DNA of 64,000 bases from Balamuthia mandrillaris (taxonomy: Eukaryota > Discosea > Longamoebia > Balamuthiidae), in assembly GCA_031835245.1 (NCBI GenBank), contig JAVKOQ010000038.1:206001-270000 (forward strand). Direction: 5' to 3'. The notes beneath the pieces are model-generated. The model was not told the DNA's origin. It saw only the letters and a list, made by a program, of their open reading frames with translations, and ran no database searches. Positions 1 through 64,000 of this stretch are shown one piece after another. Each line of letters opens with the position of its first letter. Positions within the stretch are counted from its first letter, which is position 1. Both the position numbers and the translations under genes were made by a program.

Positions 1-255
1 GAGGAGGAGGAGGAGAAGGAGAAGGAGAAGAAGAAGAAGAAGAAGAAGAACAAGAAGAAGAAGAAGAAGAACAAGAAGAAGAAGAAGAAGAACAAGAAGA
101 AGAACAACAAGAAGAAGAAGAAGAAGAAGAAGAAGAAGAACAAGAACAAGAACAAGAACAAGAACAAGAACAAGAACAAGAACAAGAACAAGAACAAGAA
201 CAAGAACAAGAACAAGAACAACAACAAGAACAAGAACAAGAACAAGAACAAGAAC
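1..255. repeat. GAA / GAACAA simple-repeat tract
   Basis: The stretch consists of (GAA)n grading into (CAAGAA)n and (GAACAA)n. It lies beyond the last visible exon of the minus-strand ArfGAP-PH gene, so it is probably inside an intron of that gene, where the RNA strand would be pyrimidine-rich. Confidence 0.9.
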
Positions 256-268
256 AAAGGAATCTTAC

Positions 269-4519
<4,251 letters not shown>

Positions 4520-4951
4520 TCTATGACGCGCACACCGAAAACCCCGCTGCTCTTTATTGATTTATTTTTATTTTATTTTTTTTAATGGGCGACGGAGGAG
4601 TGTGTGCTCCTTCTTTCCTCTTCTTTCACGAAGGAAGGAATTGGTCCTCGGTTTTTGGGTGCACACCCGAAGACTTTCTTTTTTTTTTTTCAGCCTGCCG
4701 ATATTTGGTCTATTATTCTATTTATTTTTTTGTTGCGCGTTACAAAAAAAAAAATAAAATTTTAAACCGATAATTACGAAATGAATGAATTGTTCTTATA
4801 GGAATGTTTGAATGGGGATAGGCTGGTACCGTCCTCTGTGATCTTGATTTCCATCGATCCCACCAAGAATCAAACATATCGATGATGACGTAACTTTTAG
4901 AGAGGAATACATACCATGAAAAATAAAAGAAAAGAAAAGAAAAGAAAAAGA
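4520..4951. promoter_or_regulatory. Divergent intergenic region
   Basis: About 430 nt lie between the ATGs of the ArfGAP gene (leftward) and the VTT gene (rightward), so both promoters should be here. The stretch is AT-rich with long T and A runs. I see no clear TATA box in a convincing position. Confidence 0.4.
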
Positions 4952-6768
4952 ATGAACGCGGCGAGGGAGTCGTCGTACCAGAGGTTCTGCAGCGAGGGCT
5001 CCATCAACCTTTCGGATCGCGAACCGCACGTGCCCTCTATCGGGCTGGAGAGCCACGATGATGCGGCGGGAACGGCGTTGTTGGTGGACGAAGAGCAAAT
5101 CCCGTTGCTCGGATCTTCTCCACGGAAAAACCGGTGTAAATCTTTTTGGAGGTAAACACCTTTTGGGTTCACTTTTTTTTGTTTTTTGTCGTTGCAAACG
5201 AGCGCCACCTTGTTAAAACGAGACACATAACCTATGCAGTGCTGTCTGGAAATTTTTGAAAGGCATAACATTGGGCACCTGGATCAGGCTTGGCATCTTT
5301 CTGCTCGTTGTGCTCACCATCACGCTGCTTATTGTCTTTCTCAATGGCTACATCAAGGTTTGCAGCGCACACCAACTTTTCAGTCTCTTCAGCTGCTTGC
5401 TTGCTTGTTTCTCTCTTTCTTTGTTGTCGTTTCTTGTCGTTTCTTTCTTTGTTTCGTTACTCACTTGAACAAAAAAAACACAGAAAGGGCTTAAAGTCTT
5501 TCTAGAAAAGATGGAAAAGAGCATGCCATGGGGTCCCTTCGCTCTTGGCGGTGTATACGTGGTCTGCACCGTACTATTCGTGCCAGGCTCCATCTTGACT
5601 CTTGGCGCTGGATTTGCCTTTGGGCTGCGGTGGGGCGTCGTTACTGTGTCCATTGCTAGCACCATTGGAGCCACGTGCGTAACCCTTCTCTCTGTTGCTC
5701 GCCTTCTTTGTAGTCTCGTTCAACTACTACTACTCTTCCTCAATATCTTCTCTTCCCTCTTCTGTCACACTCTCGTCCTCTCATTCTCGCTTCTCTCACG
5801 CTATGGTTCATTCTTATCACTATGAATAAAAACGCAGTTGTGCATTTTTCCTTGGTCGGACGCTGTTACGAGGATGGGTGGAAAGAAAAGTGGAACAATA
5901 CAAGGTATTCAGGGCAGTGGATAGAGCTATTGAAACTCAAGGTTCTGTCTTTTTTCTTCTCATTTCTCGTAGATGTATCCCTTTCGTTGTCTTTTTCTTT
6001 CTTTTCCTTCTTTCTTGTGCTGCTTTGGCGTTCTTCCCATCTCACATACACACTTTTGTAACAACGAACAGGATGGACACTGGTGTTGTTGATCCGTTTG
6101 TCTCCAGTGATACCCTTCAACATCATCAACTATGCTTTTGCTTTAACCAAGGTGAAATGGTGGCACTACATCCTGTGCTCCTGGATTGGCATGCTTCCAG
6201 GAACCGTGCTGTACGTCTATATCGGATCCGTGGCTGCCAATCTATCCGAGATATTTACCGGTAAGCGCAGTAAACCGTCACAAAACTTTCAAAAGTTTTC
6301 TTTTTGTTCTTTTTTTTTTGTTTCATTTTTACGTTCGTTTTTGTGTTTTCTTTTGTTCTCTCTTGTATTTTTCAGTTGTAATGCTTACACATCGTCATCC
6401 TCTTTTTCCTGTTCTTATTTCTTTCTTTCTTTCTCCTTTTTTTCTTTCTTTTTTTGGATGGAAATGTCACGCCAGGGCAAGCCAACCAAAAGTTATTGCC
6501 GCGAATATTCTTCTATTGTGGCTTCGGAGTGGCGTTGCTGGTGGTTATCGTGGTGACGTTCATCGCTCGTCGGGCGGTCATGAAAGCTCTGCGAGAGAAC
6601 AACGAGCTGGAGGCTGCCAAACAAAAGGAGGAGGAGGAGGCGGAGGAGGCGGAAAGGCTAGCAGAAGAAGGAATAATTGCCTCTTCGGAACGACAGAAAA
6701 ACCAGGTGGTGAAAGCAGAGCAGCAGGACCAAGAAGTAGAAGAAGAAGAACGGTTGCTATCCTCTTAG
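4952..6768 (+). CDS. VTT-domain (TMEM41/TMEM64/Tvp38-type) membrane protein
   Basis: This is a multi-pass membrane protein of the VTT/SNARE-associated Golgi family, whose animal members act in ER or Golgi lipid scrambling and trafficking. Exons 4952-5151, 5240-5357, 5484-5674, 5838-5941, 6072-6260 and 6476-6768 join in frame to 364 residues. An acidic cytosolic N-terminus precedes a first membrane segment (LGIFLLVVLTITLLIVFL). The VTT core shows the family landmarks VPGSILTLGAGFAFG, AFFLGRTLLR and RLSPVIPFNIINYAFA, then WIGMLPGTVLYVYIGS. A last membrane segment (ALLVVIVVTFIARRAV) is followed by a Glu/Lys-rich coiled tail. An in-frame ATG at 4916 would add twelve basic residues; I prefer 4952 because the added stretch is a GAAAA repeat. 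The exact orthologue (TMEM64 versus Tvp38) is not settled. Confidence 0.9.
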
Positions 6769-7165
6769 TCAAACCAACCAAACAACAAAAAATAAGAGGT
6801 GAATTCTCCGTCCAATCAGAAAACGAAAAAAATGTGATCAAGATCATAATTTATTTTATCAAATGACTGAAAAGAAATGGCAAGGGAAAAAAGGGCAGCA
6901 AAAAAGTCCTTACGCATTCCTGCTACTTTTAGCGGGGAAAGTTAGTGTCGACAAGGACCACCGCCAAACCCAACCATTGCGCGTTGGCCAAATGAAAAAA
7001 TAGGAAGAAAGTTCTTTTTTTTTTGGTGGTGGCGCGACAGAGAGGAACACGACGCAGGGTCTCTCTCTTTGTTTCCTCCACTTTCTTCCTCGGTGGTGGC
7101 GCGACAGAGAGGAACACGACGCAGGGTCTCGCTTTACTTCCTCCAAAGTTTTTTTTTTTTTTTGG
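6769..7165. other. Intergenic stretch with a 39-bp direct repeat
   Basis: These 397 nt hold the 3' end of the VTT gene and the region before the small gene at 7166. They contain two identical 39-nt blocks at 7025-7063 and 7092-7130 (start GGTGGTGGCGCGACAGAG), 67 nt apart, each followed by a similar T-rich tail. No other coding signal was convincing. Confidence 0.6.
7025..7130. repeat. Direct repeat, two 39-nt copies
   Basis: Copies at 7025-7063 and 7092-7130 match base for base, with a 28-nt pyrimidine-rich spacer. The offset of 67 nt suggests a tandem duplication just upstream of the next ATG. Any regulatory role is unproven. Confidence 0.85.
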
Positions 7166-7575
7166 ATGGGCGACAGCAAGGTGCGACAAGTTCTGAGGAG
7201 CCTCTATGACTTTATGAACGACGAGCACCAAAGCGTGCTCTTCAATCCAGGGGCTTACTCCTCCAACCCACCTCCTCCGCCCCCGCCTCCCAGGAGGAGG
7301 CACCACCGCCATCGCCATCATCAGCCAAGAAGGAGAGGACAAGTGGCAGCCACACCTTTTTCTGCGGCGCTCGGAAAGCAGAGTTTCGTGCGGTAACAAA
7401 ATAAAAGGAGAAGGGTTGCTTTTTTATTGTCTGCGTCGTTCACCTCTCTTTTTTTATTTAAACAATACAAATTCGTTTTTGCTTTCTCTTATGCAGAAAA
7501 TTCCCGCAGAGCTCCATACACTTCGTCTCCTTGTTCTCGATTTCGAAACGAGGAAACGCGAGTCGACCACTTTGA
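7166..7575 (+). CDS. Small proline- and histidine-rich protein, hypothetical
   Basis: A weakly supported two-exon gene, 7166-7392 and 7497-7575, giving about 101 residues; without splicing the frame stops at 7396 with 76 residues. The N-terminal part (MGDSKVRQVLRSLYDFMNDE) looks like a genuine amphipathic helix. It is followed by a run of eight prolines and an Arg/His-rich basic stretch. The donor (GCGGTAACA) and acceptor (TTATGCAG) are acceptable and the intron is T-rich like others here. I do not recognise a family. It could instead be an untranslated leader or a chance frame. Confidence 0.35.
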
Positions 7576-8151
7576 TCCATTTCTTGACCATTTTTGCGAA
7601 AACTCTTCTACAGGCGAAAACTAGCGGGTTTCTCGCAAACTGCAGTTTCCTATTCCTCCCGTTAATTCGGATCTGATGGCCTAAATCAGGATAATTTGAA
7701 GATCCATTGTCATACAACTCCATAAAAGGACAAATTAGGAAGACAAACGACCAAAAAAGGTTCTGTACAGAGACTCTCGGAAAAAAATGGCATTGGTTTG
7801 TTACTTTGCTATGCCGTTCCTATGTAAAGAAAATTCCCGGCGGGGGATGATGCAAACCAAAAAAAAAAAAAATCAACGCAAAAGAACAACAAAATAGAGC
7901 AGGGGACCCACACACACACCCTCCCCTTTTCCTGCTGCTGCGATAGAGAGCAGATAGAGAGAGAGGAGGTGATTGAGCAAATGCCCATCTGGCTTATCTA
8001 AAACGAACCCCTTCGTTATTCTTTTCTCTTCTTTCTTTATATTTTAAGAACACAACACACACACACCACACAAAAAAACGGAAGAGTTTCAAGGGAGAAA
8101 AAACACAAGCAAAAAAAATATTTTTAAAAAACGAACAAGGCTTGCTTTCAA
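7576..8151. promoter_or_regulatory. Upstream region of the hybrid histidine kinase
   Basis: No coding potential is convincing in these 576 nt. The second half is a string of A-rich, CACACA and short GA-repeat patches. The kinase ATG at 8152 is preceded by a run of A and T. No defined promoter element could be assigned. Confidence 0.35.
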
Positions 8152-11100
8152 ATGCATGCAAAGAAAGGGGTGGAGGGGGAGGAGGAGGGGACAGGCGCAG
8201 AGGGGTTGGGCATGGACACCATGGACTGGGCCAGGACTGCGCTGGGGGATCGGGGGCGGTGGCCCGCCCACCTCGCCAGCATCGTGGAGCTCTGCAAAGA
8301 GAGCGCCTTCCCCATGGCTGTTTATTGGGGGCCTGAACACACTCTCATCTATGGCCAGGTACACTTTGTCTTTTTTGCTCTGCAGCAAACGGAAAACTCC
8401 TCCACTCTTTCTCTCTTTCTTTGTGGACTTTTTTCATCTTGTTCTCTTTCTTTATTTTTTTTTCTTTTCCTTTTGATTTTTCGCATTTCTCCTCTTGATC
8501 TATCTTATCTTATCGTTTTTGTTTTTTCATCTTTTTCATCTTTAAAAAAAAAAAACAGGCGATGGTGCCAAACCTTGGGGTGAAGCACCCACAAGCGCTC
8601 GGACAACCGGGCAAGCGGGTGTGGGGAGAGATCTGGGCGGACATTGGCCCCCTCTTGGACCAGGTCTACCACTCAGGCAAGTCGCTCGTCCGCGTCGACT
8701 TTCCCTTGTTCTTGCGAAAGCGGAGCGCCAGCTCCGTGGAGGAGACCTTCTTTTCCTTTGGCTTCTGCCCCATAAGAGGCCCTGACAACAGAGTGGACGG
8801 CGTGTTGAACGTTTTTTGGGACACCTCGCAAAGGGTCTTTAGCGAGAGGCGCCTCAACACCCTTGCCAAGCTGGCCAAACGCACTTCGAACGCAAAGTCG
8901 TCCGTGGAGGTAACCTCCCTCTCTTTCGTTTTTTTTTTTGTTCTCCTGTTTCTCTCGCTCTCTTCTCTCTTGCGTTCGTTCGTTAGTAGAAGGAACTCAC
9001 AACGGACACACCATGTCCACGGCTCAAATAGGCATGTCGTTTGACAGCAGAGACGCTGCAAGGCAATCCCGACATTCCGTTTTGTTTTATCTACTTGGCT
9101 GCAAAAGAAAATGCAGCCAAACTTGTGGCCTCAACCTTCGATCATTACCTTCATCAACAACAACAACAGCCTCAACAACATACCGAACACCAACAAAAAC
9201 AAAACGAGCGTCTTCAACGATATTGCATGAAGCATCTTCCCGCTTACGTTTGTCTTGATGCAGAGGAATACGATGTAGAAACAGAACAAGCAGACACGAA
9301 CGATAACAACATCACTGGTGATACAACACCAACAACAACATCACGACCATCAAGTTACAAAACATCGGATCAGTGGCCCATTGCTCGAGTGTTTCTCACA
9401 GGTCGAGAGGAGGTCGTCTCACTGCCACGGGATCAAGGCCAATTGATCTTCCTTCCTATCACCACCACTTCTTGGGAGGAGGTTGGCAAAGTGTCTGCGG
9501 TAATGATCGCTCGTGTGAGCCCTTTTCATGTGCTGGACACTCTGTATAGGGAGTTTTATGGACTGGTCGGCAGCCATTTGTCCACCGCGTTGAACAATAC
9601 TCAGGTCTCCCTCCTCTTTTTCCCTTCCCTCTCCTGTCCTTGATTTCCTCTCTTTCTTTCTCTCGTTGGTCTTCATGTGCTTCTTTGGTGTCTTACTAAA
9701 TGCTTTCAAATATAGGCTCGAGAAGAAGAACGCCGAAGAGCAAGGCAGCTTGCAGAGCTTGATACCGCAAAAACCACTTTTTTCTGTAACATAAGTCACG
9801 AGTTTCGCACGCCTCTCACCTTGATGGTAGCTCCACTGGAAGAGGTACTGCACGACCCGAAATTGTTGCCGTCGCACAGAGAACAACTTCAAACAGTATT
9901 TCGTAACAGCCAGAGGTTGTTGAAACTTGTCAACACTCTCCTAGATTTTAGTCGCATCGAAGCGGGGAGGTTTGTTTTCTGTCCTTGTTTGTTCATTATT
10001 TTTAAAGAAGGAGAGGAGAGAGAAGAGAGGGATTTTTTGTTGTTGTTGTTCTGCAAAAAGGTATTGCTAACAGAATTAAACAAGCAGAGTGTTGGCTCGG
10101 TATGAACCCGTTAGATTAGACTGTTTTACGGAGGAGTTGGTCAGCGAGTTTGAGTCGGCGGCCAATCGTTTAGGTATAAAATTATATATTCGATGCATAA
10201 ACTGGCCGTCCTCTTCCTCTTCTTCGCCATCGTTTCAACACGAAAATGCTGAACACAAACAAGCCACCGACGCACAATCTACGCAATATCAAGACAGAAG
10301 ACAAGAAACCAACCAACTAGCCGAAGAAGAAGGAGGACACGACGAAGACATTTACGTGGACAAAGACATGTGGGAGAAAATCATTCTCAATCTGGTTTCC
10401 AACGCGCTCAAGTTCACCTGGGAGGGCAGCGTCACCGTCACCCTCACCAGGCTCAGGGGCCAAGGTGCAGAACTGAAAGTGGAGGACACTGGCGTAGGCA
10501 TTTCCAAGGAGGACATATCTCATCTCTTTCATCGCTTCTATCGCATCCAGAACAGTAATGCACGCAGTGACGAGGGATCCGGCATCGGACTTGCGCTCGT
10601 GCAGGAGTTGGTGCAACTGCACGGCGGCACTATCAACGTGGAAAGCGAAGAAGGCAAAGGAACCGCGTTTACAGTCTTTATTCCCGCGGGCACCAAACAC
10701 TTGCCATCAGATAGAATCGTGAAGAAGATCGGCACCGAAAATTACAACTTCTACAACCCCAACTGTCATAAGAGGAAACGAGCGTCCAATGAAGAGAACT
10801 CTGTGGTTGGTTGCAACATTGCGGAGCAGTACGTTAACGAAGTGATGCAGTGGGACATGGTACCACCATCCAGCCCTTCTGCTTTTATGTTTGATAGTTG
10901 TGATTCATCGTCATCTCCTGAAGAACGGGCCGTCGCTATATCGTTGAACAAACATTACCCTCATCAACGCCACAATCCTCGACAACGACAAACGTTTGAC
11001 CACGACGCCATGAAGGAGAAGGGAGAGAGTCCAAACAAGCAGGAAGATGTGGAGGAAGATGAAGCTCCGTCTGCAAGACACGTTTCTTCCGTCCCAGCCG

Positions 11101-14100
11101 CTGAGGCGGGAGGAGGAGTACGGGCTCGAGAAAAAGAAGCCATTCCCTTCAACGGCAACAACAACGCCAACAATCCAAAAATTCGACAACGAAAGCCTCA
11201 CGTCCTATTCGCGGATGACAACGCCGAGATGAGACGTTACGTCTCCTCGCTCCTCAACCCATTCTTCGAAGTAACCACCGTAAGCAATGGTCAAGCCGCT
11301 TATGAATATACTCTTCAACGCGGAAGTCAAAAGAAGCCTGGTTCTTCTTCATCAACATCATCACCATTTCAATCTGTACCAACAACACCAAACTTGAAGA
11401 AAAAAGCGAAAAAGCATTGCTTCCGCAGACCCGACCTAATCATAAGCGACGTCATGATGCCCGTTAAAGATGGCTTTTCTTTGGTTAGAGACCTTCGCAC
11501 CAACAAAAAGACTAGTAGCATTCCTTTCCTCCTGCTCTCGGCTCGTGCTGGCTCAGAGGCTTCTGTGGAGGCGTTGGAGTCAGGAGCGGACGACTATCTG
11601 GTAAAGCCCTTTGCCGCCCGTGAGCTCATCGCCAAGGTAAGGGCCATGGTAAAGCTCAGCTCCGTCAGAAAGCAGATGTACACTCGCGAGAAGGAAGTCA
11701 TGAAGCATAAGCAGTTGGTGCTTCGTATAGCAGAGAAGATTCGCTGTGGAGTGTTGAACATGCAGGAGGTGTTGGATGTGACGGTGGAGGAGGTTCGAAC
11801 GGAGTTGCTGGCGGATGCGGTTCGAGTTTGTCGCTTTGAGGACGTCTCTCGACGAAGAAGCATCAAGAGCGCGAATAGCACCGCTAGTAATATTGCAGTG
11901 GGAGAAGAACAAGATGCAACTGATCAACTACTTCAAGAGCAAGACCAGGCAACAGGAACACGGAGAATATGTGTTATTGCTGCTGAGTGCGTTGATCCTA
12001 ACAGATCCGACAAACGATATTTAGGACACAAGTTCTTCTTGAAGGATGAGGAGGACGAAGAGGATGAGAGAAATGTGGGACAATCACGAAACGGCCACAC
12101 ATCAAAGAAGCCAGATATTTGGCAAACGAATCCGTCCAGTGATGACTTGCGTCACGTGGATAGATTATTGGATGTGATGCCTGGCGAGCTGAGAGAAGAG
12201 AACAGTCTTACGGCCATGATTCTCATGCGCGACAAAGTTTGGGGCTTTCTGCAATGTGTTCGTTGGGATTCTCAATCTTCTTCAACCTTTTCCTCCGCTC
12301 CTTCGTCTTCCTCTGCTGAATATAAAACAACGAAAGAACGGAGAGAGCATCATCATGAACCACAACACAGCCAAGAGGAAGAAGAGGAAGAAGAGGAAGA
12401 AGAGGTAGAGAGAAGAGCGCCTTGGACCAAAGCCAATCAAGCGCTGTTGATGCAAATAGCGCTGCAAGTCAGCTTGGGCCTCAACCAGGCTCGTCTTGTG
12501 GAGGAACGTCTGCAACAACAGTCGAAGTTGGAGGCCGCGCAAGCTGCCAACAAAGCCAAAAGCATGATCATGGCAAACACCAGTCATGAGATCCGCACTC
12601 CTCTCAACGCCATTATTGGCATGATGGAAATGTTGTTGGACACCCCGTTGAATGCTGATCAGAAGGAAATGGTTCAAACGGTGCATCACTCGAGGTAGAT
12701 TCCTACTTTCCTTTTTTTTCCCCTATCTTTGTTTCTGTTTTATCAGTTACTTTTTCATCATTAACGTACGCATCTTCACAGCGAATTGCTTTTAGGCATC
12801 GTCAACGATATTTTGGACTTTTCCAAGATGGAAATGGACAGCGTCGTATTCCATTACTCTGACTTTGAGGTTCGTTCTTTGGTGGAACGAACGATGGACA
12901 TGTTCGCGGAGATGGTTGGCATTCGCGAGATTGAGCTGGTCAACATGTCCAACCTCGATGCTCATCGTTCCAAAGGACTTTGGGTTCGCAGTGATCCGTT
13001 TAGACTGCAACAAGTGCTTATCAACCTCATCAACAATGCCATCAAGTTCACCCCGAGAGGAGGAGAGGTCATGGTCAAAGTCAATTGTTCCTTCCCAACC
13101 TCACAAACGACGACCTCAAACACGAGAAGAACATCGAGAGCAAAAGCAAGAAGAATCTGTTCTTCTTCGACATTCAGTTGCAAAGGCAAAGCAGTTTCGG
13201 CCAAAGATGGCGAACTGGAAGAAAAATGTCCTGAAGAAGACGATCAAGAGAAGGATGATGAATGTATCGAAGAGAAGAAAGCTGCAACAACCAAAGGAAA
13301 AGAAGTTACACCTGAAGACGAAGACGGAGACGGCGACGGAACAAATGACAAGCTTCGTGATGCAACACAACAGACAAGAATAAAAACGCGACGAAATGTC
13401 AAAGAGGAGGTCGTGCTCGAAGTGGAAGTGGTCGATACGGGTATCGGCATCAGCGCTGACGGAGTAGAAAAGATCTTCCAATCCTTTAGTCAGGTTAACG
13501 GCTCTAGCACTAGAGAGCACGGCGGCACCGGCCTTGGCCTCGCCATCAGCAAACATTTGGTGGAGTTGGCGGGAGGAGAGATCGGCGTGCACACCCAACC
13601 TGGCAAAGGCTCAACCTTTTGGTTCACTTGGCATTGTCGTTTGACGCGGCCTACTACTACAGCTACTGCTTCTACTTCTTCCTCACCGAGTACATCTTCG
13701 TCTTCGGCGAGTGTTTTACCGTCGCCCACACTTTCTTCTTCAGCTATTTCGTCATCGACATCAACTTCATCAACATTTTCTCCTGCTTGTGCTTCTTATT
13801 GGACTCCGCATCATCAACAACAGCTGCAACTGACCTACAAGCAGCACACTGCGACAGCAACGTCGAAAACGTTTATAACGACTAACAGAAGTCTGTCCTC
13901 ACCTTCCATTATAGCCTCGTTGCCTCTCTTCCTTCCTGAATCGTCTCCTACCTCTGGATTAACATCATCCACTTCCTCGCTCTCGTTGGCGACCGCTGCC
14001 AATGCTGGTGGAAGCTCTCAACGGGTGCACCAACGAGTACTCGTTGTGGAGGCCAAACAGCACAGCCTTGACTCAATTTTGTTGCATTTGCGAGATGTAG

Positions 14101-15639
14101 TTGGTTTGTTCTCTCACTCTCTCACTCACTCACTCACTCTCTCACACACACACTCTCTCTCTCTCTCGTGTTCTATTGTCTCTTTTCTTGTGCGGTACTC
14201 ATTTCCCTTTTTCTCGTTTAACTTTTAATTTTGTTTGAAAAGAATGTGAAGGAGTACGCAGCATGGAAGAAGGTCTCAGTACCTTTCAACAAGGACTAGA
14301 ACAAGGTCGCCCTTTCAGCATCGTCGTTCTAGACACGACTTCTCCCAATCTCGAAGCCGCCATCACGACCAGCAAATCCATGTCCACTTTCCTCTCCTCT
14401 CAACGCCGTAGGCTTCAGCTTCAACAACAATCACCACACAAAGATCAAAATGACGGCTACCAACTGAAAAAGAAACAAACATCACCAGCCGAACCAACAG
14501 AGGATACATGGGAAGAAACTGCAAAAGAAGAGGAGGAATGGCTGCCTCAAGTTGTTCTCCTGAGCGCTTCTTGTCAACAGAGCCGAGCTATGGCCAGACG
14601 TGGATTGGCCGCATTGGGTGCACAGCTGGGCAGTGGATACGTCACCAAACCAGTCAAAAAGAACGAGCTGGTGAAAAGCATACGGACTGCCATCGCACGC
14701 TCTCTGTCGTCATGGCATGGTCGCGCTGTCCTACGCGAACGTTCCACCAGAAAAGAGCAAGAACGAAGCGAAGAAGAGACGGAGGAGGAGGAAGAAGAGG
14801 AAGACGAGGAAGCAGGAGAAATGGTTGAAGAGATAGAGAATAACATAGCAGCAGAAGTACAAGCAAAGAAAGTGGGTTTTGCTGACATAGACATACTGAA
14901 TAACACCAGCAAAGCGAGAAGAAGGAAAGCACAGACAACAAAGCAACAACAAGAGCAACTTCAGCCACAACAACCATCATCACCACCCCCATCAACCACT
15001 TCTGCATGTTCATCACCACAACCACAACATAACGACGAAGAACCACAAGCCAACAGTAACAGTCCCAACAAACAAGAAGACCAAGTGGAAGCAGGAAAAC
15101 GGAAGAGAATATTAGTAGTGGAGGACAACCGAGTCAACGTAAAAGTGGTATTGGCGCAACTGCGAAAACTGGGCCTATTGACGGTGGACGTTGCGCTGAA
15201 CGGCAAAGAGGCGGTGGACATGATCCTCTCCTCCCCTCCTGGCCACTATGCCTTGGTCCTGATGGACATCGCCATGCCCGTCATGGATGGTTTCCAGGCC
15301 ACCCGCATGCTTCGTTCGTTAGCCGAATCTCGTCCTTCTCCTTCTTCACCATCTTCTTCGATAAATTCCTCAACGTCTGCTATGCCTGCAAAGGTTCTGA
15401 AGGACGCAAGCCAAAAATCAAACAAAAACGTCGAAAGGGACCACACAAATGCAAGAAGAGAAAGCGAGGAAGAAGAACAGAGACAGTATTTGCGGAATCT
15501 GCCGATAGTAGCGTTGTCGGCGGGAGCGATGGCGCAGGACCTGGTTAGCTGCCAGGAGGCCGGCATGGACGCGTTCTTGTGCAAGCCGTTGAAGTTGGTG
15601 CAACTGCGCGAAACGCTTTCTCGGTGGTTATCCTTTTGA
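8152..15639 (+). CDS. Hybrid histidine kinase with two kinase cores and three receivers
   Basis: This is a large phosphorelay sensor. Seven exons (8152-8358, 8559-8909, 9032-9604, 9716-9969, 10088-12694, 12782-14103, 14243-15639) sum to 6,711 nt, or 2,236 residues. Domains in order: an N-terminal PAS-like sensor (ending with the [13 protein letters not shown] linker); a GAF-like region; a first HisKA with phospho-His near residue 405 ([12 protein letters not shown]); a first HATPase ([25 protein letters not shown]); receiver 1 ([19 protein letters not shown]); a second GAF-like stretch; a second HisKA ([13 protein letters not shown]); a second HATPase with a long charged insert ([25 protein letters not shown]); receiver 2; and receiver 3 ([18 protein letters not shown]). 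Receiver 2 keeps an Asp (IVVLDTTSP) and the Lys (VTKPV) but has lost the acidic pair (VVEAK). There is no obvious transmembrane segment, so it is probably cytosolic. Confidence 0.93.
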
Positions 15640-15896
15640 ACCTTAAAACCTCCTCTTTCCCTCTTTCTCTTTCTCTCTCTATATTTTTGTTTTTTTAACT
15701 TGCTCATAGTTTGTTTTTTTTTCTTATTTATTCCTATATTTTGTGATATTCTTACTAAATATAGTAGAAATTTTGAATTATTGATTTTTATCTCCTGTCG
15801 TCGATAAATTTATCTAAATATAGATTAAATATTGCCAAAAATTTCAGTTTGCACGATAGTTTATTCCCGCCAAAAAAAAAAAAAAGAGCGAAGAAG

Positions 15897-16480
15897 ATGA
15901 ACCAGTCGATCCGTCGCTTGAAAGGAGGAACGACGGTCGCGGCACAAAGCGTGAAGCAAGGGGAATGCCCTATTTGTGGAGTGCTGCTTGAGATGACGTT
16001 GCTGCCTGCTCACGTCGAAGTGCACCTGGATGACGACTCTTCCTGTTCTTCTTCTCATTCTTCGTGTTCTTCTTCTTCCTCAAAAGAAGACGATGTGGAA
16101 CTGGCAGCGGCCACAAAAAAGATATGCACAGTCGACGATATCGATATCTACGGCGACCCTTCTTCTTCCTGTTCTTCTTCTTCTTCTTGTGCATGGGCCA
16201 CTTTTGAGTGTCCGATAGACGGCTGCCATGCTGTATTGCCAACTGTGGAATGGGAAGAACACTTGTCGTTACATGGGTTAGAGCAAACTTTGGTATCCTC
16301 TCTTCTCCTCTCTTCTCTTTTTCTGGTATTCTCTTTTCTTATTCTCTCTTCCTCTTTGCGTCCTTCTCTCTCTCTCTCTCTCTCTCTCTCTTCTTTCTCT
16401 CTCCCTCGTCGTTCTCGTCGTTCTCGTCGTTCTCGTTGTCGTTCTCATCATCGCTCTCTTCCCTCCGTTGTTCTCTTCTC

Positions 16481-16519
<39 letters not shown>

Positions 16520-17405
16520 CTTCTCCAATAACGTTTGTTGTTGATGCTGTGACGTTCAGCAAGAAGAAGATAAAGCAAAGCAACGAAGACAGGAACAGCT
16601 AACGTTTGAAGCACTTCAGCGACAGTACGGTACCGAGCAGCAACATGAAGAAAGCAGACGAAGAGAGAACGGGCGAAAGAGAGCAATGGAGGAGGATCCA
16701 AGCAAAGTGCAAATGGAAGGATACCTTTTGCAGTATGTTAGTAGCCTGCAGAGAGAACCACACCGTGGTGGAGGACGAAGAGGAAGAGGAAGAGCGACCG
16801 GTCACAACAACGACGATACACCCACTGCAGTCCAAATACTTGAAAGCAAGGAGAAGCTCATCAACTCTATTCATGGTCCTGATCTTGAAACAAAAACTGA
16901 ACGTACGTTTGTTTCTTGTATTTCCTTCTGTTTCGTTATTCGTCTTTGTGTTATTATTTTTTCATACTTTTTGGTTGTTGTTCTGGTGCAACTTCAGAGA
17001 TAACGAACAAGTTGAGGGCGTGTTACAGAAGGAATGTGGATGGCAGCCTGCGAGGTATGCGCGACGTTGTGTGTTGCACCTCTGAAACACTAGCTCATTA
17101 TTCCTACAGCAGAGGCGATGGTGGATGGGGATGCGGCTATCGTACGTTATTATCGTCTTTTCTCGTGCTTCTCTGGCTTGTTGCCAAGTATTCTTTCTTC
17201 CAACATTTCTTTTACCTGCAAATTGTACTTAGGCAACATCCAAATGGTGTGTTCTGCTTTGTTATCAAACGAACAGTACAAGCAAACCATGTTTGGTGGA
17301 AAAGGATATATTCCTACCGTCCCTATAATCCAACATTACATCGAGGAGGTTCTCCTTTTCCCCTTCTCTGCTTCTTCTTCTCTCTTTTCGCTCGTCTCCT
17401 CTCCT

Positions 17406-17442
<37 letters not shown>

Positions 17443-18261
17443 CCTCTTTTCTTTTCTCTCGGAGATCATTATTAACAAAAACGAAGGCATGGAGCAAAGG
17501 CTTTGACAGAGCAGGGGCACTTCAACTGGGCTGTTCTCTGGCTGGCAAAAGGAAATGGATAGGATCGGTGGAGTGTGCAGCTTTACTGCGTTCCTTTGGC
17601 ATCCCGTGTTCAGTCGTGGACTTTCACAGAGCAACAGGGCCAGAGGGCACGCATCCACTTTTATTTGAGTGGGTTTGGGCTTATTTCTCTTCTTCTCCTT
17701 GGAGTAGCTGCACCAACGCAACGACAAATCGCTTGTCGTTTTCTTCTTCTTCTTCTTCTTCTTCTTCTTCTTCTTCTTCGCCTTCTTCTTCTTTTTCTTC
17801 TTCTTCTTCCTCTACTTCAGCGAAACGAGTAATGGCAGGAAATGAACGGCCACCCTTGTTCTTACAACATGATGGTCATTCACGGACGATAGTCGGTATT
17901 GAAAAGAGGAGCAATGGCTCGCTTCATTTGCTTATCCTAGGTGTGTACCTCTGCTTGCTTACCTTTCTTTGCTTTTGTTTTTTGTTCTCGGCACTTATTT
18001 TCTTCTCAAACAACAGATCCTATCTTTTCAGGAAGCAAAGTACGGGAATCGCTGCGCACAAAAGACTTGGCCATCTTTCGTCGTTCAGTCCAGGCGGAGA
18101 GGGAGTCACAGTACCAAATCGTGGCGGTGGAGCTGCACTCCCACCCTCCCTCCAACTTTGCCCAATTGTCCCGCCCCTACAGCTGTTCTGATATGTATAA
18201 AGTTAGCAAGCACGAAGAGCTGTCGAAAGAAGTTCGCTCTCTTCGTGTTCCTTCCAAGTAA
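15897..18261 (+). CDS. ZUFSP/ZUP1-like deubiquitinase (peptidase family C78)
   Basis: This is a cysteine protease related to ZUFSP, which in animals cleaves Lys63-linked ubiquitin chains during genome maintenance. Exons 15897-16292, 16560-16902, 16998-17141, 17233-17348, 17487-17940 and 18017-18261 join in frame to 565 residues. Two zinc-finger-like motifs lie near the N-terminus (CPICGVLLEMTLLPAHVEVH and FECPIDGCHAVLPTVEWEEH), as expected for ubiquitin-binding UBZ fingers. The C78 core has the catalytic-Cys motif GDGGWGCGYRN, the helix QHYIEEAWSKGFD, WIGSVECAALL, and the catalytic region LQHDGHSRTIVGIE followed by LLILDP. A serine tract, variable at the DNA level, is inserted late in the core. 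ATG 15897 is chosen; 15849 would add a basic stretch. Known C78 relatives also act on UFM1, so substrate choice is inferred from the zinc fingers. Confidence 0.88.
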
Positions 18262-18305
18262 CTCAAGTAAGAACTGTTTATTTGTTGTGTTTTGCTTCTT
18301 TACGT

Positions 18306-20168
18306 TCACTTTCCACCATCTTTTCTGCCCCCCGCTTCAAGTAACCGTGGAACGGTCGATACCTGTGACTGTGCTTCAAGCTCCCTTATCCTCTTCCATA
18401 CTCGTTTTGCTCGTTCCGCATCTTTGGCCTTCCTGCACGCCGCGTGCAAAGTCTTCAGTATCACTGCATTGAGAGGGACATCCATGATGTTGATCAGTGT
18501 CTCTGCCTCCGCCAGCATCCCTGCCCCGCTCAACAGCTCCACCATGAGGGCGTAATGCTCCACCGTGGGCTGGATACCATGCTTTTCCACCATGGCAGTA
18601 AAGCAGGCAGTGGCCTCCTCCACCAAACCTGCTTGGGAGCACGCGTTTAGCACATGGACAAAGGTAATGGCAGTTGGCGGCACTCCTTGTTGTTGCATTG
18701 CATGAAATGTGGCCAGTGCGTTTTTTGCTTGCCCGTTCTCGCCAAATATGGCCAGCATTTCATTCCAAGAGATAGCGTTGCGTTGCCTCATTCCCAGGAA
18801 CGCTTCACATGCGTCCTCCAACTTCCCACACTTGCCATACATTTTGACGAGGGCGGTTGATAGGGCGACATCCAGAGGGAGGTCATGGCGCAGGAGCAAG
18901 TCGTGAACCTGCTTGCCTACAGCCAAGTCCGCTGTGATAGAGCAGGCCTTGAGCACGGTGGTGAAGGTGACGACGTCGGGTGCCACACTAGCCTGCAACA
19001 TTTGTTGGAATAGCGAAAGAGCTTCCTTCCCACAGCCATGCTCCGTTTCCTCTGCGATCATTGAGTTCCACGTCACCACGTTGCGCTCCTTCATCTCTTG
19101 GAACACGGCACGTGCGTCCTCTATCTTTCCGCACTTGCCATACATGCTGATCAAGGCGTTTGATATAGCAACGTTGGGAAGGAAGCCACGATGGAGGAGT
19201 TGAATGTGCACCTGTTTGCCCACCTCCAACGTCTTCATCATGGCACAGGCCTTCAGCACAGCGGTGAAGGTGACCGTATTTGGCACCACACCCGCCTGCT
19301 GCATTTGTTGAAAGAGCTGGAGGGCCTCCTTCCCACGGCCACACTGTGTGTAGGCTTGGATCATGGCGGTCCAAGCCCCCACGTCCCGCTCCTCCATCTC
19401 GAAAGTTGAGCGCGCCAGGTCAAGCCTCCCACAACCCCCATAGGTGCTGATGAGGGAAGCCGAGAGGCTGGCAGAAAGCATATGCTGAGAAGGGGAGGGA
19501 TGGACGAGGTGAATATGTAGCCGCTGGCAGACCTCCAAGGCCCTCTCCTTCCTGCACCGCTTCAGCAGCTTCGTGTAGGTCATCAGATCCGACCTCACCC
19601 CTGCCCTTTCCATCGCCTCCAACACAGGGGTAATGGCGTGGCTTGTCAGGTGGCCCATCCGTGCCAGCCTTTTCAGCAGCTTTCTGTACTTCCGGGCGTC
19701 AGACTCTCTCTCGCTGCTCTTCTGCATGAGAGGAGGAGCCTCCACAAGGCGGCCTCTCGGCTTGTCATGGTATTTCCTCGCCGCCGCCTCCTCCGCCGCC
19801 GCTTGTGTGAGTGGGAAGGTGCATGCGCCTGCGTTTGGTGTAGGGCATGAGTATGGGAAGGGTGGTGGGGGGTTTGCAACAAAGGAAGAGAGAGACAGAG
19901 GAGAGAGAAAAGCAAAGAACGAAGAGCAAAGACAAGGAACGAAGAAAGAAATAATGTTGTTGGAGTTCAAGGAGCGGTACCGCGCGAGCTGAAGGGGGCG
20001 TTGTGTTGGATGGAAGGAGGCGCGAGAGAGAGAAAGGCAGGAGAGGCGCACAACGGCAAGGGAAACCACCGTTGCAACTGCAAGGCGGAGGAGGGCACCA
20101 CCTTCTTCTCCAGCGTTCGCGGCAGCATGGCCGCTTCGTTCTTCCTTTCGCTTCCTTTCTCTGTTCAA
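18306..20168 (-). CDS. Plant-type pentatricopeptide repeat (PPR) protein
   Basis: This is an RNA-binding PPR protein of the plant PLS class, probably acting on organelle transcripts. It is one uninterrupted frame of 620 residues, in contrast to its intron-rich neighbours. Repeats such as NVVTWNSMIAE, GKEALSLFQQM, PDVVTFTTVLKACS and NALISMYGKCGKIEDARAVF alternate as P, L and S motifs. The C-terminus (TVEHYALMVELLSGAGML, then NAVILKTLHAACRKAKDAE) looks like the E region of editing-type PPRs, but no DYW deaminase follows. The N-terminus is Arg/Ser-rich with a hydrophobic stretch, compatible with mitochondrial import. Its 3' end lies only 45 nt from the convergent ZUFSP gene. PLS-class PPRs outside plants are known from several protists and are usually explained by horizontal transfer. 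Confidence 0.9.
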   Translation of the reverse strand: MNRERKRKEERSGHAAANAGEEGGALLRLAVATVVSLAVVRLSCLSLSRASFHPTQRPLQLARYRSLNSNNIISFFVPCLCSSFFAFLSPLSLSSFVANPPPPFPYSCPTPNAGACTFPLTQAAAEEAAARKYHDKPRGRLVEAPPLMQKSSERESDARKYRKLLKRLARMGHLTSHAITPVLEAMERAGVRSDLMTYTKLLKRCRKERALEVCQRLHIHLVHPSPSQHMLSASLSASLISTYGGCGRLDLARSTFEMEERDVGAWTAMIQAYTQCGRGKEALQLFQQMQQAGVVPNTVTFTAVLKACAMMKTLEVGKQVHIQLLHRGFLPNVAISNALISMYGKCGKIEDARAVFQEMKERNVVTWNSMIAEETEHGCGKEALSLFQQMLQASVAPDVVTFTTVLKACSITADLAVGKQVHDLLLRHDLPLDVALSTALVKMYGKCGKLEDACEAFLGMRQRNAISWNEMLAIFGENGQAKNALATFHAMQQQGVPPTAITFVHVLNACSQAGLVEEATACFTAMVEKHGIQPTVEHYALMVELLSGAGMLAEAETLINIMDVPLNAVILKTLHAACRKAKDAERAKRVWKRIRELEAQSQVSTVPRLLEAGGRKDGGK

Positions 20169-20600
20169 ATATTTTCCACTATCGTCCGATTATCCTCACC
20201 GATTAGCGATCATTCTGAATTTATTGCAACCGCGCAAATAATATCAGAGATTCGAAAAAAAAATGCGAAAATATCGATGGCTGACGTCAGATGAAATTTT
20301 ACCTGGAAAAATTTAAAAATCACTGTCGACATTTTCTTACTTTTTTTTTGTTCGCGAAAGCAACACACACACACACACACATCTTCACCCCCTCCTTCGA
20401 TTCGCGCTTCTCCTCCTCTTTCTCTCTCCTTCTCGCTCTCTTTCTCTCCTTCGGATTCGTTCTTTTTTTTTTTCCCGTTCCATTCGTTCTCCGCTTTTTT
20501 TAAAAAACTCATTTTATATTTCTTTTTTACAATCCAATCCATCCATCTCTCTCACTCGATCATTCCAAATCGTTCGGTAAAAAAACAAAAACACGCAACC
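20169..20600. promoter_or_regulatory. Divergent promoter region
   Basis: These 432 nt separate the ATGs of the PPR gene (leftward) and the coiled-coil gene (rightward). The middle is AT-rich with a T run, a CACACA tract at about 20362 and CT-rich sequence before the rightward ATG at 20601, which sits in a good context (CAACCATGG). No discrete element is assigned. Confidence 0.4.
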
Positions 20601-21661
20601 ATGGAAAAGAGCAACAGCAACTCTGCCTATCAACAAACCAACAACGGAGGGCGGCTCCAGCAAGCGACGGTCCTCCTGGACGTCCTCGAGGTGAGCAGCT
20701 GGAACCGGGGGGCCTTCCCGCAGCAGCTGGTGGAGCTCTCCGAGGCGTCCTACGCCTCCCTCCGCGCCCACTTCACCGAGGAGCAGCTCCTCTTCAAGAC
20801 GCTGAAAGTGGCGCTGCCCCAACGCAAGAAGGTCTTTGTCTCCGCCGACAAGAACGTTCGCATTCCCACCGGCCAGCAACTTCCTTTCAAGATTCGAGTC
20901 AATTATCAGAATGGCGTCCAGTACAAGAACTTAAGTACGTTCTTCTTCTCCTTCTGAACCTCTTCTTGTTCTTCTTCTCTCCTCTTCTCCTCTTTGCTTC
21001 TCTCCTTCTTCTCTCTTCTCTTTGCTTCTCTCTTCTCTCTCCTTTCTCCTCTCTCTTCTCTTCTCTTTGCTTTGCTCTTCTCTTCTCCTCTTTGCTTCTC
21101 TCTCTCTCTCTCTCTCTCTGTATTTCTTCTCTTTTTGTCATTCTTTCTGTATCCTCTTTGCTCGTTCTGAACAACAGCTTGTGTATATATTTTTTTATAG
21201 AGTATGCAGGAGAAGGCGTGGAAGAGAAAGAGAAGAGGACCATCCTGAAGAAGGATTATGAGGATGAAAATAATGAAGGCCTCCCTGGCGAAAGCAGCAG
21301 ACCAGCTGCCTCTTTTCTTTCTTGGCGACTTCGTGACCCATCACACCATCAACAACCAAAAGAAACGCTAAAACCAGAAAAAGCAGATGAAGACGATGAA
21401 GAAGAACATGAGGACTATGTCGAACACGATGACTTCGACTTCATTCCGAGCAAACTTCAACAAGGACCATCTGAAGCTGCAGCAGCCACCAAAGAAGAGA
21501 TGGAACGTGTGTTGGCAGCAGTGAATGAATTGAAGGAGGAAATGGCAGAGCTGAGAAGGGAGGTCCGTGAGGCCCTTTCGCCTGCTGCTTTGGCTGCCAC
21601 TCTTTGTGCTGCTTTTCAACACTTGACCGTGGCTTCTTCATCATCAACAAAGAAAGAGTAA
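20601..21661 (+). CDS. Unknown protein with C-terminal coiled coil
   Basis: Exons 20601-20934 and 21201-21661 join in frame to 264 residues. I do not recognise a family. The first exon encodes a compact-looking domain (LLDVLEVSSWNRGAFPQQL, then KVFVSADKNVRIPTGQQLPF). The second encodes an acidic, Pro/Ser-rich linker and a heptad-patterned coiled coil (ERVLAAVNELKEEMAELRRE). The ATG context CAACCATGG is strong. The intron is a CT repeat of the kind used throughout the window. It is likely soluble, as no signal peptide or membrane segment is visible. Confidence 0.78.
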
Positions 21662-21737
21662 ACTTTCTTTTGTTTTTTCACAACTCGTTCTTTTGTTTCG
21701 TCTCTCTGCTTTCTCACCCATTCTCTCTCTCTCTTCT

Positions 21738-21775
<38 letters not shown>

Positions 21776-21897
21776 TCTCTCTCTCCCTCGCATAACGTTT
21801 TCAACTACTACTAAATGTTTTATTTAAAACCAAAAAAGTGAACAAGAAACGAGTTTGCTCTTGTTGCTTGTTTGCGTTGATCCAACGGCTTCTTCGT

Positions 21898-22974
21898 TCA
21901 GAAGAAGAAAGAGGAGGTGGAGGAGGCAGCAGAGGTCTCATCCTTGTAGTTCACCACATCGCTGCCACCCTCGTACGCGCTTCCGTCGTACGCCACGTCT
22001 CCACCATCGTAGTTCACGTCACCGCCATCGTAAGACACATCACCGCCATCGTAGGTCACGTCACCACCATCGTAAGACACATCACCTCCGTCGTAGGTCA
22101 CGTCCCCGCCGTCGTAAGAGACATCACCGCCATCGTAGGTCACGTCTCCTCCATCGTAGGACACATCACCTCCATCGTAGGTCACCTCGCTGTCATCATA
22201 GTCGCAGCCACCATCATACTCGATGTCTCCGCCATCGTAGGACACATCTCCTCCATCGTAGCTCACATCACCTCCGTCGTAAGACACATCACCACCGTCG
22301 TAAGAGACGTCTCCTCCATCGTAGGACACATCACCGCCGTCGTAGGACACGTCACCGCCGTCGTAGGACACATCACCACCATCGTAAGACACGTCACCGC
22401 CGTCGTAAGACACATCACCACCATCATAAGAGACGTCACCACCATCGTAGGAGACATCACCGCCGTCGTAGGATACGTCACCGCCGTCGTAGGACACATC
22501 ACCACCATCGTAGGAGACGTCACCACCATCGTAAGACACATCACCGCCATCGTAAGAGACGTCACCACCATCGTAGGACACATCACCGCCGTCGTAGGTC
22601 ACGTCACCACCGTCGTAGGAGACATCTCCGCCATCGTAAGACACATCTCCTCCATCGTAAGAGACATCACCGCCGTCGTAGGTCACGTCACCACCATCGT
22701 AGGAGACATCACCGCCATCGTAAGACACGTCGCTACCGTCGTAGGAGACGTCCCCGCCATCGTAGCTGACATCACCGCCATCGTAAGTCACATCACCGTC
22801 ATAGGAGACATCGCCACCATCATAGCTCACATCTCCGCCATCGTAGGAGACGTCCCCGCCGTCGTAGGTCACGTCATCTCCATCATAGGTCACATCTCCG
22901 GAGCCATAGTTCACTCGTGCCAGGGAAGCAGAGGCCAACAAGGCCAGCAAGGCCACTGTCAATAGCACCTTCAT
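21898..22974 (-). CDS. Secreted protein of tandem YDGGDVS heptapeptides
   Basis: A single frame of 358 residues starts with a clear signal peptide (MKVLLTVALLALLASASLA). Almost all the rest is a tandem array of about 41 seven-residue units of consensus Y-D-G-G-D-V-S/T, encoded by a 21-bp unit. One unit is a residue short, and the array is interrupted once by a Cys-containing segment (CDYDDSEVT). The tail ends in a Ser-rich stretch and three Phe. The protein would be very acidic, Gly-rich and regularly spaced in Tyr. A role in the extracellular coat, cyst wall, adhesion or divalent-cation binding is possible but inferred from composition only. Synonymous changes between units (GGC/GGT, TAC/TAT) with constant amino acids argue for selection on protein. 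No database family is recognised. Confidence 0.85.
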   Translation of the reverse strand: MKVLLTVALLALLASASLARVNYGSGDVTYDGDDVTYDGGDVSYDGGDVSYDGGDVSYDGDVTYDGGDVSYDGGDVSYDGSDVSYDGGDVSYDGGDVTYDGGDVSYDGGDVSYDGGDVSYDGGDVTYDGGDVSYDGGDVSYDGGDVSYDGGDVSYDGGDVSYDGGDVSYDGGDVSYDGGDVSYDGGDVSYDGGDVSYDGGDVSYDGGDVSYDGGDVSYDGGDVSYDGGDVSYDGGDVSYDGGDVSYDGGDIEYDGGCDYDDSEVTYDGGDVSYDGGDVTYDGGDVSYDGGDVTYDGGDVSYDGGDVTYDGGDVSYDGGDVNYDGGDVAYDGSAYEGGSDVVNYKDETSAASSTSSFFF

Positions 22975-23470
22975 CCTTTGTTTGTTGCTTGTTGTTTGTT
23001 GTTGTTGTTGTTGTTTGTTGATGTTGGATTGGGGAAGGCAGAACTGTGGAGCTTTTTATCCTTTGGGCCGATCCTTGAGGTAACGCCTGAAACCTCTGCC
23101 CATCCTGAAAGCGGACACCAAAGTCCGACACTTCTCCCCCACTTTCAAAGTGGAATCCACCGTGCCATTGGCAGCAACTACCAATGGGAGGAACAGCCGT
23201 TGGCCCGCCATGATCCACTATGGCCCATAACATTGTTCGTTGGAAATCTCGTGGCCAAACTGGCCGAAAGTTGGTGTGTTTTCGGGACTTTTGCTTGGTG
23301 GTGCCAAACGTGTCACTGCTCGATTGCAACGGGGTGGGCCATTGGGTGGGCGACGATTGTCCAACGGGAAGAAGGGAGCTGGCAGAAGATGACGGGATGG
23401 ACAATTTTTGTCCTCCAAGCAACAATTCGTGTTTTTGCAAGCGAAGAAAAGGAGTTCTCGAAACGAACGC
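22975..23470 (-). promoter_or_regulatory. Upstream region of the heptad-repeat gene, with TATA-like box and dyads
   Basis: On the minus strand a TATA-like GATAAAAAG lies at about 23051-23060, some 80 nt before the ATG. Further upstream are several short inverted repeats: CGGAC...GTCCG at 23112-23127, CCACTTT-C-AAAGTGG at 23139-23153, CCATTGG...CCAATGG at 23165-23187 and GGCC...GGCC at 23252-23264. Another CCATTGG lies near 23338. CCAAT-type boxes and dyads are typical of regulated promoters. This is an inference from sequence, with no factor identified. Confidence 0.45.
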
Positions 23471-23504
23471 AACAATGGAGGAGGAGAAGCAAACAGAAAC
23501 ACAG

Positions 23505-23512
<8 letters not shown>

Positions 23513-23580
<68 letters not shown>

Positions 23581-23592
23581 AAGAGACAGAGA
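23513..23592. repeat. (GA)n microsatellite
   Basis: A run of GA dinucleotides with GGGAGA interruptions lies between the 3' end of the small membrane-protein gene and the promoter of the heptad-repeat gene, both on the minus strand. The RNA-sense strand is therefore (CT)n. Confidence 0.85.
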
Positions 23593-23631
23593 GATGTTTC
23601 TTTTGTTATTCCATGTCGTCATGATTTATTT

Positions 23632-23982
23632 TTAGGAGACATTCGGTGGAGGGTCTGCTTGTTGTTGTTGTTGTTTGTCTTCTTGTGGTGCGTTCTCCTG
23701 TTGTGGTGCAGAGACGGTGGTGGAAGAAGAAGGAGGAGATGGTGATGGTGCGCTCGTAGCAGCAGCAGCAGCAGCAGCAGCAGGGGGTGGTGGATCATCG
23801 GCTGAGCCAAAGAGGGTGACGAGGAGGCTGCCCTCCTCCGGGCCTTCCCTTTGCACCAGCTCCAACTTCCTTTCTTTGGGAGGGGGCGGCGCTCCGCCCT
23901 GTAACCGCAACAGGGCCAGCATGCCCACCATCACCAACAAAAAGACTGTACAAAGGGGCGAGGGTCTTCCTCCATTCGTCAT
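23632..23982 (-). CDS. Small membrane-anchored protein, Pro/Ala/Gln-rich
   Basis: One frame of 116 residues. A short basic start is followed by a hydrophobic segment (LCTVFLLVMVGMLALLRL) that would act as a signal anchor. A Pro-rich, Ala-repeat, Ser/Pro-rich and Gln-rich tail follows. On the RNA strand an AATAAA polyadenylation signal starts two bases after the stop codon, supporting a real gene end. The start lies 187 nt from the divergent selenophosphate synthetase ATG. No family is recognised, and the low-complexity tail makes homology hard to judge. Confidence 0.5.
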   Translation of the reverse strand: MTNGGRPSPLCTVFLLVMVGMLALLRLQGGAPPPPKERKLELVQREGPEEGSLLVTLFGSADDPPPPAAAAAAAATSAPSPSPPSSSTTVSAPQQENAPQEDKQQQQQADPPPNVS

Positions 23983-24169
23983 TATTCAGCTGCTGTTGTT
24001 TGTTTTCCTGTGCTCTCTTTCGTTCTCCTATTCACTATGTCGACAAAATTCAACAGTATGAAAAATGATTGGCCGATGATCTGATCATTCAAGTCGACAA
24101 ATACGACAAAAAATTTAGAAGTCTACAAAAATTAACCCAGGGAAAAAAAAACAAAAAGGAAGGAGGCAA

Positions 24170-24951
24170 ATGGAGGAAGAGAGCAAAGGCGGTGGCGGCG
24201 GAGCGAGAGGCGCCGCTGCTACCACTTTCGTGAAGTTTGATCCCCGTGATTATGGCCTCGATCCCGACTTCTTACTAACACGGTTCGCGGAGCTTAAAGG
24301 CTGAGGGTACCCCAACTACCATACTATTCCCACACCTTTTCACCCTATTTTTCCATCCCTACTTCCTCTCTCTTCCTCTCTCTCTCTCACACTCACTATT
24401 ATTATCGTATAAAGGTGCAAGGTCCCTCAGGCAAAGCTACTGGAATTAATCGCGCGCGTGTTAGGAAAGGAAAAGGAGGAGGACGGCTCAGGGGGGATCG
24501 GGATGGACTGCAGCATCATACCCACCAAATACGAGGGCATCTTTCAGGTCTCCACCACCGACTTTTTCTTCCCGCTGGTGGAGGACCCCTACATCCAAGG
24601 CAAGATCGCCTGTGCCAACGTCCTCTCCGACATGTATGCTCTCGGCTTGACCCACTGCGACAATATGTTGATGTTGTTGGGGGCCTGCAAGAGGATGAAT
24701 GCGACGGAGAGGGAGGTGGTGCTCTCCAGGATGATGCAGGGCTTTCATGACTTGGCTACGGCTGCTGGCACTCGCGTGACTGGCGGTCAGACTGTCATTA
24801 ACGCTTGGTTTGTTTCCTTTTCTCTGTTCTCTATTCTGTTCTTTTTTCTCTTCCTCTCTTTTCTCGCTTTGCTCTGCTTTGGTCTAACTTTGCTATTTTA
24901 CTGCAAAATTTAACGTAGGCCTCTCATTGGTGGAGTGGTTCGTGAAGCTTC

Positions 24952-24983
<32 letters not shown>

Positions 24984-25744
24984 TCTCTCTCTCATCTCTC
25001 TTTTTGCATCCCTGCTTCTCTGCTGACATTGTTTCCTTTTATTCTTCAAAACAAAAAGGCGATGGCAGCAGTGAAGGAAGAGGAGTTTATACGCCCAGAA
25101 AACGCGGTAGCAGGAGACGTGTTGGTGTTGACTAAGCCCCTTGGCACGCAAGTGGCGGTGAACCTGAAGGAATGGCTGTCTGCGCGTGCCTCTGGTCCTT
25201 CCGGCGCTTGGGACCGTGTCTCCGACGTCATCAGCGTGGAAGAGGCGGAACGCGCCTATTACCACGCCATGCACTCTATGGTTAGTCTTCAGTTTCTGGC
25301 ATTGTATCTTTGTTTTGCTGACCTAACTTTCTCTCTTCTTTCTCGGAATTTCAGTCTCGTCTCAACAAAACAGGAGCAGAGTTGATGCACATCCACAAAG
25401 CCCACGCAGCCACAGATGTAACCGGGTTTGGTCTGTTAGGCCATGCCTCCAACCTGGCCGCCAACCAAAAGGCCAAAGTGGACCTAGAGCTTCACCTCCT
25501 GCCCATTCTTCGCGGAATGAAAGCTGTCGACGAAAAACTTGGTGGAATGTTCTCTCTGGTGAAGGGCTTCTCTTCGGAGACCTCTGGCGGACTCTTGGTC
25601 TGCCTTCCTTCGGAGGAGGTTGCCAAAGCGTTTTGTAAGGAGCTGCAAGAGAGGGATGGAGAGGAGGCGTGGATCGTTGGAAGAGTGGTTGAAGGAAATA
25701 ATCAGGCGCGAATCGTGGAAGGAGCAACCATCGTTGAAGTTTAG
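24170..25744 (+). CDS. Selenophosphate synthetase containing selenocysteine
   Basis: It makes selenophosphate from selenide and ATP, the selenium donor for selenocysteine synthesis. Exons 24170-24306, 24415-24807, 24919-24937 (19 nt), 25059-25280 and 25355-25744 join to 386 residues if the in-frame TGA at codon 45 is read as selenocysteine. That codon occupies the catalytic Cys/Sec position of the family: the joined sequence reads LKG-Sec-GCKVP. Other landmarks are FDPRDYGL near the N-terminus, CSIIPTKYEGIFQ, STTDFFFPLVEDPY, ANVLSDMYALG, GGQTVINAWPLIGG, ENAVAGDVLVLTKPLGTQVA, ATDVTGFGLLGH and SGGLLVCLP. A candidate SECIS hairpin lies 240 nt past the stop. An ordinary gene finder would split or truncate this gene at the TGA. 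Some introns are weakly canonical (donor GTTCGT after the 19-nt exon). Confidence 0.93.
24302..24304 (+). other. UGA selenocysteine codon of selenophosphate synthetase
   Basis: The TGA is in frame, two bases before the first donor site. It falls exactly where selenophosphate synthetases carry catalytic Cys or Sec, followed by Gly-Cys-Lys-Val-Pro once spliced. All later exons remain open and conserved, so reading it as a stop would leave a complete enzyme untranslated. Confidence 0.9.
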
Positions 25745-26188
25745 AAAGAAGGAGAAGAGGAGGAGGAGGAGGAGGAGGAAGAAACAGAAGAAGAAGAGGA
25801 TTAGGGGAGAACAAAAGGAGGAAAGAAAAGGGAGCAAGCGACGAGAAACAGGACGAAAAGGCAACGAAAGCAAAAAATTTCCAGTAGCTTTGCCGCGTGA
25901 AAGAGGCTTGGGATGGTTTGGTATCGCAAACCTTTTTTCTCTCTTTCTTTGATGAAAAAAGAACGAGAGAAGAAAGGGCACATGAAAGGGTCATCCTAAA
26001 GCCAAGGCCTACCTTGCAAACCCGAGGCAGGATGACCGCTTGACAAAATCTTGGTACCGCCATCATATCCCTCCTCTTCATCAGTCATTTCGTTGTACTT
26101 TTTTTTGTTTCTTAGTTTCTTTTGTTGGTTGCTTTCCTTTCCTCTCCTCGTTTGAGTAAAGAAAGAATTGGTTATTCCACCTCGCTGT
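25745..26188. other. 3' region of selenophosphate synthetase and convergent gene end
   Basis: This 444-nt gap between convergent genes starts with GAGGAGG/GAAGAA repeats and then holds the candidate SECIS hairpin. It ends at the stop of the minus-strand eIF2D gene at 26189. Frames seen on either strand here show no recognisable protein. Confidence 0.6.
25970..26055 (+). promoter_or_regulatory. Candidate SECIS element in the 3' UTR
   Basis: A hairpin with the eukaryotic SECIS layout. ATGA at 25982-25985 is followed by a stem whose strands GGTCATCCT (25989-25997) and AGGATGACC (26029-26037) are exact complements. The stem is extended by AAG/CTT across a one-base bulge, and GAC follows the 3' strand, so ATGA faces GA as in the kink-turn quartet. 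The apical loop begins with unpaired AAA directly after the 5' strand, 12 nt from the quartet, as expected. A small inner stem CAAGG/CCTTG suggests a form 2 SECIS. Lower helix I is weak (AAGA/TCTT). This is structure-based inference. Confidence 0.72.
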
Positions 26189-27781
26189 TTATTTGCCGCG
26201 TTTCTTTTTCGACGTTTTATCGAGGGTGACGATGTACTTCTTGGGGATTTGGTGGATGTCCATCAAGTACTGGGCGGCTTGTTTGATCCAGGAGCCTTGC
26301 ACCTGCACCTCCTTGTTGGGAGCTGCTGTCGGTGTCTTTTTTCCTGGCAGCTCTGTTACCGTTCCGCTTGCTGCAAATTGTTTCGAAAGAGCCTACATTT
26401 GCGAAGAATACAAAAAGACTCAGAAAAGCAACGAGAAGAGAAGCAGAGAAGAGAGCGAATACATTACCTTACAAAGCTGATCTGGAGGAATGAAAAAGGT
26501 TTCAAGGCCACTGATGCAAGTCATGACCTTGCGGCCTTGTCGTTGCTCCGTGTGGATGTGTATTGGCTTTACTGGTCCTTTCCGAACCTCTGAGAACGGT
26601 CCTCTCTGCACCATATGAAAACCTTGTAGCTTATGTTCAAAACTTTTATAAAGAATGACATGTACTGACGTGTTAGAAAGCAAGAGGAAGTAGGAAAGAA
26701 ATAATAGGAGAAACATACAGTTCAGAGAGATCTTGTTTCGGTATTTCAGAACCAGCAACAGCATGCTTCTTTCCAACAACGTTGTCCACCAGAAATAGAT
26801 TGAGCTTTACCATTTTCTTGTTTGTTTCCGATGTTAAGTCATTCTTTTTGACATAGTTCCACAAGAACGTTCTTGCTTCAGCAAGGGTATAATATTCTCT
26901 AAATAGAGAAGGGTAATAATGTAAGCAAGAAAGATACGAAACAAGAAGAAGCAGAAGAAGAAGGAGAGGAAGAAGAATGTACTGAGGGACCGGTGGTAGC
27001 AAAGGGTAAAGCGTTTTTGGGAATTTGTACATTTCTTGTACAATAATATCGCCGGTTTGTTCTTCTTGTGCTCCTTCTATCGTTGCTGCTGCTCTCAGAG
27101 GTACAAACTCTTTATAGCTATGTTTGCATTGTCAATGAGTTTCAAAGTGGAAGCGAAGCAGAGCGAGAGAAAGAAAAGGTAGTCGTACTTAGGATGATTG
27201 CGATTGATTTCAGTGATTTGGAAAACACCAGGAGATGTTTCTTTCATTACGATAAGACCTCTTTGTTGCATTTCTTCGAGAAACTTTCCAAGTTTCTTCC
27301 ATTTCGTTTTTTTGATCTGCAAGGCTGGCAACTTCTCTTCAGTAACTTGTTGTGCTGCAATCATGTGGTTTGAGAAGAAGACGTTGGCAAGAATGGGCAA
27401 GTCTTTGTCTTTAACCGCGGTTGAATGTTGTCCTTTGCCTTTGATGGCGGCCATAAAGCAATACTCACAAAGTTCATCTTGACTCATTCCTGATTCTTCT
27501 TCCTCTTCCTCTTCTTTTTCTTTTTCCTGTTCAGATTCTTCCTCTGTTTGTAGTGTCTCTGTGTTAGTTACTTGATCTGTTTCCTCGGTCCGCCTTTCTT
27601 CTTCATCTTCTCCTTTTCCATTTTCTTCTTCGCTGACACCGCTGGCTTCGCTTTCTTGCGTTTCACTGGTTGCAGGACTTGGTTCGGGTGCTATTGTTGG
27701 CGGTGTTTCTTGACTGCCACTTTCCCTGTTTGCGTTTTTTGTTAATACACTAAACCCTTAAACCTTAAACCACGAAAGGAG

Positions 27782-27827
<46 letters not shown>

Positions 27828-28726
27828 AGAAGACAAACAGACCATAGCTTATCCATGAAGCAATGCAATATCTCTACACCTTTGCCTTTCATACCCTGTT
27901 GTACCAAGTTCTGACTGCTGACGCATGTTATACCTACCGCCAATGGTGCTCTGTTGTTTATGATGATCAGAAGAAGAGAACATAGAGGAGGAAGCAACAA
28001 GGACGTACAGGTTGTGTCGAGTGCGCATGGCGCACAGAGAACCAGCAGGCCAAGTGCCAAGAGCCAATGGACGACCTCCATCATAGGCACTATCCTTCGG
28101 CACGATGACACCAGGTAACATCAAGTCTTCGTATTGGAATCGAGTTAGGAAGGTCCAAAGAGTGAGAAAGAAGAGTATCAGACAGAAGCAGAATAACAGA
28201 AGCGCGACTTTTGAAAAGAAAATAAACAACAAAACAGAGAATGGAGAAGTGGTACCAGCGCCACCAACAAGTTTTTCAAAGACAGGAGCATGAATGCTGA
28301 AGGTAGGGACCAACAGCGTTGGCACTCGCCACAATGTGTATACTATCATTCGTTCAAAGTTAAGGAAAGAACAAGAAGAAGAAGAAGAAGAAGAAGAAGA
28401 AGAAGAAGAAGAAGAAGAAGAAGAAGAAGAAGAAGAAGAAGAAGAACAAGAACAAGAACAAGAACAAGAACAAGAACAAGAACAAGAACAAGAACAAGAA
28501 CAAGAACAAGAACAAGAACAAGAACAAGAACAAGAACAAGAACAAGAACAAGAACAAGAACAAGAACAAGGAGTTAAAACCTGTGGGAATGTACAACGGA
28601 GAGCCAGAGGGATGGTGAAAGAAGAGAGGCACGTTGTCACTGCATAGAATGGACATACGAGAGCCGCTTATCGTCTGTACTGCTATCTCTTTTCCTTTCA
28701 ACGGCAACAACTGTTATGAAAGAAGG

Positions 28727-28773
<47 letters not shown>

Positions 28774-28954
28774 GAGTGTCCCTCATCCAACGCCGGAAAA
28801 TAACGAATAGTGGTATGTGTACATCGTTGAGAGCTTCTTCAGTGAGGTGAGGGTAGATACGAGCCACATCAGCTCTGACCCTTCGCAAGTCGCTCTTTTT
28901 CAACAGGTTCTTCTTCTGCACCCTAAACTCCTTCCGAAACATCGTTTGGCCCAA
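26189..28954 (-). CDS. EIF2D: Translation initiation factor eIF2D (ligatin family)
   Basis: eIF2D handles non-canonical initiator tRNA delivery and recycling of 40S subunits. Minus-strand exons: 28954-28823, 28710-28581, 28342-28256, 28126-28009, 27950-27843, 27725-27189, 27093-26983 (or from 27117), 26898-26719, 26642-26468 and 26392-26189; about 593-602 residues, all phases consistent. The N-terminus (MFRKEFRVQKK...SDLRRVRADV) and PUA region (VYTLWRVPTLLVPTF, DLMLPGVIVP, GKGVEILHCFMDKLW) match the family. An acidic linker is followed by a SWIB/MDM2-like domain (YCFMAAIKG, IKKTKWKKLGKFLEEMQQRG). The C-terminal SUI1 domain shows KVMTCISGLETFFIPPDQL, FAASGTVTELPGK, EVQVQGSWIKQAAQYL and IPKKYIVTLDK. 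The start at 28954 gives MGQTMF; Met28942 is an alternative. Confidence 0.93.
28372..28571. repeat. (GAA)n then (CAAGAA)n tract in eIF2D intron 2
   Basis: About 75 nt of GAA repeats are followed by about 125 nt of nearly perfect six-base CAAGAA repeats. They fill most of the 238-nt intron between eIF2D exons 2 and 3. The RNA strand is pyrimidine-rich. Glu/Gln and Arg/Thr repeat frames here are artefacts. Confidence 0.92.
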
Positions 28955-29112
28955 ACAACAATGAACTCTTCTCTGCTTCTTCTTTGCTTTTCTCTTCTTC
29001 GGTTTAAAGCTGCACCACTTGTGCGCAACTTATGACCAACTCTTGCCCATTTTTCTGCGTTCAACCCCTCAAGTGAATTTTTTCTTTTGCGGTTGGTGGC
29101 CTGCTAGCTACA

Positions 29113-29772
29113 TCATCTCCCCCGCTGCTCCTGTTCGTTCGCCAAGGCACTCTGAGGTTCGCGCATGGTCCGCAGAAACAACCGGGAAGCTGCACCTCTC
29201 TGACGGGCTTTTTGGTGTCCAATGAGGTTCATTTTGACAAAAAAAAAAAAGCTTTTCTGTAGACAATTAACCCTCAAACAAGCTTTCTTCTTTGTTTTTT
29301 TGAAGAGAGAGAGAGAGAGAGAGAAATGGTCTCTCACCGATGCTGTTCCTGCTGGGGTTGATGGTGTTGGGAAGCAGCAGAGGTAGAAGCACTCAAACTG
29401 TTGTTGTTGTTGCTGTGAGGATGGTGAGGATGAGAAAAAGGGTTCAATGCATAGACTAACTTCCGAGGGATGGCCACGATGCTCCACTGTTGTTGGTGGT
29501 GCTGTAATGCGTGTTGATGTTGTTGCTGCTGCATTCGGCTGATGTCTTTCATTCTTCTTTTGATCTCACTGCGTTTGCCGTGTCTTCGGCCAAGGAAGTA
29601 GCCTCCTATTGTTGTTGTTATCCACGCTGCTCCTACCATCTTTCCGAAAGTTTAGAAACATGAAAGCAAGTGAGCAGAGTACATAGAAAAAGAAAGAAGA
29701 GTCCAGACGAAGAGAAAGAGAGCAATAAGATGAAACGAGAAGCGAATGAGAGAACACAGTCAAGAAGATGAG

Positions 29773-29814
<42 letters not shown>

Positions 29815-30506
29815 AGAACCCTAGGTAACCACTCCTCATAGATCTGCCTCCGGCGTTTTCGCCTTCTACGTCGCGCCTGGTCCCTGAGGGCCTGGTCCTG
29901 CATGGCCTGCACCTTCTCCTGCAGCCAGCTCTCCCTGGACCAGCTGTTGGCAGCCACGAAGCCTCCAGTCAACAATGCTCCGCCGGACACCGCAGAAAGC
30001 GCTTTATTTTGTACAACCATCTCTGTTTAATTTGTGAAAGAGAAGAGAGGAGTTTTTTGTTGTGGGTTTCTTTGTTGTAAAGACCAAAAAGAAAGGAGGA
30101 AAGGAGTGGACCGAACGTTTGAAGCCTTGCCAGAGTTTCCCCATGGTTGTCGTTAATGTACAAGGTAGTACCCACTTGTGGTCTTGATGATAATTAAATT
30201 TTTCTATGACGTCTTCTTAGAAGGAAGTTTCTTCTTGGGCGAGGAGAGGGACCTGAGAGGGTCAAGCTCACATCCACAAAAAGCCGCGAGAAAAGAGAAC
30301 GGCAGGGAGGGGAGAGCCGACAGGAAAGAAAGAGAACCAAAGGGCTTGCTTTCTTCTTTGGTGAAATTAGTGGATAGTGCAACTATCCAGAGCAAAAGTT
30401 GACCACGCTGTACACCCGGAAAATAGCGGGTCATGTGATGGACAATCTTGATAAGCAAAAGGTAACCGACCAAGACCAAGAAAGAGTGGAGCAAATTAAG
30501 TGACAT
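29113..30506 (-). CDS. Unknown membrane protein with basic, Gln/His-rich tail
   Basis: Minus-strand exons 30506-30416, 30174-30112, 30022-29820, 29639-29338 and 29251-29113 sum to 798 nt, 265 residues, in frame. A first hydrophobic segment (LLHSFLVLVGYLLLIKIVHH) lies at the N-terminus. A second, Gly/Ala-rich segment (ALSAVSGGALLTGGFVAANS) and a third (VGAAWITTTIGGYFLG) follow, separated by a very basic region (ARRRRRKRRRQIYEEW). The tail is rich in Gln, His and Asn. The glycine-zipper character of the middle segments suggests an oligomerising membrane protein, possibly mitochondrial, but this is a guess. No family is recognised. The last exon and its acceptor are the least certain. Confidence 0.65.
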
Positions 30507-30554
30507 ATTTCATATTCTTGGAATTCCGATAATGCTTGACATTCCGGTGGTTGT

Positions 30555-31474
30555 CTACAAGAAAAAGCCTTTTCTCTTCTTCTCCGCTTTGTCTTGCGCC
30601 ATCCACGCCGGCGGCTCCTCCTCCTGCGTGACCCGTTTGTTCGCGACCGGCGAGTTCATGGAATGAATGTCGCTCTGCAATGCCTCCAACATCTTTTCCG
30701 CCATTTCCGCTCGCAGCCGCCATCTCTCCATCATCATCTCCACCTCTTTGGGAGAATAGTTCCGTTTGGCATCTTCTTCCTGTTCTTCTGCTTCCCCCAT
30801 AATGGAAGCTTTACGTTTTTGTTGTTGCGTTGGTGTTGTTTTCATTTCAGAAAGCTCTTGGTCTTCTGTAAAATACTTTTGCCGAAGCCGTTCTTTCCAT
30901 AATTCCTTCAACAATTCCGCCTTCAGCCCTTCTAAAGTGGTAGACGATGCAACCGCTTCTTGCAAAGAAGGAGGAAGAGAAGGAGAAGGCGAAGAGGAAG
31001 CCGAGGGTGGGTGGTGCATCGAAAGAGAAACGAAAGCCATCCTCGGGTAACAAACCCAAGCGATGGCCACGACCAGAAGAATCATTAAGCAAGTGACAAC
31101 GAAGCGTCTATGCTGCATCGCCCACTCCAAAGCTTCGTTCGACACTTCCATCAACATCTGTTGGTTTCGTTGGATGGCCCACCGCTGCATGTCTTTTCTT
31201 CCTTCTTCCTTTTCAATCTCTTCTTTGATTCCTGCTGTAAGGGGAGGTAATGGTGCGCATTCCGTTGCTTCTTCGTCTTCATCATCGCTGAGAAGAGCCT
31301 CTTCGTTTTGTTGTGCTGTTAAATTATTGATGTCATCGGAAGATGACGAAGGAGAAAAAGACCCCGAGTCGAGGTAAGCCTTGTTGGCGATTCTGGTTTG
31401 AGCAGAACGTATCCACAAAGAATGGTAGTCCATTATGTTGCTCAGCATGCGTTTTTCGAGATAAGCTGTTAGGA

Positions 31475-31521
<47 letters not shown>

Positions 31522-31965
31522 AAAAATGTGAACAAAGAGGTGAGCAATAAGATGGAAGAAGAAACAGGGAGCAAAACAAACATTTTATGAGGCGAGGTTC
31601 AGCTTTCCAGTTGACCCGAAAGTAAAACTTAACAGCAAGTTTGTCCACGTCCAAAGGAGAAAATATTACATAAGTCACAACGTTGAAAAAGTTGGAATAA
31701 GGAACGCCTTTAGATGTTGTAATGGTGCCTATCAATAAATCCCTGCTACAGACGAAGTTTTAAAAAAGAATTAGCGAGCAAAAGAAAGCGAAACATGAAC
31801 CTTACTATTTACCTGTTTTCGCTTAAACAAACGTTTTGTTTGTAGCTAGTATGAACAGGTCCTGAACTCAACCTGGAATTCACATCGCTCTCGACGCTCA
31901 TCTTTCGTTGAATGAATCCTCTACTGGTTGCTCTCCATTCACCCACCGTTAATACTGCATTGAGA

Positions 31966-32003
<38 letters not shown>

Positions 32004-32770
32004 AGAAACGTGAACAAAAAACCTTCAAGCAGGAAACAAACCTCTATCCTTTTTCAACTCGTGAACGTGAATAAAGTGGTTGTTCCTTGGTTGAATAAAC
32101 CATGTCCAGAAAGAGGGAAGGTCCATGTGCAGGATAGCTTCCAAATCAGGTGTTCTCGTCTTTTTTGGAGGTTTGATACCAACAGAGCGAGCCACAGGTG
32201 GCAACTTGGCTTGTCTGAGGCGTGATGATGACGCTTTCGCTCTGTTCTCATCTTCATTCACTATAATAGCGTTTTCTGCATCGGCAGCCTCCTTTTCAAC
32301 AACAAAAACTTCACCTTCAGCTCCTTCGTCGTTTCGTTCGATTACTTCTTTCCTTCTTGGTTTTCGTTTGATTTCTTTCTTCTCGCCAACTTCATTAGTA
32401 GCTTCGTAGCCATCACCAACAACCTCAACAACCTCTCGAGGCTTTGTCACTTGTTGAACCTCGCGAGGTTTTCGTTCCGAAATGTCAGTCGATGAAGATG
32501 GTGAGGAAGCAGAAGAAGCAGTAAAAGCAGAGACGAGGGAGACCTCTCCAGCGACGTTCGTTGGTTCGTCGTAGTTAGGCTGAAGCTCTGGAAGAATGGT
32601 CGTTCCTTGTTGAACAGGAGCCACCTGAACTGTTTCTTGGTCATGGATTTTGTCGATTACTGTTTCTTGCAATAGTTTTGGTTTTCGGTCCTTATGAGAT
32701 GCACCGTCTGTTACATCTCCATATCCCTTTAAAAAAGACTAAATAGTGAGCGGAGTGTTTTTGGAAAGAG

Positions 32771-32818
<48 letters not shown>

Positions 32819-32947
32819 AATGTTTTGAACCTCTTCCTGCAGCGTGGTCTCCCATGCATGTTTTAGAGTCCTGTAGGCTAACCCTACATCCAAAAAACCT
32901 GTAAACTGATACTGAACCCCAAAAAAATAAAAGTGTGAGGGTGATTG

Positions 32948-32987
<40 letters not shown>

Positions 32988-33581
32988 CATACTTTGCGAC
33001 CATGAGACTCCACAATGATGGAATTCTGGAAGCTGCTGGATTGATCAATCTCCCATTTAATCGCATCCACTTCCCAAAGGCCCACGTGCAGCTGTCAACA
33101 CAAAATGGAAAGAAGGTTGTCAGCGTAGGAGAGAGGAGGGAAAGGGAGCAGTGAACTGGAGAGAGAATGAAATAAGAATGGAAGGGAAGAGAAGCTAATT
33201 ACCTCAAACTCTTTGTCTTCCGACCGAAAAGTCACGCTGTGGGAACGAACTGTCATGGTGCCATCATAAGCCTGTCCTCGTTGATCTTTCACCTCTCTCC
33301 AATGCGTACACAGAAAGTCTATCCCACAAACAGGATATAAAAAAGGGGGTGAGCAGAGAGAAGACAGATGAAGAGCTAAGCGCACAACATAGGACAACAA
33401 AAGAGACGAAGAATGAGAGAGAGAGAGAGAGAACACCCAAAGCAGTACCATTTCCTTCGGCGGCAAAGTCTTCCAATTCGTTGGAGTAAACGCGCCTGGA
33501 GCTTCGGTGCCTCACGCCTCCTTTGTGTCTTTTATGCTTGTCCTTGGAACCCAAATGCAAGGCCGACTTTAACGCTTTCAT
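30555..33581 (-). CDS. GRAM-VASt lipid-transfer protein (GRAMD1/Aster/Lam-like)
   Basis: Probably an ER-anchored sterol or lipid transporter at membrane contact sites. Minus-strand exons 33581-33449, 33318-33203, 33091-32993, 32911-32831, 32726-32042, 31954-31813, 31742-31582 and 31465-30555 sum to 2,328 nt, 775 residues. The GRAM domain spans exons 2-4 (GTMTVRSHSVTFRSEDKEFE, DAIKWEIDQ, QYQFTGFLDVGLAYRTLKH). A long charged linker follows. The VASt/ASTER domain begins LEAILHMDLPSFWTWFI and continues with VLTVGEWRATSRGFIQRKMS and SKGVPYSNFFNVVTYVIFSP. A single membrane segment (FVVTCLMILLVVAIAWVCY) lies near the C-terminus, followed by coiled, basic sequence. This order matches yeast Lam and animal GRAMD1 proteins. 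Sterol specificity is inferred from family. Confidence 0.88.
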
Positions 33582-33913
33582 TTCTTCACTTCTTCTGATT
33601 TGCTTTTTGGTATTAAACAGAATAAAACGATGTATAAAGCATCTGCAAAGAAGAAAGAGGAGCTATTTAAACAAATTGAGAGGAGAGGAGAGGAAGGGTT
33701 GGTACGAACCACAAACAGCAAAACGTCAACGGATGGAGTTTTAAAAAAACAAACCTAAAGAGAAAAAGAGTAAAGCGCGAATATAACTGGTGGAAAGTGC
33801 ATTGCAAATCGGTGTAGAAGTGGTGAAGTTTCGTGGACATGAGAGAGGAGAGGAGACAGGAACACGAAAAAACATCGCGAAGAGGAGGAAGGGAGGGTGG
33901 GGGGAGAGAGTGA

Positions 33914-33953
<40 letters not shown>

Positions 33954-34372
33954 GAGAGGGAGAGAGGAGAGGGAGGGAGAGGGAGGGAGAGAGGGAGGGA
34001 GAGAGGGAGAGGGAGAGGAAGAGGGAGAGGGAGAGGGAGAGAGAGGAGAGGGAGAGGGAGAGGGAGAGGGGAGGGAGAGGGAGAGGGAGAGGAGAGAGGA
34101 GAGAGAAGGAGAGAGGGAGAGGAGAGAGGGAGAGGGAGAGGGAGAGGGAGAGGAGAGAGGAGAGGGAGAGGAGAGAGAGAGGGGGAGAGGGAGAGGGAGA
34201 GGAGGAGGAGAGGGAGAGGGAGAGAGAGAGGAGAGGGAGAGAGGGAGAGGGAGAGGGAGAGAGAGAGAGAGAGAGAGTGGGAGAGGGAGAGGGAGAAAGA
34301 ATGTTTGTGTAAACAAAAAAAAATTGAATTTTGAGAGAGCCAAATAATGAACAAACAAACAATATCGCGAGG
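33582..34372. other. Intergenic stretch dominated by GA repeats
   Basis: This 791-nt gap between two minus-strand genes holds the GRAM-VASt promoter and the CSN2 3' end. No coding signal is credible. Long Ser/Leu/Pro or Arg/Glu/Gly frames are products of the GA-rich repeat. Confidence 0.7.
33906..34300. repeat. (GA)n / (GAGAGG)n microsatellite, about 400 nt
   Basis: A continuous GA-rich tract with GGGAGA interruptions, the longest dinucleotide-type repeat in the window. Its RNA-sense strand for both flanking minus-strand genes is CT-rich. Confidence 0.93.
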
Positions 34373-35894
34373 TTAGGCGACCTTGTTGAGGAGAGCATTG
34401 TGCAAGCTATGCAGCTGCGAAGTCCACTTTTGCAAATGACCGTACTTGGCCACTGAACCTCTGTTAAGCCAACAACAACAACAAAATTGTGTTAGAAAGC
34501 AGGAAGGAAAGAAGGGAAGGAATAAATGAAACAAGAGGACAGCAAAGAAAGAAGAGTAAGAGAAAACACAAACCCTTGGTCAAGATACAACAACTGGTTG
34601 ACCTGATCGATTTGGCCTTCGATCCTGCTGTCCTTGTCGGTGGAGAGGATCAAAAAGACAAGCAGTTCTTGCACGTCCAGCGTAGAGATGTTGAGCTGCT
34701 TGGCGAGGAAGGGCAGGTGCACGCGGGTGTAGGGCTTGATCATCTTCAAGAGGGCCTGTGTGCGGATCTCCCGCAGCACGTTCTCCATGAACTGGGCGAT
34801 GAAAGGGTCCCCCATGATGACGGAACGGTGCTCTTTGAGGATCTTCTCGAACCTATTGATCTCATTGTTTTGATATGCGCTCAGCAGCTCTGACATTGGT
34901 TTAATTTCAGCATGGTTCTGCAAACTGTTGACATAGTGTTTGTTTCGTAAGTACGTGTTTTTTCTATCGGAAAAAAAAAGTGAAGGGTACAAGAAAACAA
35001 AAGAACAGAGAAGAATGAGCAAAGATGAAGAACGAAGAAGTACGTTTTCGTTTCAGGCGAGTCGAAGGGAGAAATGTCGGAAAGCATCAACATGTTGGCA
35101 AGCAGGATGTACTTGAGGCAAGGGATCTTGAAGCGACTGCCTGCCTCTTCGAAAAAGTTGAAAGCCTCGAAAAAGGCAGAGTAGGCATCGTTCCATTGGT
35201 GCTCCTCCATTTTGAGCTTACCGCCCACAAAGTGAAAGATGGCCAATTTGCTGTTGAGAGTACCTGGGTTCTTCCTTGCTGTCTCGAAGCCTTTCTCATA
35301 GTATTCCTAATTAATACATTAAAATCGGTTAAAAACAAAGAACAGGAGAAATCGGTTAAAAACAAAGAACAGGAGAAGATACGCAGAGAGAGAGAGAGAG
35401 AGAAAGAAAGAGTGTTCAGCAGTCCAGACATATTCAAAAATTGGTATTCATCATATGTGGCTGTTTTCTCTCCCTTCTACTCAATTTCACCTCTGAACAA
35501 ACAAAGAACAGAACACAAACAATACATATAAAAACATACCTTTGTCCTCTTCCTATCCTTCTTTTCCATGTACATTTGGATGGCCAAAGAATAAATGTCA
35601 AGCAACTGGTTGCCTTTCTTGGGGTTTTCTGTTCCGTCCTCCAACATGCAAGAAGCGGTCAGGTCCGCCAAGATCTGTCATGGAAAATAGCGGTGAGATC
35701 TCTTTTCGTTGGCCGAAAGGAGGAGAGAGGGGGTCCAGTTGCGGAACAAACCTTCTCCAGTTTCTTGAACATCTTTTTGTCAAACATTCGCTGAGCCAAC
35801 TTCAGATTTGTCTTGAACCACAAGTTCTATACAACGAGAGAATGGAGCGTTATTGGCTGTGTGGTTGGCACATGGGGGTTTTTTTTAAAAAGAG

Positions 35895-35941
<47 letters not shown>

Positions 35942-36390
35942 ACCTCGTTGTTGGCGGCCTTCATAGCAGCCAAAGACATTTCGTAGAGTTGCAACACCAA
36001 CTCGGTTTGAGTGGCAGCAGCGGAGGAGACAGAGTCAAGGATCTTTGTGATCCCCTTGAAGAGGTCGTTTTCGGTGATGCCGTTCTTCTTGGAGTTGTAG
36101 GAGAGCAGCTCCTGATAGCGCTTCAGCAGTTTTTCTTGATCGCCGAGTTTGAAGGTCAGTTTCACGATTTTCTTCAGCGCTTTGAAGCTCCTGTTTTGAT
36201 TTGTTTGTTTGTGAGTGAGGAGAGCACCACAAGAGAAGATGAGGGGAAGGTGAAAGAAAAAAGACGTACCACTCGCCGTGTCGGTCCTCCTTTTCATGCT
36301 CCATGTCCAACACCTTTTGGAAGCCTTTGATGGCGGCATTGATTCCTTCCTCTTCCTCCAGGTCTGAAACACAAAATCAGTTACAGAAGT

Positions 36391-36430
<40 letters not shown>

Positions 36431-36634
36431 ACAAACAACAGTCATACACAAACGTAGAAAAAAAAACAGAGCAGAGGGAAACGTTTTTGTTTAATCCTAA
36501 CCTTTGCTTCGGTAGTACTGGTTCTCTATTTCCACTCCTTCGTCCTCGTCTCCCTCCTCCAAATCGGAGCCCTCCTCGATATCGTCCTCATTCCAGTCAT
36601 CCTCCTCCAGCATAAAATCTTCGTCGTCGGACAT
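34373..36634 (-). CDS. CSN2: COP9 signalosome subunit 2 (CSN2)
   Basis: A PCI-domain subunit of the COP9 signalosome, which removes NEDD8 from cullins and so controls cullin-RING ubiquitin ligases. Minus-strand exons 36634-36502, 36363-36270, 36190-35944, 35826-35752, 35674-35540, 35306-35044, 34963-34574 and 34460-34373 sum to 1,425 nt, 474 residues, close to the animal protein. The acidic start [18 protein letters not shown] and ENQYY are diagnostic. Further matches are [95 protein letters not shown] and [16 protein letters not shown]. Its context with F-box proteins in the same window fits but is probably coincidental. Seven short introns carry GA-rich stretches on the plus strand. Confidence 0.96.
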
Positions 36635-37159
36635 GATGGTGCTTGTTGTTGTTGTGGGTGGTGGGTTGGGGTGGGGTGGGGGTAAGCTGCTCTGCGCTAC
36701 ACGATTCAGTGGGATTGGGGGGGGGAAGGTAGCGCTCTCACAGGCCGAAAGAGAGAAAGGGGACACAACAGCCGAAAAAATTAAATGCTAACTTTTTTTT
36801 CTTTCTCGCTGAAAAATTTTCCCACAATCAAAGTTCGGCGTTCGACTCCTCGTTAAATCCCCCGTCGTCCCGAAAAAAGGTTGGAATGTTATGTATGCCA
36901 AGCATCTTTGGTATGCGTGTCGACAGCATCTTCCTGCCACGGAGGACCGGATTGAGGACCTCTTTATGTAACTCTCCCTTTTCTTGTTGCTTTATTTTTC
37001 GCTGCTACTAGAGTTAACAAAGACAATGGCACACTTTGGTAGTGGTAGAGCGTGGCTTGAGAATGATTTGAGCAATATGGCACATCGAAATTGTAATGCT
37101 GGCACCATTCTCACTCAAAGTGAATGCATTTATGTTGGAGAACATCATTACAAATGGCC

Positions 37160-37208
<49 letters not shown>

Positions 37209-37348
37209 CCTTGTTCGTTTAAACTGTGGCCGGCTGCAAGGGGAGGAAGGGCCGGCCAGGAGAAGAAAAGGAATTAATATATAGAAAAGAAAAAAAAGGA
37301 GGGGTAAAAAAGAGGTGAGGTATTATTATTATGTTCTGACAACAGCTT
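36635..37348. promoter_or_regulatory. CSN2 upstream region and 3' flank of the TSP1 gene
   Basis: The right-hand genes are both on the minus strand, so this 714-nt stretch holds the CSN2 promoter (GT-rich, CACCCC-like repeats just upstream of the ATG) and the end of the next gene. A GA repeat lies at about 37158-37203. A short plus-strand frame near 36890 (KHLWYACRQHLPATEDRIED) looks protein-like but is too short to classify. Confidence 0.4.
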
Positions 37349-38035
37349 TTACAACCAGAAAGCGTGGAGCGAGGCAGCAGCAGCGCACTCATCCTCCGGA
37401 CATTGGTCAGCCTCGGGCAAGTCGCAAGGGTCGGTGATGCTGCTGTCGCCAATGGAGTAGTCCAAAAGGATAGGAACAGACAGGAGGGAGACATCCAAAG
37501 CGTGCACCTCAAGGTTGACACTGTCGACGGTGAAGGTGGTGGCGCCGTGACCCAAATGTGTGCCGTGGAAGACAAGGTAGAGACCGCCCAATAAGGGGAC
37601 CTCGTAGATAGTAATTTCGATCGTTCCTTCGTCTGTTTCCAGCTCGTGGGACAGAGAAGCGGTGTCTGAATCACCCTGAAAGGTGTAGGCAACTGTGGCA
37701 CCAATGGAGATGGGGCAACGACCGATGTGAATGGTGACGGATTGAACGCTGGCGCTGAGGGAATCGTCAAAATCCAAGAGATCAGGGTTGCCTGCACAGG
37801 TCACACTGAGATGTTCCGTGAAGCATTCAAACTTATCTTGGGTTTGGGAGAGCCATCAAAAGAACAGCGATTGGGGCGGGTTTTGGGCATAGTGTTTGTT
37901 TGTTTGATCGTTTGTTGGTTGGTTGTTTGGTTGGTTGGTTGGTTTGTTTGTTAGTTGGTAAGTTTGTTTGGTCAGTGAGTTAGTTTGCTTACCGTCATTG
38001 CCATAAACACAGTCACCTCCTGTGCGTATGAGAGA

Positions 38036-38079
<44 letters not shown>

Positions 38080-38746
38080 GAGAAAGAGAAGAGAAGAGAG
38101 ACAAGAGACGAGAGACGAGAGACGAGAAAGAAACTTAAGAATGTGGCGATGACAAAAAGGAGAGCAACCAAGCAAAAACAAACAAACCAGAGCAGCTGCG
38201 AGTTGCTACAGGCTTTGTTCCACCGCACTTATAGTCGTCAGTCTTTTGACCATCTAACTCACAAAACACTTCCCGACTCTGTTGGCAGTCCTCCTGACAG
38301 GTGCCCCACGACGAAGTCGCCCATTGAGCCTCTTCCTCCTCCACAGGGATGCAAACCCCTCGGATGTCGTACTCGAGGGGGCAGGCGTACCAAAAGTTGG
38401 TGCAAGTTACGGTCACGCTGATCTGTGAGGACCCTCCCACGTTTGAGGAGGCGCTGTTGTAGCAATATACGTGGTCATCGCTGGAGGCGCCCGTATAATA
38501 CATCGAGGATTCTGCGTGGTCCTTAGTGCGAACCGTGAAGGTGCTTTCGTCGGTGGAATGAATCCTGAGTTCTGAGATGGCAGCAATTTCACCGTTATCG
38601 CAAGACCCACTGAAAAGTTGGCGGGTGGCTCCAGCACTGACCACAGCCTCATCCATGCATGCCACGCAATTACACTGAGCAAGGGAACCGAGGGGAACCG
38701 CTGCAAGCAACAAGAGCACCAGCAAAGGGAGTTCTGGGTTGAGCAT
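37349..38746 (-). CDS. Secreted protein with a thrombospondin type 1 repeat
   Basis: Minus-strand exons 38746-38188, 38019-37993 (27 nt) and 37836-37349 sum to 1,074 nt, 357 residues. The signal peptide is clear (LPLLVLLLLAAVPLGSLAQ). A Cys-containing N-terminal domain is followed by a TSP1-like motif: WATSSWGTCQEDCQQSREVFC, then CGGTKPVATRSCSGGDC, with the final GGDC supplied by the 27-nt exon. The C-terminal part (CAGNPDLLDFDDSLSASV) is a beta-rich, Cys-poor domain of unknown type. There is no membrane anchor, so the product is probably extracellular, for example in the coat, matrix or adhesion. TSP1 repeats are common in animals and apicomplexans; here the match rests on Trp, Cys and Arg spacing. 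Confidence 0.8.
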
Positions 38747-39485
38747 ATCGTGTTACAAAGGAATTGTGTTGTGAAAGTATTGTTTGTTGGCAAGAAGAAA
38801 AAGAAAAAAACAGCACCAGAAGTTGGTGCATTTATTGCATGTCAAGTAAGTTTTTTTTAAAACTGGTCTCATCATTTTTGTTTAATTAATGCCGAGTTTT
38901 GAATGCAAACTCCGAAATTGTAGTCTTTTTTTGGAAATGCAATTCGATAGTTTCCAAAACTGGAAAGAACGTGCCAAAATGGTGCATGGTTATGTTGCAT
39001 GCTTCACCAATCGTGTCGCTCCTTACCCCAACCAATTATTTCGTTTATCCTTTCAGTCTCGAGAAAATTCGTCAATAGCAGTCTTACTGTTGTTTACTCC
39101 TCATTTATACCATTTACTAGGAAACCAGATTTAGTGCATGACGCATTTTTTCATTTAACTAAATGGCAACTTTTTGCCTCGTCTTGTTCATTTATCAATT
39201 CCGAAGCCTCTTTTGCCAACCAATCGCAAAGAATAAAGCAGAGCAATATACTTGGTTGCCAGATGCACCCGAACAAGTCTTGGGTTTATTCACAAGAAAA
39301 GAGGTGTGGACCAAAGTGTGTGCTTTGAGTATGTCATCCTATTACAGCTAACACGCATACTGAAGATGCTTGTCATATATGTATAACATTCCATCTTCTC
39401 TCTCACAGATTGGTCTGATTTATGGACTAAACCCTCTACTCTGGAAAGCTCTTTAACTTCTCAACAGACCTTGTCAGGGAGTATG
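38747..39485. other. AT-rich intergenic stretch without genes
   Basis: About 740 nt with visibly lower GC than the rest. The part next to the TSP1 gene has a TATA-like AATAAATGC on the minus strand about 90 nt before the ATG. The remainder shows only short frames on both strands with no recognisable protein. Part may be decayed mobile-element sequence continuous with the integrase-like fragment to its right. Confidence 0.5.
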
Positions 39486-39745
39486 TCACCAGTGATGTCT
39501 TGAAGGATATAGGCTCTGATAATGGTGCAGTAGTGGATGATGAAGGGACCAAGAAATTTGGGGTTGGTTTTGGAGTTTGTTGACGAGTTTTTCAACAGCT
39601 AGATGTACTTCTGTTGGTGTACTGCTGATTGTTGAATGATAAGAATTGTTTAAGTTTCCAATAACCAACTCAAGTACTTGTTTCCAGGTTTTAGTACCCT
39701 CTGTAGTCATAAACTGGAATAACAACTGCTTCATAGTAGCAGACC
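39486..39745 (-). mobile_element. Integrase-like retroelement fragment
   Basis: A minus-strand frame of 82 residues contains TWKQVLELVIGNLNNSYHST followed by ISSTPTEVHLAVEKL. The pattern W-x3-L-x3-V...N-x3-HST...S-x-TP-x-E is typical of the C-terminal part of integrase cores of LTR-type retroelements. No other conserved integrase motif, long terminal repeat or reverse transcriptase was seen, so it is a relic or a misread fragment. It joins directly to the truncated oxygenase copy at about 39740. Confidence 0.5.
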
Positions 39746-40191
39746 ACTCTCATGTCCACCACATCTACTCGGACATTTGTCTCGGTTGTTGGTTTTGTGT
39801 TGCTTTTCTTGCAAGGTGGGCGCGTTGTATGCACAGGAAAGAGCTGCCAAAGGAGAGGAGAGAGGAAATCGGCCAAGGGTGAGGCCAAATGCCTCCTCAC
39901 TCCCTTGATGCCCAACAAGTTCAAACCTCCTTGCTTCACCGCCATCTGGAATCGTGGACCAAGAGTCCTTTCCATGTGTTTCGCTTCTTCGATCAGTGCA
40001 GAGCAAACCTGTGGAGAGAACAGCAGAAAGAGAACCACTTGCAGGAACTGGTTTTGTGCGGCGGAGGCCCATTGTTGCGGAGGTGCGCGGGCGGCAAGGG
40101 ATGGTGACTCGGAGGTCAGCAGCCAACGTGAAAGCTCCAGCAGCTCGGGATGCAAAAACGTGTACGGCACGGTGCGTCTTCCTCCTTTCAT
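39735..40191 (-). pseudogene. Truncated copy of the 2OG-oxygenase domain
   Basis: This copies the N-terminal part of the downstream oxygenase-F-box-RhoGEF gene. Shared stretches include PELLELSRWLLTSESPSLA, PPQQWASAAQNQF and AVKQGGLNLLGI. At the DNA level a block of about 65 nt near 39837 is identical to one near 42056. The copy ends at VVDMRVV, before the iron-binding HxD motif, and then runs into the integrase-like sequence. It therefore lacks all catalytic residues, the F-box and the DH domain. A different leader precedes it, so a short chimeric protein cannot be excluded. Confidence 0.75.
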
Positions 40192-40480
40192 TCTGCTGTT
40201 GAGAAGGTAGTGAACTCGTTGTTGTGGATATGTTAATTAACGCAGCATCGAGCTCGATGGGGTTGAGGGAACGAAACCAGACACAAGAGTGGTGGACATT
40301 AACGAACATGTCCAAACTGCAAACAAAGCAAGCCTTTACATGCATGATGGCTTTTTTTAACGAAAAAGAATCACAAAGTTGTTTGCACCATAAACAGAAC
40401 AGGAAGAGTGCGCCTTCCTCACCAGCAACGTAACCGCCACTGCCGAAGCCAACTTCACCGAAAGCTTCAAGAGCAGCGGT

Positions 40481-42412
40481 TTATTGTTGGGAACGGTGTA
40501 TCTCAGCGTTGATAATGTTGCAAATCTGCTCAACGTGCTGTAGCAACGCTTGAACCTTTGTGCAGCGACGCAATGTCTCCTCCTCCTCGTCCTCCTCCCC
40601 TGCAAACTTGTGGTAATACCTGAAAAGCTCTCTCAACAAGAGGGCGTATCTTGGTAGTCGGCTCACTGGCATCACCAAATAACTTTGGAGTTCCAACCTT
40701 CGGTCATCCTTCTCTTCCTGCTGCCTAATAAACTCTGCAAACTTCGGATACTTTTGTGTGGCACTCTGAAGGTGTTCTCTAACGTGCATGTAGGAGACGC
40801 AATAAGGCACATACAAAGGTTCAAGCAAAGAGATGAATCTTTCAAAGGCAGAAGGAATGTCTGGCTCTGCTCCCCTCTCTCGCAGGCCTGGACACACGTG
40901 GCATGTTTCCTGGGCCAAGAGAAGCTCTCTATACAAGTCCCTGTGTAGTCCCAACACTTGCTCCACGTCGCCAAAGATGTTGCGCAAGAGATCTGCTGGC
41001 AATAAAGCCTTCTTTGTCTTTATCTTTTTCGTTGTCTTTCTTCGCTCCTCTGTTCCTTCTTGAAGAGGTTTGAGATAGAGTTGGACCACCGATTCGAGTG
41101 CGTTGACGTAGGAAGCTTCGGTCATAATGAGCTCTTCGATGACCTTCGCGCGTCTCTCTTTGGAAGACAGATTCTGCCAGGAGCCAAAACTCGGGCTATC
41201 CGCCGCCGCTTTTGTTTTTCGTTGTTCTTGTACAAAGGCGATGTAACGGCCTGCCCAGTTTGCTTTCTTCTCGTTCTTCTCTTTCTTCACGTAGTGCTTC
41301 TTTTTCACTCTTCCTTCCTTCTCGTGTTTTTCCAGTTTGTTTTTCTTCTCCTGCTGTTTGCCCAAGTCTCTCGTTTGCTCAGGAAGATGCCTGCGCCAGA
41401 GAGAAGGATTGTCTTCAATGAGCTCTCTCCAATGTCGGCAAATGGCTCTGGCGCAAAGCAGCTCTTCCGCTGTCAGGAAAGACAGCACGTAGCTTTGCAG
41501 CTCATTGCCCAGATGAGAGAACTTGCGGAAGGCCTTGGCTTGGACAGATGGTTTCATGCGAATGATGAGATGGAAGCGTTCTCCTTCTTGTGTGTTGGTT
41601 GTTCCATTAGGAAGATCGGCCACATGGAGCACTGCACATCCGATATTGAGTAATTCTCCTTCATTGTGCTCATCTTCTTCTCTTTCTCTTTCTCTTCCTT
41701 TTTCTTGTTCTTTTTCTTTTTCTTTCTCCTTTTTGCGTTCGTTAGCTTTGGTTGAGGCAAAAGACAAAGGAGAGGAAAGACGAAGAACGCATTGACCGGT
41801 CATAGGGTCCAAAAAGAAGAGGTCAGCACCACGGCAGATGCTCGTCGCTGGGCCTAAGCACACGTTGAGGGTCAAAGTTGCTCCCTGATCAATGTGAAGC
41901 GGGTGGTAGCTGCTCTCTCTTTCGTCAGCAGAGTAGCGAACCACTCTCATGTCCACCACATCTACCAGCGCGCTTTGGGCTTTCTCTTTCGCTTTCGATG
42001 TGTCCTTGTTCTTGCACTTCCCTTTAATCGAAGGCATAAGCATCGTGTGGGATGGAAAGAGCTGCCAAAGGAGAGGAGAGAGGAAATCGGCCAAGGGTGA
42101 GGCCAAATGCCTCCTCACTCCTTCTATCCCCAACAAGTTCAAACCTCCTTGCTTCACCGCCATCTTGAATTGTGGGTCCTCTTCACCAAGCTCTCTTTCC
42201 ATGTGTTTCGCTTCTTCGATCAGCGCAGAGCACACCTCCGGAGAGAACAGCGGAAAGAGAACCACTTGCGGGAACTGGTTTTGTGCGGCGGAGGCCCATT
42301 GTTGTGGAGGTGCGCGGACAGCAAGGGAAGGGGACTCGGAGGTCAGCAGCCAACGTGAAAGCTCCAGCAGCTCTGGTTTGGAGAACGTTTTGCCAACGTT
42401 ACGATGTTTCAT
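40481..42412 (-). CDS. 2OG-Fe(II) oxygenase - F-box - RhoGEF (DH) fusion protein
   Basis: One uninterrupted frame of 643 residues with three unrelated domains. Residues about 45-290 form a prolyl-4-hydroxylase-like 2-oxoglutarate/Fe(II) oxygenase, with iron ligands H173 and D175 (HPLHIDQ), distal H263 (VLHVADLP) and 2OG-binding R279 (GERFHL). A Lys/Glu-rich insert sits before the distal His. Residues about 298-342 are an F-box (FSHLGNELQSYVLSFLTAEE, then CRHWRELIEDNPSLWRR). Residues about 421-638 are a DH domain (KVIEELIMTEASYVNALE, FERFISLLEPLYVPYC, LQSYLVMPVSRLPRYALLLR). No PH domain follows. This would couple an oxygen-dependent hydroxylase with SCF recruitment and Rho/Rac activation. The combination is unknown to me; the function is inference from the parts. 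Confidence 0.88.
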   Translation of the reverse strand: MKHRNVGKTFSKPELLELSRWLLTSESPSLAVRAPPQQWASAAQNQFPQVVLFPLFSPEVCSALIEEAKHMERELGEEDPQFKMAVKQGGLNLLGIEGVRRHLASPLADFLSPLLWQLFPSHTMLMPSIKGKCKNKDTSKAKEKAQSALVDVVDMRVVRYSADERESSYHPLHIDQGATLTLNVCLGPATSICRGADLFFLDPMTGQCVLRLSSPLSFASTKANERKKEKEKEKEQEKGREREREEDEHNEGELLNIGCAVLHVADLPNGTTNTQEGERFHLIIRMKPSVQAKAFRKFSHLGNELQSYVLSFLTAEELLCARAICRHWRELIEDNPSLWRRHLPEQTRDLGKQQEKKNKLEKHEKEGRVKKKHYVKKEKNEKKANWAGRYIAFVQEQRKTKAAADSPSFGSWQNLSSKERRAKVIEELIMTEASYVNALESVVQLYLKPLQEGTEERRKTTKKIKTKKALLPADLLRNIFGDVEQVLGLHRDLYRELLLAQETCHVCPGLRERGAEPDIPSAFERFISLLEPLYVPYCVSYMHVREHLQSATQKYPKFAEFIRQQEEKDDRRLELQSYLVMPVSRLPRYALLLRELFRYYHKFAGEEDEEEETLRRCTKVQALLQHVEQICNIINAEIHRSQQ

Positions 42413-42525
42413 GTATTTCTTCGTTCTGTTGCTGGAAAGAGAAGCTTAATTGCTGTATTTCTTGTAGACACCACAAAGAAAAGGAGAGGCAGAAAGAAAC
42501 GTTTACTCTGTTTCACAGCCATCAC

Positions 42526-45170
42526 TCATGATGTGAATTGATCTTGAAAACGAGTGAGATAGTCCATCAATTGCTTTACACGAAGGCGGAGGCGTGCGTT
42601 CTGTGCCTCCACGTGTCGAAGACACTGGTCCTTGTGCCGCAGCTGTGCCTGTAGCTGCATCACCAGGGAAGATGTTTCTATTTGTTGCGGCTGGGTAGAA
42701 GAGGAAAGAGAGGGGTGTTGTTGTGGAGCTTGATGGGCTATTGTTACATGATTAGAAACAGGAAGAGTGGACGGGGAAGAAGGCGAAGGAGGAGTTTCAG
42801 GAACGACGGTTGCTTCAAAAGCTGCTTCGGTGGTGCCAATCCTTGAAGATGATGGATAGTGTTGCTGTAGTGGTGGTTGTGGTTGTTGATGGCGAAGGTG
42901 CTCTGTTGGTTTCTGCAAAGATGTGTCGCTGGCTATATCGGTGGCCTTTCGTCGTTTTCTCTTTCTGTGTTCTTCTTGTTGAAGTTCTTGCGCTTTTTCT
43001 TGAGCTTCGGTTCGCAGTTGCTGTTGTTCTTGTTCCTCTGTTTCTTGTTCTTGTATCCGTTTTGATTTCTGTGGTTGTTGTCGTTTGTTTGCACGTTCTT
43101 TGCTTTGCCCTCTTCGTTGATGGTGTTGATGTGGATGCTGTTGTTCTCGTTGGTCAACTTGATGTACTTGCATTGTATCTTGTTCTTGTACCTGTTGTTG
43201 TTGCTGTGCTGTTTCTTGTTCTAGATTCTGTTGTTCTGTTTCTTGTACTTGTCTTGGTTGTGGCTGTCGTTCTCGCTGCGGTTGCTGCTCAGCAATAACA
43301 TCCAAGGCAGAACCATGTGGTGGCTGTACACGTACACTCGTTTCAAGCTCCCTTCTCCTACCACCTTTCTTACCTTGGGTTGTGATGTTGCTCAGCGAAT
43401 CTGTTTCTCGAGCATCTCTTCGCAGTTTTTCAACACGTTGGCTTTGAGCCGTGGTGGGTTCTTCCTTCTCCTTGTGCTCCTTTTTCTCTCGTCGTTCTGA
43501 ATGTTCGTGACGTGAAGTGGTTCTGTGCCTAGACGACCTCTTCTTCTTGTCTTCCCGCTCTGTCTTCGTCCTCCGCTTGCTCCGTCTTTTACGTTTTTGC
43601 TGTACTTCATCATCGCTAAAAGAGGCAATATCCTCTTCTTCATCAACTTCGTCTGTTCTGCTTCTTTTCATGATATCTTTTCTTCGTTGGAAGAGCGGAA
43701 GCAGTTCTTTTGATTCTCCCACAAAGCGAGCACGAAGAGAACGCGTTAGTGATGGAGAGGACGAATCAATGAAAGAAGAAGAAGAATTAAGGAGTGCAGA
43801 AGACAAAATAGAATCTGAAGCACTCTGCTTCTTGTGATGCGTTTTTGAAGAAGTGAGACGGTGAGCACCTTGTTGTGGTCGCAGTTTTTGATTCATCACC
43901 GCTTTTTTTGTTTCATGCGCGTCGTCGTAATGGACAAGAGGAAGAACGGCAGGAACCTGAGAAAGAGCAGAAGAAGAGGGAACGGAGGCAGACGTATGCG
44001 TTGTTTTAGTCGTTGCCGAGAGATCAGATGGATTAGGAGAACAAAGAGGAAACGGAGGTTCGGTGACTGTTTTTTTGATAGCTGTTGGGGACGGTGAACA
44101 AGAAGAACAAGACGGCGAAGAGGATGGAGGAGATGGTGGTGGCGATGGAGAAGCAGCAGTCGATTCTTGCTCGTTTTGTTCTTTAGGAAGAGCGGAAGAA
44201 ACAGAGGAAGTAGAGGATTGTTGTCGTTGTGATGGTTGTTGTTGTTGTTGTTGTTGCGAGAAAGGGGAATGTGGAATAGGAATGGAACGCGGGGACCGAG
44301 AGTTGGCAGCTCGAGAATAGGGAGAAGGTTGAGATGCGGAGATACTGGTAGAGAACAGCGGTGGCGGAGGCAACAGCGGTCTGTGGCTGCGGGTGGGACT
44401 GGTTGCTGCTGCAGAGGCCGTTAGCAGGCTGCTTTGACGGTGAATAAAGTCGAGAGAGACTAGTTCTCCGTTTATGCGACAGGATGGCTTCTTTGTCTGT
44501 GAATGCTCTACAAATAGAGGACGAGAGAGAGAGAGAGAGAGAGAGCAGGAAAGAAGAGAAGAAACAGGGTTCAGACATCGAACAAAGCAGCACAGAAAAT
44601 AGAACAGGAGTTACCCTGAAGGGAGGATGAACTATGGACAACCTGTCGATGAATGGCATAAGAAGAGGAGGAAGAGGAGGAAGAGGAGGACAAAGCACCA
44701 CCAGCAGCAGCCGCAGCACCACTCGGAGCAGAAGAGTTCGCCGCTTTCTTCTTCTTCTTCCGAATCTCCTTTCCGGGCTCTTGCACTTGCAGTGACGCGT
44801 TTTGGGGTGTTGTTGCTGCGGCTGGTTGTCTGTTTGTGTTCTTTGTTGTTGTGGAGGAAGAGGCGAGAGCAGATGAAGAAGAAGGAGTAGAGGTGGAGGC
44901 CGCAGAACGTTGGGAGGAGGAGAAAGGGACGGGTGTTAATGACGGGGTGGAGAGTTGGATGCGCCGCAAGGAAGTGCAAGGGGTCGAGGTGGTTGTGTCT
45001 GAATCATGGGCAGGAAGGTCGCTTTTGGCGTAGATGGAGGGAGGTATTTCCTCGAAGCCCTCTTTGAAGGAAACAGTTTTCTTTGGTTTGGGCTGTCCAT
45101 CTCTGCTTCTCTTCATTTTCTTTTTCTTTTTCAACCGTGTGGCCCGCACACCACTTCCAACCACCACCAC
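42526..45170 (-). CDS. Low-complexity Ser/Gln-rich protein with C-terminal coiled coil
   Basis: Minus-strand exons 45170-44615 and 44507-42526 sum to 2,538 nt, 845 residues. A short conserved-looking segment near the N-terminus (TVSFKEGFEEIPPSIYAKSD) is followed by Ser/Pro/Ala-rich and basic stretches. A bipartite Arg/Lys region (KRKRRSKRRTKTEREDKKKR) could be a nuclear signal. Long Gln/Glu tracts follow. The last 40 residues form a leucine-heptad coiled coil (QLQAQLRHKDQCLRHVEAQN). Composition suggests a nuclear scaffold or transcription factor, but there is no recognised DNA-binding domain. The start could be a later Met (45113). Confidence 0.72.
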
Positions 45171-45368
45171 CTTGTGGACCTCGTTAGCGAGAGGTCCTCC
45201 AGAACAAACGACCGTGGGCTGGGGCGTGGAGGGTAAGCTGCATCAACAGCTGCGTGGAACCCCTTTTTTCTTTGGTTCTTCGCACCTCGGAAGTAGTCGT
45301 GTCGTCACGAATCTGCCGAGCAGTCGCAGAGCACAACTTGGCCACGATTAGAAGAGGAGAGAGAGAGA

Positions 45369-45419
<51 letters not shown>

Positions 45420-45680
45420 AAGAGAGGGAGAAGGAAGAGAGGACGACAAAGAAAGAGAACAAAGAAAGAAAATGAGTTTCCGGTTTCACATTTTTTTTCA
45501 AAACAATGTACAAGTTTGTGTAATGGATATAAATAAAAAAAACGGCCCGGTAGTCTCAAGTCGCTCTCCCTTCTTTTCTTTTTGTGCCCACAACAACGCT
45601 ATGCCCAACTAGGGGCCATGGCTGGCGGAGAAAAGGAAGGAAAAAGAAAAAAAGAAAAAAAACTCAGAAAGGAAGTGTGC
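45171..45680. other. Intergenic stretch with GA repeat
   Basis: This region lies between two minus-strand genes and contains a GA microsatellite at about 45356-45415. It should include the promoter of the Gln-rich gene and the 3' end of the first Rac gene. An AATAAAA on the plus strand near 45532 is not obviously used. Confidence 0.5.
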
Positions 45681-46001
45681 TCAGAAGAGAGCACACTTAT
45701 TCTTGCCTCCAGCAGAGGAACTGCCAGCTCCGGGCTTGGGATTGCAGACGATGCTGGTGATGGCCGAGTCGAACACTTCCTTCAACCCCACTCTGGTCAA
45801 TGCGCTGCATTCCATGTACCTGTAAGCCTTGATCTGTTTGGCCAACCTCTGTCCTTCCTCCTGGCTTACACAGTCTCCTTGCTCCTTACGCAAATCGGTC
45901 TTGGTGCCCACCAAGATGATTGGCGTCTTTGGGCAGTGGTGCTTCAACTACGTTTCGCGGGTTAAAAAACAAAAGGAACACGTGAACAAGGAAAAGTAAC
46001 G

Positions 46002-46064
<63 letters not shown>

Positions 46065-46800
46065 GCAGCAAGAAAGAAGAGACAAAAAGAATGGAAGAGG
46101 AAAGGGGAGGGATAAGAAGAGCAGATGAAGGAAGAGATAAGAGCAAACCTCAGGGACCCAGGTTTCGGTGACGTTGTCAAAGGAGGTTCTGGAGGCCACA
46201 GAGAAGCACAACAAAAAGATGTCTGTCTTCTGGTAGCTCAGTGTTCGGATTCTGGCGTACGCCTCCTGACCTGAAAGGTTGCTTATAGTCAGCCAAGTCA
46301 AAAGCAAACAAACAGAACAGAACAGAAATGAGAGACAGAAAGAGAACAGCGAAACAGTCGCGGAGGGGAAAGAACAAAGAGAAGAGGAGACGCCAAAAGA
46401 AAAAGGGGGGAGAAATGGAGAGAACAAAGAACGAGAGAAGAGAAAGGGGAGAAGAGAAGGGGAGGAAAAAAACCAATAAAAAGCGAGAGACAAAGGGGAG
46501 AGAGAGAAGAAAAGACAAACCAGCAGTGTCCCAAAGAGAAAAGATGACCTCTTTGCCTTCCACCAAGACGGTGGCCTCATAGTTGTCGAAAACTGTGGGT
46601 ACGTAGTCGGTGGGGAACTCATTTCGTGTGTAACTTTGGGAGGGAAACCAACCAGGTCAGACGGACCCCAAACCCCTCACAGTAAAAGAACAGAAAAAAA
46701 AAATAGGGAGAAAGGGGACAAACCTGATAAGCATGCAGGTCTTACCTACAGCACCGTCTCCCACGACCACGCATTTCACAGTCCTTTTGTCTCCAGACAT
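45681..46800 (-). CDS. Rac-family small GTPase, copy 1
   Basis: A Rho/Rac GTPase switching actin organisation. Minus-strand exons 46800-46724, 46633-46521, 46270-46149 and 45947-45681 give 192 residues. All G boxes are intact: GDGAVGKT, effector region [15 protein letters not shown], and TKTD (TKxD form, as in Rac). The C-terminus ends in CALF, a CaaX box expected to be geranylgeranylated, with a short Lys/Ser stretch before it and no long polybasic run. Exon lengths 77, 113, 122 and 267 match the neighbouring paralogue at 47602 except for one extra codon in the last exon. The body differs by only a few residues (KEQGDCVS versus [15 protein letters not shown] versus KKCVLF). Confidence 0.97.
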
Positions 46801-47601
46801 CGTCTTCCTTGTATCGTGCTAGTGGTGACCAAACACAAAAGGATGGTTTTAAAATTTTTGACTTGCAAAGAAAGAAAGAGCACCAGAATATACACGGGGA
46901 ACAGGAGCAACTCCGAAGTTAAGAGACTCAAAGAAAGAAGGAAGGAAGGAAGGGAAGAGGGTCCAACGAACGAAATCCAACGGAGGGAAAGGAAAGGAAA
47001 GGAAAGGGGGAAAGAAGGAACGGCCAAAAGCAGCAAACAGGAACACACGACTAGACAACAACACCAACAAAAGAACAAGGCACCTACCCTCGACGTTACT
47101 TGTACAAAGCTTGTTTTTTTTTTGTTTGTTTTGCTTTGGTCTTCTTCTTCCTTTCGCCCACCCTTTTTTTCGAAAGCGGAAGAACAGCTATCAGGCAGAC
47201 CCTCGATCTCCCTCGTTCCTCTGCATTGCCTGGGTTTAAATTTCATCCTCCACTCTGGAACCCATGACGAGGCAATACTGTCCAATGATTTTCGCATTCA
47301 ACAAACGATGCCCGCTTTGGACACAACCAACCATGTTCCAGGTCCCATCCTTTCGCACCGAGGGTGACAAATTTAGATTTACCCAAATATGGTATAGTTT
47401 AAACCATTTAAAATAGTTGGTAACGCGAATAGGGCAATCATCCTCAAAAACAGGCTCACAATTTTTTTTTGTCGGGGTTCTGTCTGTCCTTCCCCTAAAA
47501 ATCTCTCTCTCTTTGCTGTTGCGGTGGGAGTGCGTATTTTTTTTCTCTGCGGGCTTTTTTTTTTGGTTGTAGCGAAAAAAAAAAGTGTAGAGGAGAAGAA
47601 G
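46801..47601. promoter_or_regulatory. Divergent region between the two Rac genes
   Basis: About 800 nt between head-to-head Rac ATGs, so both promoters lie here. The left part is GA-rich with a GGAAAG repeat near 46986-47010. The part nearest the rightward gene is T-rich with an A-rich run before the ATG. No protein frame is credible. I saw no extended inverted repeat in this central part, in contrast to the genes themselves. Confidence 0.45.
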
Positions 47602-48746
47602 ATGGCAACGGACAAGCGGACTGTGAAATGTGTGGTTGTAGGAGACGGTGCTGTGGGTAAGACCTGCATGCTTATCAGGTTTGTTAGATCATTCTCCTAT
47701 CTTTTTTTTGTTCGCCTCCTCTCCGCGCAATCAACATTATATCTTCCGTAGCGGAACGCTGTAATTTTTTATTTTATTTTTCCTGTTTGTCTTTCTTTTC
47801 ATCTTTTTTTTTTCCTCCTTGAGAGGGGTTTGGGGTCCGTCTGACCTGGTTGGTTTCCCTCCCAAAGTTACACACGAAATGAGTTCCCCACGGACTACGT
47901 GCCCACAGTTTTCGACAACTATGAGGCCACCGTCTTGGTGGAAGGCAAAGAGGTTATCTTTTCTCTTTGGGACACTGCTGGTTTGTCTTTTCTTTCCCCG
48001 CCCCCCTCTCTTCCCTTTCCCTTTGTCTCTTGCTTTTTTTTTTTTGGGTTTTCCCCTCCCCTTCTCTTCTCCCCTTTCCTTTCTCTCGTTCTTTGTTCTC
48101 TCCATTTCTCCCCCCTTTCTCTGTTTTGTTGTCATATTTGGTGGGTTGCTGACGGAGACAACAATAGGCCAGGAAGCATACGCCAGAATCCGAACACTGA
48201 GCTACCAGAAGACAGACATCTTTTTGTTGTGTTTCTCTGTGGCCTCCAGAACCTCCTTTGACAACGTCACCGAAACCTGGGTCCCTGAGGTTTGTTCTCT
48301 TCTCTTCCTTCATCTGCTCTTCCTTCCCCTTCTCTCTAGTTTCGTTCCTATATTCTTTGTTCCCTTACCCTTTTCTCTTCCTTGTTCTACTCCCTCTTCT
48401 TTTGTCTCTTGCCTTGTTGCTTCTCTGCTGCATACCAACAATGCTTACCGAATACAACGTCTTTTCTAACTGAAAAATATAGCTGAAGCACCACTGCCCA
48501 AAGACGCCAATCATCTTGGTGGGCACCAAGACCGATTTGCGCAAGGGACAGCAAGACTGCGTAACTCAGGAGGAAGGACAGAGGTTGGCCAAACAAATCA
48601 AGGCCTACAGGTACATGGAATGCAGCGCATTGACCAAAGTGGGGTTGAAGGAAGTGTTCGACTCGGCCATCACCAGCATCGTCTGCAATCCCAAGCCCGG
48701 AGCTGGCAGTTCCTCTGCTGGAGGCAAGAAGTGTGTTCTCTTCTAA
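47602..48746 (+). CDS. Rac-family small GTPase, copy 2
   Basis: Exons 47602-47678, 47868-47980, 48168-48289 and 48483-48746 give 191 residues. It carries the same intact GTPase motifs as copy 1 and ends in the CaaX box CVLF. The N-terminus is [10 protein letters not shown] where copy 1 has [10 protein letters not shown]. Introns sit at identical positions. Near the acceptor of intron 1 the intron sequence itself is shared with copy 1 (a block of about 45 nt ending CCCTCCCAAAG). The two genes form an inverted, divergently transcribed pair, evidence for recent duplication or ongoing gene conversion. Confidence 0.97.
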
Positions 48747-49761
48747 GCACATTTTCTTTCTGCCCGCTGCCTTTTCCCGTTGACTCTTTGGTTCCTTAAC
48801 GCCTCTCATTTGCCGTACCTTTTCACGAATGCCCAAGGGTTGTCAAGCCGCCATCCATTTCTTTACCTGTTCTTTCCACTCGGGCAAGCTGCCAGGACCA
48901 AAGACCTTGCCATTTCCTGTTGTTTTTTCCCCCCTGTTTACGGCCTGCCTTTGCAAGTTTGGAGCGTTCCTTGCTGCTTGCTATTTTCCCCCCTCTCTTT
49001 CTGACTCTAGTTGTCACATTATTTTACTACTCTGGTACTGGAGGTGGTTGCTGTTTTTGTTGTTAGAGTATTCTTTGCTTTTTTTAAAATACACCTTCTT
49101 CTTTCCCTGTACTTGTTGCCTTCTCCTCCTTGCCCTTCTCCTTGCTCTTCTCCCTTTTCTTCTACTTTGGTTGCGGTGGGGAAAACTAATAGGTATAGGG
49201 ACGCGTAGGTATTTGACTCTACGTCGACACGAAGAGTTCAAATTGTTCCAAGAAAAAACCGCGAAACAACCCTTAAACGGTCAATTCCAACGGCTACATT
49301 TCGTCTGCTCATTTTTAAGGTGGCTAACGTTCTCGCCTTCCCTTTTTTTTCTTTTGGGGTCCAATTTTTTTCTTTGCCGTTTTAATTTTTTTCTTTGCAG
49401 CAACGACTCTCTCTTTTAACTTCAACGGGAAGCCTCTTGGCCTCCATACAAAAATATTTTTAGGTAAGTCATGTTTTTTTTTTATTGTGTTTTTCCTTCT
49501 TCTTCTTCTCCCTTCTCCTCCCTTCTCCACTATCAAACAATAATGGCGACAAAGAAGATGAGATTATTTTTTTCCAACCCCTCCGCTAGCTTCCGCTCAT
49601 CTTCATCGGTCGATCGGGATGCAGCTGTTGCTACGAGATGAGTAGCCAACCGTCAAGCACATGAACTGACCTCCTCTTTCTTTTCCACCCCAAAATACTA
49701 CTACGTTTTGTTAAAAAAAACACAGAAAACACGCACACATCAATCAACAAGAGAGCAAACG
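48747..49761. other. Intergenic stretch without recognisable genes
   Basis: About 1 kb between two plus-strand genes. It contains pyrimidine-rich sequence, T runs and only short frames with no recognisable protein on either strand. The last 80 nt before the HMG-box ATG are A-rich (ACACAGAAAACACGC), typical of a leader. The HMG-box promoter should lie in the right half. Confidence 0.5.
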
Positions 49762-50205
49762 ATGAGCGAAGCAGCAGTTACCCCCGTGAAAGGCAAGAGA
49801 GGAAGGAAGCCTGGCTCCAAGAACAAGAAGCCCAAGAAAGAAAGCGGTGGACGCAACAAACAACAGAAAGACCCTAACCGCCCCAAGCGCTGCCTCTCCG
49901 CCTACACCATCTACGTCACCGACAACCGCGCTCGCTTGAAGCAGGAGCACCCCGACCTCAGCTTTGGAGATCTGAGCCGAGAGCTGGCGAGGCAATGGAA
50001 GGAGCTCGACCCCACAGAGAAGGCCCAGTACGAGGCCAAGGCCTCCAAGGACAAGGAGCGCTATGCCTCGGAGATGGAGGCCTACAAGCAGAAGAAGGCC
50101 GAGGAGTCGGAGGAGGAGGAGTCTGACGAGGAGCAGCCCAAGCCCAAGAAGCGAGGACCCAAGAGGGGAAGCAAGCGAGCCAAGGTGGACAGCAGCGAGG
50201 AATAA
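49762..50205 (+). CDS. HMG-box chromatin protein (HMGB/NHP6-like)
   Basis: A single-exon gene of 147 residues. An N-terminal AT-hook-like motif (KGKRGRKPGSK) is followed by one HMG box: DPNRPKRCLSAYTIYVTDNR, then SFGDLSRELARQWKELD, EKAQYEAKASKDKERY. An acidic Ser/Glu patch and a basic tail (KPKKRGPKRGSKRAKVD) complete it. Size and order resemble NHP6/HMGB-type architectural DNA-bending factors, which work with FACT. The box begins with the expected P-K-R-x-x-S-A-Y. ATG at 49762 follows an A-rich leader. Codon use is GC-rich at third positions, as often seen in highly expressed genes. Confidence 0.95.
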   Translation: MSEAAVTPVKGKRGRKPGSKNKKPKKESGGRNKQQKDPNRPKRCLSAYTIYVTDNRARLKQEHPDLSFGDLSRELARQWKELDPTEKAQYEAKASKDKERYASEMEAYKQKKAEESEEEESDEEQPKPKKRGPKRGSKRAKVDSSEE

Positions 50206-51154
50206 ACAAGGAACCTCAACACTATCGGTGGAAGGAAAGGCATCTAGGATGACTGTGCGTGCTCTTTTTTTTTGTATGTGGACGGGCAGCAAGATGGAGT
50301 AGTAGTGAGTAGCAGTAAGGGAGGTGGTGGGTTTTTTTCATACCATTGTTTTGTTCTAGTTAGTTTGTTTATGTTATCATCTTCATTCAAAAATCAAAAA
50401 AACTTTTTAATGTACACGATTTGGGCTGTTAGGGGAGTTGCAAAAAAGTTTGGGTGACGAGCGCCCTCTGGAGGGGCGAGATGAAAGCAAAGGGAAGTAG
50501 TTCGTTGAAGAGAGTGGGCTACTCGAAAAATCAAAAAAAGATTAAACGGAAGATCGGTTCATCAGCCAAAAAATCACCAGCGCAAAAAGTAAAAGGCCAA
50601 CAATCAAAACGCCAGTCCTGTTGCGCTGCAGAAAAGATCTCGGCAGAACTGCACCCCGGCGGTCCTCTCCGTGTGGTCCTCTGCCAAGCACCTTGTACGC
50701 TTTCGCCAAGGAGGGACCCGCTCCTCTGCTTCTAAGCCGTTCCTCCCTTGGCGCTTCCATCTTTGGCTTACCCCTTTAGTCCGTAGTGGCGGCAGTGGAA
50801 AGAAGGCGGAGAAAAAAAAGTCGGGGCCAAACGGTCGGTTATCTCTCTCTTTTCCAAACGGCAAAAAAAAGCAACAAACTCCACGCCCAGCCCCGTGGCT
50901 TGGTTGGATACCACTGGGGTGGAGGGGTATCCACAAGACCAGTAATGAAAAAAATTGAAATGCACGAGGATTTCTTCAAGTAGGAGCTCGAAGTTCGTTG
51001 ACGGGGGCGATTCGCCTGCAGTGGGATACGATGCACCAAACAGGATGAACATCACCCGGTAACCAACCGGCTCTCAAAACAAAAGCAACAAGACTCAAAT
51101 CGAGAGGGAGGACAGAGAGAGAAAAGCTGATTTTAAAGCAAAATGCAGCATGGG
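50206..51154. other. Gap between HMG-box gene and BRF-like gene, with one small candidate gene
   Basis: About 950 nt between convergent genes. Apart from the minus-strand frame at 50542-50760 I see nothing coding. The left part is T-rich 3' flank. Confidence 0.5.
50542..50760 (-). CDS. Possible small tail-anchored membrane protein
   Basis: A 72-residue frame with a basic, Arg-rich N-terminal half and a strong hydrophobic segment close to the C-terminus (TGVLIVGLLLFALVIFWLMN), the layout of a tail-anchored protein. The short region LAKAYKVLGR recalls a ribosomal-protein motif but nothing else fits that. There is no intron and no recognised family. It may be a chance frame. Confidence 0.4.
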   Translation of the reverse strand: MEAPREERLRSRGAGPSLAKAYKVLGRGPHGEDRRGAVLPRSFLQRNRTGVLIVGLLLFALVIFWLMNRSSV

Positions 51155-53448
51155 TCACAAGACATTATTCTTTTTGTTTAACCTTTCCTGCTCTTCTTCT
51201 TGCTGTTCACGTAGCTGATAGACGATGGAAGTCTGTCGGACCTCCCGGGGCGTACGAACCAACTTGCAAAGCTCGCTGCTGGGGCAGTCCTCCTCCCGCA
51301 GCTCCTCCTCAAAGGAGGCATCAAAGCCAGGTGAGGAAGCAGAGGGAGGAGCCTTCAGCAAGTTCTGCTCTTGGCTCTCGTAGTAGCCGCCAAGGAGGGA
51401 TTCCTCTGTGGCGCCTTGCCACAACAACTTTTCGATGATGAGGTCTTCCTCATCCAAAAGAGGAGCAACGGAAGCAACGTTGTTCTCTTCTTGTTGTTTT
51501 TTCCTCTTCCTTCCCGATAAACTTATCCGCGTCACGTCTTTGTCATCCATAGCATCAGAAGAAGCAGCAGTCGAAGAAGAAGAAGAAGAAGAAGAAGAAG
51601 AAGAAGAAGAAGAAGAAGAAGAAATGTCAGAATGATTTGTTGGTGTTGTGAGTGACGTCGCCGTTGTATCTACGACCTCATTTTTTGGTTGTTGCAAGGA
51701 GAACTTGAGAATAGAGGCCAATGCAGCGCGTGAAGAGGGAGGAAGCGTTTGTAACGTGTCGAGAATACGCTGCTTTGCTCTGTTGATCTTTGCTTCTCGC
51801 TGCTTCCTCTTCACCTCTCCAATGCGATATGACAGCGGAAAGAGAGGAGAGGATTCATAAAAGCAAGAATCACGTTTTTGTTGTTCAGTTGCAGATGAAG
51901 AAGACGAATTAGCCAGAATAGGCGGAGCAGATGCCGAAGTAAAAGGCTCAGAAGAAGAAATGGTTGTAGAAGGAAGAGAAGGTATGACATTAAGTTCTTG
52001 AGTTTGTTGCTGTTGGCTTTTAGTAAGCTTTTGTCGTTTATTAGACGACGCTCCACGAGATAGCACTCGCGGAATACTCGGTTCTTGTTGTGTTATTTGT
52101 TGAGACTTGTTATTGCTGGAAGAGACTCCCTCGGCTTTGGTTTTACTTTGAATGATTTCCATGTTGGACAGAATGGATGGGACGTGCGTTAATACGTTCT
52201 TGCGGGTGACAGTGTTGCCCCATGGCAAGTATTTCTGCCCTGTAAATATTGTTAAAAAACAGAAAAAGGAACGAACAAAAAATCGAAAGAAAAACAACAG
52301 ATGATAAAAGGGAAGAATTAGGATAAACTTACCAAGTGCAACCAGAAGATTCAGAATCTCGTTGTAACGCAGCTTGACGGTTGGTTCAGCAATACCAAGA
52401 CTGTCTGCCACCTCCTTCATGCTGATGTTAGTCTCACATCTTGTTATCTGCAATCCAAGAAAGATGGTGGCAGCGGTGATTGCAGCAGGATGTCTGCCGG
52501 TGACAATCCAGTCCCGTTTGGCGATGTTTGCCAAACGCAACGCCTGAAAGCAAACTTCTCTCTGTTTGTCGGACGAGAGACCGGGAAGAGTGCTGGCGGT
52601 GCGTTCCACGTAGAGAGCAGGGTCGATGTCACTGTAAGGAATCTGTAGGCGTAACATTAACCGACGGTAGGCTTTGCCCAGTTCGATCACGTTGCAAGAT
52701 AATGTGTCCTTATTTGTTTTGTTGGTAAGAAGTAAAGAAACGGACAAGGATAGAAGAAACAACAAGAAAGAGAAACGACAAAAGCAGGAAAAGGAAGAAA
52801 GGAAGAAAGAAAAAACGTACAGCAATGTCGAGGAGGGTGATCGGTTTCTTGTTTTGGCGACAGATGGAGTAGACGCAAGCTCCAGCGAGCAGCTCAGCGC
52901 TTCTGCCTTTGGTTTTGGTCTTCTCGTTGGCGCGACTCATCATCCGCTTCATTTGTTCCACGTAGGAATGAGCCAGTCCAAAACGCGAGCAAATCTCTTT
53001 CAGCTTTGTCTCTCTTTTTCTCTGCATATTTTGTAGCAGATGTTTAGAGAGGAAGAAAGAGGAAACGAACAAAGAGTAACATGTTTGATGAAAAAAAAAA
53101 AACCTACCTTTGCTTTGATCTGTCGTGCTGCCTTCTGATCTTGGCAGCGTCCAGCAAAGGTGCTCCCAAGGACGTACTGCAAGGTTCCATTGTCATCAGC
53201 CGCCACGCTCACTCCCACTGGACGCAACACATCGCCCTCTCGTTCCACCTGGCGGGTTGTTTTCAAGGCATTTTGTCAGTCGCACAACGAGAGAGCAAGA
53301 GAAAGAGAGAAAAGGTTTGAAGATGAATACATACGTGAGGAGTAAAGATATCTTTGCCCTGGACGACGGTGCCGCACCTCTCGCAAACACAGAGGCCTCC
53401 TTCGTCCACCACAAAGCCTTCACAGCCTGGCACCCGACAGCTCTCCAT
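51155..53448 (-). CDS. TFIIB-family factor, BRF2-like (RNA polymerase III initiation)
   Basis: Minus-strand exons 53448-53335, 53248-53108, 53021-52821, 52708-52333 and 52239-51155 sum to 1,917 nt, 638 residues. The N-terminus is a Zn-ribbon (CRVPGC...CVCERCGTVVQ). Two cyclin repeats follow: the first includes RSAELLAGACVYSICRQNKK; the second includes NIAKRDWIVTGRHPAAITAA and SLGIAEPTVKLRYNEIL. The phrase WIVTGRHP...ITAATIF resembles vertebrate BRF2, as does the C-terminal ELCKLVRTPREVRQ. BRF2 and BRF1 bind TBP and recruit Pol III, so the protein is probably nuclear. A Ser-rich, low-complexity linker separates the core from the C-terminal motif. Placing it as BRF2 rather than a divergent BRF1/TFIIB is inference. 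Confidence 0.82.
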
Positions 53449-53687
53449 AATTCGCGGACCAGATAGATAGATCAGAAGGGCACCCGGTGGTTTCCTCTTC
53501 TTCTTTTTGTTTTTCTTCGCCGAACTTTCTTTTATCGAATAATTATCGTTGATTATTCCGGATATATTCTGATGATCTGAAATTGCAACGAAAGTTCGTT
53601 GATGCATGACGTAAGCTCTTTGTAGACAGATTTTCCTCACACCAATCATTACAGAGTGTAGGCTCGAACAGAAGAAGCGGAGAGAGG

Positions 53688-54058
53688 ATGGCCTACATTC
53701 CCCCCAAAAGACGTCAGGGTCTGGCCGACACCGTGGTGGATCAGGGGATTTTGAGGCTCGCTTCGGAAGTGGGCAAGAAATCCCCCACAAGAACCTCCCA
53801 CAAACACGCACCTCGCAAGGTGACGTCCTCGCTCTGTCTAAAATTTCAACTTTGCAGGGGAAGGACCTCCGAGGGCTGGAGGGCAGACAAGAAGACTTTG
53901 CTCAGCGATTCACAACAACAATAACAAGCAAGACAAAAGAAGCAATCTTTAACCAAAAGGAGACATCAAGGTGTTTGGTCCAAAAAGGTAATATCGCACC
54001 TCTTCACACAATAAAGAAGCGCCCCCCGATCACTGCAACGCAAGGTTTGCCTTCCTAA
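53688..54058 (+). CDS. Small unknown protein
   Basis: Exons 53688-53819 and 53858-54058 join in frame to 110 residues across a 38-nt intron (GTGACGTCC...TTTGCAG), very short for this genome. The protein begins MAYIPPKRRQGLADTVVD and is basic throughout, with a Lys/Thr-rich end. I do not recognise it. It lies 239 nt from the divergent BRF-like gene. The start context (GGATGGCC) is good. The short intron and clean join favour a real gene, but the second exon could be shorter. Confidence 0.55.
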
Positions 54059-54387
54059 ACCTGGAATAGAAGAAAGAAAGAAAAAAAACTAATAACATCG
54101 GGACCTTTGCTGACTGTTTGCCAAGAGGGCACATTTGCTTGTTTGAAACAAAAATAGTATCTTGACAATAGCGAGGTACGTTTTTTTTTGGAGTATCTTT
54201 TATGCCACTTCTCTCCTTCTGCTCAACGCTATCATTTTACGAAAGAGCGGAGGAGAGAGAGATAACAAACGAAAAGCAACAAACACAAGCCATTATTTCC
54301 TTCTTTCTTTCACAGAGCTACGAACAGAATTAACGGGGAGCCAACAGCTCGTTCTACTACGGAAGACATCAACATCCGAAGCGCAAC
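54059..54387. promoter_or_regulatory. Upstream region of the RGS gene
   Basis: These 329 nt are AT-rich with a T run near 54181. A CTTTCTTTCACAG acceptor-like sequence at about 54303-54315 suggests a 5'-UTR intron ending there, 70 nt before the ATG. No protein domain is visible. Confidence 0.35.
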
Positions 54388-56534
54388 ATGTTGAAACGGT
54401 CCAAACACGGCAGCAGATCGGACTTGGCGCAGGGAGCATCTTCGCCCATCTCTTCCTCCCCTCTCTCCGAAAGAAAAAGTCGTAGCAACAGCAACACCAG
54501 CTCCCCCTTGACAGAAAACCGCAACAAAGGCGGCGAAGGAGGAGGAAAGAAAACCAAGAAAGAGAAGGACAAAGGCAAAGCCAAGGAAGACGCGAGCGGA
54601 GAAATCACCAACAAAGCTAGCAAGAAGAAAGAAAAAAAGAACAAGAAGAAAGAAAGGAGGGGAAGTAAGTCCAAAGCGGATAAAGAGGGAGGATTAAAGA
54701 AGATACAGTCCAGCCCCTTTCCCACTGGCTCGACCATCTCTTCGCCAACCCAAGCCTCTTCCTCACAACATGAATTAGGCACGCTTGTGGAAGAGGTACA
54801 AGCGAAAGGCAAAGCAGGAGTGCCTCCAGTGACTCTTCTCTCGATGACCTTGTCCGCTGGTAGTCGCAGGGGCTCCTTTCGCAGCGCGCCAACCTCGCCT
54901 TCGTCTTCTACGTCTCCTTCTCCTCCGTGCCCCGATTCACCCGCGACCCCCTCCAGTCTCGCGTTTGAGACCACCCTCATCAACACAAAAAAGAAGAAAC
55001 ATAAAGAAGGCGCCACACAATCATCTTCGACAACCCCCTCGACACCGTCGATAACAAAGAACACAATGAAGACCTCAGAGCCTGAAGAGCAAGAAGAAGA
55101 GGACATGAGAACCCATGACTTTGAACGAGCTAGCGACTTGTTTAGGGCCAGTTCTGGCATCATTCGCACATCTTCCTTCATTTTACCACCAACGCCCACG
55201 TCTTTCGTCGAAGAGTGGAAGGACGAGCTATTGACCAACTGGAAGCAACGCAAATGGCTGTCCTCACCTTCCTCACCGTCAAAGCCAACATCAGGACCAG
55301 CCCCCGAAGAAGACCCTCCTGTCACCAGAAGAAGGTCCCAAACAACAGGCTCCATGAAGCCAACAATACACAAGATCCGTTTGACTTCTCTCGTTCAGAC
55401 CTTTGAGGCTGAAATAGCAACTCCCCATCGTCGCAAAGACTCTCTCTCCTCCCTTACTCAGCCCCTTCCTCTCCATCATCTTCCTCCTCATCTACAACCC
55501 AACAATGCCGCAACTCCCAGACGAGGGCGCGCGATGCAGCATCTCAGCGCAGATTTGACTGCTGCGTTGTCCACTTCTTCTTCAGGTTCCGGTTCGTCTC
55601 CTCTCCGAGTCAGAATGAACAGGTCGGGCTCCACGGGCTCCATTCGTCGTCACCACCATCACTATCCCCTGGATACAAGCTCCTCTTGGGCGTGGAGCAG
55701 CATGAGCAACAGCCTCTCTGGCAGCAACACCAGCATGCACCTATCGCCACGCATGCTAGAGCTTAGCTTGGAGATGAGCAAGGCCTATTTTCTCAACTGT
55801 ATTCTGAAGGACAAGGAGGCTCGTCGTGTCTTCATGAAGTTCTTGAGGCAGAGACATTGTGCTGGTTCGCTTTTTTGTTTGCAGCTTTTGTTTTTGTTTT
55901 TGTTTTTTTTTGTTGTTGTGAAATGTTTGTTAATATTTGTGTTGCTCAAACAAACACCAAACAGAAAACCTGATGTTCTGGGTGGATGTAGAACGGTACA
56001 GAAGGCTGGAAACGAAGGGAGAGCTCCTAACAAAGGCAAAGGAGATCGAGGAGAAATACCTGCTTCCCACGTCCGAGTTTGAGATCAACCTGACCCATCA
56101 GCAGAGGACGGAGCTGCAGGAAGGGCTGAAGGAACCTCACCCAGAAACCTTTGTGAACGCCCAAAAGTCCATCTTCCTGCTGATGGTACATGGCACCTTT
56201 GACTATTTCCTACGCAGCGAGCGTTATCGCCTGTACAAAAGTTAGTTGCCATTCTTCTTCTTCCTTTCTATTTATGTTTTCACTCAACGAGGATGCATCG
56301 CCAACAGTGAAAAAAGAAGAAGACTCAGCGGCCACTGAGAACGATCTAGAAGAGGGACAGGACGGAGCGGACGCCATCTTTCCTCCGGACGAAGAGATAC
56401 CGGTGCGCACCGCCAAACGTACCCAACGCAGGAACACAGTCGGCTACGTGCCCATGGAAGAAGGCAAGGTTCGAAAGAGGAACAGCTCTGTTTCTGCATT
56501 GGACCAAAAGGATAAGAAATGCGCGGTGAGTTAA
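54388..56534 (+). CDS. RGS-domain protein with C-terminal CaaX box
   Basis: RGS proteins accelerate GTP hydrolysis by heterotrimeric G-protein alpha subunits. Exons 54388-55864, 55965-56240 and 56308-56534 sum to 1,980 nt, 659 residues. About 450 residues of Ser/Lys/Pro-rich low complexity precede a C-terminal RGS domain: LEMSKAYFLNCILKDKEARR, ENLMFWVDVERYRRLE, EIEEKYLLPTSEFEINL and the closing MVHGTFDYFLRSERYRLY. An acidic then basic tail ends KKCAVS. The last four residues C-A-V-S fit a farnesylation CaaX box, which would hold the protein on membranes near its G-protein targets. An intron interrupts the RGS domain after RHCAG. No additional domain (DEP, GGL, PX) is visible. Confidence 0.9.
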
Positions 56535-56641
56535 AGCTCTGCTTTCGTGTTGAAACATTTCAACCTCTGCAACGAAGAGCGGTAAACGCTAATAAAGAGT
56601 TCGTGTCGTCACGAAATAAAATTGAACAAAAAAACAAAGAA

Positions 56642-56968
56642 ATGAGCGGAAGGAAGGAGGAGGCGTTCGGAAGCTTCCGGGCCGTAGCTGCAGAAGAGGG
56701 ATCAGAAGATCGGCAACACACCTTTGAGGGTAAGCGAACGAAACTTTTATGATCATGTAAAAACAACTTGTCCTCATGGAGAAAGCTGCTCAACGCTTGC
56801 TCTCCTCTGACAACAACAGTTTTGTGGGAGATGTCCAACCTGTTGGATACTGGCCTCAGCAGAGAGAGCCTTTCCCTTGCCATAGGGTTGTGTGAGTGTG
56901 GCATCAACCCCGAGGCCTTGGCCGCTGCTGTCAAAGAGCTTCAGAGAGGGGCGCAACAACGGACATAA
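56642..56968 (+). CDS. MZT1: MOZART1, gamma-tubulin complex component
   Basis: A very small two-exon gene (56642-56729 and 56820-56968) of 78 residues. The second exon carries the MOZART1 helical core: LWEMSNLLDTGLSRESLSL, then CECGINPEALAAAVKELQRG, where the family has a near-identical G-I-N-P-E-A-L motif. MOZART1 binds GCP subunits and helps recruit gamma-tubulin ring complexes to microtubule nucleation sites. The N-terminal 29 residues (MSGRKEEAFGSFRAVAAEE) are variable, as in other species. Genes of this size are easily missed by annotation pipelines. Confidence 0.93.
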
Positions 56969-57374
56969 ACACTTTCTTTCCGCCGGATCAACTCGCATCA
57001 CCAGCAACTTGCCGCTCTTTTGTTCAATTTTGTTTTACCAAACACATGATCGACTCTCACCGAAAACAGCTACTTTTTTTTTTGGTATTTTGGCGGCAGA
57101 TTTCTGGAAAGGAAGGAGGAGATGACGTATCCGATTCATGCCTTTTATGGGAAAAAACAGCGTTTTCTCTGTCTGGCGACTTTTCTTCCTTCGATTCGCA
57201 CACACGCTGCGCGTTGTTTGCAGCAGGGAAAAAAAAAAGCAACAAGGGAAAAAAAAAAACAAAGTGGCAGGGGGAGGGCACTCTGTGTGGGAACCATCCG
57301 TTCTCTCTTCTTTGCTTTTCTTTTTGTTTATGCAACAACGCGTGTCTGTCACGGCAGGGCGCAGAGAAGAAGCA
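56969..57374. promoter_or_regulatory. Upstream region of the kinase gene
   Basis: A 406-nt gap. It contains T runs (57071) and two A-rich runs (57230, 57251). An upstream in-frame ATG at 57138 could extend the kinase by about 79 residues, but that sequence is hydrophobic and low complexity and I regard it as non-coding. Confidence 0.4.
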
Positions 57375-59116
57375 ATGGTAGGAGAGGAGAGCCTTTGTGG
57401 GTCCGGCAGTTTTGGTGAAGGAGCAAGAGCTGGGGAGGCGTTCCTGGAGCGACGGTTCAAGAAAAGCTTCGCTCCAGGGGAGGAGGAGGGTGTCACTTCT
57501 GCCAAAGAAAAAGAAATGACAGAAGTGGAGCTGTTCTGGCAAAGATACGAACTTAAAGAGGAGGCAGCTGTGTTCCAGGGCGTCCTGACTGTGGTTCGGC
57601 TGGCAGTTGATCGTTGGGCCGGAGGCTGCGTTGCCATCAAGAGCATGGACAAATCTCTTGTCAACAACACAAACAGCAGCAACAACAACAAAGCACTTTG
57701 GAGGATGCGACAAGAAGCCTCTGTGTTGAAGCAGTTGAGAGGGCATGCCAACGTGGTCGAGTTTGTGGACTTTTTAGAGACGGGGAGCCACCTCCACCTT
57801 GTGACCCGCTACACGGGTCATGGGGACCTCTACCACTACCTCTACCCTTTCAGCTCTTCTTTCCCCGTTCAATGCAACAACAGCTTCAACCACAACAACA
57901 GTTTCTCTTTGCACAACCGACAACAGTCGATCAACACAAACGTCATAAGGGTGCCAACACCAACGTTGCCTCCTCATCACTGTCATCCTCCTTCTCCTCC
58001 TTCTTCTCAACCCTCTTTCTACAACATCAACAGCAACCACAATAACAGCTTTGCACACACGTCGTTCGCACATAGCAACGGCTTTACTGGAGGAAACCTT
58101 GTAAATACTATCAACAAGTACGACAAGCACAACACCAGCAACGGTGCCTGCGAGACAGTCAGAAGAGAAGGCAAGCGGCCCAACAACAACCATGACCATC
58201 AGCAGCAACGCAGAGTGGGGCCAAGACGGCCTCATCGCTCCATGTCAGAAAGTTTGACAGGAGAAAGCAAGAGCTTTGTGCTGCCTACGTTGTCTTGCTC
58301 TCCCTCGACTGAATCGAATGTCATCGATGACGTGAAAGCGGCGCTCATCGCAGAGGAGAAAGAAGATGAAGAGATTATGATTTCTTCTCCTTATTCATCC
58401 TCCACATTACCATCATCCTCCTCAGCGCCTGAGCTGTTGCAACACTCCCACCATCAGCATGCCGAGCCTTTAGCCTTTCATCGGTCACTGGTGTTATCGC
58501 CCTGTGATATAACAACCCCAACCGTTGGCTATGAATTTCCTACTTCTTCTGCTTCCTCTCCCTCTTCGTTTCAATGCTGCGGCATCTCTCCTCCTTCTTC
58601 ATTTGAAAAGACGATCGCGATCCTTCGTGTCGCCTCTTCTAAACGAAATAGCAACAACAGAAAGAGAGCTTCCCAGCCTAATGTTGCTATCCCATTGCCA
58701 CCTTCGTCTTCCGCTGCTGCCTTTTTCTCACCTCCTCTCAATAGGATGCGAGAAGAAGAGGCGCGGCGAGTCTTTCGACAGCTCGTTGCGGCTCTTGAAC
58801 ACTGTCATTCTCACAACATTGCTCACCTTGACCTGAAACCAGAGGTCTGTCCTTCGTGTTACTTTTTCATTTTTTTGCTCTCATGGTTCTTATTTGTCTT
58901 TTTGTTGCGAGATAGAATGTATTTTTGGAAGATAAGTTGCAAGTTCGGTTAGGGGACTTCGGACTGTGCCGCCTGTTCTCAGATGGAGAGCATCCCAGTT
59001 ACGTGGACCCTGGCGGCCTCTCCCTGCCCTACTCCCCTCCCGAAATTTTACAAAGGCAGCCTTATCTTGGTCCCGAGGTGGATATGTGGAGTTTAGGCGT
59101 TTTGTGTACTATTCCC

Positions 59117-59152
<36 letters not shown>

Positions 59153-59695
59153 TCCCTCTCCTACTCTTTTCCGCTGGTGTATGTTCGCTGTTCCATATCG
59201 CTAACCATTTTTCTTTTGTTTCAACCAGTGTATGAGATGTTATGCGGAAGAACACCGTTTCAAGGAGTAAACGCAGCCATGACCATTCGCAACATCATAA
59301 TTGGGCGTTACTGCATCCCTCCATTCGTGAGCAGGCTGGCCGCCGATCTCATTCATTCCCTACTTCAAACGGAAACTTGCCAACGTCTATCACTTCACGC
59401 TGTGGCCATTCACCCATGGCTCCTTATTGAAGATGACAGCGATGTAGACCATTCCTCTCATCATCAACTCTTTCCACGATCTGTTGTCAAACCGTCTTCT
59501 TCTTTCTCATCGATGGTTTCGTTTCCAAAGAAGACAAAGATGACTTGTCACCAATCTTCTCCGCCTACAGCAGACGGAGACGAAGGAGAAGAAGGAAAAA
59601 CGCTAAGAGTGGAAGCTGATGGAATGCTGTTGTTGAAGAGTGTGAGTCAAATGCCGGATGGTTTTGTGGATGTGAAGCAACAACAAACACCATGA
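57375..59695 (+). CDS. Serine/threonine protein kinase with a large insert in the catalytic domain
   Basis: Exons 57375-58844, 58916-59105 and 59229-59695 sum to 2,127 nt, 708 residues. The N-lobe has the ATP-binding Lys ([12 protein letters not shown]) and helix C ([13 protein letters not shown]). The hinge region reads [20 protein letters not shown]. Then comes an insert of about 300 Ser/Asn/His/Pro-rich residues. The catalytic domain resumes at [20 protein letters not shown], with catalytic loop HLDLKPEN, DFG (GDFGLC), an APE-equivalent SPPE, then DMWSLGV and [10 protein letters not shown]. The gly-rich loop is not recognisable, though [11 protein letters not shown] further upstream is reminiscent of one. 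HLDLKPEN (Leu in place of the Arg of HRD) is known in CaMK-like kinases such as MLCK, which suggests but does not prove that group. A Ser-rich tail follows the domain. Confidence 0.88.
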
Positions 59696-59986
59696 AGAAT
59701 CCACTGAGATCGTTGATGAGGCGCAAGTACCAAAGTAAAAAGAAACAAGCGCAGGGGTAAGTAAACTCGACGCTACAAGTTCAAAAACTGAACATGATGT
59801 ACATACAGTCTTGTAGATATTTTTTGAAGTTGCAATTGTTGTTATCCATATTGTATAAAAAAAAGCTATACTGTGTATATTTTTCACAAGCCATTCTATC
59901 TCTCCGTGTTTAGTGACAAAGACCTACTGTTTTTTGTTCCATTAGTTTTTCAGTAAGTAATATGAAAACATAAGCAGAGGAGAATT
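59696..59986. other. 3' flank of the kinase gene
   Basis: No gene seen. TTGTATAAAAAAAAGC and other AT-rich blocks lie near 59850-59880. The AG-rich repeat begins at the right edge. Confidence 0.4.
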
Positions 59987-61225
59987 TCAGACAACATAGA
60001 AACGAAGGATGAAGAGAAGAGAAGAGAAGAGAAGAGAAGAGAAGAGAAGAGAAGAGAAGAAGAAGAAGAAGAAGAAGAAGAAGAAGAAGAAGAAGAAGAG
60101 AAGAAGAGAAGAAGAAGAAGAAGAAGAAGAAGAAGAAGAGAACGACGAAGAGAAGAGAAGAGAAGAAGAAGAAGAAGAGAAGAGAACGACGAAGAGAAAG
60201 AGAAGAAGAGAAGAAGAAGAGAAGAGAACGACGAAGAGAAGAGAAAGAGAAGAAGAAGAGAAGAGAAGAGAACGACGAAGAGAAAGAAAGAGAAAGAAGA
60301 AGAGAACGACGAAGAGAAGAGAAGAAGAAGAAGAGAAGAAGAAGAAGAGAAGAGAACGACGAAGAGAAGAAGAAGAGAAGAGAAGAAGAGAAGAAGAAGA
60401 AGAGAAGAGAAGAAGAAGAGAAGAAGAAGAGAAGAGAAGAGAAGAGAAGAGAAGAGAAGAGAAGAGAAGAGAACGACGAAGAGAAGAGAAGAGAAGAGAA
60501 GAGAAGAGAAGAGAAAGCTGAAGAGAAAGCTGAAGAGAAAGCTGAAGAGAAAGCTGAAGAGAAAGCTGAAGAGAAAGCTGAAGAGAAGAGAACACGGTTT
60601 GGGAGTTACTTTGTCTTTGGGCAGCGCTTCTTCGTCGTTCCTCCGCTTCCACCCGCCACACCTCCAGCTCTTTGCGTCTGCGCCGTTCCACACGTTGGCG
60701 TACGCGTGGCTGTCTCATCCTGGCAAAAGCGGCGGCCACCTCGCGGCGTGCCTCTTCCTGGTTCCTCTTCAACCGTAACTTCAAGAGAGCCTGAGAGGGC
60801 TCCACAAACGTGCAAATGTGATTGATGAGCTCCGGTGGGAGCTTGTGCAAATACGACCGTTGCTCATGCTGGTTTGTCCCTTCTTCATTTGCTCCCTCTG
60901 CCCCTTCTGTTTCGTCTTCTTTATGCTTCTCTTCTGTTTCCTCCTCCTGTTTTCCTCCCGCTTCTTCAGGTTGAGGCTGATTGGAATGGTAGATGCGCCA
61001 TATTAGAGCTACTTGCTGTTGCCGAGCCTCGCGCTCCTCCCTCAGCAGCCTCTGTCTCTTGTGGTGCCGAGCGCTCCTCCCCGCGTCTTGCGCCGCTGGG
61101 CGCATTGTTGTTGTTGTTGCTTCCGGCTCTCCGTTGGGTGCAAGACCCAGGAAGGGGAGGAAGAATAAAGAGGCTTTTCTCTTCCTGCTGCACGCATTGC
61201 CTTCAGCAGAGCTTCCATTGCCCAT
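59987..61225 (-). CDS. F-box-like protein with candidate N-myristoylation site; repeat-encoded tail uncertain
   Basis: The minus-strand frame starts MGNGSSAEG, a good N-myristoylation signal (Gly2, Ser at position 6). A basic coiled region (RSARHHKRQRLLREEREARQ) and an acidic stretch follow. An F-box-like motif YLHKLPPELINHICTFVEPS is next, then Arg-rich coiled coil (RMRQPRVRQRVERRRRKE). The frame then enters a repeat: seven copies of a 12-bp unit giving LQLS, then GA-rich repeat giving Ser/Leu/Phe runs to 59987. A GT donor at 60609-60608 would let the real gene splice out of the repeat, but no downstream exon was found. The first about 205 residues are credible; the last about 200 are doubtful. 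Confidence 0.55.
   Translation of the reverse strand: MGNGSSAEGNACSRKRKASLFFLPFLGLAPNGEPEATTTTMRPAAQDAGRSARHHKRQRLLREEREARQQQVALIWRIYHSNQPQPEEAGGKQEEETEEKHKEDETEGAEGANEEGTNQHEQRSYLHKLPPELINHICTFVEPSQALLKLRLKRNQEEARREVAAAFARMRQPRVRQRVERRRRKELEVWRVEAEERRRSAAQRQSNSQTVFSSLQLSLQLSLQLSLQLSLQLSLQLSLLFSSLLFSSLRRSLLFSSLLFSSLLFSSSSLLLLFSSSSSLLLFSSSSLRRSLLFFFFSSSSSLLFVVLFFFLFLSLRRSLLFSSSSLSLLFVVLFSSSSLLLFLFVVLFSSSSSSLLFSSSFSSSSSSSSSSSLLLFFFFFFFFFFFFFFSSLLFSSLLFSSLLFILRFYVV
60009..60590. repeat. (AGAAG)n / GAA tract ending in 12-bp units
   Basis: GAGAA and GAAGAA repeats with regular AACGACG interruptions run from 60009 to about 60515. They are followed by seven copies of the 12-bp unit AAGCTGAAGAGA at about 60516-60585. 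They lie inside or next to the 3' end of the minus-strand F-box-like gene. Confidence 0.9.
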
Positions 61226-61637
61226 TATGGGGCTGGCCTTTGCCGTATGTAAAAAGGGGTTTGGCTTTTTTTTTTGAAGCGACGAACGGGTGGTACCCCT
61301 TGCTTGGAGCTTGGATCAAGAACCTCTATTTTTTTTTCCTTCGTTGTTTTTTTTTAATCCGCACAGAGATCAAGTATGATCGACACGACAAAGAAGATCA
61401 AGGCGACGGTGATTGGTTGGTCGACGTCACGCATTTCGCCACCAATCGATTTCCCATTGGCCAGCTGTAAATGAATGAATGAATGAGGATAAAGAAGAAA
61501 AGGGGCAATAAAATAAGCAATAAAAAAAACCAAAGAGAAGAATTTTAACGGTTCAGTTTGTCGGGATAAAGGGACGAACTATAGCGAGCAGATTGAAAAA
61601 AAAAAAAAGAAAAGCAGAGCAAATTTAACGGAGAGCC
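61226..61637. promoter_or_regulatory. Divergent promoter region
   Basis: A 412-nt gap between the ATGs of the F-box-like gene (leftward) and the coiled-coil gene (rightward). It has T runs near 61266 and 61330, a direct GAATGAATGAATGA repeat near 61474 and an A run at 61597-61611. No discrete element can be assigned. Confidence 0.4.
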
Positions 61638-64000
61638 ATGGAAGAGAGCGGGGGTTTGAAGTCCGGCGCGGAGCTCCAGAAGAAGAAGGGCAAGAAGGAA
61701 AAGAAGAAGGAGAAGAAAGAAAAGAGTAGCGGCAAGGATTCGGCCGCCCTAAAGAGCGCCAAGCTCAAAGAGAAGAAGGAGGGAAAGAAGGCCAAGAAAG
61801 AGAAGGCGAAAAAGGTGGCCAAGACCAAAGAGGAGAAGCCAAAGAAGGAGAAGAAGAAGAAGGGCAGCAAGCAAACGGAGGCGAACGGCGCGGGCGACTC
61901 GAACGGCGCGCTGCAGTCCGCCACCAACTCCGTCAAACTCAAGAAAAAAGAAAAGCAAAAGAGGGACAAAAAGAAAGACGACGCGTCTGTCGCTTCCAGC
62001 TCTAAAGTTAAAACGCTCAAGGTTTGTTTTTTTTTTTAACATTCTTCGCTATACGTTTTCCGTTGGTTTTTGTGTATGCGTTTTTGTGTTATGTTCTGTT
62101 GTATGTACGGTTTGGTAGGCAAGGTAGTTATTCAAAACTTTCTTTCTAATGTGTGCGTGTGTGTGTGTTTCTGTGCACCACAAACAGCGTAGAAAGAAGA
62201 AAGAGAAAACAAAGAAAGAGAAAGAGCAACCGGTGAACGGGGTGAAAGAGAATGTGGAGCTCTCCCCGCTCGAACCAAAGACGAAGAGCCAGACCGAGAT
62301 CCAGCCGACCGCTGAAGTTGTCGCCACTCTCTCTTCCTCCTCTCTTCCCTCAACTCCTTCTTCCACCAACAATGAAAAAGAAGAAAAAAAGGAAAGCATT
62401 CTGCTTGCTGAGATGAATGAAATACCAACGAAGAAGAGAGTCGAAGAAGAAAGAGTATTGGAAAAAGAAAAGGCAAAAGCGGAAGACCAGGCAGAGAAAG
62501 AGAACGTGACATCTTCCACTACCATTTTGCTCTCTCCTCGAAAGCAAAAAGAAATGGAAGAGGCTTTAGCCGAGCTGAAAACGTACACACAAAAAGTGGT
62601 GGCAGAAGTCAAAGAGCTCGTAGCTGCTGCCAAGAGCGATAAAGATGAGGAGAAGAAGAAGTTTATTGGCAAAGCTAGGGAGATGCAAGGTCGATTCCTC
62701 TTCTTTTTCTTCTCTTCTTTTGTTTCGCCTTTATTCATCCTTTCTTCGTTCTCTATTCTCTATGTGAACTTGTCAACAACAGGGCTTCCACAAAACATTA
62801 GACAATTGAAAGTGATGGCCGAACTTTTACAGGAGACAGACCTTGCAACGGTTGAAGACGCGCTGAAGGCGTTGATACTGGCAGCAGGATGGCGCTTAAA
62901 AGAACCAATGAAACCCGAGAGAGATGAAGAGATGAATGCTGCTGTTCGTCAACTTGGAAAAGCATTTATTGATCTCATCGCCAAAGCCAAACAAAAGGCC
63001 TTGGTGCTTCGAGATGAACTCAAGAAAGTAGAAGAAGGAGGACAAGATGATGCCTCGGTGTCAGGAGAATGGGCTCGAATGGAAGAAGAGCAAAAGAAAG
63101 AAGCGGAACTACGAAGACAAAAGTTGGAGGAAGCACGAATAAAGCTTGAACAGGAAGAACAACAAAGGTTAAAACAAGAACAAGAGGAATTGGCGTTACA
63201 GAAGATGAGAGAAAGAGAGGAAGAAGAGCGAAGAAAATTGAAAGAAAGAGAAGAAGAAGAGAGACGACAAAAGGAAGAAGCCGAGTTACAGCGGTTAGAG
63301 GAAGAAAGGAGGAAACAAATGTTGGAAATAGCTCGTAAAGAAGAGGAAGAAAGGAGAAGAAGAGCAAGAGAACAACAAGAGCTCGAAGAACAGAGAAGAC
63401 AAGAACGAGAGGAGCAACGCCAAAGAGAACGTGAAGAAAAAGAACGACAACGACGAGAAGCTGAAGCCAACGCGAAATCTATTCGAGCAACTGTTGATAG
63501 TCAAATTGACAGCACTTTTTCTGCTCTCGATAATGTGTTTGGCGAACTTGACTTGTCGCCTGGAGGTTCTTCTTCAGGATCGACAACAGCTGAAACGAAT
63601 GCTCTTCTAGAAATCGAAGCAAGAGTGAAAGAAGCAGAGGAAAGAGCGAAGCTCCAGGCTGAAGAGAGACGCAGAAAGCATGAAGAGGAAGAAGCGAGAA
63701 AACGGGAAGAAGAGAGAGAAGAACAGAGGAAGATCCAAGAAGCACGCCAGGAGAAAGCACGAATTGAAGCAGAGTTAAGAAAACGAGAAGAGGAAGAACG
63801 CAAAATAAGAGAAGAGGTATGCATTCTTCGCTCTTGTTTTGTTATATAACTTAATTAATTTTGAACATCACAAACAGGAGAATCGTCTTATTGCCGAACT
63901 TGCAGCGAGAGAAAAACAAGCGCAGATGACCATACAAATTTCTGCATTAAAACAGCAAACAGAAGAACACCCGAAGGCGGGAAATGAACAAGAATCTCTT
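61638..64000 (+). CDS. Lys/Glu-rich coiled-coil protein, incomplete at the right edge
   Basis: Exons 61638-62021, 62188-62689, 62783-63816 and 63878 to beyond 64000 join in frame (about 680 residues visible). The N-terminus is extremely Lys/Glu-rich (KKGKKEKKKEKKEKSSGK). A middle stretch has isolated helices (EEALAELKTYTQKVVAEVKE) and a more conserved-looking globular part (LATVEDALKALILAAGWRLK, MNAAVRQLGKAFIDLIAKAK). Long E/R/K helices follow (REEEERRKLKEREEEE), of the kind that form single alpha helices or coiled coils. A short non-helical segment interrupts them (DSTFSALDNVFGELDLSPGG). No recognised domain. It may be a cytoskeletal or vesicle scaffold, but that is a guess. The C-terminus lies outside the window. 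Confidence 0.8.

Follow-up and report, generated by a model that had tools for sequence, protein, structure and literature searches.

Human KDM2 proteins combine a JmjC domain with an F-box, and the animal protein ECT2L has an F-box located before its DH (RhoGEF) domain with, to our knowledge, no oxygenase region. ECT2L, also named ARHGEF32, LFDH and FBXO49, is tabulated as a GEF without an assigned GTPase in the available text of PMC7281527, and the available text on Xenopus Fbxo49 mentions neither RhoGEF nor ECT2L (PMC4556705). In Dictyostelium, JcdI/Fbxo13 joins an F-box to a JmjC dioxygenase and is presented as Skp1-binding and O2-dependent; in the portion of that source available the F-box is N-terminal, the enzyme is active and a DH domain is not mentioned (PMC9485057). 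The same portion connects the 2-oxoglutarate (2OG) oxygenase PhyA with Skp1 and O2. For the lysyl hydroxylase LH3 the accessible part of PMC6082870 gives His667, Asp669 and His719 as the residues holding the iron and Arg729 as the residue binding 2OG, and activity is reported there to be abolished when the residues that bind iron are mutated.

The Balamuthia mandrillaris gene described here resembles each of these systems in part. Its product, like JcdI, is a single protist protein combining an F-box with a domain of the 2OG dioxygenase type; like ECT2L, it also joins an F-box to a DH domain. It differs from JcdI in that the oxygenase region is OGFOD2-like, precedes the F-box and is without the distal His. 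With OGFOD2 and the lysyl hydroxylases (LH3/PLOD3, mimivirus L230) it shares the order and motifs of a helical part and a beta-helix, whereas in the Balamuthia protein the distal His is replaced by Asn, the match to PF25238 is below cut-off and the region is fused to an F-box and a DH domain. A complete DH domain is shared with the Dbl-family RhoGEFs (Tiam1, intersectin, Entamoeba FP10), the differences being the lack of a PH domain and the presence of the F-box and oxygenase-derived region N-terminal to the DH. PhyA, a free-standing prolyl hydroxylase, has Skp1 as its substrate, whereas the fused domain is OGFOD2-like and without one iron ligand; JcdI and ECT2L are closer precedents than PhyA.

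Gene Structure and Domain Order

The window, the whole stretch of DNA analyzed, comprises 64,000 nucleotides of contig C37 in an assembly of 64.8 Mb and 775 contigs. On its minus strand 643 codons run without a stop in a single frame from 42412 to 40481, exactly the coordinates proposed in the initial annotation, the strand being minus. The frame is 100% identical to part of B. mandrillaris QOT17_005695, for which the NCBI model adds 14 N-terminal residues by way of a putative short intron; the first exon of that model, 42507-42529, runs into the upstream gene's stop codon.

40481-42412, minus strand: whole coding frame of 643 amino acids with oxygenase-derived region, F-box and DH (open frame; matches NCBI QOT17_005695)
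42432-42506, minus strand: putative GT-AG intron of 75 nt that the NCBI model requires, unproven (protein model compared with DNA)

The upstream gene itself (42526-44373, minus strand) encodes a low complexity protein of 615 amino acids with no Pfam match, and its TGA overlaps the ATG used by NCBI to start the fusion protein.

A Pfam search of the frame lists nine families up to E = 1, with RhoGEF (PF00621) and F-box-like (PF12937) above their cut-offs and no 2OG-FeII_Oxy, P4Hc or JmjC family. Two of the three domains proposed earlier are thus recovered directly; the third, the 2OG oxygenase, passes no Pfam cut-off and is found by a profile built from OGFOD2 genes of the same genome. The single 643-amino acid frame, and the recurrence of its order in a second copy on contig C403, support the fusion in cis of a RhoGEF domain with an F-box and an oxygenase-derived domain. 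One protein almost certainly contains all three regions, and we regard the fusion as real and unusual.

The suggestion that no protein with this triple order has been described agrees with protein-database searches, which are insensitive for other species, and with literature searches on F-box/RhoGEF proteins in amoebae, ECT2L and Balamuthia F-box proteins, none of which returned a described protein with all three domains. The search for the same order gave a second full frame within Balamuthia, on C403, and the protein-database matches are to Balamuthia proteins only (two with 8000 candidates scored, one among 197 and one among 4063); these searches are regarded as insensitive because the one with 4063 candidates missed even the C403 copy. 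Phage records, as expected, contained no match to the fusion protein. The pairs are already known, F-box with dioxygenase in JcdI and F-box with DH in ECT2L, and it is the joining of all three that appears to be new.

Descent of the Oxygenase-derived Region

The N-terminal half of the frame contains two parts, and the second carries a charged low complexity insert at about residues 223-254.

42053-42313, minus strand: OGFOD2-like N-terminal helical part, residues 34-120 (PF25238 below cut-off, own-genome OGFOD2 profile, hhalign)
41552-41962, minus strand: double-stranded beta-helix part, about residues 151-287 (alignment with the common TLNVCLG block, own-genome OGFOD2 profile)

The PF25238 match covers residues 34-120 at 2.3e-4, with 21.6 bits compared with a cut-off of 31. 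In the genome this family gives 16 matches, 11 over the cut-off; three of the five below it belong to the fusion family (two on C37 and one on C403) and the other two are pieces of the C151 gene. The genomic frame of the C403 copy scores 22.3 bits, and PF25238 is absent from the list for the NCBI model of that copy. When the fusion copies are aligned with the canonical frames on C100, C44, C18 and C151 the block order is common to all, running from the helical part with 'F.LFSPEVCSALIEE' through HxD and 'TLNVCLG' to 'LH...GER..LII'.

A profile made from three OGFOD2s of the same genome was run at E <= 10 against 753 targets (the two full copies, 251 window ORFs and 500 shuffles). It matches the window copy at 4.2e-6, the C403 copy at 4.7e-8 and the ORF of a truncated third copy at 3.3e-6, with none of the 500 shuffles and none of the 250 other window ORFs reported. 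Comparison of the fusion copies with four OGFOD2 frames using hhalign gives a probability of 93%, confined to the helical part (residues 12-74). A mixed profile of the two fusion copies and four own OGFOD2 frames, and so including canonical OGFOD2 genes, matches PDB entry 6ax6, which we take to be the viral lysyl hydroxylase L230 of mimivirus, at 2.3e-16 and LH3 at 3.5e-16; a profile restricted to the two fusion copies finds no oxygenase in the PDB, leaves LH3 unmatched and returns one unrelated chain at E 1.7. Together, the own-genome profile, hhalign and mixed-profile results give good support for descent from the OGFOD2/lysyl-hydroxylase group, accompanied by strong divergence. The structure model of this region has a mean pLDDT of 38, and in the model of the whole protein pLDDT stays below 50 for almost the entire stretch of residues 1-354, so the active site is read here from sequence.

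Active Site

Four positions define the comparison with the catalytic residues of the OGFOD2 and lysyl hydroxylase enzymes.

41888-41896, minus strand: H173-I-D175, the retained HxD pair (alignment with OGFOD2 frames)
41606-41608, minus strand: Asn269, standing where the distal iron-binding His would be expected, ten residues ahead of the 2OG Arg (spacing in LH3 and own OGFOD2s)
41624-41626, minus strand: H263, taken as the distal ligand in the initial annotation; matches the His of the conserved 'LHLG' block (alignment)
41576-41578, minus strand: R279, retained 2OG-binding Arg position (alignment)

The numbering of His719 and Arg729 places the ligand His of LH3 ten residues before the Arg. The same spacing is present in the LH3 sequence, in the Balamuthia OGFOD2s on C100 and C44 (measured), on C347 and in a lysyl-hydroxylase-like frame on C15; in this comparison the C151 stretch is interrupted by a presumed intron and the last exon of C18/C755 is left out. 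In both full copies of the fusion gene the residue ten before the Arg is an asparagine (Asn269 in the window and Asn243 on C403), and the HxD and Arg are kept in both. Of the key residues named earlier (H173, D175, H263 and R279), three are in place, whereas H263 sits 16 residues before R279 and is not the distal ligand.

Because Asn269/Asn243 replaces the distal iron-binding His, the oxygenase is very probably catalytically dead. With H173, D175 and R279 retained, metal or 2OG may still be bound. The missing iron ligand weakens the oxygen-sensing idea, and the proposed coupling of O2 or 2OG status to SCF and Rac through catalysis by the protein itself does not agree with an Asn at this position in both copies and with the reported inactivity of LH3 iron-ligand mutants. 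Nor does the parallel drawn with PhyA hold, the domain being of the OGFOD2/lysyl-hydroxylase kind rather than PhyA/P4H and without a P4H-type Pfam family. A PhyA-like active oxygenase was rejected as the main reading on these two grounds, the replaced distal His and the lack of a P4H family.

F-box and DH Domain

The remaining two domains occupy the middle and the C-terminal part of the protein.

41387-41521, minus strand: F-box, about residues 298-342 (PF12937, PF00646, FBXW7 match in the PDB)
40553-41143, minus strand: DH (RhoGEF) domain, residues 424-620 (PF00621)

The F-box matches F-box-like PF12937 over residues 303-342 at 2.4e-10 (40.5 bits; cut-off 24.3) and PF00646 at 5e-7 (29.8 bits; cut-off 20.5), and a fragment containing it matches FBXW7 in the PDB at 1.3e-7; its pLDDT in the full-length structure model is below 50. 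From the presence of this domain the fusion protein is likely to bind Skp1. Six Skp1 matches are found in Balamuthia, some on likely duplicate contigs, and the best retains NDFTPEEE, which we take to be the motif holding the proline targeted by PhyA. Oxygen could therefore act in trans, via Balamuthia Skp1. The F-box of the fusion protein lies in mid-protein, and an N-terminal position is called typical for an F-box in the available text of PMC9485057.

The DH domain is matched by PF00621 at 9.6e-33, above the Pfam cut-off. In the window copy it is complete and typical, has a DH fold and matches Rac GEFs strongly; when the full-length model was compared with known folds, effectively only residues 405-643 were covered. 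In the PDB an Entamoeba GEF, Tiam1 and ECT2 are better matches than the DH of ECT2L (11xu), which stands mid-table at 5.3e-5. A PH domain after the DH is usual, although not universal, in Dbl-family RhoGEFs. As noted in the initial annotation the DH has no PH partner here, with no PH domain among the nine Pfam families up to E = 1 and the protein ending at residue 643, 23 residues past the DH match. The DH of the C403 copy is weaker (82 bits compared with 114 in the window copy), and in its last helix an Asp is found where the window copy has Asn, a position presumably important in Tiam1 (N1232). The window copy probably has GEF activity.

Copies of the Gene and Colinear Contig

Contig C403 (42.9 kb) is colinear with window positions 10843-56861, the two longest blocks being 98% and 96% identical and most others 84-92%, so that it probably represents either an alternative haplotype or a segmental duplicate. 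The corresponding position is occupied by a 640-codon open frame with the same domain order. The NCBI model of this copy has 631 rather than 640 amino acids; nine residues (27 nt) are missing from within the open frame, apparently through an error in the gene model.

In steps of 150 aligned bases the identity between window and C403 is 92-98% upstream, 73-93% in the oxygenase, 89% in the step covering the greater part of the F-box and 45-72% across the linker and the DH half. The DH half of the C403 gene is thus much more diverged, a local hotspot of divergence. The dS values (NG86, a single sequence pair with a mosaic history) are 0.31 for residues 1-125, 0.40 for the beta-helix without the insert, 0.06 for the F-box and 1.37 for the DH. 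Computed in the same way, omega falls below 1 in residues 1-125, in the beta-helix (0.36 without the insert) and in the DH, and is uninformative both for the F-box (1.03, interval 0.18-3.3, nine changes) and for the linker (1.14, 0.46-2.8). We infer that the two full copies may be a mosaic of two tandem copies produced through unequal exchange or gene conversion. As they look mosaic and lie on colinear contigs, the copies are not fully independent evidence.

Downstream of the gene are a third, truncated copy and an adjoining segment.

39691-40191, minus strand: third copy QOT17_005694, truncated to its N-terminal part (80% identity across query 4-160)
36879-39731, no strand: segment without match in colinear C403, adjoining the truncated copy (comparison with C403)

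The truncated copy shows 92.8% identity with the C403 copy over 430 bases, compared with 90.4% over 323 bases for the window copy. The unmatched segment includes a 130-base dispersed repeat at 39468-39597, and the ORF at 39486-39734 has no Pfam family.

Neighboring and Related Genes

Two Ras-superfamily genes, which we take to be Rac-like by their motifs, lie on the upstream side.

46180-46763, minus strand: Ras-superfamily (Rac-like) GTPase gene from P-loop to effector region, with more exons to about 45951 (PF00071, 8.5e-8)
47600-48466, plus strand: second, divergently oriented Rac-like GTPase gene, partial extent (PF00071, 7.2e-8 and 2.5e-9)

The P-loops at 46761 (minus) and 47641 (plus) are 4.3 and 5.2 kb from the start of the fusion gene, confirming the two nearby Rac genes reported earlier; this proximity is no evidence of a common pathway. 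Further downstream, near the F-box gene, 34495-35052 on the minus strand encodes COP9 signalosome subunit 2 (1.5e-34 to CSN2). The COP9 signalosome regulates SCF ligases.

Genome-wide there are 184 RhoGEF matches and at least 150 F-box matches, exons and likely duplicate contigs being counted apart. By eye no other F-box/RhoGEF pair in one frame is seen among the matches listed, the F-box list omitting the F-box of the fusion gene itself. On contig C149 (1-9000), at the plus-strand frames 692-1462 and 1339-2433, a P4H-type oxygenase (PF13640) and, after it, an F-box share one frame; the distal His appears intact by eye and an HxD is located in an upstream frame. An actin-like frame directly follows the oxygenase/F-box frame, the two frames being different. 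The C149 gene suggests more than one origin of oxygenase-F-box pairings in the Balamuthia lineage, and it is a better candidate for oxygen-SCF coupling than the fusion gene.

Discussion

The reading we favor, with some reserve, is a lineage-specific, Skp1-bound Rac/Rho GEF with a non-catalytic oxygenase-derived domain. In this arrangement the F-box would dock the protein on Skp1/Cullin-1, and the DH, C-terminal to it and with its fold in evidence, would bind and activate a Rac/Rho GTPase. In many F-box proteins the substrate-binding module is C-terminal to the F-box. Docking on the SCF could make the GEF signal self-limiting, through ubiquitination either of the GEF or of the GTPase that it holds, and the N-terminal OGFOD2/lysyl-hydroxylase-derived region, its distal His lost, would most likely serve as a binding or scaffold domain. 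The self-limiting mechanism as stated is tentative, somewhat more doubtful than not.

A different emphasis makes the protein an SCF substrate receptor first and a GEF second, the DH capturing Rac/Rho for ubiquitination and exchange being minor or lost. The position of the DH after the F-box and the lack of a PH domain are consistent with this, as are the weaker DH score and the Asp in the last helix of the C403 copy, but the DH of the window copy remains typical and matches Rac GEFs strongly, and this reading is unlikely. The model of the initial annotation, in which a working 2OG oxygenase within the same polypeptide would respond to O2 or 2OG and so control SCF recruitment and Rac/Rho activation, draws on the HxD and R279 kept in both copies, on omega below 1 in the oxygenase, on the C149 frame with its P4H-type oxygenase, F-box and distal His, and on JcdI, an F-box dioxygenase whose capacity to respond to O2 is shown in the available text (PMC9485057). 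The asparagine at the distal ligand in both copies, the loss of lysyl hydroxylase activity reported on changes to iron ligands (PMC6082870, accessible part) and the lack of P4H or 2OG-FeII_Oxy families up to E = 1 argue against it; in addition, the O2 effect of JcdI overexpression is given as independent of its F-box (PMC9485057, available text), and the model is very improbable.

Between catalysis and scaffolding stands a pseudo-oxygenase that binds metal and/or 2OG without turnover, reporting 2OG rather than O2 and gating the F-box or the GEF. Retention of H173, D175 and R279 and the omega of the beta-helix speak for this, but the model of the region is of low confidence and the conservation between copies may partly reflect recent gene conversion, dS being lower in the oxygenase than in the DH; we consider it decidedly unlikely. 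In its specific form, a non-catalytic sensor would bind metal and 2OG through His173, Asp175 and Arg279 and its ligand state would gate an SCF-docked Rac/Rho GEF, a proposal that is distinctly improbable. That the gene results from faulty assembly or gene modeling, or is a non-functional duplicate in decay, is hardly credible: the locus is unstable, with a truncated third copy, an inserted segment and a colinear contig bearing a divergent copy, but two frames of 643 and 640 codons are open in the same order, omega is below 1 in the oxygenase and DH, and an NCBI protein model exists.

The loss of the iron ligand sharpens the oxygen-sensor idea into a testable question, that of a dead scaffold versus a metabolite sensor. 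If the sensor reading were true, one polypeptide would link central metabolism to ubiquitination and actin control. If the GEF is docked on the SCF as in the favored reading, the activation and the destruction of a Rho-family switch would be brought together in one protein, and this self-contained control of a Rho switch would sit in an amoeba whose genome has 184 RhoGEF matches, with exons and likely duplicates counted apart.
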